NCBI GenBank assembly: GCA_019695095.1
Contig: JAIBAQ010000022.1
Span: forward strand, 1-48,220
Direction of reading: 5' to 3'
Origin: Candidatus Hydrogenedentota bacterium
Lineage (GTDB): Bacteria > Hydrogenedentota > Hydrogenedentia > Hydrogenedentales > SLHB01
DNA length: 48,220 bases
How positions within the stretch are numbered: position 1 is the first letter of the stretch; each line of letters begins with the position of its first letter. The notes beneath the pieces were generated by a model, which saw only the letters and a program-made list of their open reading frames with translations, was not told where the DNA came from and ran no database searches. Made by a program: the position numbers and the translations under genes. This document shows, in pieces, positions 1-48,220 of this stretch.

Positions 1-753
1 TTCGCGGGGTTGTACGCGCTGTCGATCGTGAGTGCCGCGCTACTGCCTTTGTTGAGCGGTGAGTTTGCGAATTGGAACGAGGCCTTGTACGACGGGACGT
101 TCTCGCGTTTGGCGATTGGGAGCGTTGCCGCGCATGCGGCGGTGTATGCCGTACGCCGCGCCGATATCAGGGCATGGCTGGGTTTTGCGCTGTTTGGCGT
201 CCATGCGTTTCTGTTCGAATCGTACCGGTTCGACCGGTATCCGTGGATCGACGACATGCTCGGCCTTACGAAGTTTCCGTTTGGAGCATTCAATCTCGCG
301 GCCATCGCCATCCTGGGATCGGTGTTCGCCCAGTGGTTTCATAAGCACTCCGGCGACCCAGGCAAAGGCATGCGCGAACGAATCCTCCCCGTGGCGACGT
401 GGAGTTTCATCGCCTCGTATTGCGTGGAATGGATTCAGTCCAGCGAACATCACGATGTCACGACGGCCTTGGCGCTGTTATCGGTCGGGTTGACAGGGTA
501 TCTGGTGATGGCGTCGTATGCGATGGGGACCTTGGGCATTGTGGTGCCTGCGCTGCGGGCGATCGGAAAGAACCTGCTTCTGGTGTTCATCGTCACAGCC
601 GAGGTGATAGACAGATACCTGGAGGCTGTCGCCGATACGGCTATCGAAACGCATCCCTACGCAGCGCTGCTGGTCGTCGGTGTAGTGCCGGTGGTTGCCA
701 TAACGTACATGGCGCGATTTCTCGAAAAGCGCAACATTGTGGTGAGACTGTGA
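1..753 (+). CDS. polytopic membrane protein, acyltransferase/DUF5009-like (5' end outside window)
   Basis: The reading frame is open to the left edge, so the N-terminus is missing; the TTG at base 10 is only the first in-frame start-like codon. The visible 250 residues form about seven hydrophobic segments joined by short basic loops. The segment 'ALRAIGKNLLLVFIV' near residue 190 resembles the conserved helix of heparan-alpha-glucosaminide N-acetyltransferase/DUF5009-type membrane acyltransferases ('..GRNAL..Y'), but the catalytic His region would lie in the missing part. The protein ends 'EKRNIVVRL' in a GTGA overlap with the next gene, so the two are translationally coupled. Membrane location is well supported; the enzymatic class is a weak inference. 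Confidence 0.6.
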   Translation, partial: FAGLYALSIVSAALLPLLSGEFANWNEALYDGTFSRLAIGSVAAHAAVYAVRRADIRAWLGFALFGVHAFLFESYRFDRYPWIDDMLGLTKFPFGAFNLAAIAILGSVFAQWFHKHSGDPGKGMRERILPVATWSFIASYCVEWIQSSEHHDVTTALALLSVGLTGYLVMASYAMGTLGIVVPALRAIGKNLLLVFIVTAEVIDRYLEAVADTAIETHPYAALLVVGVVPVVAITYMARFLEKRNIVVRL

Positions 754-1520
754 GTACCGGCGAAGACTCGATTCGAAGCTCCAGCGCGTGGAAACGGCGC
801 GCACTGATCCTCATTGCCGTTGCCGCGGTGCTGGCGCTGTTCGAGCCGGTTCGGCAGCAGGGCCGGGCGATGGAAGCGCGCGTGGAGGATGGGCGGACCG
901 TACTGAACGTGGCGCTGGTTTGGTGGGAGTATGCCAACACGCATAACGGTGCGCTACCACCGTTGGATCCCCGGCCCGGAGTGCTCCTGTTCGATGAGTC
1001 GAAGGTCCGCAAGGGCTATGCGCTGGGGCCTGTATTGAAGGGTAACCAAGAGAATCCCGGTGCCGCGGCGTTGTTCGGCGATTTGAATGGAAACTTCTCG
1101 TATACGCTCAAAGACCTGGCCGATGCCAAACGTTTTTTCTACCTCGGCTACGGCGTCACCAATGATGCGGAGGGCCTGAGTCTGATCGAGGCGTACCGGC
1201 GGCAGATAGAATCGGGCGGTGACTTTACAGCCGATTTGAGCGTCGAGAAAGGGCGCGGAACCCTGGGATCGGATTCGCTTCGGATGCTTCACTTCAATCT
1301 GCCGGGGATACTGGCCGCGGCTGGCTTGCCTTTAAGCGGCGCCGTTCCGCGAATCCCGGTGCTGATCGAACGTCCTACCGAAAAGGAGCCGCGCGGCGGC
1401 TGGGTCGTGTACTTGGATCGTCAGATGACGTGGATGCCGTATCCCGGACCTTTCCCGATGACAAAGCAGTTCATCGAAGGTCTCGAAGGACTGACTGATC
1501 TGCAGACGAAGAAGCCATAA
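750..1520 (+). CDS. membrane-anchored pseudopilin-like protein
   Basis: I start this gene at the GTG that overlaps the upstream stop by four bases (GTGA); the open frame upstream of it only shadows the preceding gene. The 256-residue product has a basic N-terminus (AWKRR), one transmembrane helix (about residues 16-31), then a soluble domain. The C-terminal 'GGWVVYLDRQMTWMPYPGPFPMT' region (quoted in part: VYLDRQMTWMPYPG) matches the tail of the pseudopilins abundant in Planctomycetes-like genomes, where 'YLDGHVEF..YPG.FP' is usual. The prepilin peptidase site (G followed by FTLIE) is absent, so it is probably not processed as a pilin. The helix 'VLNVALVWWEYANTHNGALPP' looks like the degenerate pilin stalk. 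Function unknown; likely faces the periplasm. Confidence 0.7.
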   Translation: MSTGEDSIRSSSAWKRRALILIAVAAVLALFEPVRQQGRAMEARVEDGRTVLNVALVWWEYANTHNGALPPLDPRPGVLLFDESKVRKGYALGPVLKGNQENPGAAALFGDLNGNFSYTLKDLADAKRFFYLGYGVTNDAEGLSLIEAYRRQIESGGDFTADLSVEKGRGTLGSDSLRMLHFNLPGILAAAGLPLSGAVPRIPVLIERPTEKEPRGGWVVYLDRQMTWMPYPGPFPMTKQFIEGLEGLTDLQTKKP

Positions 1521-1525
1521 CGCAA

Positions 1526-1819
1526 TCACGGGTTCCAGCGTTCGTGTTCCGTGACGTCGTATCCAAAGCCCGCCGCCATCAGGACATCCCGCCAGTCGAT
1601 CTTGGCTTCGTCAATCCACTTCTTCAGCGTATCGAGCCGCCCCTCGGAGAGCTTCATCACCGCAAACCGGAGACGTTCCGATTTCACAGGATCGGTGTCT
1701 TGCGTGAAGGGCAGATTCTCCGCGCATTCCGTTTCAAGTAAACGCGCGGCCTGTTCGCGAAGGGCGGGCACAAACACGCGGCTCAAACGATCAAGGGTCT
1801 TCTCGCTCAAGGGAACCAT
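1526..1819 (-). CDS. small conserved protein of unknown function
   Basis: A 97-residue soluble protein. I chose the ATG at 1819 because GGAGGG lies about eight bases upstream; a longer in-frame start at 1879 lacks such a site. It is rich in Leu, Glu and Arg and predicted all-helical. The pattern 'LSEKTLDRLSRVF..ALREQAARLL..EC.ENLP' followed by 'ERLRFAVMKLSEGRLDTL' and 'DWRDVLMAAGFG' is one I know from scattered conserved hypothetical proteins in several phyla. No enzyme motif is visible. It ends five bases from the pseudopilin-like gene, tail to tail, and is divergent from the methyltransferase. Confidence 0.7.
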   Translation of the reverse strand: MVPLSEKTLDRLSRVFVPALREQAARLLETECAENLPFTQDTDPVKSERLRFAVMKLSEGRLDTLKKWIDEAKIDWRDVLMAAGFGYDVTEHERWNP

Positions 1820-1944
1820 GTTCGGGACCCTCCAGGTTGGCAACGGGCGGCCAGTCCAGCTTTCCTGATACACTTGCACGTGTCGCCCGTTTCGTCAATG
1901 GGCAACCACGGCCGTGCCGCACGGTCTACGGAGGGAAAAGAAGT

Positions 1945-2628
1945 ATGCCTCTCCTCTCGCCGGTTCGACGCATGCTGAAGCGCATCCATCCTGAGGGAAT
2001 TCCGTGGCCGGCAACGCTGCTCTACAACGCCGTGAGCCGTTCGTCGGTGTTCCAACAGCACTATGTCTTCGTTGCTCAGGACATCGCCGCGCACATCCAG
2101 GAAGGACGTGTGCTCGACGTCGGCACGGGACCCGGCTGGTTGTTGCTGGCGATCCGCGCGCAGTCTCGCGACCTGGAATTGGTAGGGATAGACATATCTC
2201 CGGCTATGGTGCATCAGGCGCACGAGAACATCGGCGCAGCGGGATTGGCCAATCATATCGAGGTGCGCGAGGGCGGCGCGGCGAACATCCCGTTTCCGGA
2301 ATCCTCTTTCGATCTCGTAGTCAGCACGGGATCGCTGCATCACTGGACTGACGCCGAGGGTGGGTTGAACGAGATTTACCGCGTGCTGAAGCCGGGTGGA
2401 ACGGCCCTGATCTATGACGTGGTAACGAACACGCCAAAAGCAGCGATGACTGAAGCCGCAAAGCAATTCGGACGCCTGAAGGTCCTCTTATTCTGGCTGC
2501 ACGGTTTCGAGGAGCCGTTTATGTCGTCCCACGCGTTGGAGACGTTGGCGAAAGAGACGCGCTTTGGCGAAGGAGTCACGCGGTTCGCGGGCGTGCTTTG
2601 CTGCCTGAAACTACTCAAGCCTGCCTGA
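1945..2628 (+). CDS. class I SAM-dependent methyltransferase (type 11)
   Basis: A 227-residue cytosolic methyltransferase with Rossmann fold. Motif I is 'VLDVGTGPGW' (about residues 55-64); the acidic end of strand 2 is 'LVGIDIS'; motif IV is 'DLVVSTGSLHHW', followed by 'YRVLKPGGTALIYD' (motif VI). These are typical of the Methyltransf_11 group; the substrate cannot be read from sequence. ATG at 1945 follows GGAGGGAAAAGAAGT, a strong ribosome binding site, so the longer open frame to 1837 is not used. The C-terminus overlaps the end of the opposite-strand DUF309 gene by 14 bases. Confidence 0.88.
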   Translation: MPLLSPVRRMLKRIHPEGIPWPATLLYNAVSRSSVFQQHYVFVAQDIAAHIQEGRVLDVGTGPGWLLLAIRAQSRDLELVGIDISPAMVHQAHENIGAAGLANHIEVREGGAANIPFPESSFDLVVSTGSLHHWTDAEGGLNEIYRVLKPGGTALIYDVVTNTPKAAMTEAAKQFGRLKVLLFWLHGFEEPFMSSHALETLAKETRFGEGVTRFAGVLCCLKLLKPA

Positions 2629-3178
2629 CGTTGATGCGCGGATAGGTGTCGCTTTTCGGAGCGCTTGCGGACTCATCGATCCACATCGGTCCAAAGCAAT
2701 GCTCGATTCCGGATGCAAGGGAAGCGATGTCAATTCCGTTTGCGATGCCGCGAGTCAACGCTTCGGTTTCGGCGAGCAGCGAATTCAACAGTTCGTAGGC
2801 GTCGCGGCTATGGCGGCGAGCCCCGCGCACGGAGCCCATGTGCAGTTTCAGTACCGCGGCGGCCGTCTTGATCAGTGCTTGAAGCAGGCGGCCTTCCAGC
2901 GAATCCCTGCCCGATTGTTGCCAGAGATGTTCCCATGCCTCGTGCGCCTCCCAGAGGTATCCCTGGTGGTACAGGTCTACTCCGAACAACAGGGTGTCGC
3001 GCACCAAAAGTCCCGCATGGGGCGGCGCGAGGTTGGAGTGTCCGTCGGGGTGACGCGTGGGATGCGGGCTGATTCCGGGAACATGCCGGTACGTTGGCCA
3101 CGGGGCGCCCGGACAGTACCGTGGCGCATCGGCCCACACGGGGCGCGGCTCGGTCACGATGCGAACTCTCGCGCTCAC
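2615..3178 (-). CDS. DUF309 domain protein
   Basis: The 187-residue product carries the DUF309 signature 'LYHQGYLWEAHEAWEHLW' (about residues 67-84) followed by 'LLQALIKTAAAVLKLHMG', a helical all-alpha fold of unknown biochemical role. The N-terminal part ('PRYCPGAPWPTYRHVPG..PHP') is the Pro-rich lead often seen before the domain in this family. I start at the GTG overlapping the sialidase stop (GTGA, four bases); the frame is open further upstream, but that part is a shadow of the sialidase. This overlap indicates translational coupling, although no functional link between DUF309 and sialidase is known to me. Confidence 0.85.
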   Translation of the reverse strand: MSARVRIVTEPRPVWADAPRYCPGAPWPTYRHVPGISPHPTRHPDGHSNLAPPHAGLLVRDTLLFGVDLYHQGYLWEAHEAWEHLWQQSGRDSLEGRLLQALIKTAAAVLKLHMGSVRGARRHSRDAYELLNSLLAETEALTRGIANGIDIASLASGIEHCFGPMWIDESASAPKSDTYPRINVRQA

Positions 3179-4347
3179 TGGTCTCCGAGTTTCACGGGAG
3201 GAGTTGCGCCCGTACTCAAGGCAAGCCCCTTTTGCGAGAAGCGCGCAAACGTAATGGTCTCGTACGGGTTCTTCTCGCCGCACTCGTAGAAACAAGCGAT
3301 GGAACCGTCTTTCAACGAGGCCAAATCCGAGTAGGCCGCCGGGCCGCCGTGCAGGACCCATGCGATCGGCCACGTCATGCCCGAGTCGTAGCTGAGACGC
3401 ACGGTCATTCGTTCCCGCTTTGTGCTCGCGGGATTGGAGAAGATGAGGGCATCTTTAGAACCGCCCTGTTTGAGTTGGACGCGAAGTATGCTGGCTTGGC
3501 AAACCGGTTCCACCAAGGCCGGAGCCACTTGTACGGGAGTCCATGAAAGCCCGCCGTCATTGCTGAACGAAACGCGGCGCCGGTTATCTCCAAAGTAACT
3601 GCGCATGTTGAGACAGACTCGGCCATCCGCGAGTTCGACAGCGATGCACTCGTTGACTTTCGGGCCCGCGATGCCGCCCAGTTGCCATGTGTGTCCGCCG
3701 TCCTTGCTCAAGATGGCATGTGAAAACATGTGATCAACTTCTGGCCCGACGCGATTGTCGCAGGGGACGAGCAGCGTGCCGTCGCGCAGTTGAATCGAAT
3801 GCCCTGGCCCCGTTGCATACCAAAGAAACTCCGGTTTGCTGACTTGGCTCGTAATCTCGACAGGGGTCGACCACGTCGCGCCGTCGTCCTGGCTCCGCAT
3901 GACCCACACGCTAATCGGGGGACCTTCCTTGCGCAAGATAGCGTCTTCGCTGGTGGCGCCGTCCTTCTTTGTGAACGGCAGAATGATGTCGCCCGTTCTT
4001 TGGTCGACCACGGGAGCGGGATTTTGGCAGGCGTTTGTCTGGTCGTTGACCAAGACCTGCATCGGAAGCCACGTGTTTCCGCCGTCGGTACTGCGCTTCA
4101 ACACGAGATCGATGTTGCCGTTGTCGCTGCTGCCTTTAACCCGGCCTTCGCAAAAGGCGAGCAGCGTTCCCTGCTTTGTCACCACCAACGCGGGGATGCG
4201 ATAGCTTGCGTAGCCGCCCTTTCCGCTTACATAGAGAGCGGCCTGGTGGATATCCGCGGCGGGCTGAGCGGAATCGTCTTTGCGTGTTGCGCAACCGCTT
4301 GCGGCGAGCAGGCCGAGCATTGCCGCCACGACGATGAATCGATGCAT
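3175..4347 (-). CDS. exo-alpha-sialidase (GH33-like) lipoprotein
   Basis: A 390-residue exported enzyme expected to release terminal sialic acids. The signal peptide ends in a lipobox (LAASGC, Cys19), so it is probably membrane-anchored. The sialidase hallmarks are present: 'YRIP' with Arg50; Asp75 in 'GSSDNG' as likely acid/base; Arg249 ('NMRS') and Arg312 as the rest of the arginine triad; Tyr339 in 'AAYSDL' as likely nucleophile; and Glu233/238 nearby. Five Asp-box repeats can be read (STDGGNTW, SQDDGATW, SKDGGHTW, SNDGGLSW, SYDSGMTW), matching the beta-propeller. AGGAG lies nine bases before the ATG, within the end of the response-regulator gene five bases upstream. It is followed by DUF309 with a four-base overlap. 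Confidence 0.92.
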   Translation of the reverse strand: MHRFIVVAAMLGLLAASGCATRKDDSAQPAADIHQAALYVSGKGGYASYRIPALVVTKQGTLLAFCEGRVKGSSDNGNIDLVLKRSTDGGNTWLPMQVLVNDQTNACQNPAPVVDQRTGDIILPFTKKDGATSEDAILRKEGPPISVWVMRSQDDGATWSTPVEITSQVSKPEFLWYATGPGHSIQLRDGTLLVPCDNRVGPEVDHMFSHAILSKDGGHTWQLGGIAGPKVNECIAVELADGRVCLNMRSYFGDNRRRVSFSNDGGLSWTPVQVAPALVEPVCQASILRVQLKQGGSKDALIFSNPASTKRERMTVRLSYDSGMTWPIAWVLHGGPAAYSDLASLKDGSIACFYECGEKNPYETITFARFSQKGLALSTGATPPVKLGDQ

Positions 4348-4352
4348 GAACC

Positions 4353-5726
4353 TTACTCCTCGACTTCAGCTTTGCGATCAATCTCGTGTTTCTTTAGGCG
4401 ATATTGCAGTGTCTTGTACGAAAGCCCCAACAGTTCCGCGGCATCTTTGATCGATCCGCCCGAACGGGCAAGGGCTTGTCGAATGAAATCCTGCTCCAGA
4501 TCCTCGAGGATGATGCCGCCCGCGGGAAGCACGAAGGCTCCCGTCTCGGGCTGGCGGTGCCGCAGTTTTTCCGGCAGATCGTCCACGTGCACGGTGTCAC
4601 GGTCGCACAGGATAAAAACCTGCTCCAGCGTATTCTCCAATTCGCGAATGTTCCCCGGCCACCGGTAGCGGCGCATAGCGTCCAGCGCGTCAGGTCCGAC
4701 CGAAGGGCAGGTTTTCCCGATGCGCGCCCCGATCTTCTCGCGGAAATGGCGGATCAACAGCGGCAGATCCTGCATGCGGTCGCGCAAGGGAGGAAGCGGC
4801 ACGGTCATGACGTCGAGGCGGAAATAGAGGTCTTCGCGGAAATCGCCGGATTCCACGTGCTTCTTAAGATCGCGATTTGTCGCGGCGATGACGCGCACAT
4901 CCACCTTGCGCTGTGTGCTGGAACCGACGCGCTCCACGACGCCGTCTTGGAGGACGCGCAGCAGTTTTGCCTGGCTCTCGAGACGCATGTCGCCGATTTC
5001 GTCCAGAAAGAGCGTGCCGCCGTTGGCCGTTTCGAACTTGCCCTGGCGGCTTGTATCGGCGCCCGTGAATGCACCCTTTTCGTGGCCAAACAATTCGCTC
5101 TCCACCAAGGTATCGGGAATGGCGGCGCAATTGACTACGGCAAAGGGCTTCGATTTACGCGGCCCGGCGAAGTGGATGTGGCGCGCGACAAGTTCCTTGC
5201 CCGTGCCCGACTCCCCGAGTATCAAGACCGTCGTATTCAACGGGACCACGCGATGCACCACATTGAAGACGCGCTGCATCGCGGGACTTTCGCCGATAAT
5301 GTTGCCCATTGATGCGGCGCCTGCGACGAGTTCACGCAGTTGCGTGTTTTCGCGGCGCAAATTGCTGCGCTCCAGCGTGCGTTCGATGACGACAAGCAGT
5401 TCATCCTTGTCGAAGGGTTTGGCCAGGTAGTCGCTTGCGCCTTCCTTCATCGCGGTGACGGCGGTCTTCACGGTGGCATACGCCGTCATCACGACCACGT
5501 CGATGTCGGGACGAATCCGTTTCGCCTGGCGGAGCAATTCGACGCCGTCCATTTCCGGCATGCGCAGATCCGTCAGGAGCACGTTGTAGGTTTCGTCGCG
5601 AAGCGATGCCAAGGCCTCCTTGGCCGATGCGACGCCCATCACGGCGTAACCGGACACCGTGAGGATGTCCACGAGAATGTGGCGTTGGGTCTCGTCGTCT
5701 TCTGCGATAAGAATGCGGGACTTCAT
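4353..5726 (-). CDS. NtrC-type sigma-54-dependent response regulator
   Basis: A 457-residue transcription factor in three parts. The receiver (1-115) has Asp10/Asp11, phosphoacceptor Asp53, Thr81 and Lys103. The AAA+ domain has Walker A GESGTGKE at 171-178, the sigma-54 contacting loop GAFTGA at 218-223, and Walker B GGTLFLDE around 236-243. The C-terminal Fis-type helix-turn-helix contains 'GGSIKDAAELLGLS..TLQYRL'. All catalytic motifs are intact, so it should activate sigma-54 promoters when phosphorylated. The ATG lies two bases after the kinase stop codon, marking it as the cognate partner; the in-frame extension up to 5813 overlaps the kinase and is rejected. I did not find a convincing -24/-12 promoter in the window, so the target is unknown. 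Confidence 0.95.
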   Translation of the reverse strand: MKSRILIAEDDETQRHILVDILTVSGYAVMGVASAKEALASLRDETYNVLLTDLRMPEMDGVELLRQAKRIRPDIDVVVMTAYATVKTAVTAMKEGASDYLAKPFDKDELLVVIERTLERSNLRRENTQLRELVAGAASMGNIIGESPAMQRVFNVVHRVVPLNTTVLILGESGTGKELVARHIHFAGPRKSKPFAVVNCAAIPDTLVESELFGHEKGAFTGADTSRQGKFETANGGTLFLDEIGDMRLESQAKLLRVLQDGVVERVGSSTQRKVDVRVIAATNRDLKKHVESGDFREDLYFRLDVMTVPLPPLRDRMQDLPLLIRHFREKIGARIGKTCPSVGPDALDAMRRYRWPGNIRELENTLEQVFILCDRDTVHVDDLPEKLRHRQPETGAFVLPAGGIILEDLEQDFIRQALARSGGSIKDAAELLGLSYKTLQYRLKKHEIDRKAEVEE

Positions 5727-5728
5727 AA

Positions 5729-7120
5729 TTAGGTTGCCTTTGGTACCGTTAGGGGAGTGTGCGACTGAAGCGGGAGCGATATCAACGCCTGGCACCCTTG
5801 CCCGGGCGTACACGAAAGCTCGATAGACCCCCCATGTTCCTCAATGATGCCGCGCGTAATGGACAGCCCCAGCCCGGTTCCGGTCGGCTTCGTTGTGTAA
5901 TACGGGTCGAATACGCGTTCGGCGACTTCTTTCGTAAGACCGGGGCCGTCGTCGCGGATTTCGATTTGGCAATGCGTTTCCGTGACGCGCGAGAACAATC
6001 GAACGCGCCCGTCACGCGGGCACACTTCGAGTGCGTTAATCAAAACGTTGAGTACCGCGCGCGTGCATTGTTTCGGATCGACCTGCAGACGAGTGTCGCC
6101 CGCGCGCAATTCGGAACTTAAGCGGACGCCGCGGGCTTCCGCATCCTGGCGCACCAAGCGCAGGCAATCCTCCAGCAACGCGTCGATGCGAATCTCTTCG
6201 GGCTGCAACTCGCGCTCCTTCGCGAGGGCCAGAAACCCGCCGACGATTTCGTCGAGCCTGTCGACTTCGCTGCGAATGGTCTGGACGTGTTTGACGGCAG
6301 GGGCGCTGTCCGGGTCGCCGTTCAGCGTGTCCAATACGTGGCTGGAAAGGAGCTTGATGGCGTTGAGCGGATTGCGCACATCGTGCGCGATGCCGGCCGC
6401 AAGCGATCCCAGCGCCGAGAGACGCTGTGCTTGCCGCAGGTTGGCCTCGACCACTTCTTTTTCCTGCAATGCCGAGACCATGCGGTTAAACGTCAGTTCG
6501 AGATTGCGGATCTCGCCGGAGACGTTCTTGGCTTCGACGGGAACGAAGTTGCCTTCACTGATTTGGGCGCACGAGTCGGACAATTCGCGCAGCGGGCGTA
6601 GCGTGCGCGCGATGAACACAACCATCAGCACGATGGTTACCAGAAAGCCGGTAGTGAAGGCGAGTATGTATCGGTTCTTGAATGCGCGGACAATTTCCGT
6701 CTGCGGAGTGATGTGAAACTGGGCCGTGATTATCACCGGCTTCCCGCCCGGGTAGTCGATCTGGTAGGCCGTGACCAAGTAGCCCCCCTCCACGAACTGA
6801 GAGACAACATTCTTCATTTGCGTGTTGTCATCGACCTGTTTTATGTCGACAGTCACGTCCCCGTACTTTTGGAGCGGGCCTTTCAGTTTCTCGGGATCGG
6901 GACTTTGCTCGGGGTTCTCGTTCATCCACAACTTCACATCGCCTGCCATCGCGAGCGTCTGGGCCTCCATATCGGAGATGACCTGATGGATGTAATGGAC
7001 CGTTACCAACGAGACGGAACCGAACAAGCATAGGACCAGAATCACGCAGAGCGCGATCACGCGCACGATCAGCGAGTTGTACCATCGAACGGGAGGATAT
7101 GTCGCGTTTGGGGCACGCAT
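5729..7120 (-). CDS. membrane sensor histidine kinase
   Basis: 463 residues. TM1 is about 17-43, a periplasmic sensor of roughly 105 residues follows, TM2 is about 151-173, then HAMP ('RTLRPLRELSDSCAQISEG'). The HisKA H-box 'AAGIAHDVRNPLNAIK' carries phosphorylatable His246. The HATPase domain has the N-box 'LNVLINALE', G1 'DDGPGL' and G2 'GTGLGLSI'. The H-box type (HDVRNPL) is that of NtrB/AtoS-like kinases, which pair with NtrC-type regulators such as the one encoded next door. The periplasmic domain is not one I recognise, so the stimulus is unknown. It starts nine bases after the uracil-DNA glycosylase stop, suggesting one transcript. Confidence 0.94.
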   Translation of the reverse strand: MRAPNATYPPVRWYNSLIVRVIALCVILVLCLFGSVSLVTVHYIHQVISDMEAQTLAMAGDVKLWMNENPEQSPDPEKLKGPLQKYGDVTVDIKQVDDNTQMKNVVSQFVEGGYLVTAYQIDYPGGKPVIITAQFHITPQTEIVRAFKNRYILAFTTGFLVTIVLMVVFIARTLRPLRELSDSCAQISEGNFVPVEAKNVSGEIRNLELTFNRMVSALQEKEVVEANLRQAQRLSALGSLAAGIAHDVRNPLNAIKLLSSHVLDTLNGDPDSAPAVKHVQTIRSEVDRLDEIVGGFLALAKERELQPEEIRIDALLEDCLRLVRQDAEARGVRLSSELRAGDTRLQVDPKQCTRAVLNVLINALEVCPRDGRVRLFSRVTETHCQIEIRDDGPGLTKEVAERVFDPYYTTKPTGTGLGLSITRGIIEEHGGSIELSCTPGQGCQALISLPLQSHTPLTVPKAT

Positions 7121-7129
7121 GGCCCCAGT

Positions 7130-8002
7130 TTACCAAAGTTCGCCGGTTTCTTGCGGCGCGCGGTCTTCGACGGGTTCGGGGCGCGAGGCGGGGGCGGTGG
7201 GCCGTGGAGGTTCGACCTCGCCTTTTAGCAGCTTCATGACTTCCTGGATGTCGTCCCACGTCTTGCGTTTGTCGGCGGGGTTGCGCAAGAGATACGCGGG
7301 GTGATATGTCACGCGCAGAGGGATGCCGTGATACAGATGCCACTTTCCGCGGAGCTTGCCGGTGGAGTCTTCGGTCTTGAGCAAGGTTTGCGCGGCGTGC
7401 CGGCCCAGGGCGCAAATGGCTTTCGGCCGCAACAACTCCAGTTGCCGAATCAGGTAGGGTTCGCACTTCTCCTTTTCGTCGGGAAGGGGATCGCGGTTGT
7501 CGGGCGGACGGCACTTGATCACGTTGCAGATATACACGTCCTCGCGGCGTATCTTCATACCCTTGACGATGATGTCGGTGAGCAGTTGACCTGCCGCTCC
7601 GACGAAGGGGATACCGCGCCGGTCTTCTTCCGCGCCGGGTGCTTCGCCGACAAACACCAATTCGGCATTCGGATTGCCATCGCTGAAGACCGCCTGCTTG
7701 CGGCCCGCGCACAGTCCGCATTTCGTGCATTGACTGACCACCGCCGCCAGTTCTTCCAGTGTCGTAATCGTCGACGGATCGATGACGGGCGTCGAGCCGG
7801 GGATCAATCCGACCTGTGGCCGGGTTTCGACGGATTGCTCCTCCGAGACCCATAGATCGTCTTCGACCGGCTCGGGTTGCCCGATGGATTCGAGGAGGGC
7901 CTTGACCTCCGGCGAAAGCGCAATGGTCCCTTTGCGTGGATGGGCCGCGCGCCGTACGAGTTCGGTTGCCAACGGGATCAACTCGGAATAGGGATCAGTC
8001 AT
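7130..8002 (-). CDS. family 4 uracil-DNA glycosylase with Fe-S cluster
   Basis: A 290-residue base-excision repair enzyme that removes uracil from DNA. The family signatures are 'GEAPGAEED' (residues 119-127) in the active-site loop and 'HPAYLLR' (234-240) for DNA intercalation and binding. Four Cys in the family 4 arrangement, Cys92/Cys95 in 'CTKC' and Cys164/Cys180 in 'CRPPDNR...C', should bind a [4Fe-4S] cluster. The N-terminal 80 residues form a variable extension not seen in minimal family members. Its place ahead of a two-component pair is probably operon convenience. The ribosome binding site before the ATG is weak. Confidence 0.93.
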
Positions 8003-8047
8003 GATGGCGGAAACCCTGTGAGGAGAGGATTCTGAACGGCTTCGGCA

Positions 8048-9541
8048 TCATTTCCGGGCGCACTCCGCGCGCAGCCACGCCAGCGCCAGCGGATGCGACT
8101 CCCACGCATATCCGATACTTGCATGGAAACGGTCCGCCTCAAAATCGAGTTCCTCGTCTTCGGGCGTTTCGGGGTCCGGCGCATCGTCGTCCGTGTAATA
8201 CAACTCGGCGAATGGATTGCGCTCGCGGGCCAGCTTAAGCGTATCGCGCGCGCCGCCGATGTCTCCGGCGAGATACCGCTCCAGAATACGCCCCCAGAGC
8301 AGTTCATCGTATTCGCGTTGGTCGTCTGGCAAGTACGAAGAGAGCACTTTGCGCGCCAGATCCAGTTCACGGGCGATCAGACACGATTGCAGAAGCTTCA
8401 CACGCGTGTGCTGGAGATCCTTGGGGTCGTTTTGCAGGGCGTGGTCGATGCATTGTGACGCGCCCTCGGTGTCGCCCACTTCCAGGAGACTCACCAGCAG
8501 GATGACCGAGGCGCGCAAATATGGCAGCACAAAGATACCAGCCAGTTCATCGTCCTTGTCTGTCGCGTACGGCGTCGTCCCGAGTCGTCGCTCCGCGAGC
8601 GCAAACGCCTCGCGCAGCTTGGGAATTCGCACGTTGACGTCTTCTTCCATTGAGGCCATGACGAGGAGGGCGTCGCTGTTTTCGGGATCGATGTTCAGCG
8701 CATCCTGCGCCAGATTGGCGGCTTCGTCGGGATCTTCCGTGGCAAACGCGGCCGTACCCAGCATCTGTGCCATTTCGGCGGGACGTTTTGCCATAACGTC
8801 GGCGGCGCGCGCGGTCAGCAGGTCGATGGACATGGTTTCGAACTGCGCCAGAACCGCCTCCAGTTCCTCGCCTTTCAGATTCTTCTTCGCATCTTCCCGG
8901 ATGTAGTACAAGAGACGAAACGCCGTTTCCTCCGTGAAGCTCGACATTTCTTCCGGGATCTCGTCGTCATCGAACTCGTCGTCGAGATCGCCATGAATCG
9001 CTTCATTTGCTTCGTCGACGTCGAAGTACTCTGGGTCCCAATCGCCAAAATACTCCAGGGTGTCCTGGTTCTCTTGCGACTCGGGATTGGCCAAGGCTTC
9101 CACTAAATTCAAATAGCCGCAGACACCGCCGCAGTCTTCAGGCGGGCAGGCCCGTTCGCCAGCAACGCACATGGGGTATTCCAGTTCATCGTCATAGGGG
9201 ACGCGCTTTTCCACATTGACAGTGTGTACCCACGAGTCGCCGAAATCGTACGTGTACTTTGCCGAAGCCTTGGTACCTTCAAAGACATCGTTCAGGGTGT
9301 ATTCCGATTCGTCCAGCCACTCGGTATCGAGTTCGTCATTCATGGGGCCATACGACTTCTTGGCGATCTCGAATTCATGGAGATGCCCGTTTTCCCAGCC
9401 CATGGCGTCCTGAATAAGGAAATGGAGATCGGCGAGCGATGCATTTCCCGGCAGCAGCACGCGTCTCCAAATAGGCGGCTTGATGTCATCCAGGGTGATC
9501 TTTATCTGAAACACTTCGGGGCCGGACTGCTCACTCTTCAT
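8048..9541 (-). CDS. plasmid pRiA4b ORF-3-like protein with TPR-like C-terminus
   Basis: A 497-residue acidic protein. Residues 10-185 form the pRiA4b ORF-3-like domain, recognised from 'IKITLDDIKPPIWRRVLLP', 'DLHFLIQDAMGWENGHLHEF', 'YTYDFGDSWVH' and the cysteine-bearing 'CPPEDCGG..GY' segment. The rest is helical, with 'DPDEAANLAQDALNIDPENSDALL' and 'IDHALQNDPKDLQHTRVKLLQSC' reading as tetratricopeptide-like repeats. The domain family is annotated after an IS1096/plasmid passenger gene, but chromosomal copies in large genomes are common and the molecular role is unknown. AGGAAGAG precedes the ATG. It is separated from the glycosylase gene by 45 bases. Confidence 0.88.
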   Translation of the reverse strand: MKSEQSGPEVFQIKITLDDIKPPIWRRVLLPGNASLADLHFLIQDAMGWENGHLHEFEIAKKSYGPMNDELDTEWLDESEYTLNDVFEGTKASAKYTYDFGDSWVHTVNVEKRVPYDDELEYPMCVAGERACPPEDCGGVCGYLNLVEALANPESQENQDTLEYFGDWDPEYFDVDEANEAIHGDLDDEFDDDEIPEEMSSFTEETAFRLLYYIREDAKKNLKGEELEAVLAQFETMSIDLLTARAADVMAKRPAEMAQMLGTAAFATEDPDEAANLAQDALNIDPENSDALLVMASMEEDVNVRIPKLREAFALAERRLGTTPYATDKDDELAGIFVLPYLRASVILLVSLLEVGDTEGASQCIDHALQNDPKDLQHTRVKLLQSCLIARELDLARKVLSSYLPDDQREYDELLWGRILERYLAGDIGGARDTLKLARERNPFAELYYTDDDAPDPETPEDEELDFEADRFHASIGYAWESHPLALAWLRAECARK

Positions 9542-9599
9542 TCTTTTCTCTTCCTCGTAATCGCTCGTATGTATCGGATCTGGGCGCGAGATAAAAAGC

Positions 9600-10790
9600 C
9601 TACTCCTTCACATACAGGTCTTTCCACGCGATTCCGTCCACACCGCCTGTGTGAAGCTGAAGCGCGAAGGCGCCCTCCGTGAGGTTGGGTGCGGGATCGG
9701 TCCAGTCGACGACGGGAATGCCATTGATCCATGTTTGAATATGGCTGCCCTCGGACTTGATCTCGATTTCATTCCAATCGGTAGGCTTTAACGCGAACGC
9801 CGCCGGGCTCTTCATGTCGGGCTCGACGAGCCAGCCGCGCTTGTAGCTCTCGTAGATCCACCCGCTGGGGCTGGCATTGCCTTGGTTGGGGTCGGCGGGG
9901 GCCACTTCGCCCTGCACGCCGGAGATCACGGGGTATTGCTTCTCGTCGTACTTGATGGTCGAGTGATAGAACAAGCCAAAGTTGCCCTCGCCTGCCATCT
10001 TGAACGTGCCGCGTACGTGGAAGTCTTTCCAGGTATCCTTCGTCGCGAGGTAACCTTCGGATTTCTTCTCGCCGCTGCGGCCCCAGATGACACCGTCCTC
10101 GACGGACCACTTCTCCTGGCCCCATTCGACCCAGCCATCGAGGTCCTTGCCATTGAACAGCGGACGCCACGTTCCGAGACGGCCAAGGTCCTTTACTTTG
10201 ACGTTGCGAAACTTCATTTCGGAGGGTTGTCCATCCTGACGTTCACGGACCACGAAGGCAACGTGGCCTTTGACATACGGGGTCGTCGGGCCGCTGACTC
10301 CTCGGCTGCCTTTATGTGCCAACGTCACCGTCACTTTGCTCTCTTGTGCCGAGATGCCCAGCGTGGCCCATGATCCGGGTTCCGGTTTGAATGCCGTCGA
10401 GAAACCACTAATCGAGGTAGTTGTGGACCCTTCGGCATGCTGCACGGAAGCCCCGCAGCCCTGAATATCGCGGGGTGCGGCGGCGATAGCGGCACCTTCC
10501 GGAAGCGGCAGCTTGGGCAGCGCGTGGCCTCGAAGATAGACACTTGCGAGGAATGGCGCCTCCGCCTGGACGTCCAGCTCCAGTTCCGCATCGGCGTATT
10601 CGCGGTCGCCAATGATAATGGCCTCTTCGCCGGGTTTGGCGCGGCCGGTAAGGACTCCGTCCTTGACAGACCAGTCGCCGCTGATGACTTTCCAGCCGGC
10701 AAGGTCAGCACCAGGCGTGATGTCTTGGAATTCTTGAGCGCCAGCCGAAATGGCGGCGAATACCGCGAAAAGCGCGATTATCTGTTTCAT
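9600..10790 (-). CDS. secreted DUF1080 (3-keto-disaccharide hydrolase-like) protein
   Basis: A 396-residue exported protein with a signal peptide likely cleaved after AGA (residue about 18). The C-terminal half is a DUF1080 concanavalin-like sandwich: 'LFNGKDLDGW', 'WSVEDGVIWG', 'YLATKDTWKDFHV', 'GNFGLFYHS', then 'WNEIEIKSEG..IQTWINGIPVVDW' and the terminal 'IAWKDLYVKE'. The N-terminal half ('LAGWKVISGDWSVKDGVLTGRA', 'YADAELELDV') is a second, more divergent copy of the same fold. Members act on 3-keto-glycosides or related sugars, or are merely carbohydrate-binding; which applies here is unknown. GAGGGGGA lies about 13 bases before the chosen ATG at 10790; the longer frame upstream is not needed. 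Confidence 0.9.
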   Translation of the reverse strand: MKQIIALFAVFAAISAGAQEFQDITPGADLAGWKVISGDWSVKDGVLTGRAKPGEEAIIIGDREYADAELELDVQAEAPFLASVYLRGHALPKLPLPEGAAIAAAPRDIQGCGASVQHAEGSTTTSISGFSTAFKPEPGSWATLGISAQESKVTVTLAHKGSRGVSGPTTPYVKGHVAFVVRERQDGQPSEMKFRNVKVKDLGRLGTWRPLFNGKDLDGWVEWGQEKWSVEDGVIWGRSGEKKSEGYLATKDTWKDFHVRGTFKMAGEGNFGLFYHSTIKYDEKQYPVISGVQGEVAPADPNQGNASPSGWIYESYKRGWLVEPDMKSPAAFALKPTDWNEIEIKSEGSHIQTWINGIPVVDWTDPAPNLTEGAFALQLHTGGVDGIAWKDLYVKE

Positions 10791-10903
10791 GATGTGACTC
10801 GATCCCCCTCTGGTTCGTTGGGCGCGAAATTGGTGTACGTGCAGTCCTACACCAAACACGCGTCATTGTGCAAGAATACCAACGGGCATTGTGCCGTGAT
10901 ACG

Positions 10904-11299
10904 TCAGAAAAGTCCTTGATTCTTAAGAAGATTGCGGTATCCATTCGGCAAATGGATTGAAACGAATGCACCTTCTCGTATCCGCCTTAGGACATGTGTG
11001 GGAACTGGCGTCACCGGTCTTATCTTCCCTTCGGATGCATCATGAAGAAGATTGACGGCTGAGTCTATCATTGCGTGCCGATAGGAAATGCATGATCTTT
11101 GCTCCAGCTCGCAATAATCCGCGCGTTCGACAACGCAGCACTGTTCCTTATTCGATTCCCAGTGGCTGAAATTCACGATGAGGAGTCTATCCGGGTCTTG
11201 GAAGGGGTCGGATACGACGACGCATAAATGAGCGGCAACTCTGGGGTATGGCTTACTCCAGTACGCGAACCCCGCATCAATAACAGTGGGTTGCGTCAT
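10904..11299 (-). CDS. putative toxin partner of PanA-type antitoxin
   Basis: A 131-residue protein starting 11 bases after the Panacea-domain gene. Segments 'AAHLCVVVSDP', 'LLIVNFSHW' and 'CCVVERADYCELEQRSCISYRHA' give alternating beta strands reminiscent of the small PemK/MazF-like barrel proteins in which 'HL.VV.SDP..' and '.H.SYV.Y..A' recur. I cannot confirm that homology by eye. Position and size fit the toxin of a PanAT-type module, where the antitoxin domain is conserved and the toxin highly variable. Base composition here is lower in GC than in the flanking genes, consistent with acquisition. Confidence 0.6.
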   Translation of the reverse strand: MTQPTVIDAGFAYWSKPYPRVAAHLCVVVSDPFQDPDRLLIVNFSHWESNKEQCCVVERADYCELEQRSCISYRHAMIDSAVNLLHDASEGKIRPVTPVPTHVLRRIREGAFVSIHLPNGYRNLLKNQGLF

Positions 11300-11310
11300 T
11301 CGGAGGTTGG

Positions 11311-11868
11311 CTAACCGCGCGAAAGCGACGCGAAGTACTTATCCTCGTCGCGATTCCGTTCAATTTCCCGAAGGTCTGCTGTTCGCCCCACAGCTTCCAC
11401 GATATCGGAAAGCGGGATCGGATTGGATTGCCTCAAAGACAGTTTGCCGGGCTTGTTCTTGATGTACTCGGCAAATTCATGCGTTAGATCGCGCAACTTC
11501 CATTGATCCCAATCTCTGTATCGGTTGAAAACCTCCGTCAATTTAGCCGCTTCATACTGCGATAGAAGGTCATCGCCCGGATCGGAAATCAACTCTACGT
11601 CTTTGTCCTTCGTAGAGATATGAACCGTCCATTCGTCGGGACATGCGACTTTTCTGACACAGTTCGTGATATCGCTGAGAATCGGCCCATCCTTCAATGC
11701 AAACGGCGCATCTCCGCTAATGGGAAACCCATGCTCTTTGATGCTTTCCCGGTCTGCGATATACATCAACTTGATTAACTTAAGGTATGGCATCTTCTTG
11801 CCCTCTGCCAAGGAGAGCAAGAGTGCGGCCTCTTGAGTGGCTTTCCTGCGATTGAATACGAATGACAC
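11311..11868 (-). CDS. Panacea (SocA-like, DUF4065) antitoxin
   Basis: The 185-residue protein carries the Panacea domain: 'KMPYLKLIKLMYIADRESI' (about residues 25-43), 'HGFPISGD.FA.KDGPI' and 'L..LTHEFAEYI'. Proteins with this domain neutralise many unrelated toxins encoded beside them (PanA antitoxins) or act as proteolysis adaptors (SocA). The GTG start is supported by GAGGAGG eight bases upstream; the ATG inside that site is out of frame. A TATACT hexamer lies just upstream and could be the -10 of a short-leader promoter, though no good -35 is seen. The gene precedes its putative toxin and is divergent from the aminotransferase operon. Confidence 0.85.
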   Translation of the reverse strand: MSFVFNRRKATQEAALLLSLAEGKKMPYLKLIKLMYIADRESIKEHGFPISGDAPFALKDGPILSDITNCVRKVACPDEWTVHISTKDKDVELISDPGDDLLSQYEAAKLTEVFNRYRDWDQWKLRDLTHEFAEYIKNKPGKLSLRQSNPIPLSDIVEAVGRTADLREIERNRDEDKYFASLSRG

Positions 11869-12075
11869 CTGTGCATCCTCCTCTAGGAGTATACCACAAG
11901 AAACGGTCGGATTACTGAATAGATTATCCGTGTTTCCAAAGGCTCAATACCTTAAGAACCCAAGGGCTGGGTCACGACACCGCCGCGCACGGGAGGCGCG
12001 GGCCTGAAAGGACGGACACTTCCCTGATATAGTGGTGCAAAATCGACGCGTTCTGGGTATGGGGGAGTCAACGAT

Positions 12076-13359
12076 ATGACCGCAGGAAATTACGATCCGT
12101 TCAGTCCGATGAGAACGTTTGTGCAGACCGCCCAAGCGGCGCTGCCGGAACTCGACACCTGGAAGCAGATCACGGACGAAGAGGTTGAGCTGGTCGCGGA
12201 CATGACGCGCCGTAACGAGTTGTCCGGGGGTACGCCGGTGGTGCGGGCGTTCGAGGCGCGATGGCGGCAATGGATTGGCACGCGCTACTCCATCACCGTG
12301 ATGAACGGAACATCCGCGTTGTACAGCGCGTACTTCGGGTTGGGCGTCGGTCCGGGGGATGAGGTCATCTGCCCCGTGAACACGTGGATCTGCACGATTG
12401 CACCGGCGGTGCTGCTGGGGGCCAGGCCCGTGTTCTGCGATATCGACCCCGAGACCCTGCTGATGGACCCCACCGATTTGGAGCGCAAGATTTCCGATAA
12501 GACGGCGTGCATCGTGCCCGTACACCTGTGGGGCAACGTGTGCGAGATGGACGCGATCATGGCAATTGCGAAAAAATGCGGCGTCCGCGTGGTCGAAGAC
12601 TGTTCCCACGCGCACGGGGCCAAGTATAAGGGGCGCATGTGTGGGGCCATCGGCGATGCGGGATGCTGGAGCCTGCAGGGGTCGAAATCCGTCAGTGCGG
12701 GCGAAGGCGGCGTGATGACGACCGACGACACCGACCTATTCGAGCGGGCCTGTCTGCTGGGGCAGGTCAACCGCATCGAGGGCGTCGATCTGGTCACGAC
12801 CCGGTACGAAGAGCATCAACCGCTGGGCTTGGGCATGAAATTCCGGGCGCATCCGCTGGGCGTCGGCATTGCCAATGTGCAGCTCGACAAGCTCGACGCG
12901 CTAAACGCTCGGCGGCGGGCGTACATCGAAGATGTGGAGGCCGGGCTTGAGGATATTCCCGGGCTGCGCCCCATCCATGTGCCGGAAGGCGCGGAGCGCG
13001 GTGGATACTACGGCTTCCCCGCGATCCACGAACCCGAAGCCATGGGCGGCGTATCCACAGCGGATTTCATCGCTGCGCTGAAACAAGTGGGCGTCAACGC
13101 GACGGCCACGCCCTACGTGAATCTGCACACGCTGCCCATTTTCGCGAAAGGATTCGACGTGTTCACTCGCAACCGCGGGCCGCTTTGCCCAAGCGAAGGA
13201 TATGCCGGTTATGCGTCCGGGGACTTCCCGGGCGCCGAGCTTGCGGCAAAGCGAACCGTGTTTCTGCCTCGGTTGAGCAATCCCACGCCGGGGGCCGCGC
13301 AAGCGATACTGGATGCATTGTGCCGGACGGCGGAGAAGCTGATTGAGGGGGCCCGGTGA
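12076..13359 (+). CDS. DegT/DnrJ/EryC1/StrS-family PLP aminotransferase
   Basis: A 427-residue aspartate-aminotransferase-fold enzyme. Lys204 in 'QGSKSVSAGEGG' is the expected PLP Schiff-base lysine; Asp175 in 'VVEDCSHAHGA' should hold the pyridine nitrogen; 'NGTSALYSAYFGLGVGPGDEV' binds phosphate. The family transaminates keto-sugars, scyllo-inosose or makes aminohydroxybenzoate; 'QGSK' rather than 'S..K' occurs in the AHBA/aminosugar subgroup, but the substrate cannot be assigned. There is no other nucleotide-sugar gene nearby, which is odd for a sugar aminotransferase. GGGGGAG lies ten bases before the ATG. The stop overlaps the start of the first GTPase (GTGA), so the two are coupled. Confidence 0.9.
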   Translation: MTAGNYDPFSPMRTFVQTAQAALPELDTWKQITDEEVELVADMTRRNELSGGTPVVRAFEARWRQWIGTRYSITVMNGTSALYSAYFGLGVGPGDEVICPVNTWICTIAPAVLLGARPVFCDIDPETLLMDPTDLERKISDKTACIVPVHLWGNVCEMDAIMAIAKKCGVRVVEDCSHAHGAKYKGRMCGAIGDAGCWSLQGSKSVSAGEGGVMTTDDTDLFERACLLGQVNRIEGVDLVTTRYEEHQPLGLGMKFRAHPLGVGIANVQLDKLDALNARRRAYIEDVEAGLEDIPGLRPIHVPEGAERGGYYGFPAIHEPEAMGGVSTADFIAALKQVGVNATATPYVNLHTLPIFAKGFDVFTRNRGPLCPSEGYAGYASGDFPGAELAAKRTVFLPRLSNPTPGAAQAILDALCRTAEKLIEGAR

Positions 13360-15137
13360 GTCCTGTCAGCTCCACAACACCGTTGGGTGAATCGCTGGCC
13401 GGTTTTGAATCGGCCATGCGCCGGTTTCAGAACGTCCTCAAGCCTGACGACCGGTTGTATGGGGCCGTATTCGACGGGACCGAAGACTGGACGAACCTGC
13501 TTGCATACAAGCTGGTGCCGCACCTTGCCGAAGAGAGTTGTCTCATCGTTGCGATCACCGGCGGCACAAACACGGGGAAGTCGACGGTCTTCAACCTGCT
13601 TCTTGGCCGGGCTGTGAGTCCGGTGATGGCGACCGCCGCCGCGACAGCGCGGCCCCTCATCGCCGCGAACGACCGCCGGGCGAAGGAATGCCTTGAGGGA
13701 AAGTTTGTGCCGGAGTTCGCGCCGCGTCCGCTGGAGCAGGCCGAAGCCGTGATTGGACGCGAGGCACCTGCCAACACGCTCTACGTCGCGCGCGAAGAGT
13801 CGTTGCCGGACCGGCTTGCCCTGTTCGACACGCCCGACGTGGACTCGATCGAGCGCGAGCATTGGGAAGTGGCAGACAATATTCGCGCGGCGGGCGACGT
13901 GCTCGTGGCCGTACTGACGGGTGAGAAGTACAAGGATGACCGGGTGGTGAGCTATTTTCGGCACGCCATCGCGTCGGGCCGCGTCGTTGTGCCGGTGATG
14001 AACAAGGCGAACCCCGCGCGAGACATGGAAGTGGCGCGAAAGCAGTTGGCGGAGTTTGTGGAACTGGTGGGGTGCGACACGCCGGTCTTTGCGATCCCGC
14101 ACGACTTCAATGCTTCCGAAAAACTCGACCAACCCATTCGTGCGTTGGACCGCGATGAAACGCTGCTTGCGTATCTGTTGTCCCTGGACGTGCCGGCCAT
14201 CAAACGACGGGTCTATCAAGGCACCGTTGCTCACTTAACAGAACGTGCAGGCGCGTTTCTCGAACACGCCACGGGCGTCGGGCTTGTGTTGCGATCCGCG
14301 ATGAACGAATTCGACGCGCGCGCAATGGCGGCCGCGGCCAAGTACGATCCCGCTCCGGGGTCGGCGGTTGGCGGCATGTTCCATGAGTATGTTCAGCGCA
14401 AACGCGGTCTGCTGTTTCGTTGGATCGGGTCGGGAAGCAAGCTGGTGGTGCAAGGGGCGAGTGCCGTAGGGCGCACCATCACCGGGGCGTTTCGGAAGCG
14501 CGCACAGCTTGAAGCCAACGCGGCAAAACAGACCGATGCCGAGTTGCATGCGACCCACGCCAAGAACATCGATCGCATTGCGCGCGAGTTGCTGGCAGAG
14601 TCCATAGCCTTCTCGCGGAATCTGCGTGAACCCGCCGCGCACCTGGTGGAGGCACCGCTGGAGGACACGGATGTGGAGTCGGCGGCGCAAAACGTGATTG
14701 AGAATACGCTGTCTTCGGAGAACGTGTCGGAAGAGTTTCGCCGGCACGCTTATCGGACGCTGGACGCATGGTGGAGCGATCACAAGGGGAAGCGGCGCGT
14801 GCTTGAGGCGCTCGATGGCATTCTTGCCGTGACGCCCGCGGCGATTGCCGCGCCGATATCGTTGCACACGGGCGGTGTGGGCGTGGCAGAGACGATGATT
14901 GTCGTGGGGCCGGTGGTAGAACAATTCATGGCGCGCGTAATCGAGTATCAGTTTGGCGATGCCCTGTTCGATTTTCTTTCGCCGTGGCGCAAGGAGCAGC
15001 AAGACGCGCTGTACCGCGCCTTGCGCGCACACCTGTTGTCACCGGGTCTGGATGAATTGAAGCACTATTTGGACGCGCTTGAGGGAGAGCCGATGCGCGA
15101 ACTGCGGAGTTGGCACGAACGATGTCGGACAGCTTAG
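13356..15137 (+). CDS. dynamin-like GTPase, first of a pair
   Basis: 593 residues. The G domain shows G1 'GGTNTGKS' (69-76), a Thr-rich switch I region ('AAATARP', about 94-100), G3 'DTPDVDS' (158-164) and G4 'NKAN' (216-219). A long helical region follows, with a hydrophobic stretch near 500-540 ('ILAVTPAAIAAPISLHTGG', 'AETMIVVGPVVEQF') that could insert into a membrane. This layout fits bacterial dynamin-like or membrane-associated large GTPases rather than ribosome-assembly GTPases, though the assignment is by motif only. Translation starts at a GTG overlapping the aminotransferase stop by four bases; its own end overlaps the second GTPase by 16. Confidence 0.82.
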   Translation: MSPVSSTTPLGESLAGFESAMRRFQNVLKPDDRLYGAVFDGTEDWTNLLAYKLVPHLAEESCLIVAITGGTNTGKSTVFNLLLGRAVSPVMATAAATARPLIAANDRRAKECLEGKFVPEFAPRPLEQAEAVIGREAPANTLYVAREESLPDRLALFDTPDVDSIEREHWEVADNIRAAGDVLVAVLTGEKYKDDRVVSYFRHAIASGRVVVPVMNKANPARDMEVARKQLAEFVELVGCDTPVFAIPHDFNASEKLDQPIRALDRDETLLAYLLSLDVPAIKRRVYQGTVAHLTERAGAFLEHATGVGLVLRSAMNEFDARAMAAAAKYDPAPGSAVGGMFHEYVQRKRGLLFRWIGSGSKLVVQGASAVGRTITGAFRKRAQLEANAAKQTDAELHATHAKNIDRIARELLAESIAFSRNLREPAAHLVEAPLEDTDVESAAQNVIENTLSSENVSEEFRRHAYRTLDAWWSDHKGKRRVLEALDGILAVTPAAIAAPISLHTGGVGVAETMIVVGPVVEQFMARVIEYQFGDALFDFLSPWRKEQQDALYRALRAHLLSPGLDELKHYLDALEGEPMRELRSWHERCRTA

Positions 15138-16762
15138 GCGGGATACTGGCGCGGTTGGAGGAAATCGCCGCGTACGACGGGCCCTGGAAGCCATTGCGCG
15201 ACGAAGCGCCGCTATTGCGGGCGCGATTGCAGGAGCTGCGCGAGCGCGAAACGCGATTGGACGATCTGCTTGTAGTCGCGTTGGTCGGCGGATCGGGCGT
15301 AGGGAAATCGACGCTGCTGAATGCCTTGGCGGGCGACCAACTCGCGGCAACGTCGGAGTTTCGTCCGTGCACATCCGTGCCGACGGTATATCACCCGCCT
15401 GGAGCCGTGCTGGGGATGAAAGACTGGAACCGGGTGTCGGGTTCCGCGCTGGAGAACTTGGTCATTATCGATACGCCCGATTCGGACACCGTCGAACATG
15501 CGCACCGCGAGAAGGTCGTGGAGGCGTTGCGAGAAGCGGACGTGATTCTCATCTGCGGAAGTCCGGAGAAGTATCTCGACGAGGCAACGTGGTCATTGCT
15601 GCGGCCGCTGCAAGGCGAACGCACCATGGTGTGCGTGGAGACGAAGGCCGATCTGTCGACGGAGGATGTGCGCGAACACTGGACAGCGCGATTGCGCGAG
15701 CAGGGGTTCGAGGTGTCCGGGTACTTTCGCATCAGCGCGCGCCGGTCGTTGGATCGCAAACTGACGGGACACGCGCCCCACGGAGACGAGTTCGATTTCG
15801 CGCGGTTGGAGGCCTTTCTCCGAACGGAATTGTCGAGCGAGCGGGCGCGGCGCATCAAACGCTCGAATGCGCTCGGTCTACTGACAAAGACGCAGCAACG
15901 CTTGACAGAGAATGTTGTTGTGCGGAGACCCGAGTTGGAGTCGCTTCAAACGAAGATCGGGGAGACCGACAAGGCGATTGCGCGCGAGACGTGTACGATT
16001 ATCGGGCGCAGGCTGTTCGCGGAACCGCACCTCTGGAACTATGCGTTGGGCCGCGAAGTGGCGTTGCGCGCAAAAGGCATCGTGGGCACGTTGTACCGCA
16101 TTCTGGAAGCGGCGCGCTCGTTTCCCGCGCGGCTGGCGCAACGGTTCTCGTGGGGTGGTGCAGCGTCGGCGGGGCGGCAGGCCGCGGCCATGCTGAACGA
16201 AGATGGCGTGTTCGCGGAAGACATCACGGTTGCGACCGACGCGATTCGCGACGTGTATGCGCAGCGCCGCAGCGAGCTCGCGCTGGATTGGGTGCGCGCG
16301 GGGTTCGAGCCGTCCGACGCTGAAGCGGGCTTCACGGAGTTCCATCACGCGGTACAACAGCGTCTCGGCTTCCTGTTGCGAGGTCCTGCCCGCGATCGTG
16401 TTGTGTCCCGCGCGAAATGGTTGACGTGTTGGCCATTGGCCCTGTTGGTCGACGCGCCTCCGGTCGCGTTTGTGGGGTACGCGGGATATCGCATCGTCTC
16501 CGACTATTTCATGGGCGTCGTGTTGACGAGCGACTACTTCTTGCATAGCGGCGCGGTGTTGGCGATTTTGCTTGCTGTAGAGTTGCTACTCATTTCGTTG
16601 ATTTCGCGCATGTGCGCGTGGTCGGCGCGACGGCGCGCCGCGAGCGATCTGCGCGCCGCGATACTCTCGGGCAACCTCGCGTTTCTTCACGAGCGCGCGG
16701 TGCTGACAGTGGCATCATCCAGAGTGCGCGACCTCGAAGAAGTGCAGAGCGCTTCGGTATAG
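15122..16762 (+). CDS. dynamin-like GTPase with C-terminal membrane hairpin, second of a pair
   Basis: A 546-residue paralogue of the preceding GTPase. G1 is 'GGSGVGKS' (56-63), G3 'DTPDSDT' (117-123), G4 'TKAD' (174-177). The shared extended G3 (DTPDxD[ST]) and the following 'YKDD/YLDE' helix relate the two proteins. Near the C-terminus (about 440-505) there are two or three strongly hydrophobic helices, 'PLALLVDAPPVAFVGYAGY' and 'AVLAILLAVELLLISLI', absent in that form from the first protein, so this one is probably the membrane anchor. I chose ATG 15122, inside the end of the upstream gene; a TTG twelve bases earlier is possible. The operon ends at a hairpin terminator 25 bases downstream. 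Confidence 0.82.
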   Translation: MSDSLGGILARLEEIAAYDGPWKPLRDEAPLLRARLQELRERETRLDDLLVVALVGGSGVGKSTLLNALAGDQLAATSEFRPCTSVPTVYHPPGAVLGMKDWNRVSGSALENLVIIDTPDSDTVEHAHREKVVEALREADVILICGSPEKYLDEATWSLLRPLQGERTMVCVETKADLSTEDVREHWTARLREQGFEVSGYFRISARRSLDRKLTGHAPHGDEFDFARLEAFLRTELSSERARRIKRSNALGLLTKTQQRLTENVVVRRPELESLQTKIGETDKAIARETCTIIGRRLFAEPHLWNYALGREVALRAKGIVGTLYRILEAARSFPARLAQRFSWGGAASAGRQAAAMLNEDGVFAEDITVATDAIRDVYAQRRSELALDWVRAGFEPSDAEAGFTEFHHAVQQRLGFLLRGPARDRVVSRAKWLTCWPLALLVDAPPVAFVGYAGYRIVSDYFMGVVLTSDYFLHSGAVLAILLAVELLLISLISRMCAWSARRRAASDLRAAILSGNLAFLHERAVLTVASSRVRDLEEVQSASV

Positions 16763-16786
16763 GTATCAATCGGTCGCTAAACGGAA

Positions 16787-16810
16787 AACGCCCCCGAGTT
16801 CGGGGGCGTT
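16787..16810. terminator. intrinsic terminator, bidirectional
   Basis: A perfect 11-bp stem (AACGCCCCCGA / TCGGGGGCGTT) with a two-base loop follows the second GTPase gene and precedes the end of the convergent DUF4380 gene. T-rich bases follow on both strands (TTGCGTTTG on plus, CGTTTTCCGTTT on minus), so it may serve both. Confidence 0.85.
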
Positions 16811-16832
16811 GCGTTTGTAAGAGCGACTGAAG

Positions 16833-17825
16833 TTACTTGCCTGCGGGCGATTTGGTCTTGGCGACGAGCGGCAACAGGTTCTTGTCGATGTCCGCATCGG
16901 ACTTGCCGATGTCAGCCTTGAACAAATACCAATTCTCAACGTGCTCGGCCGAGCCTCCTTCGGATGCCAGTTTCGCTGTAGCCCCGAGGGATTCAATCTC
17001 AAGCATGTCTTCGTTCGTGAACGTTTCGGTGTTGCATCCGCCGTCCGGATAAATCGCGCCTTCTTTGTACGCGAAGCGCTTCACAAAGACGTCGCCGTTC
17101 AACGTATAGGCTGCCCAGCCCGGCGTGTTCTTGAAACCGACCTTCTGCGGCTTCGTATTCTTGGGATCCTGCTGAAGCTGGATGTATTTCGTGCTCCATG
17201 TCCAACGCGGGTCGGCCATGTCCGTGTAGTGCCACAACACGAGTGGACGCGCCGGCAGCAAGTAATCGGTGTGCGCGCGGAATTCCTCGTGCGGATAGAT
17301 TGCGCGGCCGTTCTGCGCCATGACCGACAGCGCCCACGGGGCCAGTTCAACGTCCCAGAGATTCCGGTTCACGGCGCGATGAAGGACCGTCACGAGGTTC
17401 TCCTTCGGGTCGACCGTGATCTCCATTTGCTTCTGAATGCCCGTCGAGGCCTCGACATCTTGCGTGAGACGCAAGGTCGTTCCGTTCCACTCATACATTA
17501 CAGGGGAGTTGTCGGGCGAGTACGTGCGAGGAATGGCTTCGGGCGCGTGCCAGAAGCGATGACCGCCATAGATGCGCCAGTCGTCGCCGCCGGTCTTGCC
17601 CTGCATCTCTTTGTATTCACGGAACAGATTTTGACCGCCGACAAATCCAAGGCGCACGACGCGCGGCCCGACATCCGTCGTCACGACGACCTCGATTTGT
17701 CCGTTGCTCAACACGATGCAGTTCGGCCAGCCGCCGAATTCTTTCTTCTCCATGGTCACCTCCGCGTGCGCCGCGAATACCGGCGCGAACAGTACAAACG
17801 CCACGACAAGGCTGAGACGCTGCAT
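16833..17825 (-). CDS. secreted DUF4380 (mutarotase-like) protein
   Basis: A 330-residue exported protein with a signal peptide ending AHA (about residue 21). 'FGGWPNCIVLSNGQIEVVVT' and 'DVGPRVVRLGFVGGQNLF' begin a DUF4380 domain, a galactose-mutarotase-like beta-supersandwich; 'YGGHRFWHAPE', 'ITVDPKENLVTVLHRAVNRN' and 'LAPWALSVMA' continue it. Members are commonly secreted in Planctomycetes-like bacteria and are presumed to bind carbohydrate; no activity is assigned. ATG 17825 is chosen because it starts a proper signal peptide and GGAGGT lies just upstream; the frame continues to 17921 without a plausible start. Confidence 0.87.
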   Translation of the reverse strand: MQRLSLVVAFVLFAPVFAAHAEVTMEKKEFGGWPNCIVLSNGQIEVVVTTDVGPRVVRLGFVGGQNLFREYKEMQGKTGGDDWRIYGGHRFWHAPEAIPRTYSPDNSPVMYEWNGTTLRLTQDVEASTGIQKQMEITVDPKENLVTVLHRAVNRNLWDVELAPWALSVMAQNGRAIYPHEEFRAHTDYLLPARPLVLWHYTDMADPRWTWSTKYIQLQQDPKNTKPQKVGFKNTPGWAAYTLNGDVFVKRFAYKEGAIYPDGGCNTETFTNEDMLEIESLGATAKLASEGGSAEHVENWYLFKADIGKSDADIDKNLLPLVAKTKSPAGK

Positions 17826-17978
17826 GTGGCACCTCCGCTTTGTTTTCCGGTTTGGGAACCCGACTCCCGCGCAGCACTGTAGCAAAAGACGGGGGTGTGT
17901 GGCGAGAATTGGCGAGGACAAGTGGACAAAGGGAAACGTGCTGGATTGGCAAGCACGCTTGTGGCTGCGGCAATCACT

Positions 17979-18022
17979 GGCGCCCTTACAGGGCGCACGC
18001 TTAGGGGACGTGGTTACCCGGG
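17979..18022 (-). repeat. partial copy of the REP-like hairpin element
   Basis: Starts with the hairpin GCGCCCTTACAGGGCGC (17980-17996) and runs through 'acgcttagggg.cgtggttac'. Roughly 40 bases are identical, with one change, to the copy at 18870. The large second hairpin is missing, so this is a truncated copy in the same orientation as the downstream flank of the transposase remnant. Confidence 0.8.
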
Positions 18023-18273
18023 CTTGTGTATGCCGTGCCTGCGGCGCAATGAGCGAGCCGCATGTGGGTGCGGGCTGCGTCTTTGATTGGGTAACGTTGT
18101 GCTAACGGAACTGAGAGTGACCGGCGCTTGGGTTCTGAATTGCGTCATGAGTTGGGAAACTGCGTGCCTAAAGCGCCCTAGATTTGTAGTAAGTATGAAA
18201 TCGGATAAGGCAATTGGGCAAACGTAAACAGAGGGAAATCACTGTTCTGCTTAACTCCTACAATTGATTTCTT

Positions 18274-18378
18274 GAGCGCCGTAGGTGCGTAATACCAGAG
18301 CCTGGGGTGCGGCATGGCGGGCCGCCATGGCGTACCCCAGGAATAATTGCCGACAAGAAGTGCGCCCTGTAGGGGCGC
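18274..18378 (+). repeat. REP-like element, upstream flank of transposase remnant
   Basis: The element reads GAGCGCCGTAGGTGCGTAATACC, then a 41-base hairpin (18301-18341, CCTGGGGT...ACCCCAGG with inner CATGGCGG/CCGCCATG), then a spacer, then GCGCCC..GGGGCGC (18362-18378). The same order of parts is found in inverted orientation downstream of the transposase and directly at 39456. It ends about 20 bases before the transposase start codon. Confidence 0.85.
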
Positions 18379-18400
18379 GAGTAGTTCGGAAGGAGGCGCG

Positions 18401-18853
18401 GTGTCGCAATCGTTGGCACGAATCATTCTTCATGTGGTGTGGAGCACGAAACATCGGAGGCCGGTTATCTCGGATATTGTAGCCCCTTCGTTGTATTCAT
18501 ACATCGGGGGGATTCTGCGCGAATGCGATTCGTCGCTGGTCGCCGCCGGGGGGATGTTTGATTACGTTCACCTTCTGTGCGAGTGCTCGAAGAACCATGG
18601 GGCTTCGAAGATCGTTAAGGAAGTGAAGGTTGGCTCATCAATTTGGATAAAGACACAAAATGCGGTGCCGGGCGATTTTTGTTGGCAGGCGTGATACGCC
18701 GCGTTTTCGGTTAGTCCGTCGAATATCAAGCGCGTTGCGGAGTATATCGGGTCGCAGCGCATGCACCATGCGAAATTGTCGTTTCAGGCTGAATTGCGGG
18801 CGCTGTTGAAGCGGCATGCGGTGACGTTTGACGAGCGGCACGTGTGGGATTGA
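18401..18853 (+). pseudogene. REP-associated tyrosine transposase (Y1_Tnp/RAYT), inactivated
   Basis: GGAAGGAGG precedes a GTG start, and the frame reads 'HVVWSTKHRRPVI', 'LRECDSSLVAAGGMFDYVHLL' and 'WIKTQ....FCWQA', then an in-frame TGA (18692-18694), then 'YAAFSVSPSNIKRVAEYI' to a natural end at 18853. Related transposases have Gly at the TGA position (WQxGYGxFSVS), so GGA to TGA is the likely change. The HUH motif, normally H-hydrophobic-H, is Y-V-H here, a second lesion in the catalytic site. The presumed catalytic Tyr remains after the stop. These enzymes nick single-stranded DNA at REP hairpins. Without the stop the product would be about 150 residues, a normal length. Confidence 0.88.
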
Positions 18854-18869
18854 GGGCGGAAAGCTACTC

Positions 18870-18979
18870 GCGCCCTTACAGGGCGCACGCTTAGGGGGCG
18901 TGGTTACCTGGGGTTCCGGTTCGCGTCTGCCGACGCAAACCTCCACCCCTGGCTGGAGTATTTCGCGCTTGCAGCGCTC
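18870..18979 (-). repeat. REP-like element, downstream inverted flank of transposase remnant
   Basis: GCGCCCTTACAGGGCGC (18870-18886), 'acgcttagggggcgtggtta', then a long imperfect hairpin (18907-18952, CCTGGGGTTCCGGTTCGCGTC against GACGCAAACCTCCACCCCTGG), ending in the complement of GAGCGCTGCAAGCGCGAAATAC. It is the inverted counterpart of the copy at 18274, giving a 706-bp unit (18274-18979) with inverted ends around the transposase. Confidence 0.85.
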
Positions 18980-19161
18980 TGGAGTATCGAATCAAATCAT
19001 CGTTGTGTACCGGTGGTTGAGTCTCTTTGGGTTGCGGCTATGCCACCCCAGGCTGGAGTATTTCGCGCTTGCAGCGCTCTGGAGTATCGAATCAAATCAT
19101 CGTTGTGTATCGGTGGTTGAGTCTCTTTGGGTTGCGGCTATGCCACCCCGGGCTGGAGTAT
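18943..19161. repeat. 100-bp direct tandem repeat, two full copies and a start of a third
   Basis: Copy 1 begins at 18943 and copy 2 at 19043; they differ at only two positions that I can see (T/A after CCACCCC, and C/T in 'gtgta.cggtgg'). A third copy begins at 19143 but stops after about 19 bases (ggctggagta). The unit includes the tail of the hairpin element plus 'tggttgagtctctttgggttgcggctatg'. Confidence 0.92.
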
Positions 19162-19423
19162 GCCGTGGAAGAACGAATTGGGCAGGCGCGTGAGTTGCGA
19201 AATAGGATGGGACATGCCATGCCTGCGGCAATAGAGACAGATCGCGCCTAAGACGGCATAAGTATTCGCTCATAAGAATTCCCTGAGGCAAAGAGCAGGC
19301 AATATGTCGTTCGGTGCGTCTTGCTGCGATAGCCTTAAGCGATTTCTCCTTAGAATTCGCATTGCGCGCGCGACCGTGTATGCTATGCGCCGAATTGCGA
19401 ATCCCCTTTACTGGAGCTACACG

Positions 19424-20725
19424 ATGCCGTATTTCACCGAACTGTCCGCGTTGTTTGAAGAGGTTTCGAACTGGGCCGATTTACGGCATGAGCAGAAGGC
19501 GAAGATTGCGCCGATTCTTGCCAGGTTGCAGAAGACCCTTGCCGATTCCAAGCGCGACTTGGAGCGAGCGAATCCTGCCTCGGAAGTATCCAAACGAGAA
19601 CCTAACAAACTCGTCGAGATTCAGGCTGTGCGCCCCAAAGGGCCGCGACGCATCGGAAACGCGATGCCCAAGGATCGCATTCAATCGCGCATGCGCGGCG
19701 CGTGGCTGGGACGTGCGGCGGGGTGTACGTTGGGTGCGCCGGTCGAGTCGTGGACGCCGGACGCGATGGAAGATCTGGCGCGCGTCGGGAAACAAGCGTT
19801 TCCGCCAACCGACTACTGGGCCGTTCATCCGAACCCGAGCCGTGTCCACTATAACGAATGCACATTTCGCGAGTATCTCAAGGGCAACCTCCGGGCAGTT
19901 CCGGTCGACGACGATCTGGCCTACACGCTGCTTGGCTTGTTGATCCTGGAACGGTTTGGGCCGAAGTTCACCACGAAGGACGTGGGCGCGGCCTGGCTCG
20001 ATCATGTGCCCATGGCATACACCGCGGAAGAAGTGGCATTGAACAATCTCAAACGCGGCGTGCCCGCGGCCAAAGCTGCCGAAATCGGGAATCCCTATCA
20101 GGAGTGGATTGGCGCGGACATCCGCAGCGATCCGTGGGGCTATGCCGCGCCGGGCTGGCCGGAACGCGCGGCGGAATACGCCTACCGCGACGCGTATTTG
20201 TCGCACCGCTACAACGGCATCTACGGCGAGATGTTCTTTTCCGCCGCGATAGCCGCCGCTTTTGTCGTGGATTCGCCGATGGAAGCGCTGCGTATCGGAC
20301 TGACGGAGATCCCGAAAGAGTGCCGTCTTGCCGACGACCTTCGCTGGGCCTTCAAGCGCGCGCCGCGCATTCGCGATTGGCGCGAAGCGCGCAAGGTCGT
20401 TGATGAGCGCTTCAAGGGCATGCACCACGTTCACACGAATAACAATGCGTGCCTGACCGTGTTTGGATTGCAGCTTGGGGGCGGTGACTTCACGAAGACC
20501 ATCGGCGGGATTGTCGCGATGGGACTCGACAACGATTGCACGGGGGCGACGGCGGGGTCGATCTTTGGCGCGGTGTACGGTATCGAACGCATCCCGGAGC
20601 ACTGGTGGAAACCGTTCGGAAATGGCGTGCGCAGTTATCTGAAGGGACACAAGAAGTTCACGACAAGCGATGTGGTGAAACGGTTCCTCGCTGTGGCGCG
20701 GCGCACGTGGGAAGACGCGACGTAG
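19424..20725 (+). CDS. ADP-ribosylglycohydrolase family protein
   Basis: A 433-residue protein. After an N-terminal helical extension (about 85 residues), 'SRMRGAWLGRAAGCTLGAPVE' begins the ADP-ribosylglycohydrolase fold, with 'PVDDDLAYTLLGL' and the C-terminal 'GLDNDCTGATAGSIFGAVYG' supplying the Asp ligands of the binuclear Mg site. In DraG itself the first motif has GD; the 'GRxAGC' form belongs to a subfamily that may cleave other N-glycosidic ADP-ribose or nucleoside-like substrates. I start at ATG 19424, preceded by CTGGAG; an upstream in-frame ATG at 19304 would add 40 atypical residues. Its end is eight bases from the convergent MATE gene. Confidence 0.87.
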   Translation: MPYFTELSALFEEVSNWADLRHEQKAKIAPILARLQKTLADSKRDLERANPASEVSKREPNKLVEIQAVRPKGPRRIGNAMPKDRIQSRMRGAWLGRAAGCTLGAPVESWTPDAMEDLARVGKQAFPPTDYWAVHPNPSRVHYNECTFREYLKGNLRAVPVDDDLAYTLLGLLILERFGPKFTTKDVGAAWLDHVPMAYTAEEVALNNLKRGVPAAKAAEIGNPYQEWIGADIRSDPWGYAAPGWPERAAEYAYRDAYLSHRYNGIYGEMFFSAAIAAAFVVDSPMEALRIGLTEIPKECRLADDLRWAFKRAPRIRDWREARKVVDERFKGMHHVHTNNNACLTVFGLQLGGGDFTKTIGGIVAMGLDNDCTGATAGSIFGAVYGIERIPEHWWKPFGNGVRSYLKGHKKFTTSDVVKRFLAVARRTWEDAT

Positions 20726-20732
20726 CTTCTGC

Positions 20733-22133
20733 TCAGCCGGATTTCGCCGGGTTCAACTCCAGCGGAGTAGTGCGCCACTTCGTATGCTCGAATGCGTAGA
20801 ACGTGAGAACGAACCGGCTCACGTGGCTTACCAGTATCGCGGCCCAGATTACGTTCGTGCTCAAAAGTCCCAGCGATTTGAAGACCTGGCAGATCGTGAG
20901 CAGGATGACGATCTGGGTCACGATGGCGATCCACATTGGCTTCTTCGTTTCGCCCGCGCCAATGAGCCCACCGGTCAACGCGAGGGCCGTGGCAAGAAAC
21001 AAGCCCGATACCGCCAGAAAGCGCAGCAGCGTGACCCCGTACAGCATGACGTGTTCGTCTTTTGCATTGAAGATTCCCAACAAGGCTTGCGGCACGGTCA
21101 CCGCTACAATTCCCCACACGACGGCCCACACGAGCCCCATCGCCGTGGCGATATGAACGCCGCGCTTGCCTCGGGCGGGCTTGCCGGCGCCGATGTTTTG
21201 CCCCATGAGCGAAGAAGAGGCGCCGCGCAGCCCCAGGGCGGCCCACGTCAGGAAAGAAAACAACTGCGCGTAGCAGATGGTGTAGGCCGCTTGGGCCGCT
21301 GAACTGAATTCGAGCGAGCCAATGTAGCGGTATACGAAAATGCCGCCGATGTTCAGCGCCACCGCGTGAATGCCCGACGGCACGCCAATCCGCGCCACGA
21401 CCTTGAGCACGGAGAAATCGGGGATCAAGGTCCATTTGGGCGGCGGCTGCAGAATCATCTTCCGGCGGAGGATCAGGGTGATCGTGATAATGATGGCGGG
21501 AATCGGGGCGAAGCACGTGCCAAGCGCGGCGCCCGTAGTGCCCATGGGCTTGAAGATGCCCAGTCCGGTGATGAAGACGGAGCTGAGCAGGATGTTCACA
21601 GCCGTTGTCAGGATGGACAACATCAGCGGGATTTTTGCTTCGCCGGAAGACTGCATGGCCGTGCTCAACAAGAAGACGGCCGAGAGCGGAAGACCGCACG
21701 CGAAGAGGGTTCGCAGGTAAGGTATCGCGTAGAGTTGTACATCGGGCTTGGCGTTGACGTGCGCAAGAACCACGGGCGACAACAGGTACCCGATCGGCGC
21801 GATGACGAAAATCACGAGGTAGAGTGTCGCGAGAAACACGTCATGCATGACGCGGCTCATTTCCTCGCGCGCCTTTTTGCCGGCGGACTGCGAGATAAGC
21901 ACGCCCATACCGTGAAACAAGGACGCGAGCGACACCACGACAACCAGGAAGATAACCCACGACACGCCGATAGCGGCGTTTGCGGCCACGTCTTGGACAT
22001 AGTGGCCCACCAACACCTGATCGACCAGCCCGCGCAGGCCGTTGATGATATTCATCGTGACAATCGGCCACGAGAGTTTCCATACCGAGCGCAGGATGCT
22101 GCCGGAGACTAGATCGTCGTCAAAAGCTTTCAT
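20733..22133 (-). CDS. MATE family efflux transporter
   Basis: 466 residues with about twelve hydrophobic helices in two homologous halves. 'SILRSVWKLSWPIVTMNIINGLRGLVDQVLVGHY' begins the first MatE half (quoted parts: LSWPIVTMNIING, VDQVLVGHY), and 'VARIGVPSGIHAVALNIGG' begins the second; 'QNIGAGKPARGKRGVHIA' is the typical inter-helix loop. MATE proteins export cationic drugs or metabolites by H+ or Na+ antiport. The substrate is not predictable. The ATG has only a weak upstream ribosome binding site. It runs tail to tail with the ADP-ribosylglycohydrolase gene. Confidence 0.93.
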   Translation of the reverse strand: MKAFDDDLVSGSILRSVWKLSWPIVTMNIINGLRGLVDQVLVGHYVQDVAANAAIGVSWVIFLVVVVSLASLFHGMGVLISQSAGKKAREEMSRVMHDVFLATLYLVIFVIAPIGYLLSPVVLAHVNAKPDVQLYAIPYLRTLFACGLPLSAVFLLSTAMQSSGEAKIPLMLSILTTAVNILLSSVFITGLGIFKPMGTTGAALGTCFAPIPAIIITITLILRRKMILQPPPKWTLIPDFSVLKVVARIGVPSGIHAVALNIGGIFVYRYIGSLEFSSAAQAAYTICYAQLFSFLTWAALGLRGASSSLMGQNIGAGKPARGKRGVHIATAMGLVWAVVWGIVAVTVPQALLGIFNAKDEHVMLYGVTLLRFLAVSGLFLATALALTGGLIGAGETKKPMWIAIVTQIVILLTICQVFKSLGLLSTNVIWAAILVSHVSRFVLTFYAFEHTKWRTTPLELNPAKSG

Positions 22134-22441
22134 TCGTGCCGTGCAGTTGCCGAGTAATGGCAGAAGACATGCGCCGAAACCGCATTTCGTCGCAGATTCC
22201 TGCCTCCTTGTAAGAGGCAGACTATATCACGGAGCGGGTGCGGCGGACGATTTCCCCTGTTATCGATGGGAGGGAGGACGAACTCAGGTACTCACTGGAA
22301 TTGCCCTATCCGTCATTCCCGCGCAAGCGGGAATCCATCTTAGGTCCAGCCCGCACGTCACACGGCAAAGATGGACCCCCGCTTTCGCGGGGGTGACGAC
22401 TAGTGTTAACGCAGATGAGTTATCGCGGAGCTAGACCGCGC
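22134..22441. other. 308-base intergenic region with an inverted-repeat element
   Basis: The region lies between the MATE start and the hemL stop, both on the minus strand. Apart from the inverted-repeat element at 22311-22398, nothing gene-like or regulatory is evident. The promoter of the MATE gene should be near 22140-22250. Confidence 0.6.
22311..22398. repeat. 88-bp inverted-repeat element of the 'cattcccgcg' type
   Basis: The left arm CGTCATTCCCGCGCAAGCGGGAATCCATCTT (22311-22341) matches the reverse complement of the right arm (22368-22398) at all but a few positions. Each arm also holds its own small hairpin (TTCCCGC..GCGGGAA; CCCCCGC..GCGGGGG). Such paired units are scattered in many bacterial genomes and behave as non-autonomous repeats. 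Confidence 0.85.
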
Positions 22442-23734
22442 TCAAATCGCAGCAGCCGCCGCGAAGGCCTTCTTTGCCGCCTCCAATGTGCGGTCGAGTT
22501 CGTTCTTGCCGTGGGCGGAACTCATGAACATGGCCTCGAACTGAGACGGAGCCAAATACACACCGTTTTCGAGCATGGTCCAGAAGAAAGCGGCGTATTG
22601 CTTCGTGTTGGAGGCCGTCGCTTCGGCGTAGTTGCGCACGGGCCCGTCGTGGAAGAACATGCACGCCATCGAACCCACGCGAGTCTGGCACACGGGTATC
22701 CCCGCTTCGCGCGCGAGTGTGCCAAGACCGTCGCAGAGAGTTTCCAGCGACTTCTCGATGGACTCGACGACTCCGGGCGATGAAAGGACTTCGAGCGTGG
22801 CGAGTCCCGCCGCGGTGGCCAACGGGTTTCCGGAGAGCGTGCCCGCCTGGTAGATGGGGCCGACGGGAGAGACGTGGTCCATGATCGAAGCGGGTCCGCC
22901 GTACGCGCCGACGGGAAGCCCACCGCCGATGACTTTGCCGAGCACGGTCAAGTCGGGCGTGATGCTATACCGTTGTTGCGCGCCGCCCAGCGCAACGCGG
23001 AAGCCCGTCATGACCTCGTCGAAGATAAGCAATGCGCCGTGCTGTTTCGTCAAGGCGCGTAACCCTTCGAGATAGCCCGGCTCGGGTAGAACAACGCCCA
23101 TGTTGCCTGCGACGGGTTCGATGATGATGCACGCGATCGCGTCGCCATGTTCCTTAAATAAAGCCGTAGCCGCGTCGAGATCGTTGTAGGGCATGGTCAG
23201 CGTGCAGGACGCATAGCCCGCGGGAATGCCGGGGCTGGTCGGCACGCCCAGCGTGGTCAGACCGCTGCCGGCCTTGACGAGCAATCCGTCGACGTGCCCG
23301 TGATAGCAGCCCTCGATCTTCACGACGAGATCCCGCTTGGTGTAGCCGCGCGCGAGACGTATCGCGCTCATGGTGGCTTCGGTGCCGCTGTTGACGAGCC
23401 GAACCTTTTCGATGGAGGGGACCAGCTCCACGATGCGTTCCGCGAGACGGATTTCCGCTTCCGTGGGGATGCCGAAGCTTGAGCCTTTGGCCATGGCTTT
23501 CTTAACCGCGTCCACGACCTTTGGATGGGAATGGCCAAGCACCAACGGTCCCCAGGATAGGACGTAGTCGATGCATCGGTTTCCGTCGGCGTCGGTAATC
23601 CACGCGCCATTTCCTTCCGCGACAAAGAAGGGATCGCCGCCGACGCCTTTGAACGCGCGCACGGGGCTGTTGACCCCGCCGACCATGACGCGGTTTGCCT
23701 CTTTCCACAACTGGGCCGAACGTTCGGATTTCAT
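22442..23734 (-). CDS. hemL: glutamate-1-semialdehyde 2,1-aminomutase
   Basis: 430 residues, the normal length. The enzyme converts glutamate-1-semialdehyde to 5-aminolevulinate in the C5 pathway of tetrapyrrole synthesis. Diagnostic parts: 'GGVNSPVRAFKGVGG' at the N-terminus, 'SWGPLVLGHSHP', 'NSGTEATMSAIRLARG', 'EGCYHGHVDG', 'IFDEVMTGFRV', and Lys267 in 'VLGKVIGGGLPVGAYGG' as the PLP lysine. AGAGGAGG is placed four to eight bases before the ATG. Tetrapyrrole products include the cobalamin needed by the metH product also in this window, but the two loci are not linked in an operon. Confidence 0.97.
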   Translation of the reverse strand: MKSERSAQLWKEANRVMVGGVNSPVRAFKGVGGDPFFVAEGNGAWITDADGNRCIDYVLSWGPLVLGHSHPKVVDAVKKAMAKGSSFGIPTEAEIRLAERIVELVPSIEKVRLVNSGTEATMSAIRLARGYTKRDLVVKIEGCYHGHVDGLLVKAGSGLTTLGVPTSPGIPAGYASCTLTMPYNDLDAATALFKEHGDAIACIIIEPVAGNMGVVLPEPGYLEGLRALTKQHGALLIFDEVMTGFRVALGGAQQRYSITPDLTVLGKVIGGGLPVGAYGGPASIMDHVSPVGPIYQAGTLSGNPLATAAGLATLEVLSSPGVVESIEKSLETLCDGLGTLAREAGIPVCQTRVGSMACMFFHDGPVRNYAEATASNTKQYAAFFWTMLENGVYLAPSQFEAMFMSSAHGKNELDRTLEAAKKAFAAAAAI

Positions 23735-23884
23735 GGAGCCTCCTCTAATCTGGATATATCACGAATGCACACGAACTTATCACGTAGGCTTTGCGATTGC
23801 GAGACTTGCAGCGAAAAACAAGAGACTTCTCCGAAGACAGAGTATGTTTGTGAGAAACCCATGCCTAAACAATGGTTCCCGCTC

Positions 23885-24205
23885 TTACTCGGTATGCGCC
23901 TGCTCCGCAAACTGCTCGATTGCGACATCGCCGTCCGGGAAACTCGCGATAACCTTGAGTTCGCCACCCATGGCGGCCACATACCGGCGCAGGGTGCTGA
24001 CGTACATGTCCGCTTGGCGTTCGATTTTCGACACGGCCGTCTGGCTCATCTGCAACGTTTCTGCCATTTGCTGCTGCGTCAAGGTCATCGCTTTGCGCAA
24101 CTCGTCAAGCCGCATTTCGGCCATGAGCGTTTGCGCGCGGACCGCGTTCTGTTCGCGGCGAGCGGGCGGAATAGCGGACTGAAGCCGGGAAAACGATTTC
24201 GCCAT
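23885..24205 (-). CDS. XRE-family antitoxin (HigA-like)
   Basis: A 106-residue DNA-binding protein. Residues about 40-75 form the helix-turn-helix 'MTLTQQQMAETLQMSQTAVSKIE', followed by 'MYVSTLRRYVAAMGGELKVIA', the beta-rich end typical of this antitoxin group. Start and stop of the pair overlap by one base (TGATG), toxin gene first, as in higBA. It should neutralise the toxin and, with it, repress the operon through the palindrome at 24573. Confidence 0.88.
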   Translation of the reverse strand: MAKSFSRLQSAIPPARREQNAVRAQTLMAEMRLDELRKAMTLTQQQMAETLQMSQTAVSKIERQADMYVSTLRRYVAAMGGELKVIASFPDGDVAIEQFAEQAHTE

Positions 24206-24564
24206 CAGAGTAGTCCTTCTTTGCGCAACGCGTTCAAGTGCTCGTCATAGGCGCGATCGGCTAAGGGTATTGCCATCTCGTACCATCGATCCGAGCCGGT
24301 CTTGTCTCCACCGAGGAGAAGGATCGCGACCCTTCTCGGGTCGAAGGCATAGAGAATCCGAAGAGGTCTTCCAGCATGCTGAATCCTCAACTCTCTCATG
24401 TGCCCGTGGCTGGAACCTTGCAGACTCGATGAATAGGGAAAGGGGAGTTGCGGACCGCGTTCCTGCAAGAGGCGCACGACCACATCAACGGAATCCTGCT
24501 CGTCATCGGACAGAGAATTCCACCAATCCTCGAACTGGTCTATATACTCCACTTCCCAGCTCAC
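24205..24564 (-). CDS. HigB/RelE-type toxin (phage-derived Gp49-like)
   Basis: A 119-residue protein with 'WEVEYIDQFEDWWNSL', 'VDVVVRLLQERGPQLPFPYSSSL', 'HGHMRELRIQHAGRPLRILYAFDPRRVAILLLGGDKTG' in order (the last read in parts), matching the Gp49-like HigB family of ribosome-dependent mRNA interferases. Conserved basic residues around 'RELRIQ..GRPLRILY' are kept, so it looks functional. The start is GTG. It lies only about seven bases beyond a TATAAT hexamer, so translation may be leaderless; an internal GTG at 24552 is the alternative. Confidence 0.88.
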   Translation of the reverse strand: MSWEVEYIDQFEDWWNSLSDDEQDSVDVVVRLLQERGPQLPFPYSSSLQGSSHGHMRELRIQHAGRPLRILYAFDPRRVAILLLGGDKTGSDRWYEMAIPLADRAYDEHLNALRKEGLL

Positions 24565-24570
24565 ACGTCA

Positions 24571-24590
24571 ATTATAACACAAAGGTTATA
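24571..24590 (-). promoter_or_regulatory. putative -10 box and operator palindrome of the HigBA pair
   Basis: TATAAT is read on the minus strand at 24576-24571. It overlaps a perfect inverted repeat TATAAC-N6-GTTATA (24573-24590) just before the toxin start. An operator over the -10 is what is expected for autoregulated toxin-antitoxin genes. The -35 region is poor. Confidence 0.55.
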
Positions 24591-24730
24591 GAACAAGAAG
24601 GTTCTTTTTGGCCGTGTCGCAAAGAGGTAGAAGCAATAGAGATCGTCACCGCCCCCCAAAACGAGGTATCGTAGACGCCTGCTCGCGTGCATCCCGCCCG
24701 CGCGCACGGACGATACAGGGGGGAACGCTC

Positions 24731-26869
24731 ATGCATGCAATTCGTTGGGGTCTCGCGGTGGTGCTGGGGGTTGCCCTTGCACACGGTGGCGAACGCGCGA
24801 AATGGACGGAGGCGGCGAAGTCTTTTGGCCTTGGGCCGATACCCGCCACAGTCGATCTGCGAAACATGCAGACGCGCTGCATCGTCGAACGAAGCTGCGT
24901 GGCGCTCGATGCGACGGCGGCGCGGCGTCACGAGGGAATCGCGGCGGGCCAGTGGCAGGCGTGGCGCGATGCGGTGCGCAAGGCCGTGGCCGAGGGCTTG
25001 GGCGACATGCCGTTCGGCGAGCGGGGCTGTCCGCTCAATGTGCGCGTGGTGTCGCGGCACGAACGGCCCGGATACGTCGTGGAGAATGTGTTGTTCGACT
25101 CGCTGCCGGGGCTGGATGTGAACGGCTCCGTGTACTTGCCGCTGGCGTCGAAATATCCGCCGCCGTGGCGGGCCATCGTGGTACCGGTCGGACATAGCGC
25201 GAAGACCAAGGAGAGCTACCAGATTCCCGCGCAGGCGTTTGCGCGCATGGGGTACGTCGCCATCACGTTCGATCCGCCGGGACAAGGCGGCGAGAAGAAG
25301 CCCGGCAACGACCATTTCGTCGACGGGGTTCGCTGTTTCCTTACAGGCGAATCATCCAACCGGTTTTTCGTCATCGACGCGATTCGATGCATCGACTACC
25401 TCGCGACGCGTCCCGACGTGGATATGTCGAACGGTGTGGGTATGACGGGCGTCAGCGGCGGCGGCACCACGACTCTCTTCGCGACGGTGCTGGACGAACG
25501 CATTCGCGTATCGGGGCCGTCGTGCTGTGCGGTACCGCTGGCGATGCATCCGGTGCTCGATGCCTATGCGCCGTGCCCGGAGACACTCGCAATCGCGCGC
25601 TTCGGACAATACGACGAAATCGATTTACTTGTCGCGGCAATGCCGACGCCGGTGCTGCTCATGGCGGGAGCCAAGGACGAAGTGTTTACCGAAGCGATGA
25701 GCCGCGACATCGCGGCGGATGTCAGCGGTTCATTCGAGCAGGCAGGATTCGGCGACAAATTCCGGTTCTTCCTCGATCCAGGCGGACACGCGTACACCGT
25801 CGCGATGGCGGTCGAGTTCACAAAGGAGATGGACCGTTGGGTGGCCGGTATCGCGCCGCGCGAGTGGCCTGACCTGAAGCGCGAAGACTTCGAGATGGCG
25901 CCCGACGAGATCCTCGCGTGCAATCCGCGCACCGACCGCAACATGCGCACCGTCACCACCGGCCGTGCCGTCGAACTGCGCGCACAACGCGCGGGAACAT
26001 CCATACCGGAAGCGGCGCGCACTCTCATGCACGTTGAAGAAGCTGTCCCCGTGCCGGAATCACGCGCCGGCGAACCGCAATTGGTGTGGTATCACTATCT
26101 GCAAGAAATCCTGCTGAAACACGAGGGGAACATCGAGTTGCCGGCGACGTTCTTCTATCCCGCAAGACAAGGATGGAAGGGAGCCGCGCTCTTGTACTTC
26201 GACGACCGCGGACGCTGGACCGATTTGCACACCGGCGGCATGCTCGCGGGACTCAGCGGCGCGTTGAGCGAAGAAACGAACGGCCCGGCCATACTCACGG
26301 TGGATGTGCGGGGGTGGGGCGATTCGCGTCCGAACGATATTCGTTACGACATTGCCGGTTGGGGTTCGCGTGACCGATGGAACGCGTACGTCTCTGCCGC
26401 GCTTGGCGATCCGGTCATGGCGATGCGGATACGCGATGGCCTCGCGGCGCTGGCGTACCTGCGGACGCGTCCCGAAGTGGATGCGTCGAAGATCGTTGTG
26501 GGCGGTCGCGGATTGGGCGCGCTAGTCGCGCTGCACATCGCGGCTATCGACGATTCGGTGGCCGGAGCCGTTGCGGCAGATGGGCTGGCGAGTTACGAAC
26601 AACTGGCATCGGCGGAATCGTACGCGTGGCCGCACGAAGCCTTTTTCCCCGGCGTCTTGAAGCACTACGATTTGCCTGAACTCGCGGCGGCGCTGAAGAT
26701 GCCGGCGCTGATTCTGAATCCGCTGAACGCGCAGAAGAAATCGCTTACGAAAGAAGATTGCGATGCGATCTACGGCACCTTGAACATAAAGAGCCAGGTG
26801 CATTCCGGCTGGGATGAAGACACGCTGGTCCGGTTCGTGCGAGACACACTGAGCGGTGGACCGCGCTAG
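24731..26869 (+). CDS. exported protein with two alpha/beta-hydrolase domains
   Basis: 712 residues with a short hydrophobic N-terminus (signal peptide likely, weak). The first domain (about 100-375) is acetyl-xylan-esterase/dipeptidyl-peptidase-like, with oxyanion region 'PVGHSAKTK', 'DPPGQGG', nucleophile Ser242 in GVSGG, Asp316 ('AGAKDE') and His353 ('GGHAY'). The second domain (about 455-700) keeps the fold ('VDVRGWGDSRP', 'IRDGLAALAYLRTRPEVDASKIVVGGRGLGALVA') but has G-R-G-L-G where G-x-S-x-G is expected, so it lacks a nucleophile and is probably structural. Such proteins occur in carbohydrate-degrading bacteria. The ATG follows a run of G (CAGGGGGGAACGCTC). Confidence 0.85.
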   Translation: MHAIRWGLAVVLGVALAHGGERAKWTEAAKSFGLGPIPATVDLRNMQTRCIVERSCVALDATAARRHEGIAAGQWQAWRDAVRKAVAEGLGDMPFGERGCPLNVRVVSRHERPGYVVENVLFDSLPGLDVNGSVYLPLASKYPPPWRAIVVPVGHSAKTKESYQIPAQAFARMGYVAITFDPPGQGGEKKPGNDHFVDGVRCFLTGESSNRFFVIDAIRCIDYLATRPDVDMSNGVGMTGVSGGGTTTLFATVLDERIRVSGPSCCAVPLAMHPVLDAYAPCPETLAIARFGQYDEIDLLVAAMPTPVLLMAGAKDEVFTEAMSRDIAADVSGSFEQAGFGDKFRFFLDPGGHAYTVAMAVEFTKEMDRWVAGIAPREWPDLKREDFEMAPDEILACNPRTDRNMRTVTTGRAVELRAQRAGTSIPEAARTLMHVEEAVPVPESRAGEPQLVWYHYLQEILLKHEGNIELPATFFYPARQGWKGAALLYFDDRGRWTDLHTGGMLAGLSGALSEETNGPAILTVDVRGWGDSRPNDIRYDIAGWGSRDRWNAYVSAALGDPVMAMRIRDGLAALAYLRTRPEVDASKIVVGGRGLGALVALHIAAIDDSVAGAVAADGLASYEQLASAESYAWPHEAFFPGVLKHYDLPELAAALKMPALILNPLNAQKKSLTKEDCDAIYGTLNIKSQVHSGWDEDTLVRFVRDTLSGGPR

Positions 26870-27444
26870 CGCGGGCATTGGCGGAAAGAGCAACGAGACA
26901 AACAACCGCTACTCGGTATCGGGCGGTATGCACACGTCTCTGATCGCATTCATTCACACGGTCTCTTCTGTAGAGTGACGAGGGCTCGGCAGGCTCCAGC
27001 CTGGCGCGGCATTGCCTCAACCAAAAGAGACTCAACCACGGATGAACACCGATAGACTCCGATAAACAAACCAAATGAGCGCCTCTGTTCTCGTGACCTC
27101 TGGCATCTACACTACTTCCAGCCTGCGGCATACACCACGCCGCGGTCATCGACCGCGGCGCTACCGGGGCTGCCTCTCCTTGTGGCGCAGCCGCCCTCGG
27201 CTGCGATTCAGTAGCGCAGCGCTCGCCGAGCGCGGCGCCGATAACCGAGGTCTCGGTCTTGGCTCAGCACATCCAGGCAAATCCGTAAACAGTCCGTCAA
27301 ATCCGATTGAACAAAGCGCTGCACGTGCAATCGAGACGTAGTCCCCGCCTTGACCCCTTGTCCCGTCCATGCAATGTCTGCGAAATCCAGATACAATGTC
27401 TGTTTCGAGAAGCGTTTGTTCCATGCATTTGAGGTAGACACGAG
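26870..27444. other. 575-base intergenic region with hairpin repeats
   Basis: Between two rightward genes. The stretch near 26985-27050 ('ggctccagcctggcgcggcattgcctcaacc', 'agagactcaaccacgg') resembles the 18.9 kb tandem repeat in reverse. A series of small hairpins lies at 27139-27257. The last 150 bases before the DUF502 gene contain TACAAT (near 27392), a possible -10 without a good -35. Confidence 0.6.
27139..27257. repeat. array of four short perfect hairpins
   Basis: GCCGCGGTC-atc-GACCGCGGC (27139-27159), CGCAGCCG-ccct-CGGCTGCG (27186-27205), GCGCTC-gcc-GAGCGC (27219-27233) and ACCGAG-gt-CTCGGT (27244-27257) follow one another in 120 bases. None is followed by a T-run, so a terminator is unlikely; this resembles a REP-type repeat cluster. 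Confidence 0.75.
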
Positions 27445-28866
27445 ATGGGAAGATCGAAGCAGCAACCTGGTGGAGTCCGCTCGGCATTCTTGAGCCGGTT
27501 GCAGACCACGGTTCGCGGGTACATTCTTCGCGGAATGCTGGTGCTGGTGCCGCTGGGCGTAACGGCGTATGTCCTCAAGTTGTGCTATGGCCTGACTGCG
27601 GGGATGCTGGTGCCGTGGCTCCGGCGCTACACGGGTGAAATGCCGGGATATGCCATTGCCCTGTTGTCGGTGTGTCTGTTTGTCGCCATTTTGTACGTCA
27701 TTGGATTGGCGGCGGGCTTGGTGCTGGGTAAACGGCTGATCGCGGTTGGCGAATGGATCCTTGCGCGCATACCTGTAGTAAAGACTATTTATGGCGCGTC
27801 TCGCCAGGCCGTGGACGTCCTCTCGATTCAATCGGAAGGCCCGTCTTACAAAGCGGCGGCGCTCGTGCCCTTTCCATCTCCGAGTGTGCGGGCCATCGCG
27901 TTCGTAACAGGACGCTTGACCATCGACGGAAAAGAAGGGTTCTGCAGGACCTTTGTTCCAACCACTCCCAATCCCACGAGTGGATACTTCGAGATCTACC
28001 CGGAGGAAATGATTCAACTCACCAACCTCACCGTGGAAGATGCGGCCAAGGCCTTCATGTCGGCGGGTATTCTCACCCCGGAGCGGCTGAGTCTGCCGGA
28101 ATCGGCGAGCCTGGACACGGCGCGAAAGCCGGTTGCCGCGCAGGAACCCTTGACGATCGCCACCCGTCTCGCGGCCGCGCCGAAGTCCCTCTTCAGACGC
28201 GTCGTTAAAAGCACCCGGAACCGGCTTGTGTCGGGACTGCTGGTGCTGGTGCCCATCGGCGTGACGATCTTCATCGTCACGTTCATCTACGGACTCACGG
28301 CGGGCCGGATTGAGCCGCTGGCGCGCATGATATCGGGTCCGCTTCCGCCCTACGTGATTGGGTTCATTTCGATTCTGCTGCTGCTCATCTCACTGTATCT
28401 GACGGGCCAAGTGGCGACCGCTGTTGTGGGCGCGCGCCTGATCCGGCTGATGGAATCGATCATCAACCGTATGCCGCTCATTACGACGATTTACGGAGCG
28501 ACCAAACAGATCATCGAGTCGCTCATCGATCCTGGTTCCGGACCGAAATTCGAAGCGCCGGTCCTGGTCGAGTTTCCGTATCCTGGCGTACGCACCATCG
28601 GATTCGTGGTCGGCCGTATTGTGGGAATCGACGGACAAGAGTTGCTGAAGATCTTTGTGCCCACGACGCCGAACATCACCGTGGGCCTTCTGGAGCTGTG
28701 CGACCCCGCCACCGTGACAGGGTGCAGTCTGACCCTTGAAGAGGCGGTCAAGATGGTGGTTTCCGGCGGCATTGTGGGCGATGAGGCGCTGTACACCCGC
28801 CCACTCTCGGAAGTGCTGAAACCCAAGCCAGCACCGGACGCATCGGAAACCGATACGTCTGGCTGA
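27445..28866 (+). CDS. tandem DUF502 membrane protein
   Basis: 473 residues, about twice the usual DUF502 length. Copy 1 (about 22-215) and copy 2 (about 256-450) share every family element: 'GMLVLVPLGVTAYV..YGLTAG' and 'GLLVLVPIGVTIFI..YGLTAG' (TM1), a second helix, 'PVVKTIYGASRQ' and 'PLITTIYGATKQ', 'VRAIAFVTGR' and 'VRTIGFVVGR', 'FVPTTPNPTSGY' and 'FVPTTPNITVGL', and the end 'VEDAAKAFMSAGI' and 'LEEAVKMVVSGGI'. DUF502 proteins are inner-membrane proteins of unknown function. A variable linker rich in Ala/Pro joins the copies. GAGG precedes the ATG. Confidence 0.93.
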   Translation: MGRSKQQPGGVRSAFLSRLQTTVRGYILRGMLVLVPLGVTAYVLKLCYGLTAGMLVPWLRRYTGEMPGYAIALLSVCLFVAILYVIGLAAGLVLGKRLIAVGEWILARIPVVKTIYGASRQAVDVLSIQSEGPSYKAAALVPFPSPSVRAIAFVTGRLTIDGKEGFCRTFVPTTPNPTSGYFEIYPEEMIQLTNLTVEDAAKAFMSAGILTPERLSLPESASLDTARKPVAAQEPLTIATRLAAAPKSLFRRVVKSTRNRLVSGLLVLVPIGVTIFIVTFIYGLTAGRIEPLARMISGPLPPYVIGFISILLLLISLYLTGQVATAVVGARLIRLMESIINRMPLITTIYGATKQIIESLIDPGSGPKFEAPVLVEFPYPGVRTIGFVVGRIVGIDGQELLKIFVPTTPNITVGLLELCDPATVTGCSLTLEEAVKMVVSGGIVGDEALYTRPLSEVLKPKPAPDASETDTSG

Positions 28867-28893
28867 CTGCGCTGCTTATTGGAATCGGAGCGA

Positions 28894-30192
28894 CTAAGCC
28901 CCCAGCGAAGCTTGCATCTTCTCGGAATCGCGTTTCACGAAGAACACGATGCCGATGACGAGCAGGATTCCAGAAAGCACATAGGATAGGCCGCCAAGCG
29001 CAATAGCACTGCCTAGACTGATGTCATAGTGTTGCTTGACGTAGCCCACCACAAGCGGGCCGCCGCCTCCAGCGATCCAGCCGACGGCATTCATAAAACC
29101 GGCCGCCGTTCCGCGCGCCTCGGGGCGAATCACGTCGTACATGGACGCGAAGATGTTCGCGTCGTATACACCTTTGAAGAAACCCCAGCAGAGCAAGGCG
29201 GCATACGTAAGCATGAGAGTGTGGCTTTCTCCACAGATCAGCACGAACGGGGCCGCGCCGAATACCCCGATAGCCTGAACCAACATGCGGCCGCTGGCGA
29301 TTCGCCCGCGCAGTTTATCCGCGAGCCAGCCGCTGAACGGCGCGCCGAAAATACTGGCAACTTGCATAAAGAGGGTTGAACTGAGGCCCGCCACGGCGAG
29401 GCTCTTCAATTCGAAACGCTCGGTCAGGAACACGGTCATCCAGCCCAGAATGATGACGAACACGAAATTCGCGCACACAAATGCGCCGAACAGAGTAAGT
29501 ACCGTCGGAGTCTTCCAAATGAGGGCGAGCGTTTCGCCAAGTGGGAGCCGCTTCGGAGGAGAAACCGGCTTGCCCGCATCAAGTTCATCCGCAGCGCCGC
29601 GGCGAGGTTCGCGAAGAAAGAAGAAAAGGACGCCAGCCAGGATGACACCCAGTCCGCCAAAGATCACGAAGGAATAGCGCCAACCCCATTGATCGGCGAT
29701 CGCGCCCGCGAACAAGCTTCCCAAAATGGTGCCACCGTAGACACTCGTCTGGTGGACGCTCATGGCCCGGGAGCGCGTCGCCTTGCCGTGGTAGTCGCTC
29801 ACCAGCGACATCGACGCGGGGAAATAGAACGTCTCGCCAAGACCTTCCATAGCCATGAAGCCGAAGAGCTGCCGCCACGTTTTCGAGAGGGCCGTGGCCA
29901 TGCAGATGGTGCTCCACGTCACCAAGCCAAACAAAATGGCGGTCTTCCGGCGGATGCGATCGATGATGAACCCCGCGAACGGCGCGCCCAAACCGTACAC
30001 CCATGCGAATGCCGAACTGACGAGTCCGATTTGAAGGTCGGTCATGTGCAGCTCTTTGCTGATGAGCGGCATAGAGACGCCAAGGGCCACGCGATCGGCG
30101 TAGTTGAAGAACGCGATGAACCACAGCATACCCACCACATACCATTTGTAATTAGGACTGACGGGTTTCTCCAGATCGTGTATGCCGGGCAT
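28894..30192 (-). CDS. major facilitator superfamily transporter
   Basis: 432 residues and twelve transmembrane helices. 'FFNYADRVALGVSMPLISKEL' is the first helix and loop; the MFS loop 2-3 motif reads 'GFIIDRIRRKTAI'; helix 4-5 'GETFYFPASMSLVSDY'. The arrangement 'NYADR' plus 'GLGETFYFPA' places it with the anion:cation symporter (sugar-acid) or spinster-like groups; the substrate is unknown. GGAG lies before the ATG. The P-type ATPase next upstream is separated by 84 bases. Confidence 0.9.
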   Translation of the reverse strand: MPGIHDLEKPVSPNYKWYVVGMLWFIAFFNYADRVALGVSMPLISKELHMTDLQIGLVSSAFAWVYGLGAPFAGFIIDRIRRKTAILFGLVTWSTICMATALSKTWRQLFGFMAMEGLGETFYFPASMSLVSDYHGKATRSRAMSVHQTSVYGGTILGSLFAGAIADQWGWRYSFVIFGGLGVILAGVLFFFLREPRRGAADELDAGKPVSPPKRLPLGETLALIWKTPTVLTLFGAFVCANFVFVIILGWMTVFLTERFELKSLAVAGLSSTLFMQVASIFGAPFSGWLADKLRGRIASGRMLVQAIGVFGAAPFVLICGESHTLMLTYAALLCWGFFKGVYDANIFASMYDVIRPEARGTAAGFMNAVGWIAGGGGPLVVGYVKQHYDISLGSAIALGGLSYVLSGILLVIGIVFFVKRDSEKMQASLGA

Positions 30193-30245
30193 GCGTGATC
30201 TCCATCAAGTGATACCGTGCGTATGAAATCTATCCGTACAATAAC

Positions 30246-30262
30246 AGCGAGCTGTTCTCGCT
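30246..30262 (-). terminator. possible weak terminator after the P-type ATPase gene
   Basis: AGCGAG-N5-CTCGCT hairpin located about 15 bases past the ATPase stop. On the minus strand it is followed by GTTATTGT, which is only partly T-rich. The six-base stem is short, so efficiency is doubtful. Confidence 0.35.
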
Positions 30263-30276
30263 TATCCGTGCGTTCT

Positions 30277-33006
30277 TCACTGCGATGCTGTGCGTCTCAA
30301 GACGAATTTCTCAGCCTCGACGGCCCAGAAGACGACGGAACTCAACGCCAACGCGACGGCCATGTCGAACGCCGACAGCGGAACCATAGCGAATACTTTC
30401 TGAAGAAACGGCACGTAGATGAGCGCGCACTGAAGCAACACGGTCGCCGTTACGGCAAGCATAAGCGACCGGTTAGACCAAATACCCGTGGTGAACAGCG
30501 AGTCTCTCCCCGACCGAATGGCCAGCACGTGCGCCATCTGCGAAAGCGTGAGGATCGTGAACGTCATGGTTTGCCAACGCGTGGCTCCATTCGAGCCCGC
30601 GGCTTCGTGCGACCAGTAGTACCAGCCAGCGCCCAACGCGATTACCGCCATGAGCAGACCGACCCAAACCACATGAATACCGAGACCGTGCGCGAAGATG
30701 CTTTCGCCGGACTTTGAAGGCGGACGGCGCATCACGTTTCGCTCGGGCGGTTCCACGCCTAGTGCCAAGGCCGGCAATCCGTCCGTAACGAGATTCATCC
30801 AGAGTATTTGCAGCGGTAGCAGCGGCAGCGGCATCCCCAGGAATGGCGCCGCAATCATGACCCACAATTCTCCGGAATTGGTTGTCATCAGGTACTTGAT
30901 GAACTTGCGAATGTTGTCGTAGATCGTGCGCCCTTCCGCGACCGCGGCCACGATCGTGGCGAAGTTGTCGTCCAACAGGATCATGTCGGACGCGCCCTTC
31001 GACACGTCGGTGCCGGTGATCCCCATCGCGACACCGATGTTGGCCTTCTTCAGCGCGGGCGCGTCGTTCACCCCATCGCCCGTCATGGCCACAATCTCGC
31101 CGTTCTTCTGCAGGGCGTCGACGATAGCCAATTTGGATTCGGGCGCGACCCGGGCGAACACCTGCGAATGGCCCACGGATCGCCGCAATTCGTCTTCGTT
31201 CATCGCCTCCAATTCGAGGCCGGTGACGGCTTTGCCTCCGTGCTCAAGCAGGCCGAGCTCGGAACCAATGTGCGAAGCGGTCAACGGGTGGTCGCCGGTG
31301 ATCATGATGGGCCGGATGCCCGCCGTCTTGCACAAGGCCACGGCGTCGTTCACCTCGGGCCGGGGCGGATCGATGAGCGCCATGAGACCGGCGAAAACAA
31401 GATGGCATTCAAGTTTGCCAACGGTCGTTTCCTGTGGCGGTTCGTTCAATGGCGCGTACGCAAACCCCAATACCCGCATACCCTGACTCGAGAGAGCGTC
31501 GTTTGTGCGAAGGGTGTCGTCGATGTGCCGCTGATCGATGGTGTGCACCGCGCCGTCAACGAGGATGCGGTCACAAACTCCCAGCAGGCCGTCGACTGCC
31601 CCTTTCACACACGTGACATACGCAGGCGCAGGTTCGCCGGGGGACACTAACCATCGAACAGGTGCATCGGACGTAACCTTGTGCAACGTGGCCATCCGTT
31701 TGCGGACGGAGTCGAAGGGGGCTTCAGCGATGCGCGGCATCGCCTGCTCCAGGCGCACCTTGTCCAAACCCAGTTCTGCCGCGCCTTCGCACAGGGCGGT
31801 TTCCGTGGGATCGCCGATGGCCTTCGTCTTTCTGTTGGCCTCTGCCTTCGTCCATTGCGCGTCATTGCACAGCGCGCCGATGGACAGCGCAATAGCAAGC
31901 GAGGGAGATTGCCCGAGCGTTGCCGGTTCGACGGGTAAATCGAATCGCTTACCTCCGGCCACCACACTTCGAACACTCATGCGGTTTTCGGTGAGCGTAC
32001 CGGTCTTGTCCGTGCAGATGACCGTCACGGAGCCGAGGGCTTCCACGGCCAGTAACTTGCGGATGAGGGCATGACGAACCAGCATGCGCTGACCGCCCAG
32101 CGCCAGCGCGATGGTCACCACGGCGGGGAGTCCTTCCGGAACCGCCGCAACCGCCATGCTGACTGACGTCAAGAAGAGTTCCCGGAGATGACTGACGCCC
32201 TCCCGCCAAAGCCCGAGAACAAAGATGAGGCCCACGAGAATCAACGCAACCACGGCGAGCACCTTGCCGAGGTTGTCCAGTCGAACCTGCAGCGGCGTCG
32301 GCGAGCGGTCCACACTTTGGATCATCGTCGCGATCTTGCCGAGTTCCGTTCGCATGCCCGTCTCGGTGACCACAAACATGCCCCGTCCGTAGGTGACGCT
32401 GGTACCCATGTAGACCGAGTTTGAGCGTTCGGCAAGAGGCGTATTCTCTTGCCCTTGCCATGCCCACTCTTTTTCGGCGGGAACCGATTCACCGGTCAGC
32501 GCCGCTTCTTCCACTTGAAGGTTTGCAGACTCGACGAGGCGGCCGTCGGCGGGAATGCTCGAACCGGCTTCAAGAAACACGATATCGCCCGGGACAAGGT
32601 CGCGCGCGCTGATGGACACAAGCGCACCGGAACGGCGCACGCGCACGGAAGGAACGGCCAATTGCTTGAGCGCGGCCATGGCCTTCTCGGCTTTGTACTC
32701 CTGGCGGACACCCAACACGGCGTTGACAACGACAATCGCGAGAATGGCGATGGCGTCGGTTGTCTCACCGAGCAGGAAGGATATGGCGGCGGCGATAATC
32801 AGAATTACCACCATGATGGCGGTGAGCTGTTCCCAGAGGATGGCCCACGGACTCTTTATGCCGCGCTCTTCCAGCTCGTTATGACCGATCGTTGCGAGTC
32901 GCGAAGAAGCTTCGTCGTCGGAGAGCCCATGTGCGGGATCGACCTGAAGTGCGGAGAGCGCTTCATCAACGGTCTTGCTATACCACATACTGCTCGTGCA
33001 CCCCAT
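30277..33006 (-). CDS. P-type Ca2+-like cation-transporting ATPase
   Basis: 909 residues, type II P-ATPase. N-terminal cation ATPase domain ('[19 protein letters not shown]'), actuator TGES (171-174), phosphorylation site Asp333 in DKTGTLT, nucleotide-binding domain, hinge '[14 protein letters not shown]', and about ten membrane helices. The PEGLP (290-294) in M4 and '[14 protein letters not shown]' in M6 are the Ca2+ site signatures of the SERCA/PMCA-like group, so Ca2+ export is the likely job, with Mn2+ as alternative. Two starts are possible: the ATG at 33006 used here, or the one at 32988 (Met-Trp-Tyr); neither has a strong ribosome binding site. Confidence 0.93.
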
Positions 33007-33087
33007 GTTCGGAAACCGGACCCCCGCGACCGCAGCGAACCGAATAGGGGTCGCGAAACGCGGAAGATTGCATCAAGGAGACGACTC

Positions 33088-35421
33088 TCAGATTACTACG
33101 CAGTCGGCGTTTGCCCGGCTCGAAAGATAATCGTGAATGGCCTTGGCCGCGCGTTTTCCGGCGCCCATGGCCTCGATTACCGTCGCAGCCCCGGTCACGA
33201 TATCGCCCCCAGCATACACGCCGGGCAGGTTGGTCGCCCCCGAAACCGGATCGGCAACAATATTTCCCCACTTGTTGAGCTGGATACCCTTCGTAGCGCC
33301 CGTCAGCAGAGGATTCGCGCGAGACCCCAGGGCCGGTATCACCATGTCGCAGGGAATCTGGAATTCGCTTCCCGCGACCGGGATTGGCCTGCGGCGGCCC
33401 GACGCGTCCGGCTCGCCAAGCGACATTCGGATGCACTCCATCGCACACACGCGGCCTTGATCGTCGCCCACCAACGAAACCGGCGCGGCAAGCAGATGGA
33501 AGACGACTCCTTCTTCGCGCGCATGTTCGACTTCTTCCGCGCGCGCGGGTATCTCCAACTCCGAACGGCGGTAAACGATGGAGACGGTCTTCGCGCCCAG
33601 GCGCACCGCGACCCGCGCCGCATCCATGGCGACGTTGCCCGCGCCTACGACTGCCACGCGCTGACCAACAAACACCGGGGTTTGGTACTCGCCAAACCGA
33701 TATGCCTTCATCAGGTTCACTCGCGTAAGGAACTCGTTGGCGCTGTACACACCGACCAGATTCTCGCCGGGAATGTCCATGAACACGGGCGCGCCCGCGC
33801 CCACGCCAATGAACACCGCACTGAATCCGCTCTCGAATAGAGACTCAATGGTGAGGACCTTGCCGATCACCATGTTCAACTCGATCTGAACGCCGAGGCT
33901 CTTGATGTAATCGACCTCGCGGTCGACGATGGCCTTGGGCAGACGAAACTCGGGTATGCCGTAGCGAAGCACGCCGCCCGTGTCGTGGAACGCTTCGTAA
34001 ATCGTGACGTTGTAGCCCAGTCGCGCGAGATCGCCCGCGCAGGTCAGCCCTCCGGGACCGCACCCGATAACGGCGACCTTCTGTCCTCGTGGTTTCACGT
34101 GGAAGGGCTGCGGCGGCACGTGTTCGGCTTCCCAATCCGCGATGAATCGTTCCAGGGAACCGATTGCAACGGGCCGTTCCGATTTACCCACGACGCACCG
34201 TTGTTCGCACTGCTTTTCTTGCGGACAAACGCGGCCGCACACAGCGGGCAGGTTGTTCTTCTCTTTGATGATACGCGCGGCAAGGGGCAGATCGCCTTTG
34301 ACGATGGCCTGAATAAACGCGCGGATATCGACCTCGACGGGGCATCCTTCGATGCATGCGGCGCGTTCGCAGCCGCGGCAGCGCAGGGCCTCGGCAAGCG
34401 CCTCCTCGGGCGTGTACGCCCGCTTCACCTCTTCGAACGTCGTGCGATGCTTGATGAGTTCGCCGATGGATTGCAGCACGCTCAAGGCCGCCGATTCTTC
34501 GAAGTACTTGGAGTAATGCTTCTGGTTTCGCGACTCAAGCGCCGCGACCATTTCCTGGATGCTTTCCTCGAATCGGCATGCGTGGCCGTCAATCGGCACT
34601 CTCGCGCGGCCTTCCAGGGCGCTCGCCTCTTGGGTCTTATACGTGCGCTGGCGTATCGTCAATTCGTCGAAATCGACGATAGCGCCGTCAAACTCCGGGC
34701 CGTCGACGCAGGCGTATTTCACCTCGCCGCCCACCGTGACGCGGCATCCGCCGCACATACCGGTCCCGTCCACCATAACGGGGTTCAGGCTGACGACGAC
34801 GGGGAGTCCGTGGCGTTTGCAGCACTCGGTTACCGCCTTCATGTGCGGCACCGGTCCGATGGCAATCACTTCATCGATGCGCTCGCCCGCCTTGACCAAA
34901 TCGTCCAGCACCTGCGCGGCATAGCCCTTCTGCCCGGACGAACCGTCGTCCGTGGTGACGATTACGCGGTCGCTTACGGCGGCCGCCTTGTCCTGCCAGA
35001 AGAGAAGCGAGGCATTGCGCGCGCCGAGAATCGAGATGACGCGATTGCCCGCGCTGTGATGCGCCTTCATCTGGGGAAACATGGGCGCGAGACCGAGACC
35101 CCCGCACACGCAGCAGATGGTCTTGCCGGGGCCGTGAATGTCCCGGTCTTTGCCGAGTGGCCCAACGACGTCTATGTAGTGTTGGCCAACCTCAAAAGCG
35201 GCCAGGTTTTTCGTACCCAGTCCGATTTCCTGCATGACTAGCGTGATGGTGCCTTCATCGGGATTGGAGTCGGCAATCGTGAGCGGGATGCGCTCGCCAA
35301 ACTCGTCGCCGCGCACCAATACGAAATGACCCGGCCGGGCCGCGCGCGCAATTAACGGCGCGCGAACCTCCACCTCAACGATTTGCTCAGATAGCCGCCG
35401 TTTTGCAGTCAGAGTGAACAT
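33088..35421 (-). CDS. fused NfnA-NfnB type NAD(P)H oxidoreductase (GltD-like)
   Basis: 777 residues in one chain. The N-terminal part (1-260) is ferredoxin-NADP reductase/NfnA-like: FAD region 'RPGHFVLVRGDEFGERIPLTI', NAD region 'CCVCGGLGLAPM', and a [2Fe-2S] site Asp218..Cys223-x2-Cys226..Cys238. The C-terminal part is GltD/NfnB-like: Cys348, 351, 356, 360 and 395, 399, 405, 409 for two [4Fe-4S] clusters, FAD motif 'VIGCGPGGL', NADPH motif 'VVGAGNVAMD' and 'VYAGGDIVTGAATV'. Nfn couples NADH, NADPH and ferredoxin by electron bifurcation. ATG 35421 has GGGAG about nine bases upstream; the frame open to 35526 is rejected. It follows guaA by 153 bases. Confidence 0.9.
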   Translation of the reverse strand: MFTLTAKRRLSEQIVEVEVRAPLIARAARPGHFVLVRGDEFGERIPLTIADSNPDEGTITLVMQEIGLGTKNLAAFEVGQHYIDVVGPLGKDRDIHGPGKTICCVCGGLGLAPMFPQMKAHHSAGNRVISILGARNASLLFWQDKAAAVSDRVIVTTDDGSSGQKGYAAQVLDDLVKAGERIDEVIAIGPVPHMKAVTECCKRHGLPVVVSLNPVMVDGTGMCGGCRVTVGGEVKYACVDGPEFDGAIVDFDELTIRQRTYKTQEASALEGRARVPIDGHACRFEESIQEMVAALESRNQKHYSKYFEESAALSVLQSIGELIKHRTTFEEVKRAYTPEEALAEALRCRGCERAACIEGCPVEVDIRAFIQAIVKGDLPLAARIIKEKNNLPAVCGRVCPQEKQCEQRCVVGKSERPVAIGSLERFIADWEAEHVPPQPFHVKPRGQKVAVIGCGPGGLTCAGDLARLGYNVTIYEAFHDTGGVLRYGIPEFRLPKAIVDREVDYIKSLGVQIELNMVIGKVLTIESLFESGFSAVFIGVGAGAPVFMDIPGENLVGVYSANEFLTRVNLMKAYRFGEYQTPVFVGQRVAVVGAGNVAMDAARVAVRLGAKTVSIVYRRSELEIPARAEEVEHAREEGVVFHLLAAPVSLVGDDQGRVCAMECIRMSLGEPDASGRRRPIPVAGSEFQIPCDMVIPALGSRANPLLTGATKGIQLNKWGNIVADPVSGATNLPGVYAGGDIVTGAATVIEAMGAGKRAAKAIHDYLSSRANADCVVI

Positions 35422-35546
35422 TCGACTTGCTCCCAAACTTGGGTGGGCACTGCTTTCATCCCCATTGGAAAATGAATTCTCCGCCGCTTGGCCACCTGCA
35501 AACGGCCAAGCCACGGTTGACGCCACGCGCAGATACTTCGCGCATC

Positions 35547-35564
35547 GGCCGGAACAAACCGGCC
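35547..35564 (-). other. short hairpin between guaA and the oxidoreductase gene
   Basis: GGCCGG-N6-CCGGCC six-base stem placed about ten bases past the guaA stop. No T-run follows on the minus strand, so it is not a convincing terminator. It may stabilise the guaBA mRNA end. Confidence 0.4.
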
Positions 35565-35574
35565 TAGTTTAACT

Positions 35575-37122
35575 CTACTCCCACTCGATGGTGCCCGGAG
35601 GTTTCGAGGTAACATCGTAGAGAACGCGATTGATATGTTTCACTTCGTTGCAGATACGATTGGCGACGCGCTGGAGGACGTCCGGCGGAAAGCGGAACCA
35701 ATCCGCCGTCATCGCGTCTTCGCTCGTGACTGCGCGCAGACTGCAAACTTCTTCGTAGGTGCGTTCATCCCCCTGGACGCCCACGCTTCTTACCGGAAGC
35801 AAGCACACAAGCGCTTGCCAAATCTCTCCGTACAATTCCGCCCGCTTAATCTCGTCGATGAAAATGGCATCCGCGTCGCGCAGCGTGTCGAGACGCTCTT
35901 TCGTCACCGCGCCGATGCATCGCACGCCCAAACCGGGGCCGGGGAACGGGTGCCGCCAGACGATCTCATCGGGCAAGCCCAGTTCCTTGCCGAGCGCGCG
36001 AACTTCATCCTTGAACAGTTCCCGCAGCGGCTCCACCAGTTCGAGGTTCATGTGCTCGGGCAGACCACCGACATTGTGATGGCTCTTAATCGTCACCGAG
36101 GGGCCGCCCGTGGCGGACACGCTTTCGATAACATCGGGATACAGCGTACCTTGTGCAAGGAAATCGACTTTGCCGAGACGATTGGCCTCTTCCTCGAACA
36201 CGTCGATAAACAGACTGCCGATAATCTTGCGCTTCTGTTCGGGGTCGCTCACGCCGGCAAGCGCCGCGAGAAAGCGATCTTCGGCATCGACGTAGTGAAG
36301 GTCGACGTGAAAATTGTCGCGGAAGACCCGTTGCACCAACTCGGCTTCGCCCTTGCGCAAGAGGCCGTTATTGACGAAGACACACGCGAGGCGGTCGCCG
36401 ATGGCGCGGTGTATCAACATCGCCGCGACGCTCGAATCGACGCCGCCGCTCAATCCGCACACGACGCGCCCGTCGCCGACCTGCGCACGGATTTCTTCAA
36501 TGGCCACATCGACATAGGAACCCATGTCCCAATCCGCGGGGCAGCCGCAGATGGTGTGCACGAAATTGGAGAGGACCTTGGTCCCTTGCGGCGTGTGAAC
36601 GACCTCGGGGTGAAACTGCACGCCGTAAAACCGGCGCTGCTTGTCAGCGATGGCCGCAAACGCGCAGTTTTCCGTCGTGCCGATGGTGGTGAAACCGGGG
36701 GCGAGCTTCGTGATGGAGTCGCCGTGGCTCATCCACACTTGCGTGCGGGGATCGATGCCGTCGAGGAAACCGGTGTTGTCGGTATGCTCCAGATGAGCGA
36801 TGCCGTACTCGCGTTTGGCGGCGCGCTCCACTTTTCCGCCGAGCATATCGGCGAAGAGCTGGACGCCGTAACAGATGCCGAGGATGGGAATGCCCAGTTC
36901 GAAAATGGCGGGGTCGGGCTTGGGCGCGCCCTGGGCATGGACGCTTGCCGGGCCGCCGCTGAAGATGATGCCGGCAGGCTTGCGCGCTTTGATGTCTTCC
37001 ACGGACACGTTGTACGGAAGGATCAGGCTGAACACCTTCGCTTCACGCACGCGCCGGGCGATGAGCTTGCTGTACTGCGCTCCGAAGTCGAGGACGATGA
37101 TGGGCCGGTTGTGTTCTTGCAT
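35575..37122 (-). CDS. guaA: GMP synthase (glutamine-hydrolysing)
   Basis: 515 residues, normal length. It aminates XMP to GMP. The glutamine amidotransferase domain has Cys84 in 'GICYGVQ' with His171 and Glu173 ('FHPEV'). The ATP-pyrophosphatase domain has the PP-loop SGGVDS (225-230), and the C-terminal dimerisation domain ends with the family's 'PPGTIEWE'. All catalytic residues are present. It begins 28 bases after guaB, so both belong to one operon for GMP synthesis from IMP. Confidence 0.97.
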
Positions 37123-37149
37123 TGCCGTTGCCGTTCTTGGTGACTGCGC

Positions 37150-38658
37150 TTAAGTCTCCGACGTTATGTCGCTCTCTTTGAGAAGGACATCATGAGCCCC
37201 GCCTTCGCGAATGCTGGTCGCGGAGACGAGCGTGAGGCGCGCGGTATCGTGCAATTCCGCGATGCTTCGCGCGCCGCAATTGCTCATGGTCGAACGAATC
37301 TTGCTAAGTGTGATGGCGAGGTTGTCTTTCAGACGGCCCGCGTACGGGACATACGCATCGACGCCTTCCTCGAAGGACAGCTTCGACGCGCCCCCGGTGT
37401 CATACCGCTGCCAGTTGCGGGCGCGGTCCGAGCCTTCCCCCCAATATTCCTTCATGTAATTGCCGCGAACGCGAATCTTGCGGCCAGGCGCTTCGTCGAA
37501 CCGGGCGAAGTAGCGGCCCTGCATGACGAAGTCTGCGCCCATGGCCATCGCGAGCACGACGTGGTAGTCGTGAACGATGCCGCCGTCGGAACACAGCGGC
37601 ACGTAGACGCCGGTGTCCTTGCAATAGGCGTCGCGCGCTTTGACCGTCTCGATAAGCGCGGTGGCTTGTCCGCGGCCAATGCCCTTCTGCTCGCGCGTGA
37701 TGCAGATTGATGCCGGGCCCACGCCCACTTTCACGAAATCCGCGCCCGCATCCGCAAGATAACGGAATCCGTCTTCTTCGACGACATTACCGGCGCCAAC
37801 GCGGACATGTTGCCCGAAACTCGACTTAATCCATTGAATGGTCTCGGCTTGCCACTCCGAATAGCCGTCAGAAGAATCGATGCACAGCACGTCGGCCCCT
37901 GCTTCAAGCAACGCGGGAACGCGCTCCTGATAGTCGCGGGTATTGATGCCCGCGCCGACGAGGAGGCGTTTGTGGTCGTCGACCAATTCCTCGGGGTTCT
38001 CCCGATGAGCGTCGTAGTCCTTGCGAAATACGAGGTAACGAAGGCTCTGGTCATCGCTCACGATGGGGAGACAATTGAGCTTGTACTCCCAAATCATGTC
38101 GTTCGCCTCGCTCAGCGTCATGCCTTCCTTGCCGTACTTGAGCTTCTTGAACGGCGTCATGAAATCGCTGATAGGCGCTTTGAGGTCGGCCTTGTGAATC
38201 CGGAAATCGCGGCTCGTCAGAATGCCCATGAGCTTGCCCGTGGGCGTGCCGTCCTGCGTGATGGGAATGGTCGAATGCCCGGTTCGCTCAATCGCCGCGA
38301 CCACGTCGCTCAGGGGCTGATCGGGCCGCAGGTTCGTGTCGCTGGTGACAAAGCCCGCCTTGAACTTCTTGACCTTCCGGACCATCTCGACCTGCGATTC
38401 GATGGACTGCGAGACAAAGATGAACGAAATGCCTCCGCAACGCGCCAGCTCGATGGCCATGTTATGGTCCGAGACGGCCTGCATAATGGCGGAAACAAAG
38501 GGGATGTTCAGGGAAAGGTCCGGTTGAGACCCGACGGAATGGCGTACCAAAGGCGTGCGCAGGGAAATCTTGTCCGGCGTGCAGTCTTTGCGCGTCAGAT
38601 TCGGAATCAGCAGATATTCGCTGAAGGTACGAGAAGGCTCGTTATAGTAGAACGCCAT
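37150..38658 (-). CDS. guaB: IMP dehydrogenase with CBS domains
   Basis: 502 residues; oxidises IMP to XMP, the committed step to GMP. The barrel is interrupted by a CBS pair (about 100-215) containing '[10 protein letters not shown]' and 'LPIVSDD'. The active-site loop is '[19 protein letters not shown]' with Cys319; most relatives have GPGSIC, so the Gly-to-Ala change before Ser is a small oddity. The flap region '[10 protein letters not shown]' and '[16 protein letters not shown]' place it in the subgroup with '[10 protein letters not shown]', not the E. coli type. ATG 38658 has AGGAGG nine bases upstream. The sigma-70 promoter upstream drives guaBA. Confidence 0.96.
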
Positions 38659-38790
38659 GGCCGGCATCCTCCTGAATAGCGATTGACGCTTCCAACGACG
38701 TTTGGGAACCCGCCACTCCGAGGAAGGAGTTTCCTCCACTGGAGACAGTTCGCCTGTGAAGCTCAAGCGCCGTCATCATAGGAAAAAGAG

Positions 38791-38819
38791 AGTATAATGA
38801 GCGGCCAGAGTGCTGTCAA
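38791..38819 (-). promoter_or_regulatory. sigma-70 promoter of guaBA
   Basis: On the minus strand TTGACA (38819-38814), a 17-base spacer and TATACT (38796-38791). It is a full -35 consensus with ideal spacing and predicts transcription start near 38784, giving a leader of about 125 bases before guaB. The leader contains overlapping short inverted repeats (CTCC..GGAG, GGAAACTCC). Confidence 0.85.
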
Positions 38820-38900
38820 ATTCACAGGCAAATGTCCTAGCGTTTTGGGAGTCAACCCTGCTGAACGCTGGTTGGTTCGCTACCTGGGAGTGGTGCTAAC

Positions 38901-39299
38901 GTGAGTATTTCAAAAGGTTTGATGATTGGCTACGCGCTCGTGCTGTTTGCCGCTTCCTGCACCACGGTCCAGTACACCGGCGAGCCATTGCCGCAGACAA
39001 CGCGCCTTGACGTGTATGTGAAGGATGCGCCTGCCGACCGGCCCCACGTCGAGCTGGGCGAATTGAAGCTGTTCGCGCAGGCCAACCGGGTCAGCGAGAA
39101 CCGTTTGCTCAAACGCGCCGAAAAAGAAGCGATGAAACGCGGCGCGGACGCCATCGTCTACGAATCCATTGAGGTCAAGAACGTACGGGACCGCGACTAC
39201 TACGCCGAGTCCCGCAACCGCGACCAATCCGACGAATTCAGCCGCCCCAACTACGACCGCGTACGCATCATCAAGGCAAAGCTCCTGAAGTTCGAGTAG
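38901..39299 (+). CDS. small lipoprotein of unknown function
   Basis: 132 residues with a signal peptide and lipobox LFAASC (Cys20). The mature part has 'VYVKDAPADRPHVELGELKLFAQ', then 'LKRAEKEAMKRGADAIVYESIEV' and a terminal basic strand 'YDRVRIIKAKLLKF'. The pattern 'aa..A..GADAIV' is shared with RcsF/DUF4156-like small outer-membrane lipoproteins, but the similarity is weak. GTG start follows GGGAG with a rather long spacing. Divergent from the guaB promoter. Confidence 0.7.
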   Translation: MSISKGLMIGYALVLFAASCTTVQYTGEPLPQTTRLDVYVKDAPADRPHVELGELKLFAQANRVSENRLLKRAEKEAMKRGADAIVYESIEVKNVRDRDYYAESRNRDQSDEFSRPNYDRVRIIKAKLLKFE

Positions 39300-39455
39300 C
39301 GTGTGTGCGCTCTGAAACAAACTGTCGTTCTAAGTGGAGGACCGCCGGGCGCGGGTTTTGGTCACGGAAACAGCGGTCGAGTTACTCGCTTCACTCGGCG
39401 ACGGACAACGTGCGCGCCTGTCCCTTCGCCACCGACCACTCAATCTGTTCCTCTG

Positions 39456-39563
39456 GAGCGCTGCAAGCGCGAAATACGCTAGCCTGGGGTTTCGATTCGC
39501 GTCACCGACGCGAATCGAAACCCCAGGTACCAGCCCCCCACCCAACGTGAGCCCTGTAAGGGC
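39456..39563 (+). repeat. solo copy of the REP-like hairpin element
   Basis: The order of parts is the same as in the transposase flanks: GAGCGCTGCAAGCGCGAAATAC, then a perfect 21-bp stem with three-base loop (39483-39527, CCTGGGGTTTCGATTCGCGTC and its complement), then a spacer and GCCCTGTAAGGGC (39551-39563). No transposase is next to it. Confidence 0.85.
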
Positions 39564-39600
39564 GAAAGCAACTTGCAGGGTCCGTTTCTTAGGAGCGCAA

Positions 39601-39644
39601 CGAAGGATCTGGCTTCAAATGCCTTACCTTTGCCAGATCCTTCG
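39601..39644. repeat. 13-bp perfect inverted repeat with 18-base loop
   Basis: CGAAGGATCTGGC (39601-39613) and GCCAGATCCTTCG (39632-39644), followed by 'tccgccttcggcgaactcaggatgac'. The 'agatccttcg....ctcaggatgac' string is known to me as a scattered intergenic repeat of several bacterial groups. It lies at the end of the glycosidase gene. Confidence 0.75.
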
Positions 39645-39680
39645 TCCGCCTTCGGCGAACTCAGGATGACAACGTCGTGA

Positions 39681-41957
39681 TTACTGCGTGCCGCTCGTCC
39701 GCGCGATGCCGTGCGCGGGGACTGCTACCTTGTGCTCCCGCTCCCCAGCGCGAATCGCGACCGTTGCCTCTGCGTCCGTGGTGTTCAGGAGCAGATGGCT
39801 GATGGCGTCGGTTTGGGTGACGAACACGCCGTCTTTGGTCATGGGATACACGGGCAGGCGCAGGCGCTCGAACTCCGCCGTAAGCGTTTTGCCCAGGGCT
39901 TCCCAATCCGCGACGCGTACCACGGAACCCTTGCCGAGACGCCGTCCCTCGCGCGATTTGCCGAACAGGTGTCTTTCGGGCGCGCGGGTCTTCTCCACGC
40001 TCCTGAATTCGCCTACGTCCATGACGATGAGGCGTCCGCCGTCGCGCACCCACCGTGCGATCCGTTTGGCGTCCTTGGTTTCCATGACGCTGCCGTGGGC
40101 AATCACGAGAACGGGGTAGCGGTCGAGCGCGCCGCGCCGCAGCATCGACTCGTCGACGTAGTCGTAGTCGGCGATATCGCGCATGGTCCGGGCCTTATCG
40201 AAATACCTGCCCCACCGGAGCGTCATGTGGACTTCGGGATACCAGAAGGCCACGGGCACCACGGGGTTAGGCACGTGAAAGAGGTGGTGGAGATTGGCCT
40301 GCTGCACGTCGATGGACGGCGCACGGCTGACGAGATTGGCGGCGTAGTCGTGGAGCTGGTTCGCGCCGGAGGCTGTCGCATTGTAGATGCGCGCGACGAC
40401 CCCGCGCTCGTCCTCGGGACCAGCGGGTTCGAACCCGAAGTAGGCCCCGTAATGCCGGCCCGCCGCAGCCACCCATCGGGTGATGGCGAAGTTGGCGGTG
40501 TAGTCGGAACCCTCGTTGGTGATGCGGACCCCGGCATCGTGCTTCGCGGCCACGCGGCATTGTTCGGCGAAGTTCGAGCCGTGCTCGGGCGGGGCATCGC
40601 CGCCGGTGCACAGGTAGATGGGCGTGTCGGGGAAATGGCGCCGGGTCGCCGCCATCCACCAGTCGGCGAACTCGGTCATCGAGGCACGGTACCAGTCCAC
40701 GAAATCCAGCCAATGGCGGCGGGTCTCGGGGGAGGCGTCGGCCAGACTGTTGCGAAACGCCTTCATATCCCTTTCGCCTTCAATGGGATAACTCACCGTA
40801 TCCCATGATTGAAAGTCCGTGCCCCAGACTCCGTTGAGGCGGCGCAAGGTCGCGTACTTCTTCCGGGCATAGGCCTGGAAGTCGGCCCGGGCATAGGGGT
40901 CGCCGCACCAGAACCCTTGATGGTTGTGGTATTCGCCGGGGATGAAGAAGGTCCAGCCGCCGCCGGTGACGGAGTAGATCGCCTCGCCGAAGTCGCCTTG
41001 AATGCCCAGCAGTACGGACTCGATTACCCCCTTATCCCGATAACGCTCCGCGAAGGCGGCCAGGAAGCGGTCGATGCGCGCGGGAAGGTTGGGGTTCCAG
41101 AGCGACTCGATTTTGCTGTCGGTTCCGTGTTCGAGGCAACGACAGGGCACATGCTCCTTGCCGGAGCGGAACCAGTTGGGCGTCGAGTAGGCGGGGCCGA
41201 CAATCAGGAATGGCACCCACTTTAAGTCATTGTCCTGAAGTATCTTAACCTGCTTGTCCCACTGCGTCCAGTCCCACTGCCCCTCCCCGGCGCGCTCGCA
41301 TGTTTCCCAGGTCACGTAGCTTTCGACGCTTGTGGCCCCCAAGAGCCGATACAGGGGGCCGTCGGCTTCGGACGGGTCGCCGCCGAAGGTGTAATACATG
41401 TCGCTGGGGCGGGAGGCGCGGTGCTTTCCGGAGAGCGCCTGCTTCATCCGCTCCACGTCAGAAGGCACCGATATGCCCGGGTTCTCCGTATAAACCTCTA
41501 CGCGACCAAGAGTTAGACCGCCTGAACGAAATATCCGGAAATCGGCCCCGCCGTTTTGCAGTCCGGCGAGTTTGGCGTTCGCAACCGAGATGAGGTCTTT
41601 GGCCCAGGTGCGTGAGTCGGTGAAGATCGTTTGCTTGCCCGGCTCGTAGGGCTTGCTCGTCGAGTTGTACTGGAACTCGGAGATGCCGTAGCCGGTATCG
41701 AGGAACTCAACGTAGATAAAGAGCGTCTCGCCGGTCTTGGCTTTCAGGTTTGGGTCAAGCTGAAAGTACAGGTACGAACTGCCGGAAATCTGGGTTACGG
41801 CCTCGCGGCCTTCCACGACCGACCGTTGCCACTGGCCATCGGGTACCAATATCTGCCGAAGCCCTTGTTCGTTTCCAGGTGACCACGACGCCAGAGGGTC
41901 CGCGAAAGCCGTGCTCGCGAACAGGATCGCGGCCAGTAAGCCCGTACACTGCCTCAT
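39681..41957 (-). CDS. secreted GH42-like glycoside hydrolase
   Basis: 758 residues, signal peptide cleaved after AFA (about 19). An N-terminal beta domain (about 20-165) precedes a TIM barrel. The barrel contains 'GATSVESYVTWETCE..GQWDWTQWD', 'LKWVPFLIVGPAYSTPNWF', and 'GIQGDFGEAIY' (likely catalytic acid region). 'WCGDPYARADFQAYARKKYATLRRLNGVWGTDFQSWD' (read in parts) is a strong match to the GH42 beta-galactosidase pattern. A C-terminal trimerisation/Rossmann-like part ('YPVLVIAHGSVMETKDAKRIARWVRDGGRLIVMDVG') fits GH42 too. Galactosidase activity is not proven by sequence, as the group is broad. Confidence 0.78.
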   Translation of the reverse strand: MRQCTGLLAAILFASTAFADPLASWSPGNEQGLRQILVPDGQWQRSVVEGREAVTQISGSSYLYFQLDPNLKAKTGETLFIYVEFLDTGYGISEFQYNSTSKPYEPGKQTIFTDSRTWAKDLISVANAKLAGLQNGGADFRIFRSGGLTLGRVEVYTENPGISVPSDVERMKQALSGKHRASRPSDMYYTFGGDPSEADGPLYRLLGATSVESYVTWETCERAGEGQWDWTQWDKQVKILQDNDLKWVPFLIVGPAYSTPNWFRSGKEHVPCRCLEHGTDSKIESLWNPNLPARIDRFLAAFAERYRDKGVIESVLLGIQGDFGEAIYSVTGGGWTFFIPGEYHNHQGFWCGDPYARADFQAYARKKYATLRRLNGVWGTDFQSWDTVSYPIEGERDMKAFRNSLADASPETRRHWLDFVDWYRASMTEFADWWMAATRRHFPDTPIYLCTGGDAPPEHGSNFAEQCRVAAKHDAGVRITNEGSDYTANFAITRWVAAAGRHYGAYFGFEPAGPEDERGVVARIYNATASGANQLHDYAANLVSRAPSIDVQQANLHHLFHVPNPVVPVAFWYPEVHMTLRWGRYFDKARTMRDIADYDYVDESMLRRGALDRYPVLVIAHGSVMETKDAKRIARWVRDGGRLIVMDVGEFRSVEKTRAPERHLFGKSREGRRLGKGSVVRVADWEALGKTLTAEFERLRLPVYPMTKDGVFVTQTDAISHLLLNTTDAEATVAIRAGEREHKVAVPAHGIARTSGTQ

Positions 41958-42143
41958 TCAAAGATCCCCCCTCTGTTGTGTACCCTCTGCTTCGACATGT
42001 GCATGCGCCCACTGCTAATGAGCGCAAGCGCCTTGCCCTATGCTACACTGAGCGACCCCGCGCTGTCGCGGGGAACATTCCCACGTCGCGCACGGTTACT
42101 TTGAAGCTAACAATAGTATCTACCCGAGTTTAGAAGCGATTTC

Positions 42144-45100
42144 ATGAACTTTCTACAGACCCTTCGCGAACAGATCGTTGTGATTGACGGCGCCATGGGC
42201 ACCCAGGTGCAAAACCTTGCCCTCACGGACGAGGACTACGGCGGCGTCGAATTCCGCATGCTCCCGGACATCCTGGTCTTCTCTCATCCCGAGGCGATCC
42301 GGGACATCCATCTCAGCTACTTCAAGGCGGGGGCAAACGCGGTCGAGACCAACACCTTCGGCGCGTCGCCCTACCGGCTCTGCGAATACGACTTTAGCCG
42401 TCTCAGTCTGGAGCGGTTCGCGAAAGTGCCCTACGGTATCGAACTTCGCCGGCTTTCGTACGACGAATTTGCCTACTACCTGAGCCGGCGGGCAGCGGAG
42501 GTCGCGTGCGAGGCGCGCGAGGTCTACCGCAAGGACCCTGCCTATGACAACCGTCCGCTTTTCATCCTGGGGTCCATCGGCCCCTCCAATCGGGTGCTTT
42601 CCAGTACCGACGCCAACCTGAAACTGTCGACGTTCGATGCGATGGTCGACAACTTCTACCACCAAGTGAAAGGGTTGGTCGAAGGCGGGGTGGACGTACT
42701 GCTCTACGAGACGCAGCAGGACATCCTCGAACTGAAGGCGGCGGTGTTCGGCGGATTGAAAGCCATGCGTGAGTTGGGTAAGCGCTTGCCCATCATGGCC
42801 CAGGTCACCGTCGACCAGTTCTCGAAGATGCAGATTTTCAATACGGACATCCATGCCGCGCTGGTCACGTTGCAGGGTATTGGGATCGACACGTTCGGTA
42901 TCAATTGCAGCATCGGCCCGGACCTCATGGCCAAGACGGCCGAGAAGCTTGGCCGCTATTCGTGCCTGCCGATCTCGATTATTCCCAATGCGGGGTTGCC
43001 CGTATCTGAAGACGGCCGCACGGTGTTCAAGTTCAAGCCCGACAAGATGGCGGAGTATCTCGACACGTTCGTGCGCGAATACGGCGTGAATATTGTGGGC
43101 GGGTGTTGCGGGACCACGCCCGACCACATTCGCGCTATCGCGGAGACGATGCGCGGCCGCAAACCCGTGGCGCGGACGCGCGAGAACGGTCTCTACGTGT
43201 CCGGGCCTCAAGAAGCGGTGCTTCTCGATAGCAGCAAGACGTTGATCATGATCGGCGAACGGCTCAACGTGCGCGGTTCGATTAAGGTGCGGCAAGCCGT
43301 TGAACACGGCGGCCCCATTGATCACGCGTCATTGGAAGAAGTCGTCGATGAACAAGTGCGCGGCCTTGGCGTCAAGGTCATCGACGTGTGCATGGACTCC
43401 AACGTCGTGGACACCACCACGGCGCTGAAGGAGGTCGTGCACAAGCAAACCACCGACTTCTCGGGGGCCATGTGCCTCGACTCGTTTGCCGTGGACGCGC
43501 TGGCCGAGGCAATCAAAGTCTATCCGGGCAGGCCCATCATCAACTCCATGTCCATGGAAGAAGTGGCCGACGGGGTAACCAAGGTCGATGCCGTTGTCGA
43601 GGCAACGAAAGACCATTGGCCGATGTACATCGGGCTCGCGGCGGGACCGAAAGGACCCGGCGCGACCGCCGAAGAGAAGACCGACCTTGCGCGGCAGATT
43701 GTTGAGCGCGCCGGCGCGCATGGCGTGACGCCCGATCAGATCTTCATTGACATGAACGTGTTTCCGCTCGGCTCGGAGTCGGAAGAAGGGATGAACTTCG
43801 CCGTGGAATCGTTGAACGCGATTCCGCAGATCAAAGCGATTCACCCGGATCTACGGACCGTGTGCGGCGTCGGCAACCTGACTAACGGTCTCGCGAAGAA
43901 ACCGTACATGCGCAAGGTGTTGACCTCGGTGTGGCTGGATGAAGCGCGCAAGCGCGGTCTGGACGCGGCGATCATCAACCCGAACCACTACGTTTTCGTG
44001 AAGGATCTCGATCCGCGCGATTACGACCTTGCGTTGAAAGTCATCCTCGAACACGACATGAACGCATTCGAGGAATTGGAGACGATTGCCGAGCAGAAGA
44101 AGGGCCTGGAGGTCGTCAAGCGCACGAGCTATGCCGATCTCGACGTGGAGACGGCCATCTGCGAGAAGATCAAAGACGGTCACAAGGAGCGCGAGCACGG
44201 CAACATTGAAGTCGGCGGGCATCACTATAAATACGCCGACCGAATCGTGCTTCAAGTGGCGGAGGTCATCAAGCACCGCGAACCGCTTGAGTTTGTGAAC
44301 ACGCATCTCATGCGCGCCATGAACGAACTGGGCGATGGGTTTGCGCGCGGCGAGGTGTCGCTGCCGCATCTGCTGAAGTCCGCCGACGTCATGAAGCAGG
44401 TGATGGGTTTCCTGGAAGAGTACATGCGGATTTCCTCGGGAGTCGACGTCCACGCGAAGATCGAATACAAGGGGACGATCGTGCTGGGCACGGTGTATCA
44501 AGATGTACACTCGATCGGCAAAGACCTTGCGAAGACCTTGTTTGAGAACTACGGTTACCGCGTAATCGACTTGGGCGTGATGACGCCGCTTCAGGGCTAC
44601 ATCGACGCGGCGAAAGAGCACAAGGCCGACGCTATTGGCATGTCGGCGCTGCTGGTGCAAACGTCCAATCATATGATCACGGTTTCGAAGATGATGGCCG
44701 AGCAAGGGCTCTCGCATCTGCCCGTGTTAATCGGCGGCGCGCCCGTGAACGATCGGCATGCCGCGTATGTCGCGATGGCGGGCGCCTCGGACACGGCGGC
44801 GATGCGATCGAACGTCTTCTACTGCCCGACGGCGATGGATGGCGTGAACATTATGAATGCGCTGCGCGCGCAGAAAGACACGTCGGCATACCTCACGCAG
44901 AATCTGCAGAAGCTGCAACGAAACTTCGAGCGCGCGGAGAAGAAGGCGCTGGAAGAGGAAGAGTTGCTGAAGACGTTGCCGCGGCGCACGGTGTCGTTCG
45001 CGGCGCACCGCATTCCCGATGATCCCTGGTTTGCCTATGACGTCTTGAAATTCGATTTGCGAGACTTCCGCGCTCACATCGATACGCGCACGTTGTTTGC

Positions 45101-45764
45101 GCTCAACTGGAAATTTGGCGGCTCCGCGTCGCGATTGAAGCAAGGCGAGACGCCGGAGAAGTTGAACGCGCTGTTCAACGAATGGATCGAAAAGGCGAGC
45201 GCCGACGATTGGGTGCAGCCGATGGCCATTTGCGGCGTGTATCCGTGCCAATCGGATGGAAGCGAAGTCATTGTCTACGATCCCGAAGACACAAGCCGGA
45301 TCGTATGCCGGTTCGGTTTTCCTCTTGTGATCGGCGCGGGCAAGAAAGACACGGTCTGCGCGGCTCAGTACTTCCATCCCAAGAATTCGGGACAATTCGA
45401 CGCCATTGGCGTTCAGATTTCCACCAGCGGGCCGCACGTGGATTATCACATCAACAAGTTTCGCGAGGCGGGCGATTCGGAGTCCACGCTCTACCTGCAA
45501 GGGTTGTCGGATCGGGTGGCCGAGGACCTCGCCGACTACGTGCATGGGAAAATGCGCGCGCGTCTTGGCTTCGACGCGAAACACGGCATCCGCTGGTCGC
45601 CGGGTTATCCCGCGATGGCAGACACCAAGTACAACAGGACGATTCTCGAGACACTGCACGCGCAGGAACTCATCGGTGTTCGTATCACGGAGGCGGGTGA
45701 GTTTTCGCCAACCGGAACAACGGCCGCGGTCGTGTGCTTCCATCCTGACGCGCGCTACACGTAA
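42144..45764 (+). CDS. metH: cobalamin-dependent methionine synthase
   Basis: 1206 residues, complete four-module enzyme. The homocysteine domain has zinc ligands Cys255, Cys321, Cys322 ('NCSIGPD', 'GGCCGTT'). The pterin domain begins 'IMIGERLNVRGS'. The cobalamin module has Asp787-x-His789-x-x-Gly in 'DVHSIGKD', the His that replaces the lower base. The C-terminal reactivation domain ends with 'GIRWSPGYPAMAD', the AdoMet site. It makes methionine and tetrahydrofolate. Residues about 82-115 are an insertion relative to the E. coli enzyme, and the pterin domain is divergent. No cobalamin or SAM riboswitch is visible upstream. Two ferredoxin genes follow closely. Confidence 0.95.
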   Translation: MNFLQTLREQIVVIDGAMGTQVQNLALTDEDYGGVEFRMLPDILVFSHPEAIRDIHLSYFKAGANAVETNTFGASPYRLCEYDFSRLSLERFAKVPYGIELRRLSYDEFAYYLSRRAAEVACEAREVYRKDPAYDNRPLFILGSIGPSNRVLSSTDANLKLSTFDAMVDNFYHQVKGLVEGGVDVLLYETQQDILELKAAVFGGLKAMRELGKRLPIMAQVTVDQFSKMQIFNTDIHAALVTLQGIGIDTFGINCSIGPDLMAKTAEKLGRYSCLPISIIPNAGLPVSEDGRTVFKFKPDKMAEYLDTFVREYGVNIVGGCCGTTPDHIRAIAETMRGRKPVARTRENGLYVSGPQEAVLLDSSKTLIMIGERLNVRGSIKVRQAVEHGGPIDHASLEEVVDEQVRGLGVKVIDVCMDSNVVDTTTALKEVVHKQTTDFSGAMCLDSFAVDALAEAIKVYPGRPIINSMSMEEVADGVTKVDAVVEATKDHWPMYIGLAAGPKGPGATAEEKTDLARQIVERAGAHGVTPDQIFIDMNVFPLGSESEEGMNFAVESLNAIPQIKAIHPDLRTVCGVGNLTNGLAKKPYMRKVLTSVWLDEARKRGLDAAIINPNHYVFVKDLDPRDYDLALKVILEHDMNAFEELETIAEQKKGLEVVKRTSYADLDVETAICEKIKDGHKEREHGNIEVGGHHYKYADRIVLQVAEVIKHREPLEFVNTHLMRAMNELGDGFARGEVSLPHLLKSADVMKQVMGFLEEYMRISSGVDVHAKIEYKGTIVLGTVYQDVHSIGKDLAKTLFENYGYRVIDLGVMTPLQGYIDAAKEHKADAIGMSALLVQTSNHMITVSKMMAEQGLSHLPVLIGGAPVNDRHAAYVAMAGASDTAAMRSNVFYCPTAMDGVNIMNALRAQKDTSAYLTQNLQKLQRNFERAEKKALEEEELLKTLPRRTVSFAAHRIPDDPWFAYDVLKFDLRDFRAHIDTRTLFALNWKFGGSASRLKQGETPEKLNALFNEWIEKASADDWVQPMAICGVYPCQSDGSEVIVYDPEDTSRIVCRFGFPLVIGAGKKDTVCAAQYFHPKNSGQFDAIGVQISTSGPHVDYHINKFREAGDSESTLYLQGLSDRVAEDLADYVHGKMRARLGFDAKHGIRWSPGYPAMADTKYNRTILETLHAQELIGVRITEAGEFSPTGTTAAVVCFHPDARYT

Positions 45765-45795
45765 TACGGTTGAAGCGGGGTATTGGAGACCGGGA

Positions 45796-46617
45796 GTGAA
45801 GAGTAAGCAAAACCCATATCGCCATCTTATCCTTGTGTGCACGGGAGATTCGTGTGCCGACAAGAAGGCCAAGAAGTTGCGCGACGAGATTCGCGAGTTG
45901 CTGGAAGAGCGTGGTCTGGACGACGAGGTCCGCTGCTCGCGCACGGACTGTCTCGGGAAGTGCGGCGACGGGCCCAACGTTGTGGTGTCGCCGGGAGACC
46001 GCTGGTTCAAAGGCGTGAAGCCCAAGGACGCGAAAGAACTCCTGGACGCCGTGCTTCATGGGACGGAGAAGCACCGAACGATGGACTCGAATACCCTGGG
46101 AGCCGCTTATCTCGAATCGATCGTGTATCGCTTCGAAGGCGCGAAGGAACTCGGCGACAAGGCTTTGGCGCAGACTTCGGACGACGACCTGACTTGGCGT
46201 CCGGATGAGGAGTCCAATTCGATAGCCGTGATTGTGCAGCATTTGCACGGCAACATGCTGTCGCGATGGACCGATTTTCTGACAACGGACGGCGAAAAAC
46301 CCACGAGAAACCGCGATGGCGAATTCGTCGAACCGGAGTCGGCCACGCGCTCGGCAATCCTTGCGAAATGGGAGCAAGGCTGGGCGTGCATGCTGAGCAC
46401 TTTGCGAGCGTTGAAGCCCGACGATTTGCTCAAGGACGTGACCATTCGAGGACAGAAGCTCACGGTGCTCGACGCGATCCAGCGACAGTTGGCCCACGTG
46501 CCGTATCATGTCGGACAGATTGTGTACTTGGCGCGCATGCGCAAGGGAGCGGAGTGGCAGACGTTGTCTATTGCGCGCGGGCAATCCGGGCAATACGTAC
46601 CGCAGAAGAGGGACTGA
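45796..46617 (+). CDS. [2Fe-2S] thioredoxin-like ferredoxin fused to DUF1572 (DinB-like)
   Basis: 273 residues. N-terminal 95 residues: thioredoxin-like ferredoxin with Cys15-x4-Cys20 and Cys52-x3-Cys56, the NuoE-like arrangement, and 'CLGKCGDGPNVVV'. From about 100 on: DUF1572 of the DinB/YfiT four-helix group, 'YLESIVYRFEGAKELGDKAL', 'VIVQHLHGNMLSRW' (His149/His151) and 'LAHVPYHVGQIVYLARM' (His234/His238), likely metal ligands. DUF1572 is mostly seen alone. GTG start with GGAG eight bases upstream, 31 bases after metH; the open frame further upstream is a metH shadow. Confidence 0.88.
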   Translation: MKSKQNPYRHLILVCTGDSCADKKAKKLRDEIRELLEERGLDDEVRCSRTDCLGKCGDGPNVVVSPGDRWFKGVKPKDAKELLDAVLHGTEKHRTMDSNTLGAAYLESIVYRFEGAKELGDKALAQTSDDDLTWRPDEESNSIAVIVQHLHGNMLSRWTDFLTTDGEKPTRNRDGEFVEPESATRSAILAKWEQGWACMLSTLRALKPDDLLKDVTIRGQKLTVLDAIQRQLAHVPYHVGQIVYLARMRKGAEWQTLSIARGQSGQYVPQKRD

Positions 46618-46625
46618 GCGGCTCC

Positions 46626-46946
46626 ATGCAAACCAACGCGCTTCCGCATGAGAAGATCATCTTTGTGTGCACCAACGTACGCGAACCGGGCGAACGCGTA
46701 TGCTGCGCGGGAGCCGGCGGTTGCGAACTGCGCGACAAGCTCAAAGCGATGGTCAAGGCCCGCCAACTGCGGTCCAAAGTCCGCGTGAGCCAGTCCGGCT
46801 GCATGGACAAATGCGAAGACGGCCCCAACATCATGATCTTTCCCGACAACGTATGGTTGTCAGGCGTACACGAATCCGATCTCAACGCGATTGTTGATGC
46901 GGTCGCGCGCGCCGTCGAAACCGGTGAGCCGCTCGGGCTGGGCTGA
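46626..46946 (+). CDS. [2Fe-2S] thioredoxin-like ferredoxin
   Basis: 106 residues, a stand-alone protein of the same superfamily as the preceding N-terminal domain. Cys15 ('FVCTNVRE'), Cys26/27 ('RVCCAG'), Cys33, then Cys59 and Cys63 in 'SGCMDKCEDGPN', and 'VWLSG' near the end. The C-x11-C...C-x3-C spacing is that of Aquifex-type thioredoxin-like ferredoxin. Starts eight bases after the fusion gene (ATG; GGGACTG upstream), so it is in the same transcript. It may carry electrons to a nearby enzyme; metH is the obvious candidate (inference). Confidence 0.9.
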   Translation: MQTNALPHEKIIFVCTNVREPGERVCCAGAGGCELRDKLKAMVKARQLRSKVRVSQSGCMDKCEDGPNIMIFPDNVWLSGVHESDLNAIVDAVARAVETGEPLGLG

Positions 46947-46982
46947 ACCCCGGAATCCTCCCAGCGGTCTCAATCCTGATTT

Positions 46983-47801
46983 CTACGCTACGACTTCCAC
47001 GTATTCCGTGGTCACGCTGTCCTTATCCAGGTGGAAGAGCCGGAATCCTTTTGACGTCGTACCGTCGTGGTTGTCGCGCGTGGAGGAACAGCACGCGGTG
47101 GTCGTGAACAGAATACCGTCGCGGGTCTCTTCCTGATTGCCGTGGAAATGGCCTGAAGCCACGAGCTTGAGGTTGTGTTCCGAAAATAAGCCGAGGACTT
47201 CGTCGGCGTTCTGCACGCGATAGGCTTTTGTATTCGGGTTGAAGGGGTGATGCGTGAAAAGCGCAATCGGGCGTTTGCCGTTCGTGTGTTTGAGCTGCTT
47301 TTTGAGCCAGTCAATCTGATCCGGGCGGATAGCCACGTCGGACTTGTTTTCGTTGCACGAATCGATGCCGATGAACAGCCAGCCCTCGTCTTCTTGCCTA
47401 TGGTCGGGTTCTCCGAAGAACTTCCGGTAGTTGTTCAGAATATCCTTGGCGCCCATATTGACATCGTGATTGCCGGGAATAGCGAACCACGGTTTCTCCA
47501 GGCGGCTGAGGGCATCGTAAGCCAAGCTCAATTCGCCAAGTTGGCCGTCGGAGGCGAGATCGCCGAGCGCGACGGTGAACCGCACCTTGTCCGTGGCGTT
47601 GATCATCTCCGCGGCACGCACAACGATGCTGATGCTTCGCGAATCCAGCACATGGATATCGTTGATTGCCGCAAAGGTGACGCGGCCCGGGCCGCCCGGC
47701 ACCAAGTCTACATCGGTAATCTTGTCGAGGCCGGTGCGCGCGCATCCGGCAAGCCCTGCCGCACCTACCAGCCCGATAAACTGTCTGCGCGTAAGTTTCA
47801 T
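46983..47801 (-). CDS. calcineurin-like metallophosphoesterase, lipoprotein
   Basis: 272 residues. The N-terminus 'MKLTRRQFIGLVGAAGLAGC' has a twin-arginine motif and lipobox (Cys20), so export through Tat and lipidation are likely. The metallophosphoesterase motifs are in order: 'INDIHVLD' (D-x-H), 'GDLASDG', 'GNHDV', 'THHPF' and 'GHFHGN', all ligands present. It belongs to the CpdA/purple acid phosphatase-like group; a phosphodiester or phosphomonoester is the likely substrate. GGAG precedes ATG 47801; the frame open up to 48176 is not coding. Convergent with the ferredoxin gene. Confidence 0.9.
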   Translation of the reverse strand: MKLTRRQFIGLVGAAGLAGCARTGLDKITDVDLVPGGPGRVTFAAINDIHVLDSRSISIVVRAAEMINATDKVRFTVALGDLASDGQLGELSLAYDALSRLEKPWFAIPGNHDVNMGAKDILNNYRKFFGEPDHRQEDEGWLFIGIDSCNENKSDVAIRPDQIDWLKKQLKHTNGKRPIALFTHHPFNPNTKAYRVQNADEVLGLFSEHNLKLVASGHFHGNQEETRDGILFTTTACCSSTRDNHDGTTSKGFRLFHLDKDSVTTEYVEVVA

Positions 47802-48137
47802 GACACCGATCTCCATATCAAGCCGACATACGCGGCCATTGCTTTCGATTGCTTTCCAGCCCCGTCCTGTGCAGGCCAACATTTTGAATCGGGCTATGAC
47901 GGGTGTCAAGCCTGCGGCGCGCCAGCTTGATACCCATCTTGGGCCGTGGTTTGTACTGCCCTCCAGAGCATTCGGAGAAACAGGAGAATAACAGCGTCGC
48001 CCGCGCATGATCCTATTCTTCAGAAGTACGCCGGCGCGCCGCTTTGTGGTTGCGCGGCACGTGGCAGGAGGGGGAGAATTGAAGGAAGGCCCGAAAAGTC
48101 CAAGCCGCGCTCCATGCAGAAACTGGAGAACGAGATC
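47802..48137. other. 336-base intergenic region with an inverted repeat
   Basis: Lies between divergent genes and so should hold both promoters; no clear hexamer pair was found. It includes GGGTGTCAAGC-N13-GCTTGATACCC (47901-47935), an 11-bp stem with one mismatch. This may be another intergenic repeat or an operator. Confidence 0.55.
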
Positions 48138-48220
48138 ATGGCTAAGAAGAAGACGGTGCTCGTGGTCGTTGCGCATGCCGACGACATGGAGTTCATGGCG
48201 GCCGGAACGGTCGCCCGGTT
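48138..48220 (+). CDS. LmbE/PIG-L family deacetylase, N-terminus only
   Basis: Only 27 codons are in the window. After 'MAKKKTVLVV' comes 'VAHADDMEFMAAGTVAR', the zinc-binding AHxDD motif (His and two Asp) and following Glu of LmbE-like N-acetylglucosaminyl deacetylases. CTGGAGAA lies before the ATG. The rest runs off the right edge; the substrate is unknown. Confidence 0.85.
   Translation, partial: MAKKKTVLVVVAHADDMEFMAAGTVAR

Follow-up and report, generated by a model that had tools for sequence, protein, structure and literature searches.

A thioredoxin-like [2Fe-2S] ferredoxin gene behind metH in one family of Hydrogenedentota, and its possible part in methionine synthase reactivation

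In many bacteria MetH includes a reactivation domain, and the enzyme draws on AdoMet to bring its cobalamin back to the active state. In Hydrogenedentota the identity of the reductant becomes a question because 21 of the 37 good metH-bearing genomes (G000, the subject of this study, and 20 others) lack a clear PF00258 flavodoxin, counted at E<=1e-9 with frames of about 400 aa left out. The potential of the Co(II)/Co(I) couple is lower than those of ferredoxin and flavodoxin (PMC6739815), so that reduction has to be coupled to AdoMet or ATP. Our literature search on ferredoxin-driven MetH reactivation found no report among the papers available to us. Here we ask whether two ferredoxin genes that follow metH in one draft genome, and that a sequence-only reading of the locus took to supply or relay electrons to MetH, could have this role.

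The window is a stretch of 48,220 nucleotides, contig C22 of the 6.77 Mb draft genome (G000, 95% complete) of an uncultured Hydrogenedentota bacterium; its features are collected in Table 1. The sequence-only reading had called for a check for flavodoxin, and a PF00258 search of this draft genome gave no match. As that reading described, the fdA-DUF1572 frame (45796-46617, 273 aa, GTG start at 45796) begins 31 bases after metH, and fdB (start ATG 46626) begins a further 8 bases on, all three on the same strand. From this layout we infer an operon-like cluster that would be co-transcribed. Among orthologues dN/dS is about 0.03-0.3, which indicates purifying selection and thus real genes. Promoters and terminators at the locus show no excess over shuffled sequence, and a riboswitch search upstream of metH found none; a weak Acido-Lenti-1 RNA match (24.2 bits, below the gathering score of 37) lies on the minus strand at 39457-39488. 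The Nfn-like enzyme that had been placed 7-9 kb away is indeed there, 6.6-9 kb from metH on the opposite strand, with FAD/NAD-binding NfnA-like and NfnB-like parts in a single chain. A metallophosphoesterase similar to the window's also follows metH in G065 (genus g18).

Table 1. Features of the metH locus in the window, and FMN_red genes found after metH in family f3.
Feature	Position	Strand	Description	Basis
metH	42144-45764	+	cobalamin-dependent methionine synthase, 1206 aa, C-terminal AdoMet/reactivation domain included	Pfam, structure matches
fdA	45796-46080	+	thioredoxin-like [2Fe-2S] ferredoxin domain	PF01257, structures, invariant Cys
DUF1572 domain (DinB/YfiT fold)	46081-46617	+	continuous with fdA here; relatives have it as a gene of its own	PF07609
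fdB	46626-46946	+	second thioredoxin-like [2Fe-2S] ferredoxin	sequence match to 1f37
metallophosphoesterase	46983-47801	-	closes cluster on opposite strand	PF00149
fused Nfn-like/GltD-type oxidoreductase	33088-35526	-	outside metH cluster	
f3 FMN_red	G007:C181:25999-26568		after metH	
f3 FMN_red	G008:C67:26481-27047		after metH	
f3 FMN_red	G009:C321:27071-27637		after metH	
f3 FMN_red	G013:C8:80501-81073		after metH	
f3 FMN_red	G014:C99:23479-24051		after metH	
f3 FMN_red	G018:C293:7521-8090		after metH	

All five MetH Pfam domains (S-methyl_trans, Pterin_bind, B12-binding_2, B12-binding and Met_synt_B12, the last being PF02965 at 2.4e-28) score over their cut-offs, so the earlier claim of a complete reactivation domain stands: one chain holds the homocysteine, folate, cap, B12 and reactivation domains. 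The closest solved structures are other MetH (8ssc, 8g3h), and the AdoMet motif GIRxxPGYPA (RxxxGYPA) aligns with the 1msk/3bul reactivation domains; a DxHxxG cobalamin motif and Zn-type cysteines (NCS, GGCCG) can also be read in the sequence. With its full length covered, the protein reaches 752.8 bits against the TIGR02082 equivalog cut-off of 1010.85, which is a naming threshold rather than a catalytic feature. A score below that cut-off together with the full domain set leads us to conclude that this is a divergent yet complete MetH, and its nearest MetH records are mostly from Candidatus Hydrogenedentota. It shares the five-domain build, AdoMet/reactivation domain included, with the MetH of the E. 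coli flavodoxin/flavodoxin reductase system; unlike there, a PF00258 match is lacking in the draft genome, thioredoxin-like [2Fe-2S] ferredoxins follow metH, and MetH falls below the TIGR02082 cut-off.

Both small proteins fit the cysteine pattern that we tested for thioredoxin-like [2Fe-2S] ferredoxins (C-x4..12-C-x29..34-C-x3-C), and the four cluster cysteines are invariant in fdA and fdB types alike. In fdA they are Cys15, 20, 52 and 56 (C-x4-C-x31-C-x3-C); the domain makes up the first ~95 residues of the 273-aa protein, exceeds the PF01257 cut-off (8e-8) and matches HydB/NuoE-type ferredoxins as well as the structures 1f37 and 5abr. The fdB cysteines are Cys15, 27, 59 and 63 (C-x11-C-x31-C-x3-C), and this protein matches the Aquifex thioredoxin-like [2Fe-2S] ferredoxin 1f37 (6e-10) with no PF01257 match. 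Cysteine pattern and fold thus predict that both carry a [2Fe-2S] cluster. The fold and four-Cys arrangement are those of the Aquifex aeolicus and Azotobacter FeSI ferredoxins (1f37, 5abr), whereas fdA differs from these in a shortened first loop (C-x4-C), as in the HydB-subunit ferredoxin domain, and in its link to metH.

The DUF1572 part of the frame (PF07609, 1e-66) has His149, His234 and His238 as candidate metal-site residues. In a predicted structure of the 273-aa protein (mean pLDDT 71.6, built from only 12 sequences), the ferredoxin part matches Aquifex and Azotobacter thioredoxin-like ferredoxins, and the DUF1572 part DinB/YfiT proteins (2p1a, mycothiol S-transferase, YfiT). DUF1572 resembles the DinB-YfiT metalloproteins (PMC4520260) in its PF07609 match, its fold and its three His positions, and departs from them in standing in frame with a ferredoxin, which it does in one genome only. 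The fusion described from the sequence is real as a continuous frame with both domains, but it is unique to the window genome. Genus g9 has two separate frames, and the window's DUF1572 keeps its own ATG (46081), aligned with the N-terminus of free-standing relatives; the fusion may therefore have come about only through a single missing stop codon or an error in the draft assembly, and it carries no weight in what follows.

How far does this arrangement extend among relatives? We found metH in 61 of 68 phylum genomes, and compared the downstream sequence in the 49 genomes, from 31 genera, with at least 500 bp readable after metH. A thioredoxin-like ferredoxin stands right after metH in four genera (g1, g9, g18 and g16), all in the window's family, and there is none directly after metH in the other 27; the linkage noted in the sequence-only reading thus recurs within the family but is kept in only 4/31 genera. 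Three of these genera have a gene of the fdA type, in six genomes altogether: G000 (g1, the window genus), G052, G053 and G054 in g9 (the G054 contig starts inside metH), and G064 and G066 in g18, where G065 lacks it at this place. In g16 (G062) an fdB orthologue alone directly follows metH. DUF1572 lies downstream of metH in g1, g9 and g10: the g9 order is metH-fdA-DUF1572 with DUF1572 as its own gene, and g10 (G055) has DUF1572 directly after metH. In g5 (G047, G048) a DUF1572-fdB pair with an 11 bp gap sits remote from metH. Fragments of the cluster (metH-fdA, metH-DUF1572, metH-fdB, DUF1572-fdB) therefore recur separately in six genera of the window's family, which fits an ancestral order metH-fdA-DUF1572-fdB. 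An ancestor within this one family probably had such an order, which later came apart in most genera, and the window genome alone would keep all four parts, as the most complete surviving copy.

Outside these cases the gene after metH in the phylum is an unrelated one, for example for a PEP carboxylase, RecG, an adenylate cyclase-type protein, a PfkB kinase or transporters. In G057 and G025 (99% complete) metH is present but a clear copy of either ferredoxin is not, and metH loci from outside Hydrogenedentota (labelled Nitrospinaceae/Nitrospina and Lentisphaera) gave no fdA or fdB match in the flanks examined.

Could the gene order be a product of chance? The arrangement is missing from most genera of the phylum, which speaks for chance, but a simple Poisson calculation expects 0.01-0.02 genera with such a ferredoxin at metH, against at least two separate lineages observed, and the pieces of the cluster recur pairwise in six genera; we regard this explanation as very improbable. 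For two independent metH-ferredoxin cases the same calculation gives P of ~5e-5 to 2e-4, values that are flattering because the finding was chosen for looking striking. The MetH tree places g1 as sister to g9, with g5 next, g18 nearby and g10 and g16 more distant, and in the ferredoxin tree the fdA sequences of the window and of g9 fall together (support 95/77). On whether g18 fdA belongs to the same lineage the AU test gives p=0.255, a value that does not settle the independence of the g18 case.

Reading from gene order only, we propose, at a probability of roughly 0.4, that fdA was recruited as an electron carrier for reactivating MetH and is its physiological donor. Some reductase would feed the ferredoxin, fdA would pass electrons one at a time to the reactivation domain of MetH, and that domain would use AdoMet to capture cob(I)alamin in the form of methylcobalamin; in G000 fdA would stand in for flavodoxin. 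The intact reactivation domain and the lack of a PF00258 match in G000 and the 20 other genomes speak for this proposal. The six closest fdA copies are all at metH; fdB orthologues occur in 42 of 68 phylum genomes and adjoin metH in just two (G000 and G062). Elsewhere in the phylum fdB has no conserved neighbour, its presence shows no relation to that of flavodoxin (Fisher p=1.0), and it shows no anticorrelation with RACo. Both fdB and DUF1572 are probably either passengers or accessory proteins whose roles are wider. Several observations count against the proposed role of fdA, among them the 27 genera without such a ferredoxin after metH and the presence of RACo in the genome. Between the window and G054, fdA is 50% identical and MetH about 79%, and so much faster a divergence is odd for a tight partner; and the g18 species with fdA at metH also carry flavodoxin. 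Where fdA-like ferredoxins stand alone elsewhere in the phylum, their contexts are unrelated. The electron-supply claim of the sequence-only reading is therefore upheld in part: these are predicted redox proteins, tightly co-directional with metH, in a linkage that recurs beyond chance, but the linkage is confined to few genera, most fdB genes lie away from metH, some genomes have metH and neither ferredoxin, and the genome encodes RACo and a further reductase as other possible donors.

The same gene order can be read in another way, in which the ferredoxins and DUF1572 are a unit of their own, a DinB-fold metalloprotein served by a ferredoxin and functionally separate from MetH, and the adjacency to metH is a neighbour effect in one family. 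We take this seriously without thinking it probable. The tight g5 pair away from metH agrees with it, as do the persistence of DUF1572 beside a ferredoxin in g1 and g9, the unrelated contexts of DUF1572 beyond the window's family and the lack of a conserved fdB neighbour. However, DUF1572 alone in g10 and fdB alone in g16 stand after metH, so that the ties of these genes are not only with one another but also with metH.

A donor encoded elsewhere could also keep MetH active, either RACo, which is ATP-driven, has its own [2Fe-2S] domain and may receive electrons from fdA or fdB, or else an NAD(P)H reductase of the ferredoxin type. G000 encodes a complete RACo (C115, L143:4418-6283) with Fer2, RACo linker, middle and C-terminal ASKHA domains, as well as an NAD(P)H reductase that itself carries a 2Fe-2S domain (Fer2-FNR, at G000:C3), and RACo is present in 24 of 25 genomes of the window's family. 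Mutant fitness implicates RamA/RACo-like proteins in reactivating methionine synthases without PF02965 in Phaeobacter and Desulfovibrio (Price 2018, PMC5764234), where, as proposed here for fdA, an iron-sulphur protein donates electrons for B12 reactivation in methionine synthesis. Those activators differ from fdA and fdB, which have no ASKHA/ATP domain and are thioredoxin-like rather than plant-type, and their partner enzymes lack the PF02965 domain that the window MetH keeps (PMC5764234). RACo may, moreover, serve different corrinoid proteins, and it is absent from the six f5 genomes and from G035-G038 (f8), all with metH. We consider this explanation unlikely. No corrinoid methyltransferase is evident next to the G000 RACo. 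The f5 genomes (G022-G027) have metH, without RACo or a PF00258 flavodoxin, and mostly without fdB.

The comparison beyond the window's family brought a parallel that the sequence-only reading did not hold. In family f3 (genera g23, g25 and g28), six genomes have a gene for an FMN_red flavodoxin-fold protein 17-346 bp after metH (Table 1); this flavoprotein has a C-x2-C-G-x-C motif and is a candidate redox partner of MetH. G000 encodes four FMN_red proteins, among which an orthologue of the f3 metH-linked one is absent. The place after metH is thus taken by a ferredoxin in one family and by a flavoprotein in another, which favours a redox function of the neighbouring gene, and we regard this as the best comparative support for the idea of the sequence-only reading. 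A broader version, in which the redox partner of MetH is swapped by lineage, with a dedicated thioredoxin-like [2Fe-2S] ferredoxin replacing flavodoxin in one family and FMN_red used from the same gene position in another, seems to us doubtful. The cluster yields named candidates for MetH reduction (fdA, fdB, FMN_red and RACo) that can be compared on one purified enzyme. In one isolated case, at G003:C23:14287-15505, an fdB orthologue lies tail to tail (convergent) with a RACo gene.
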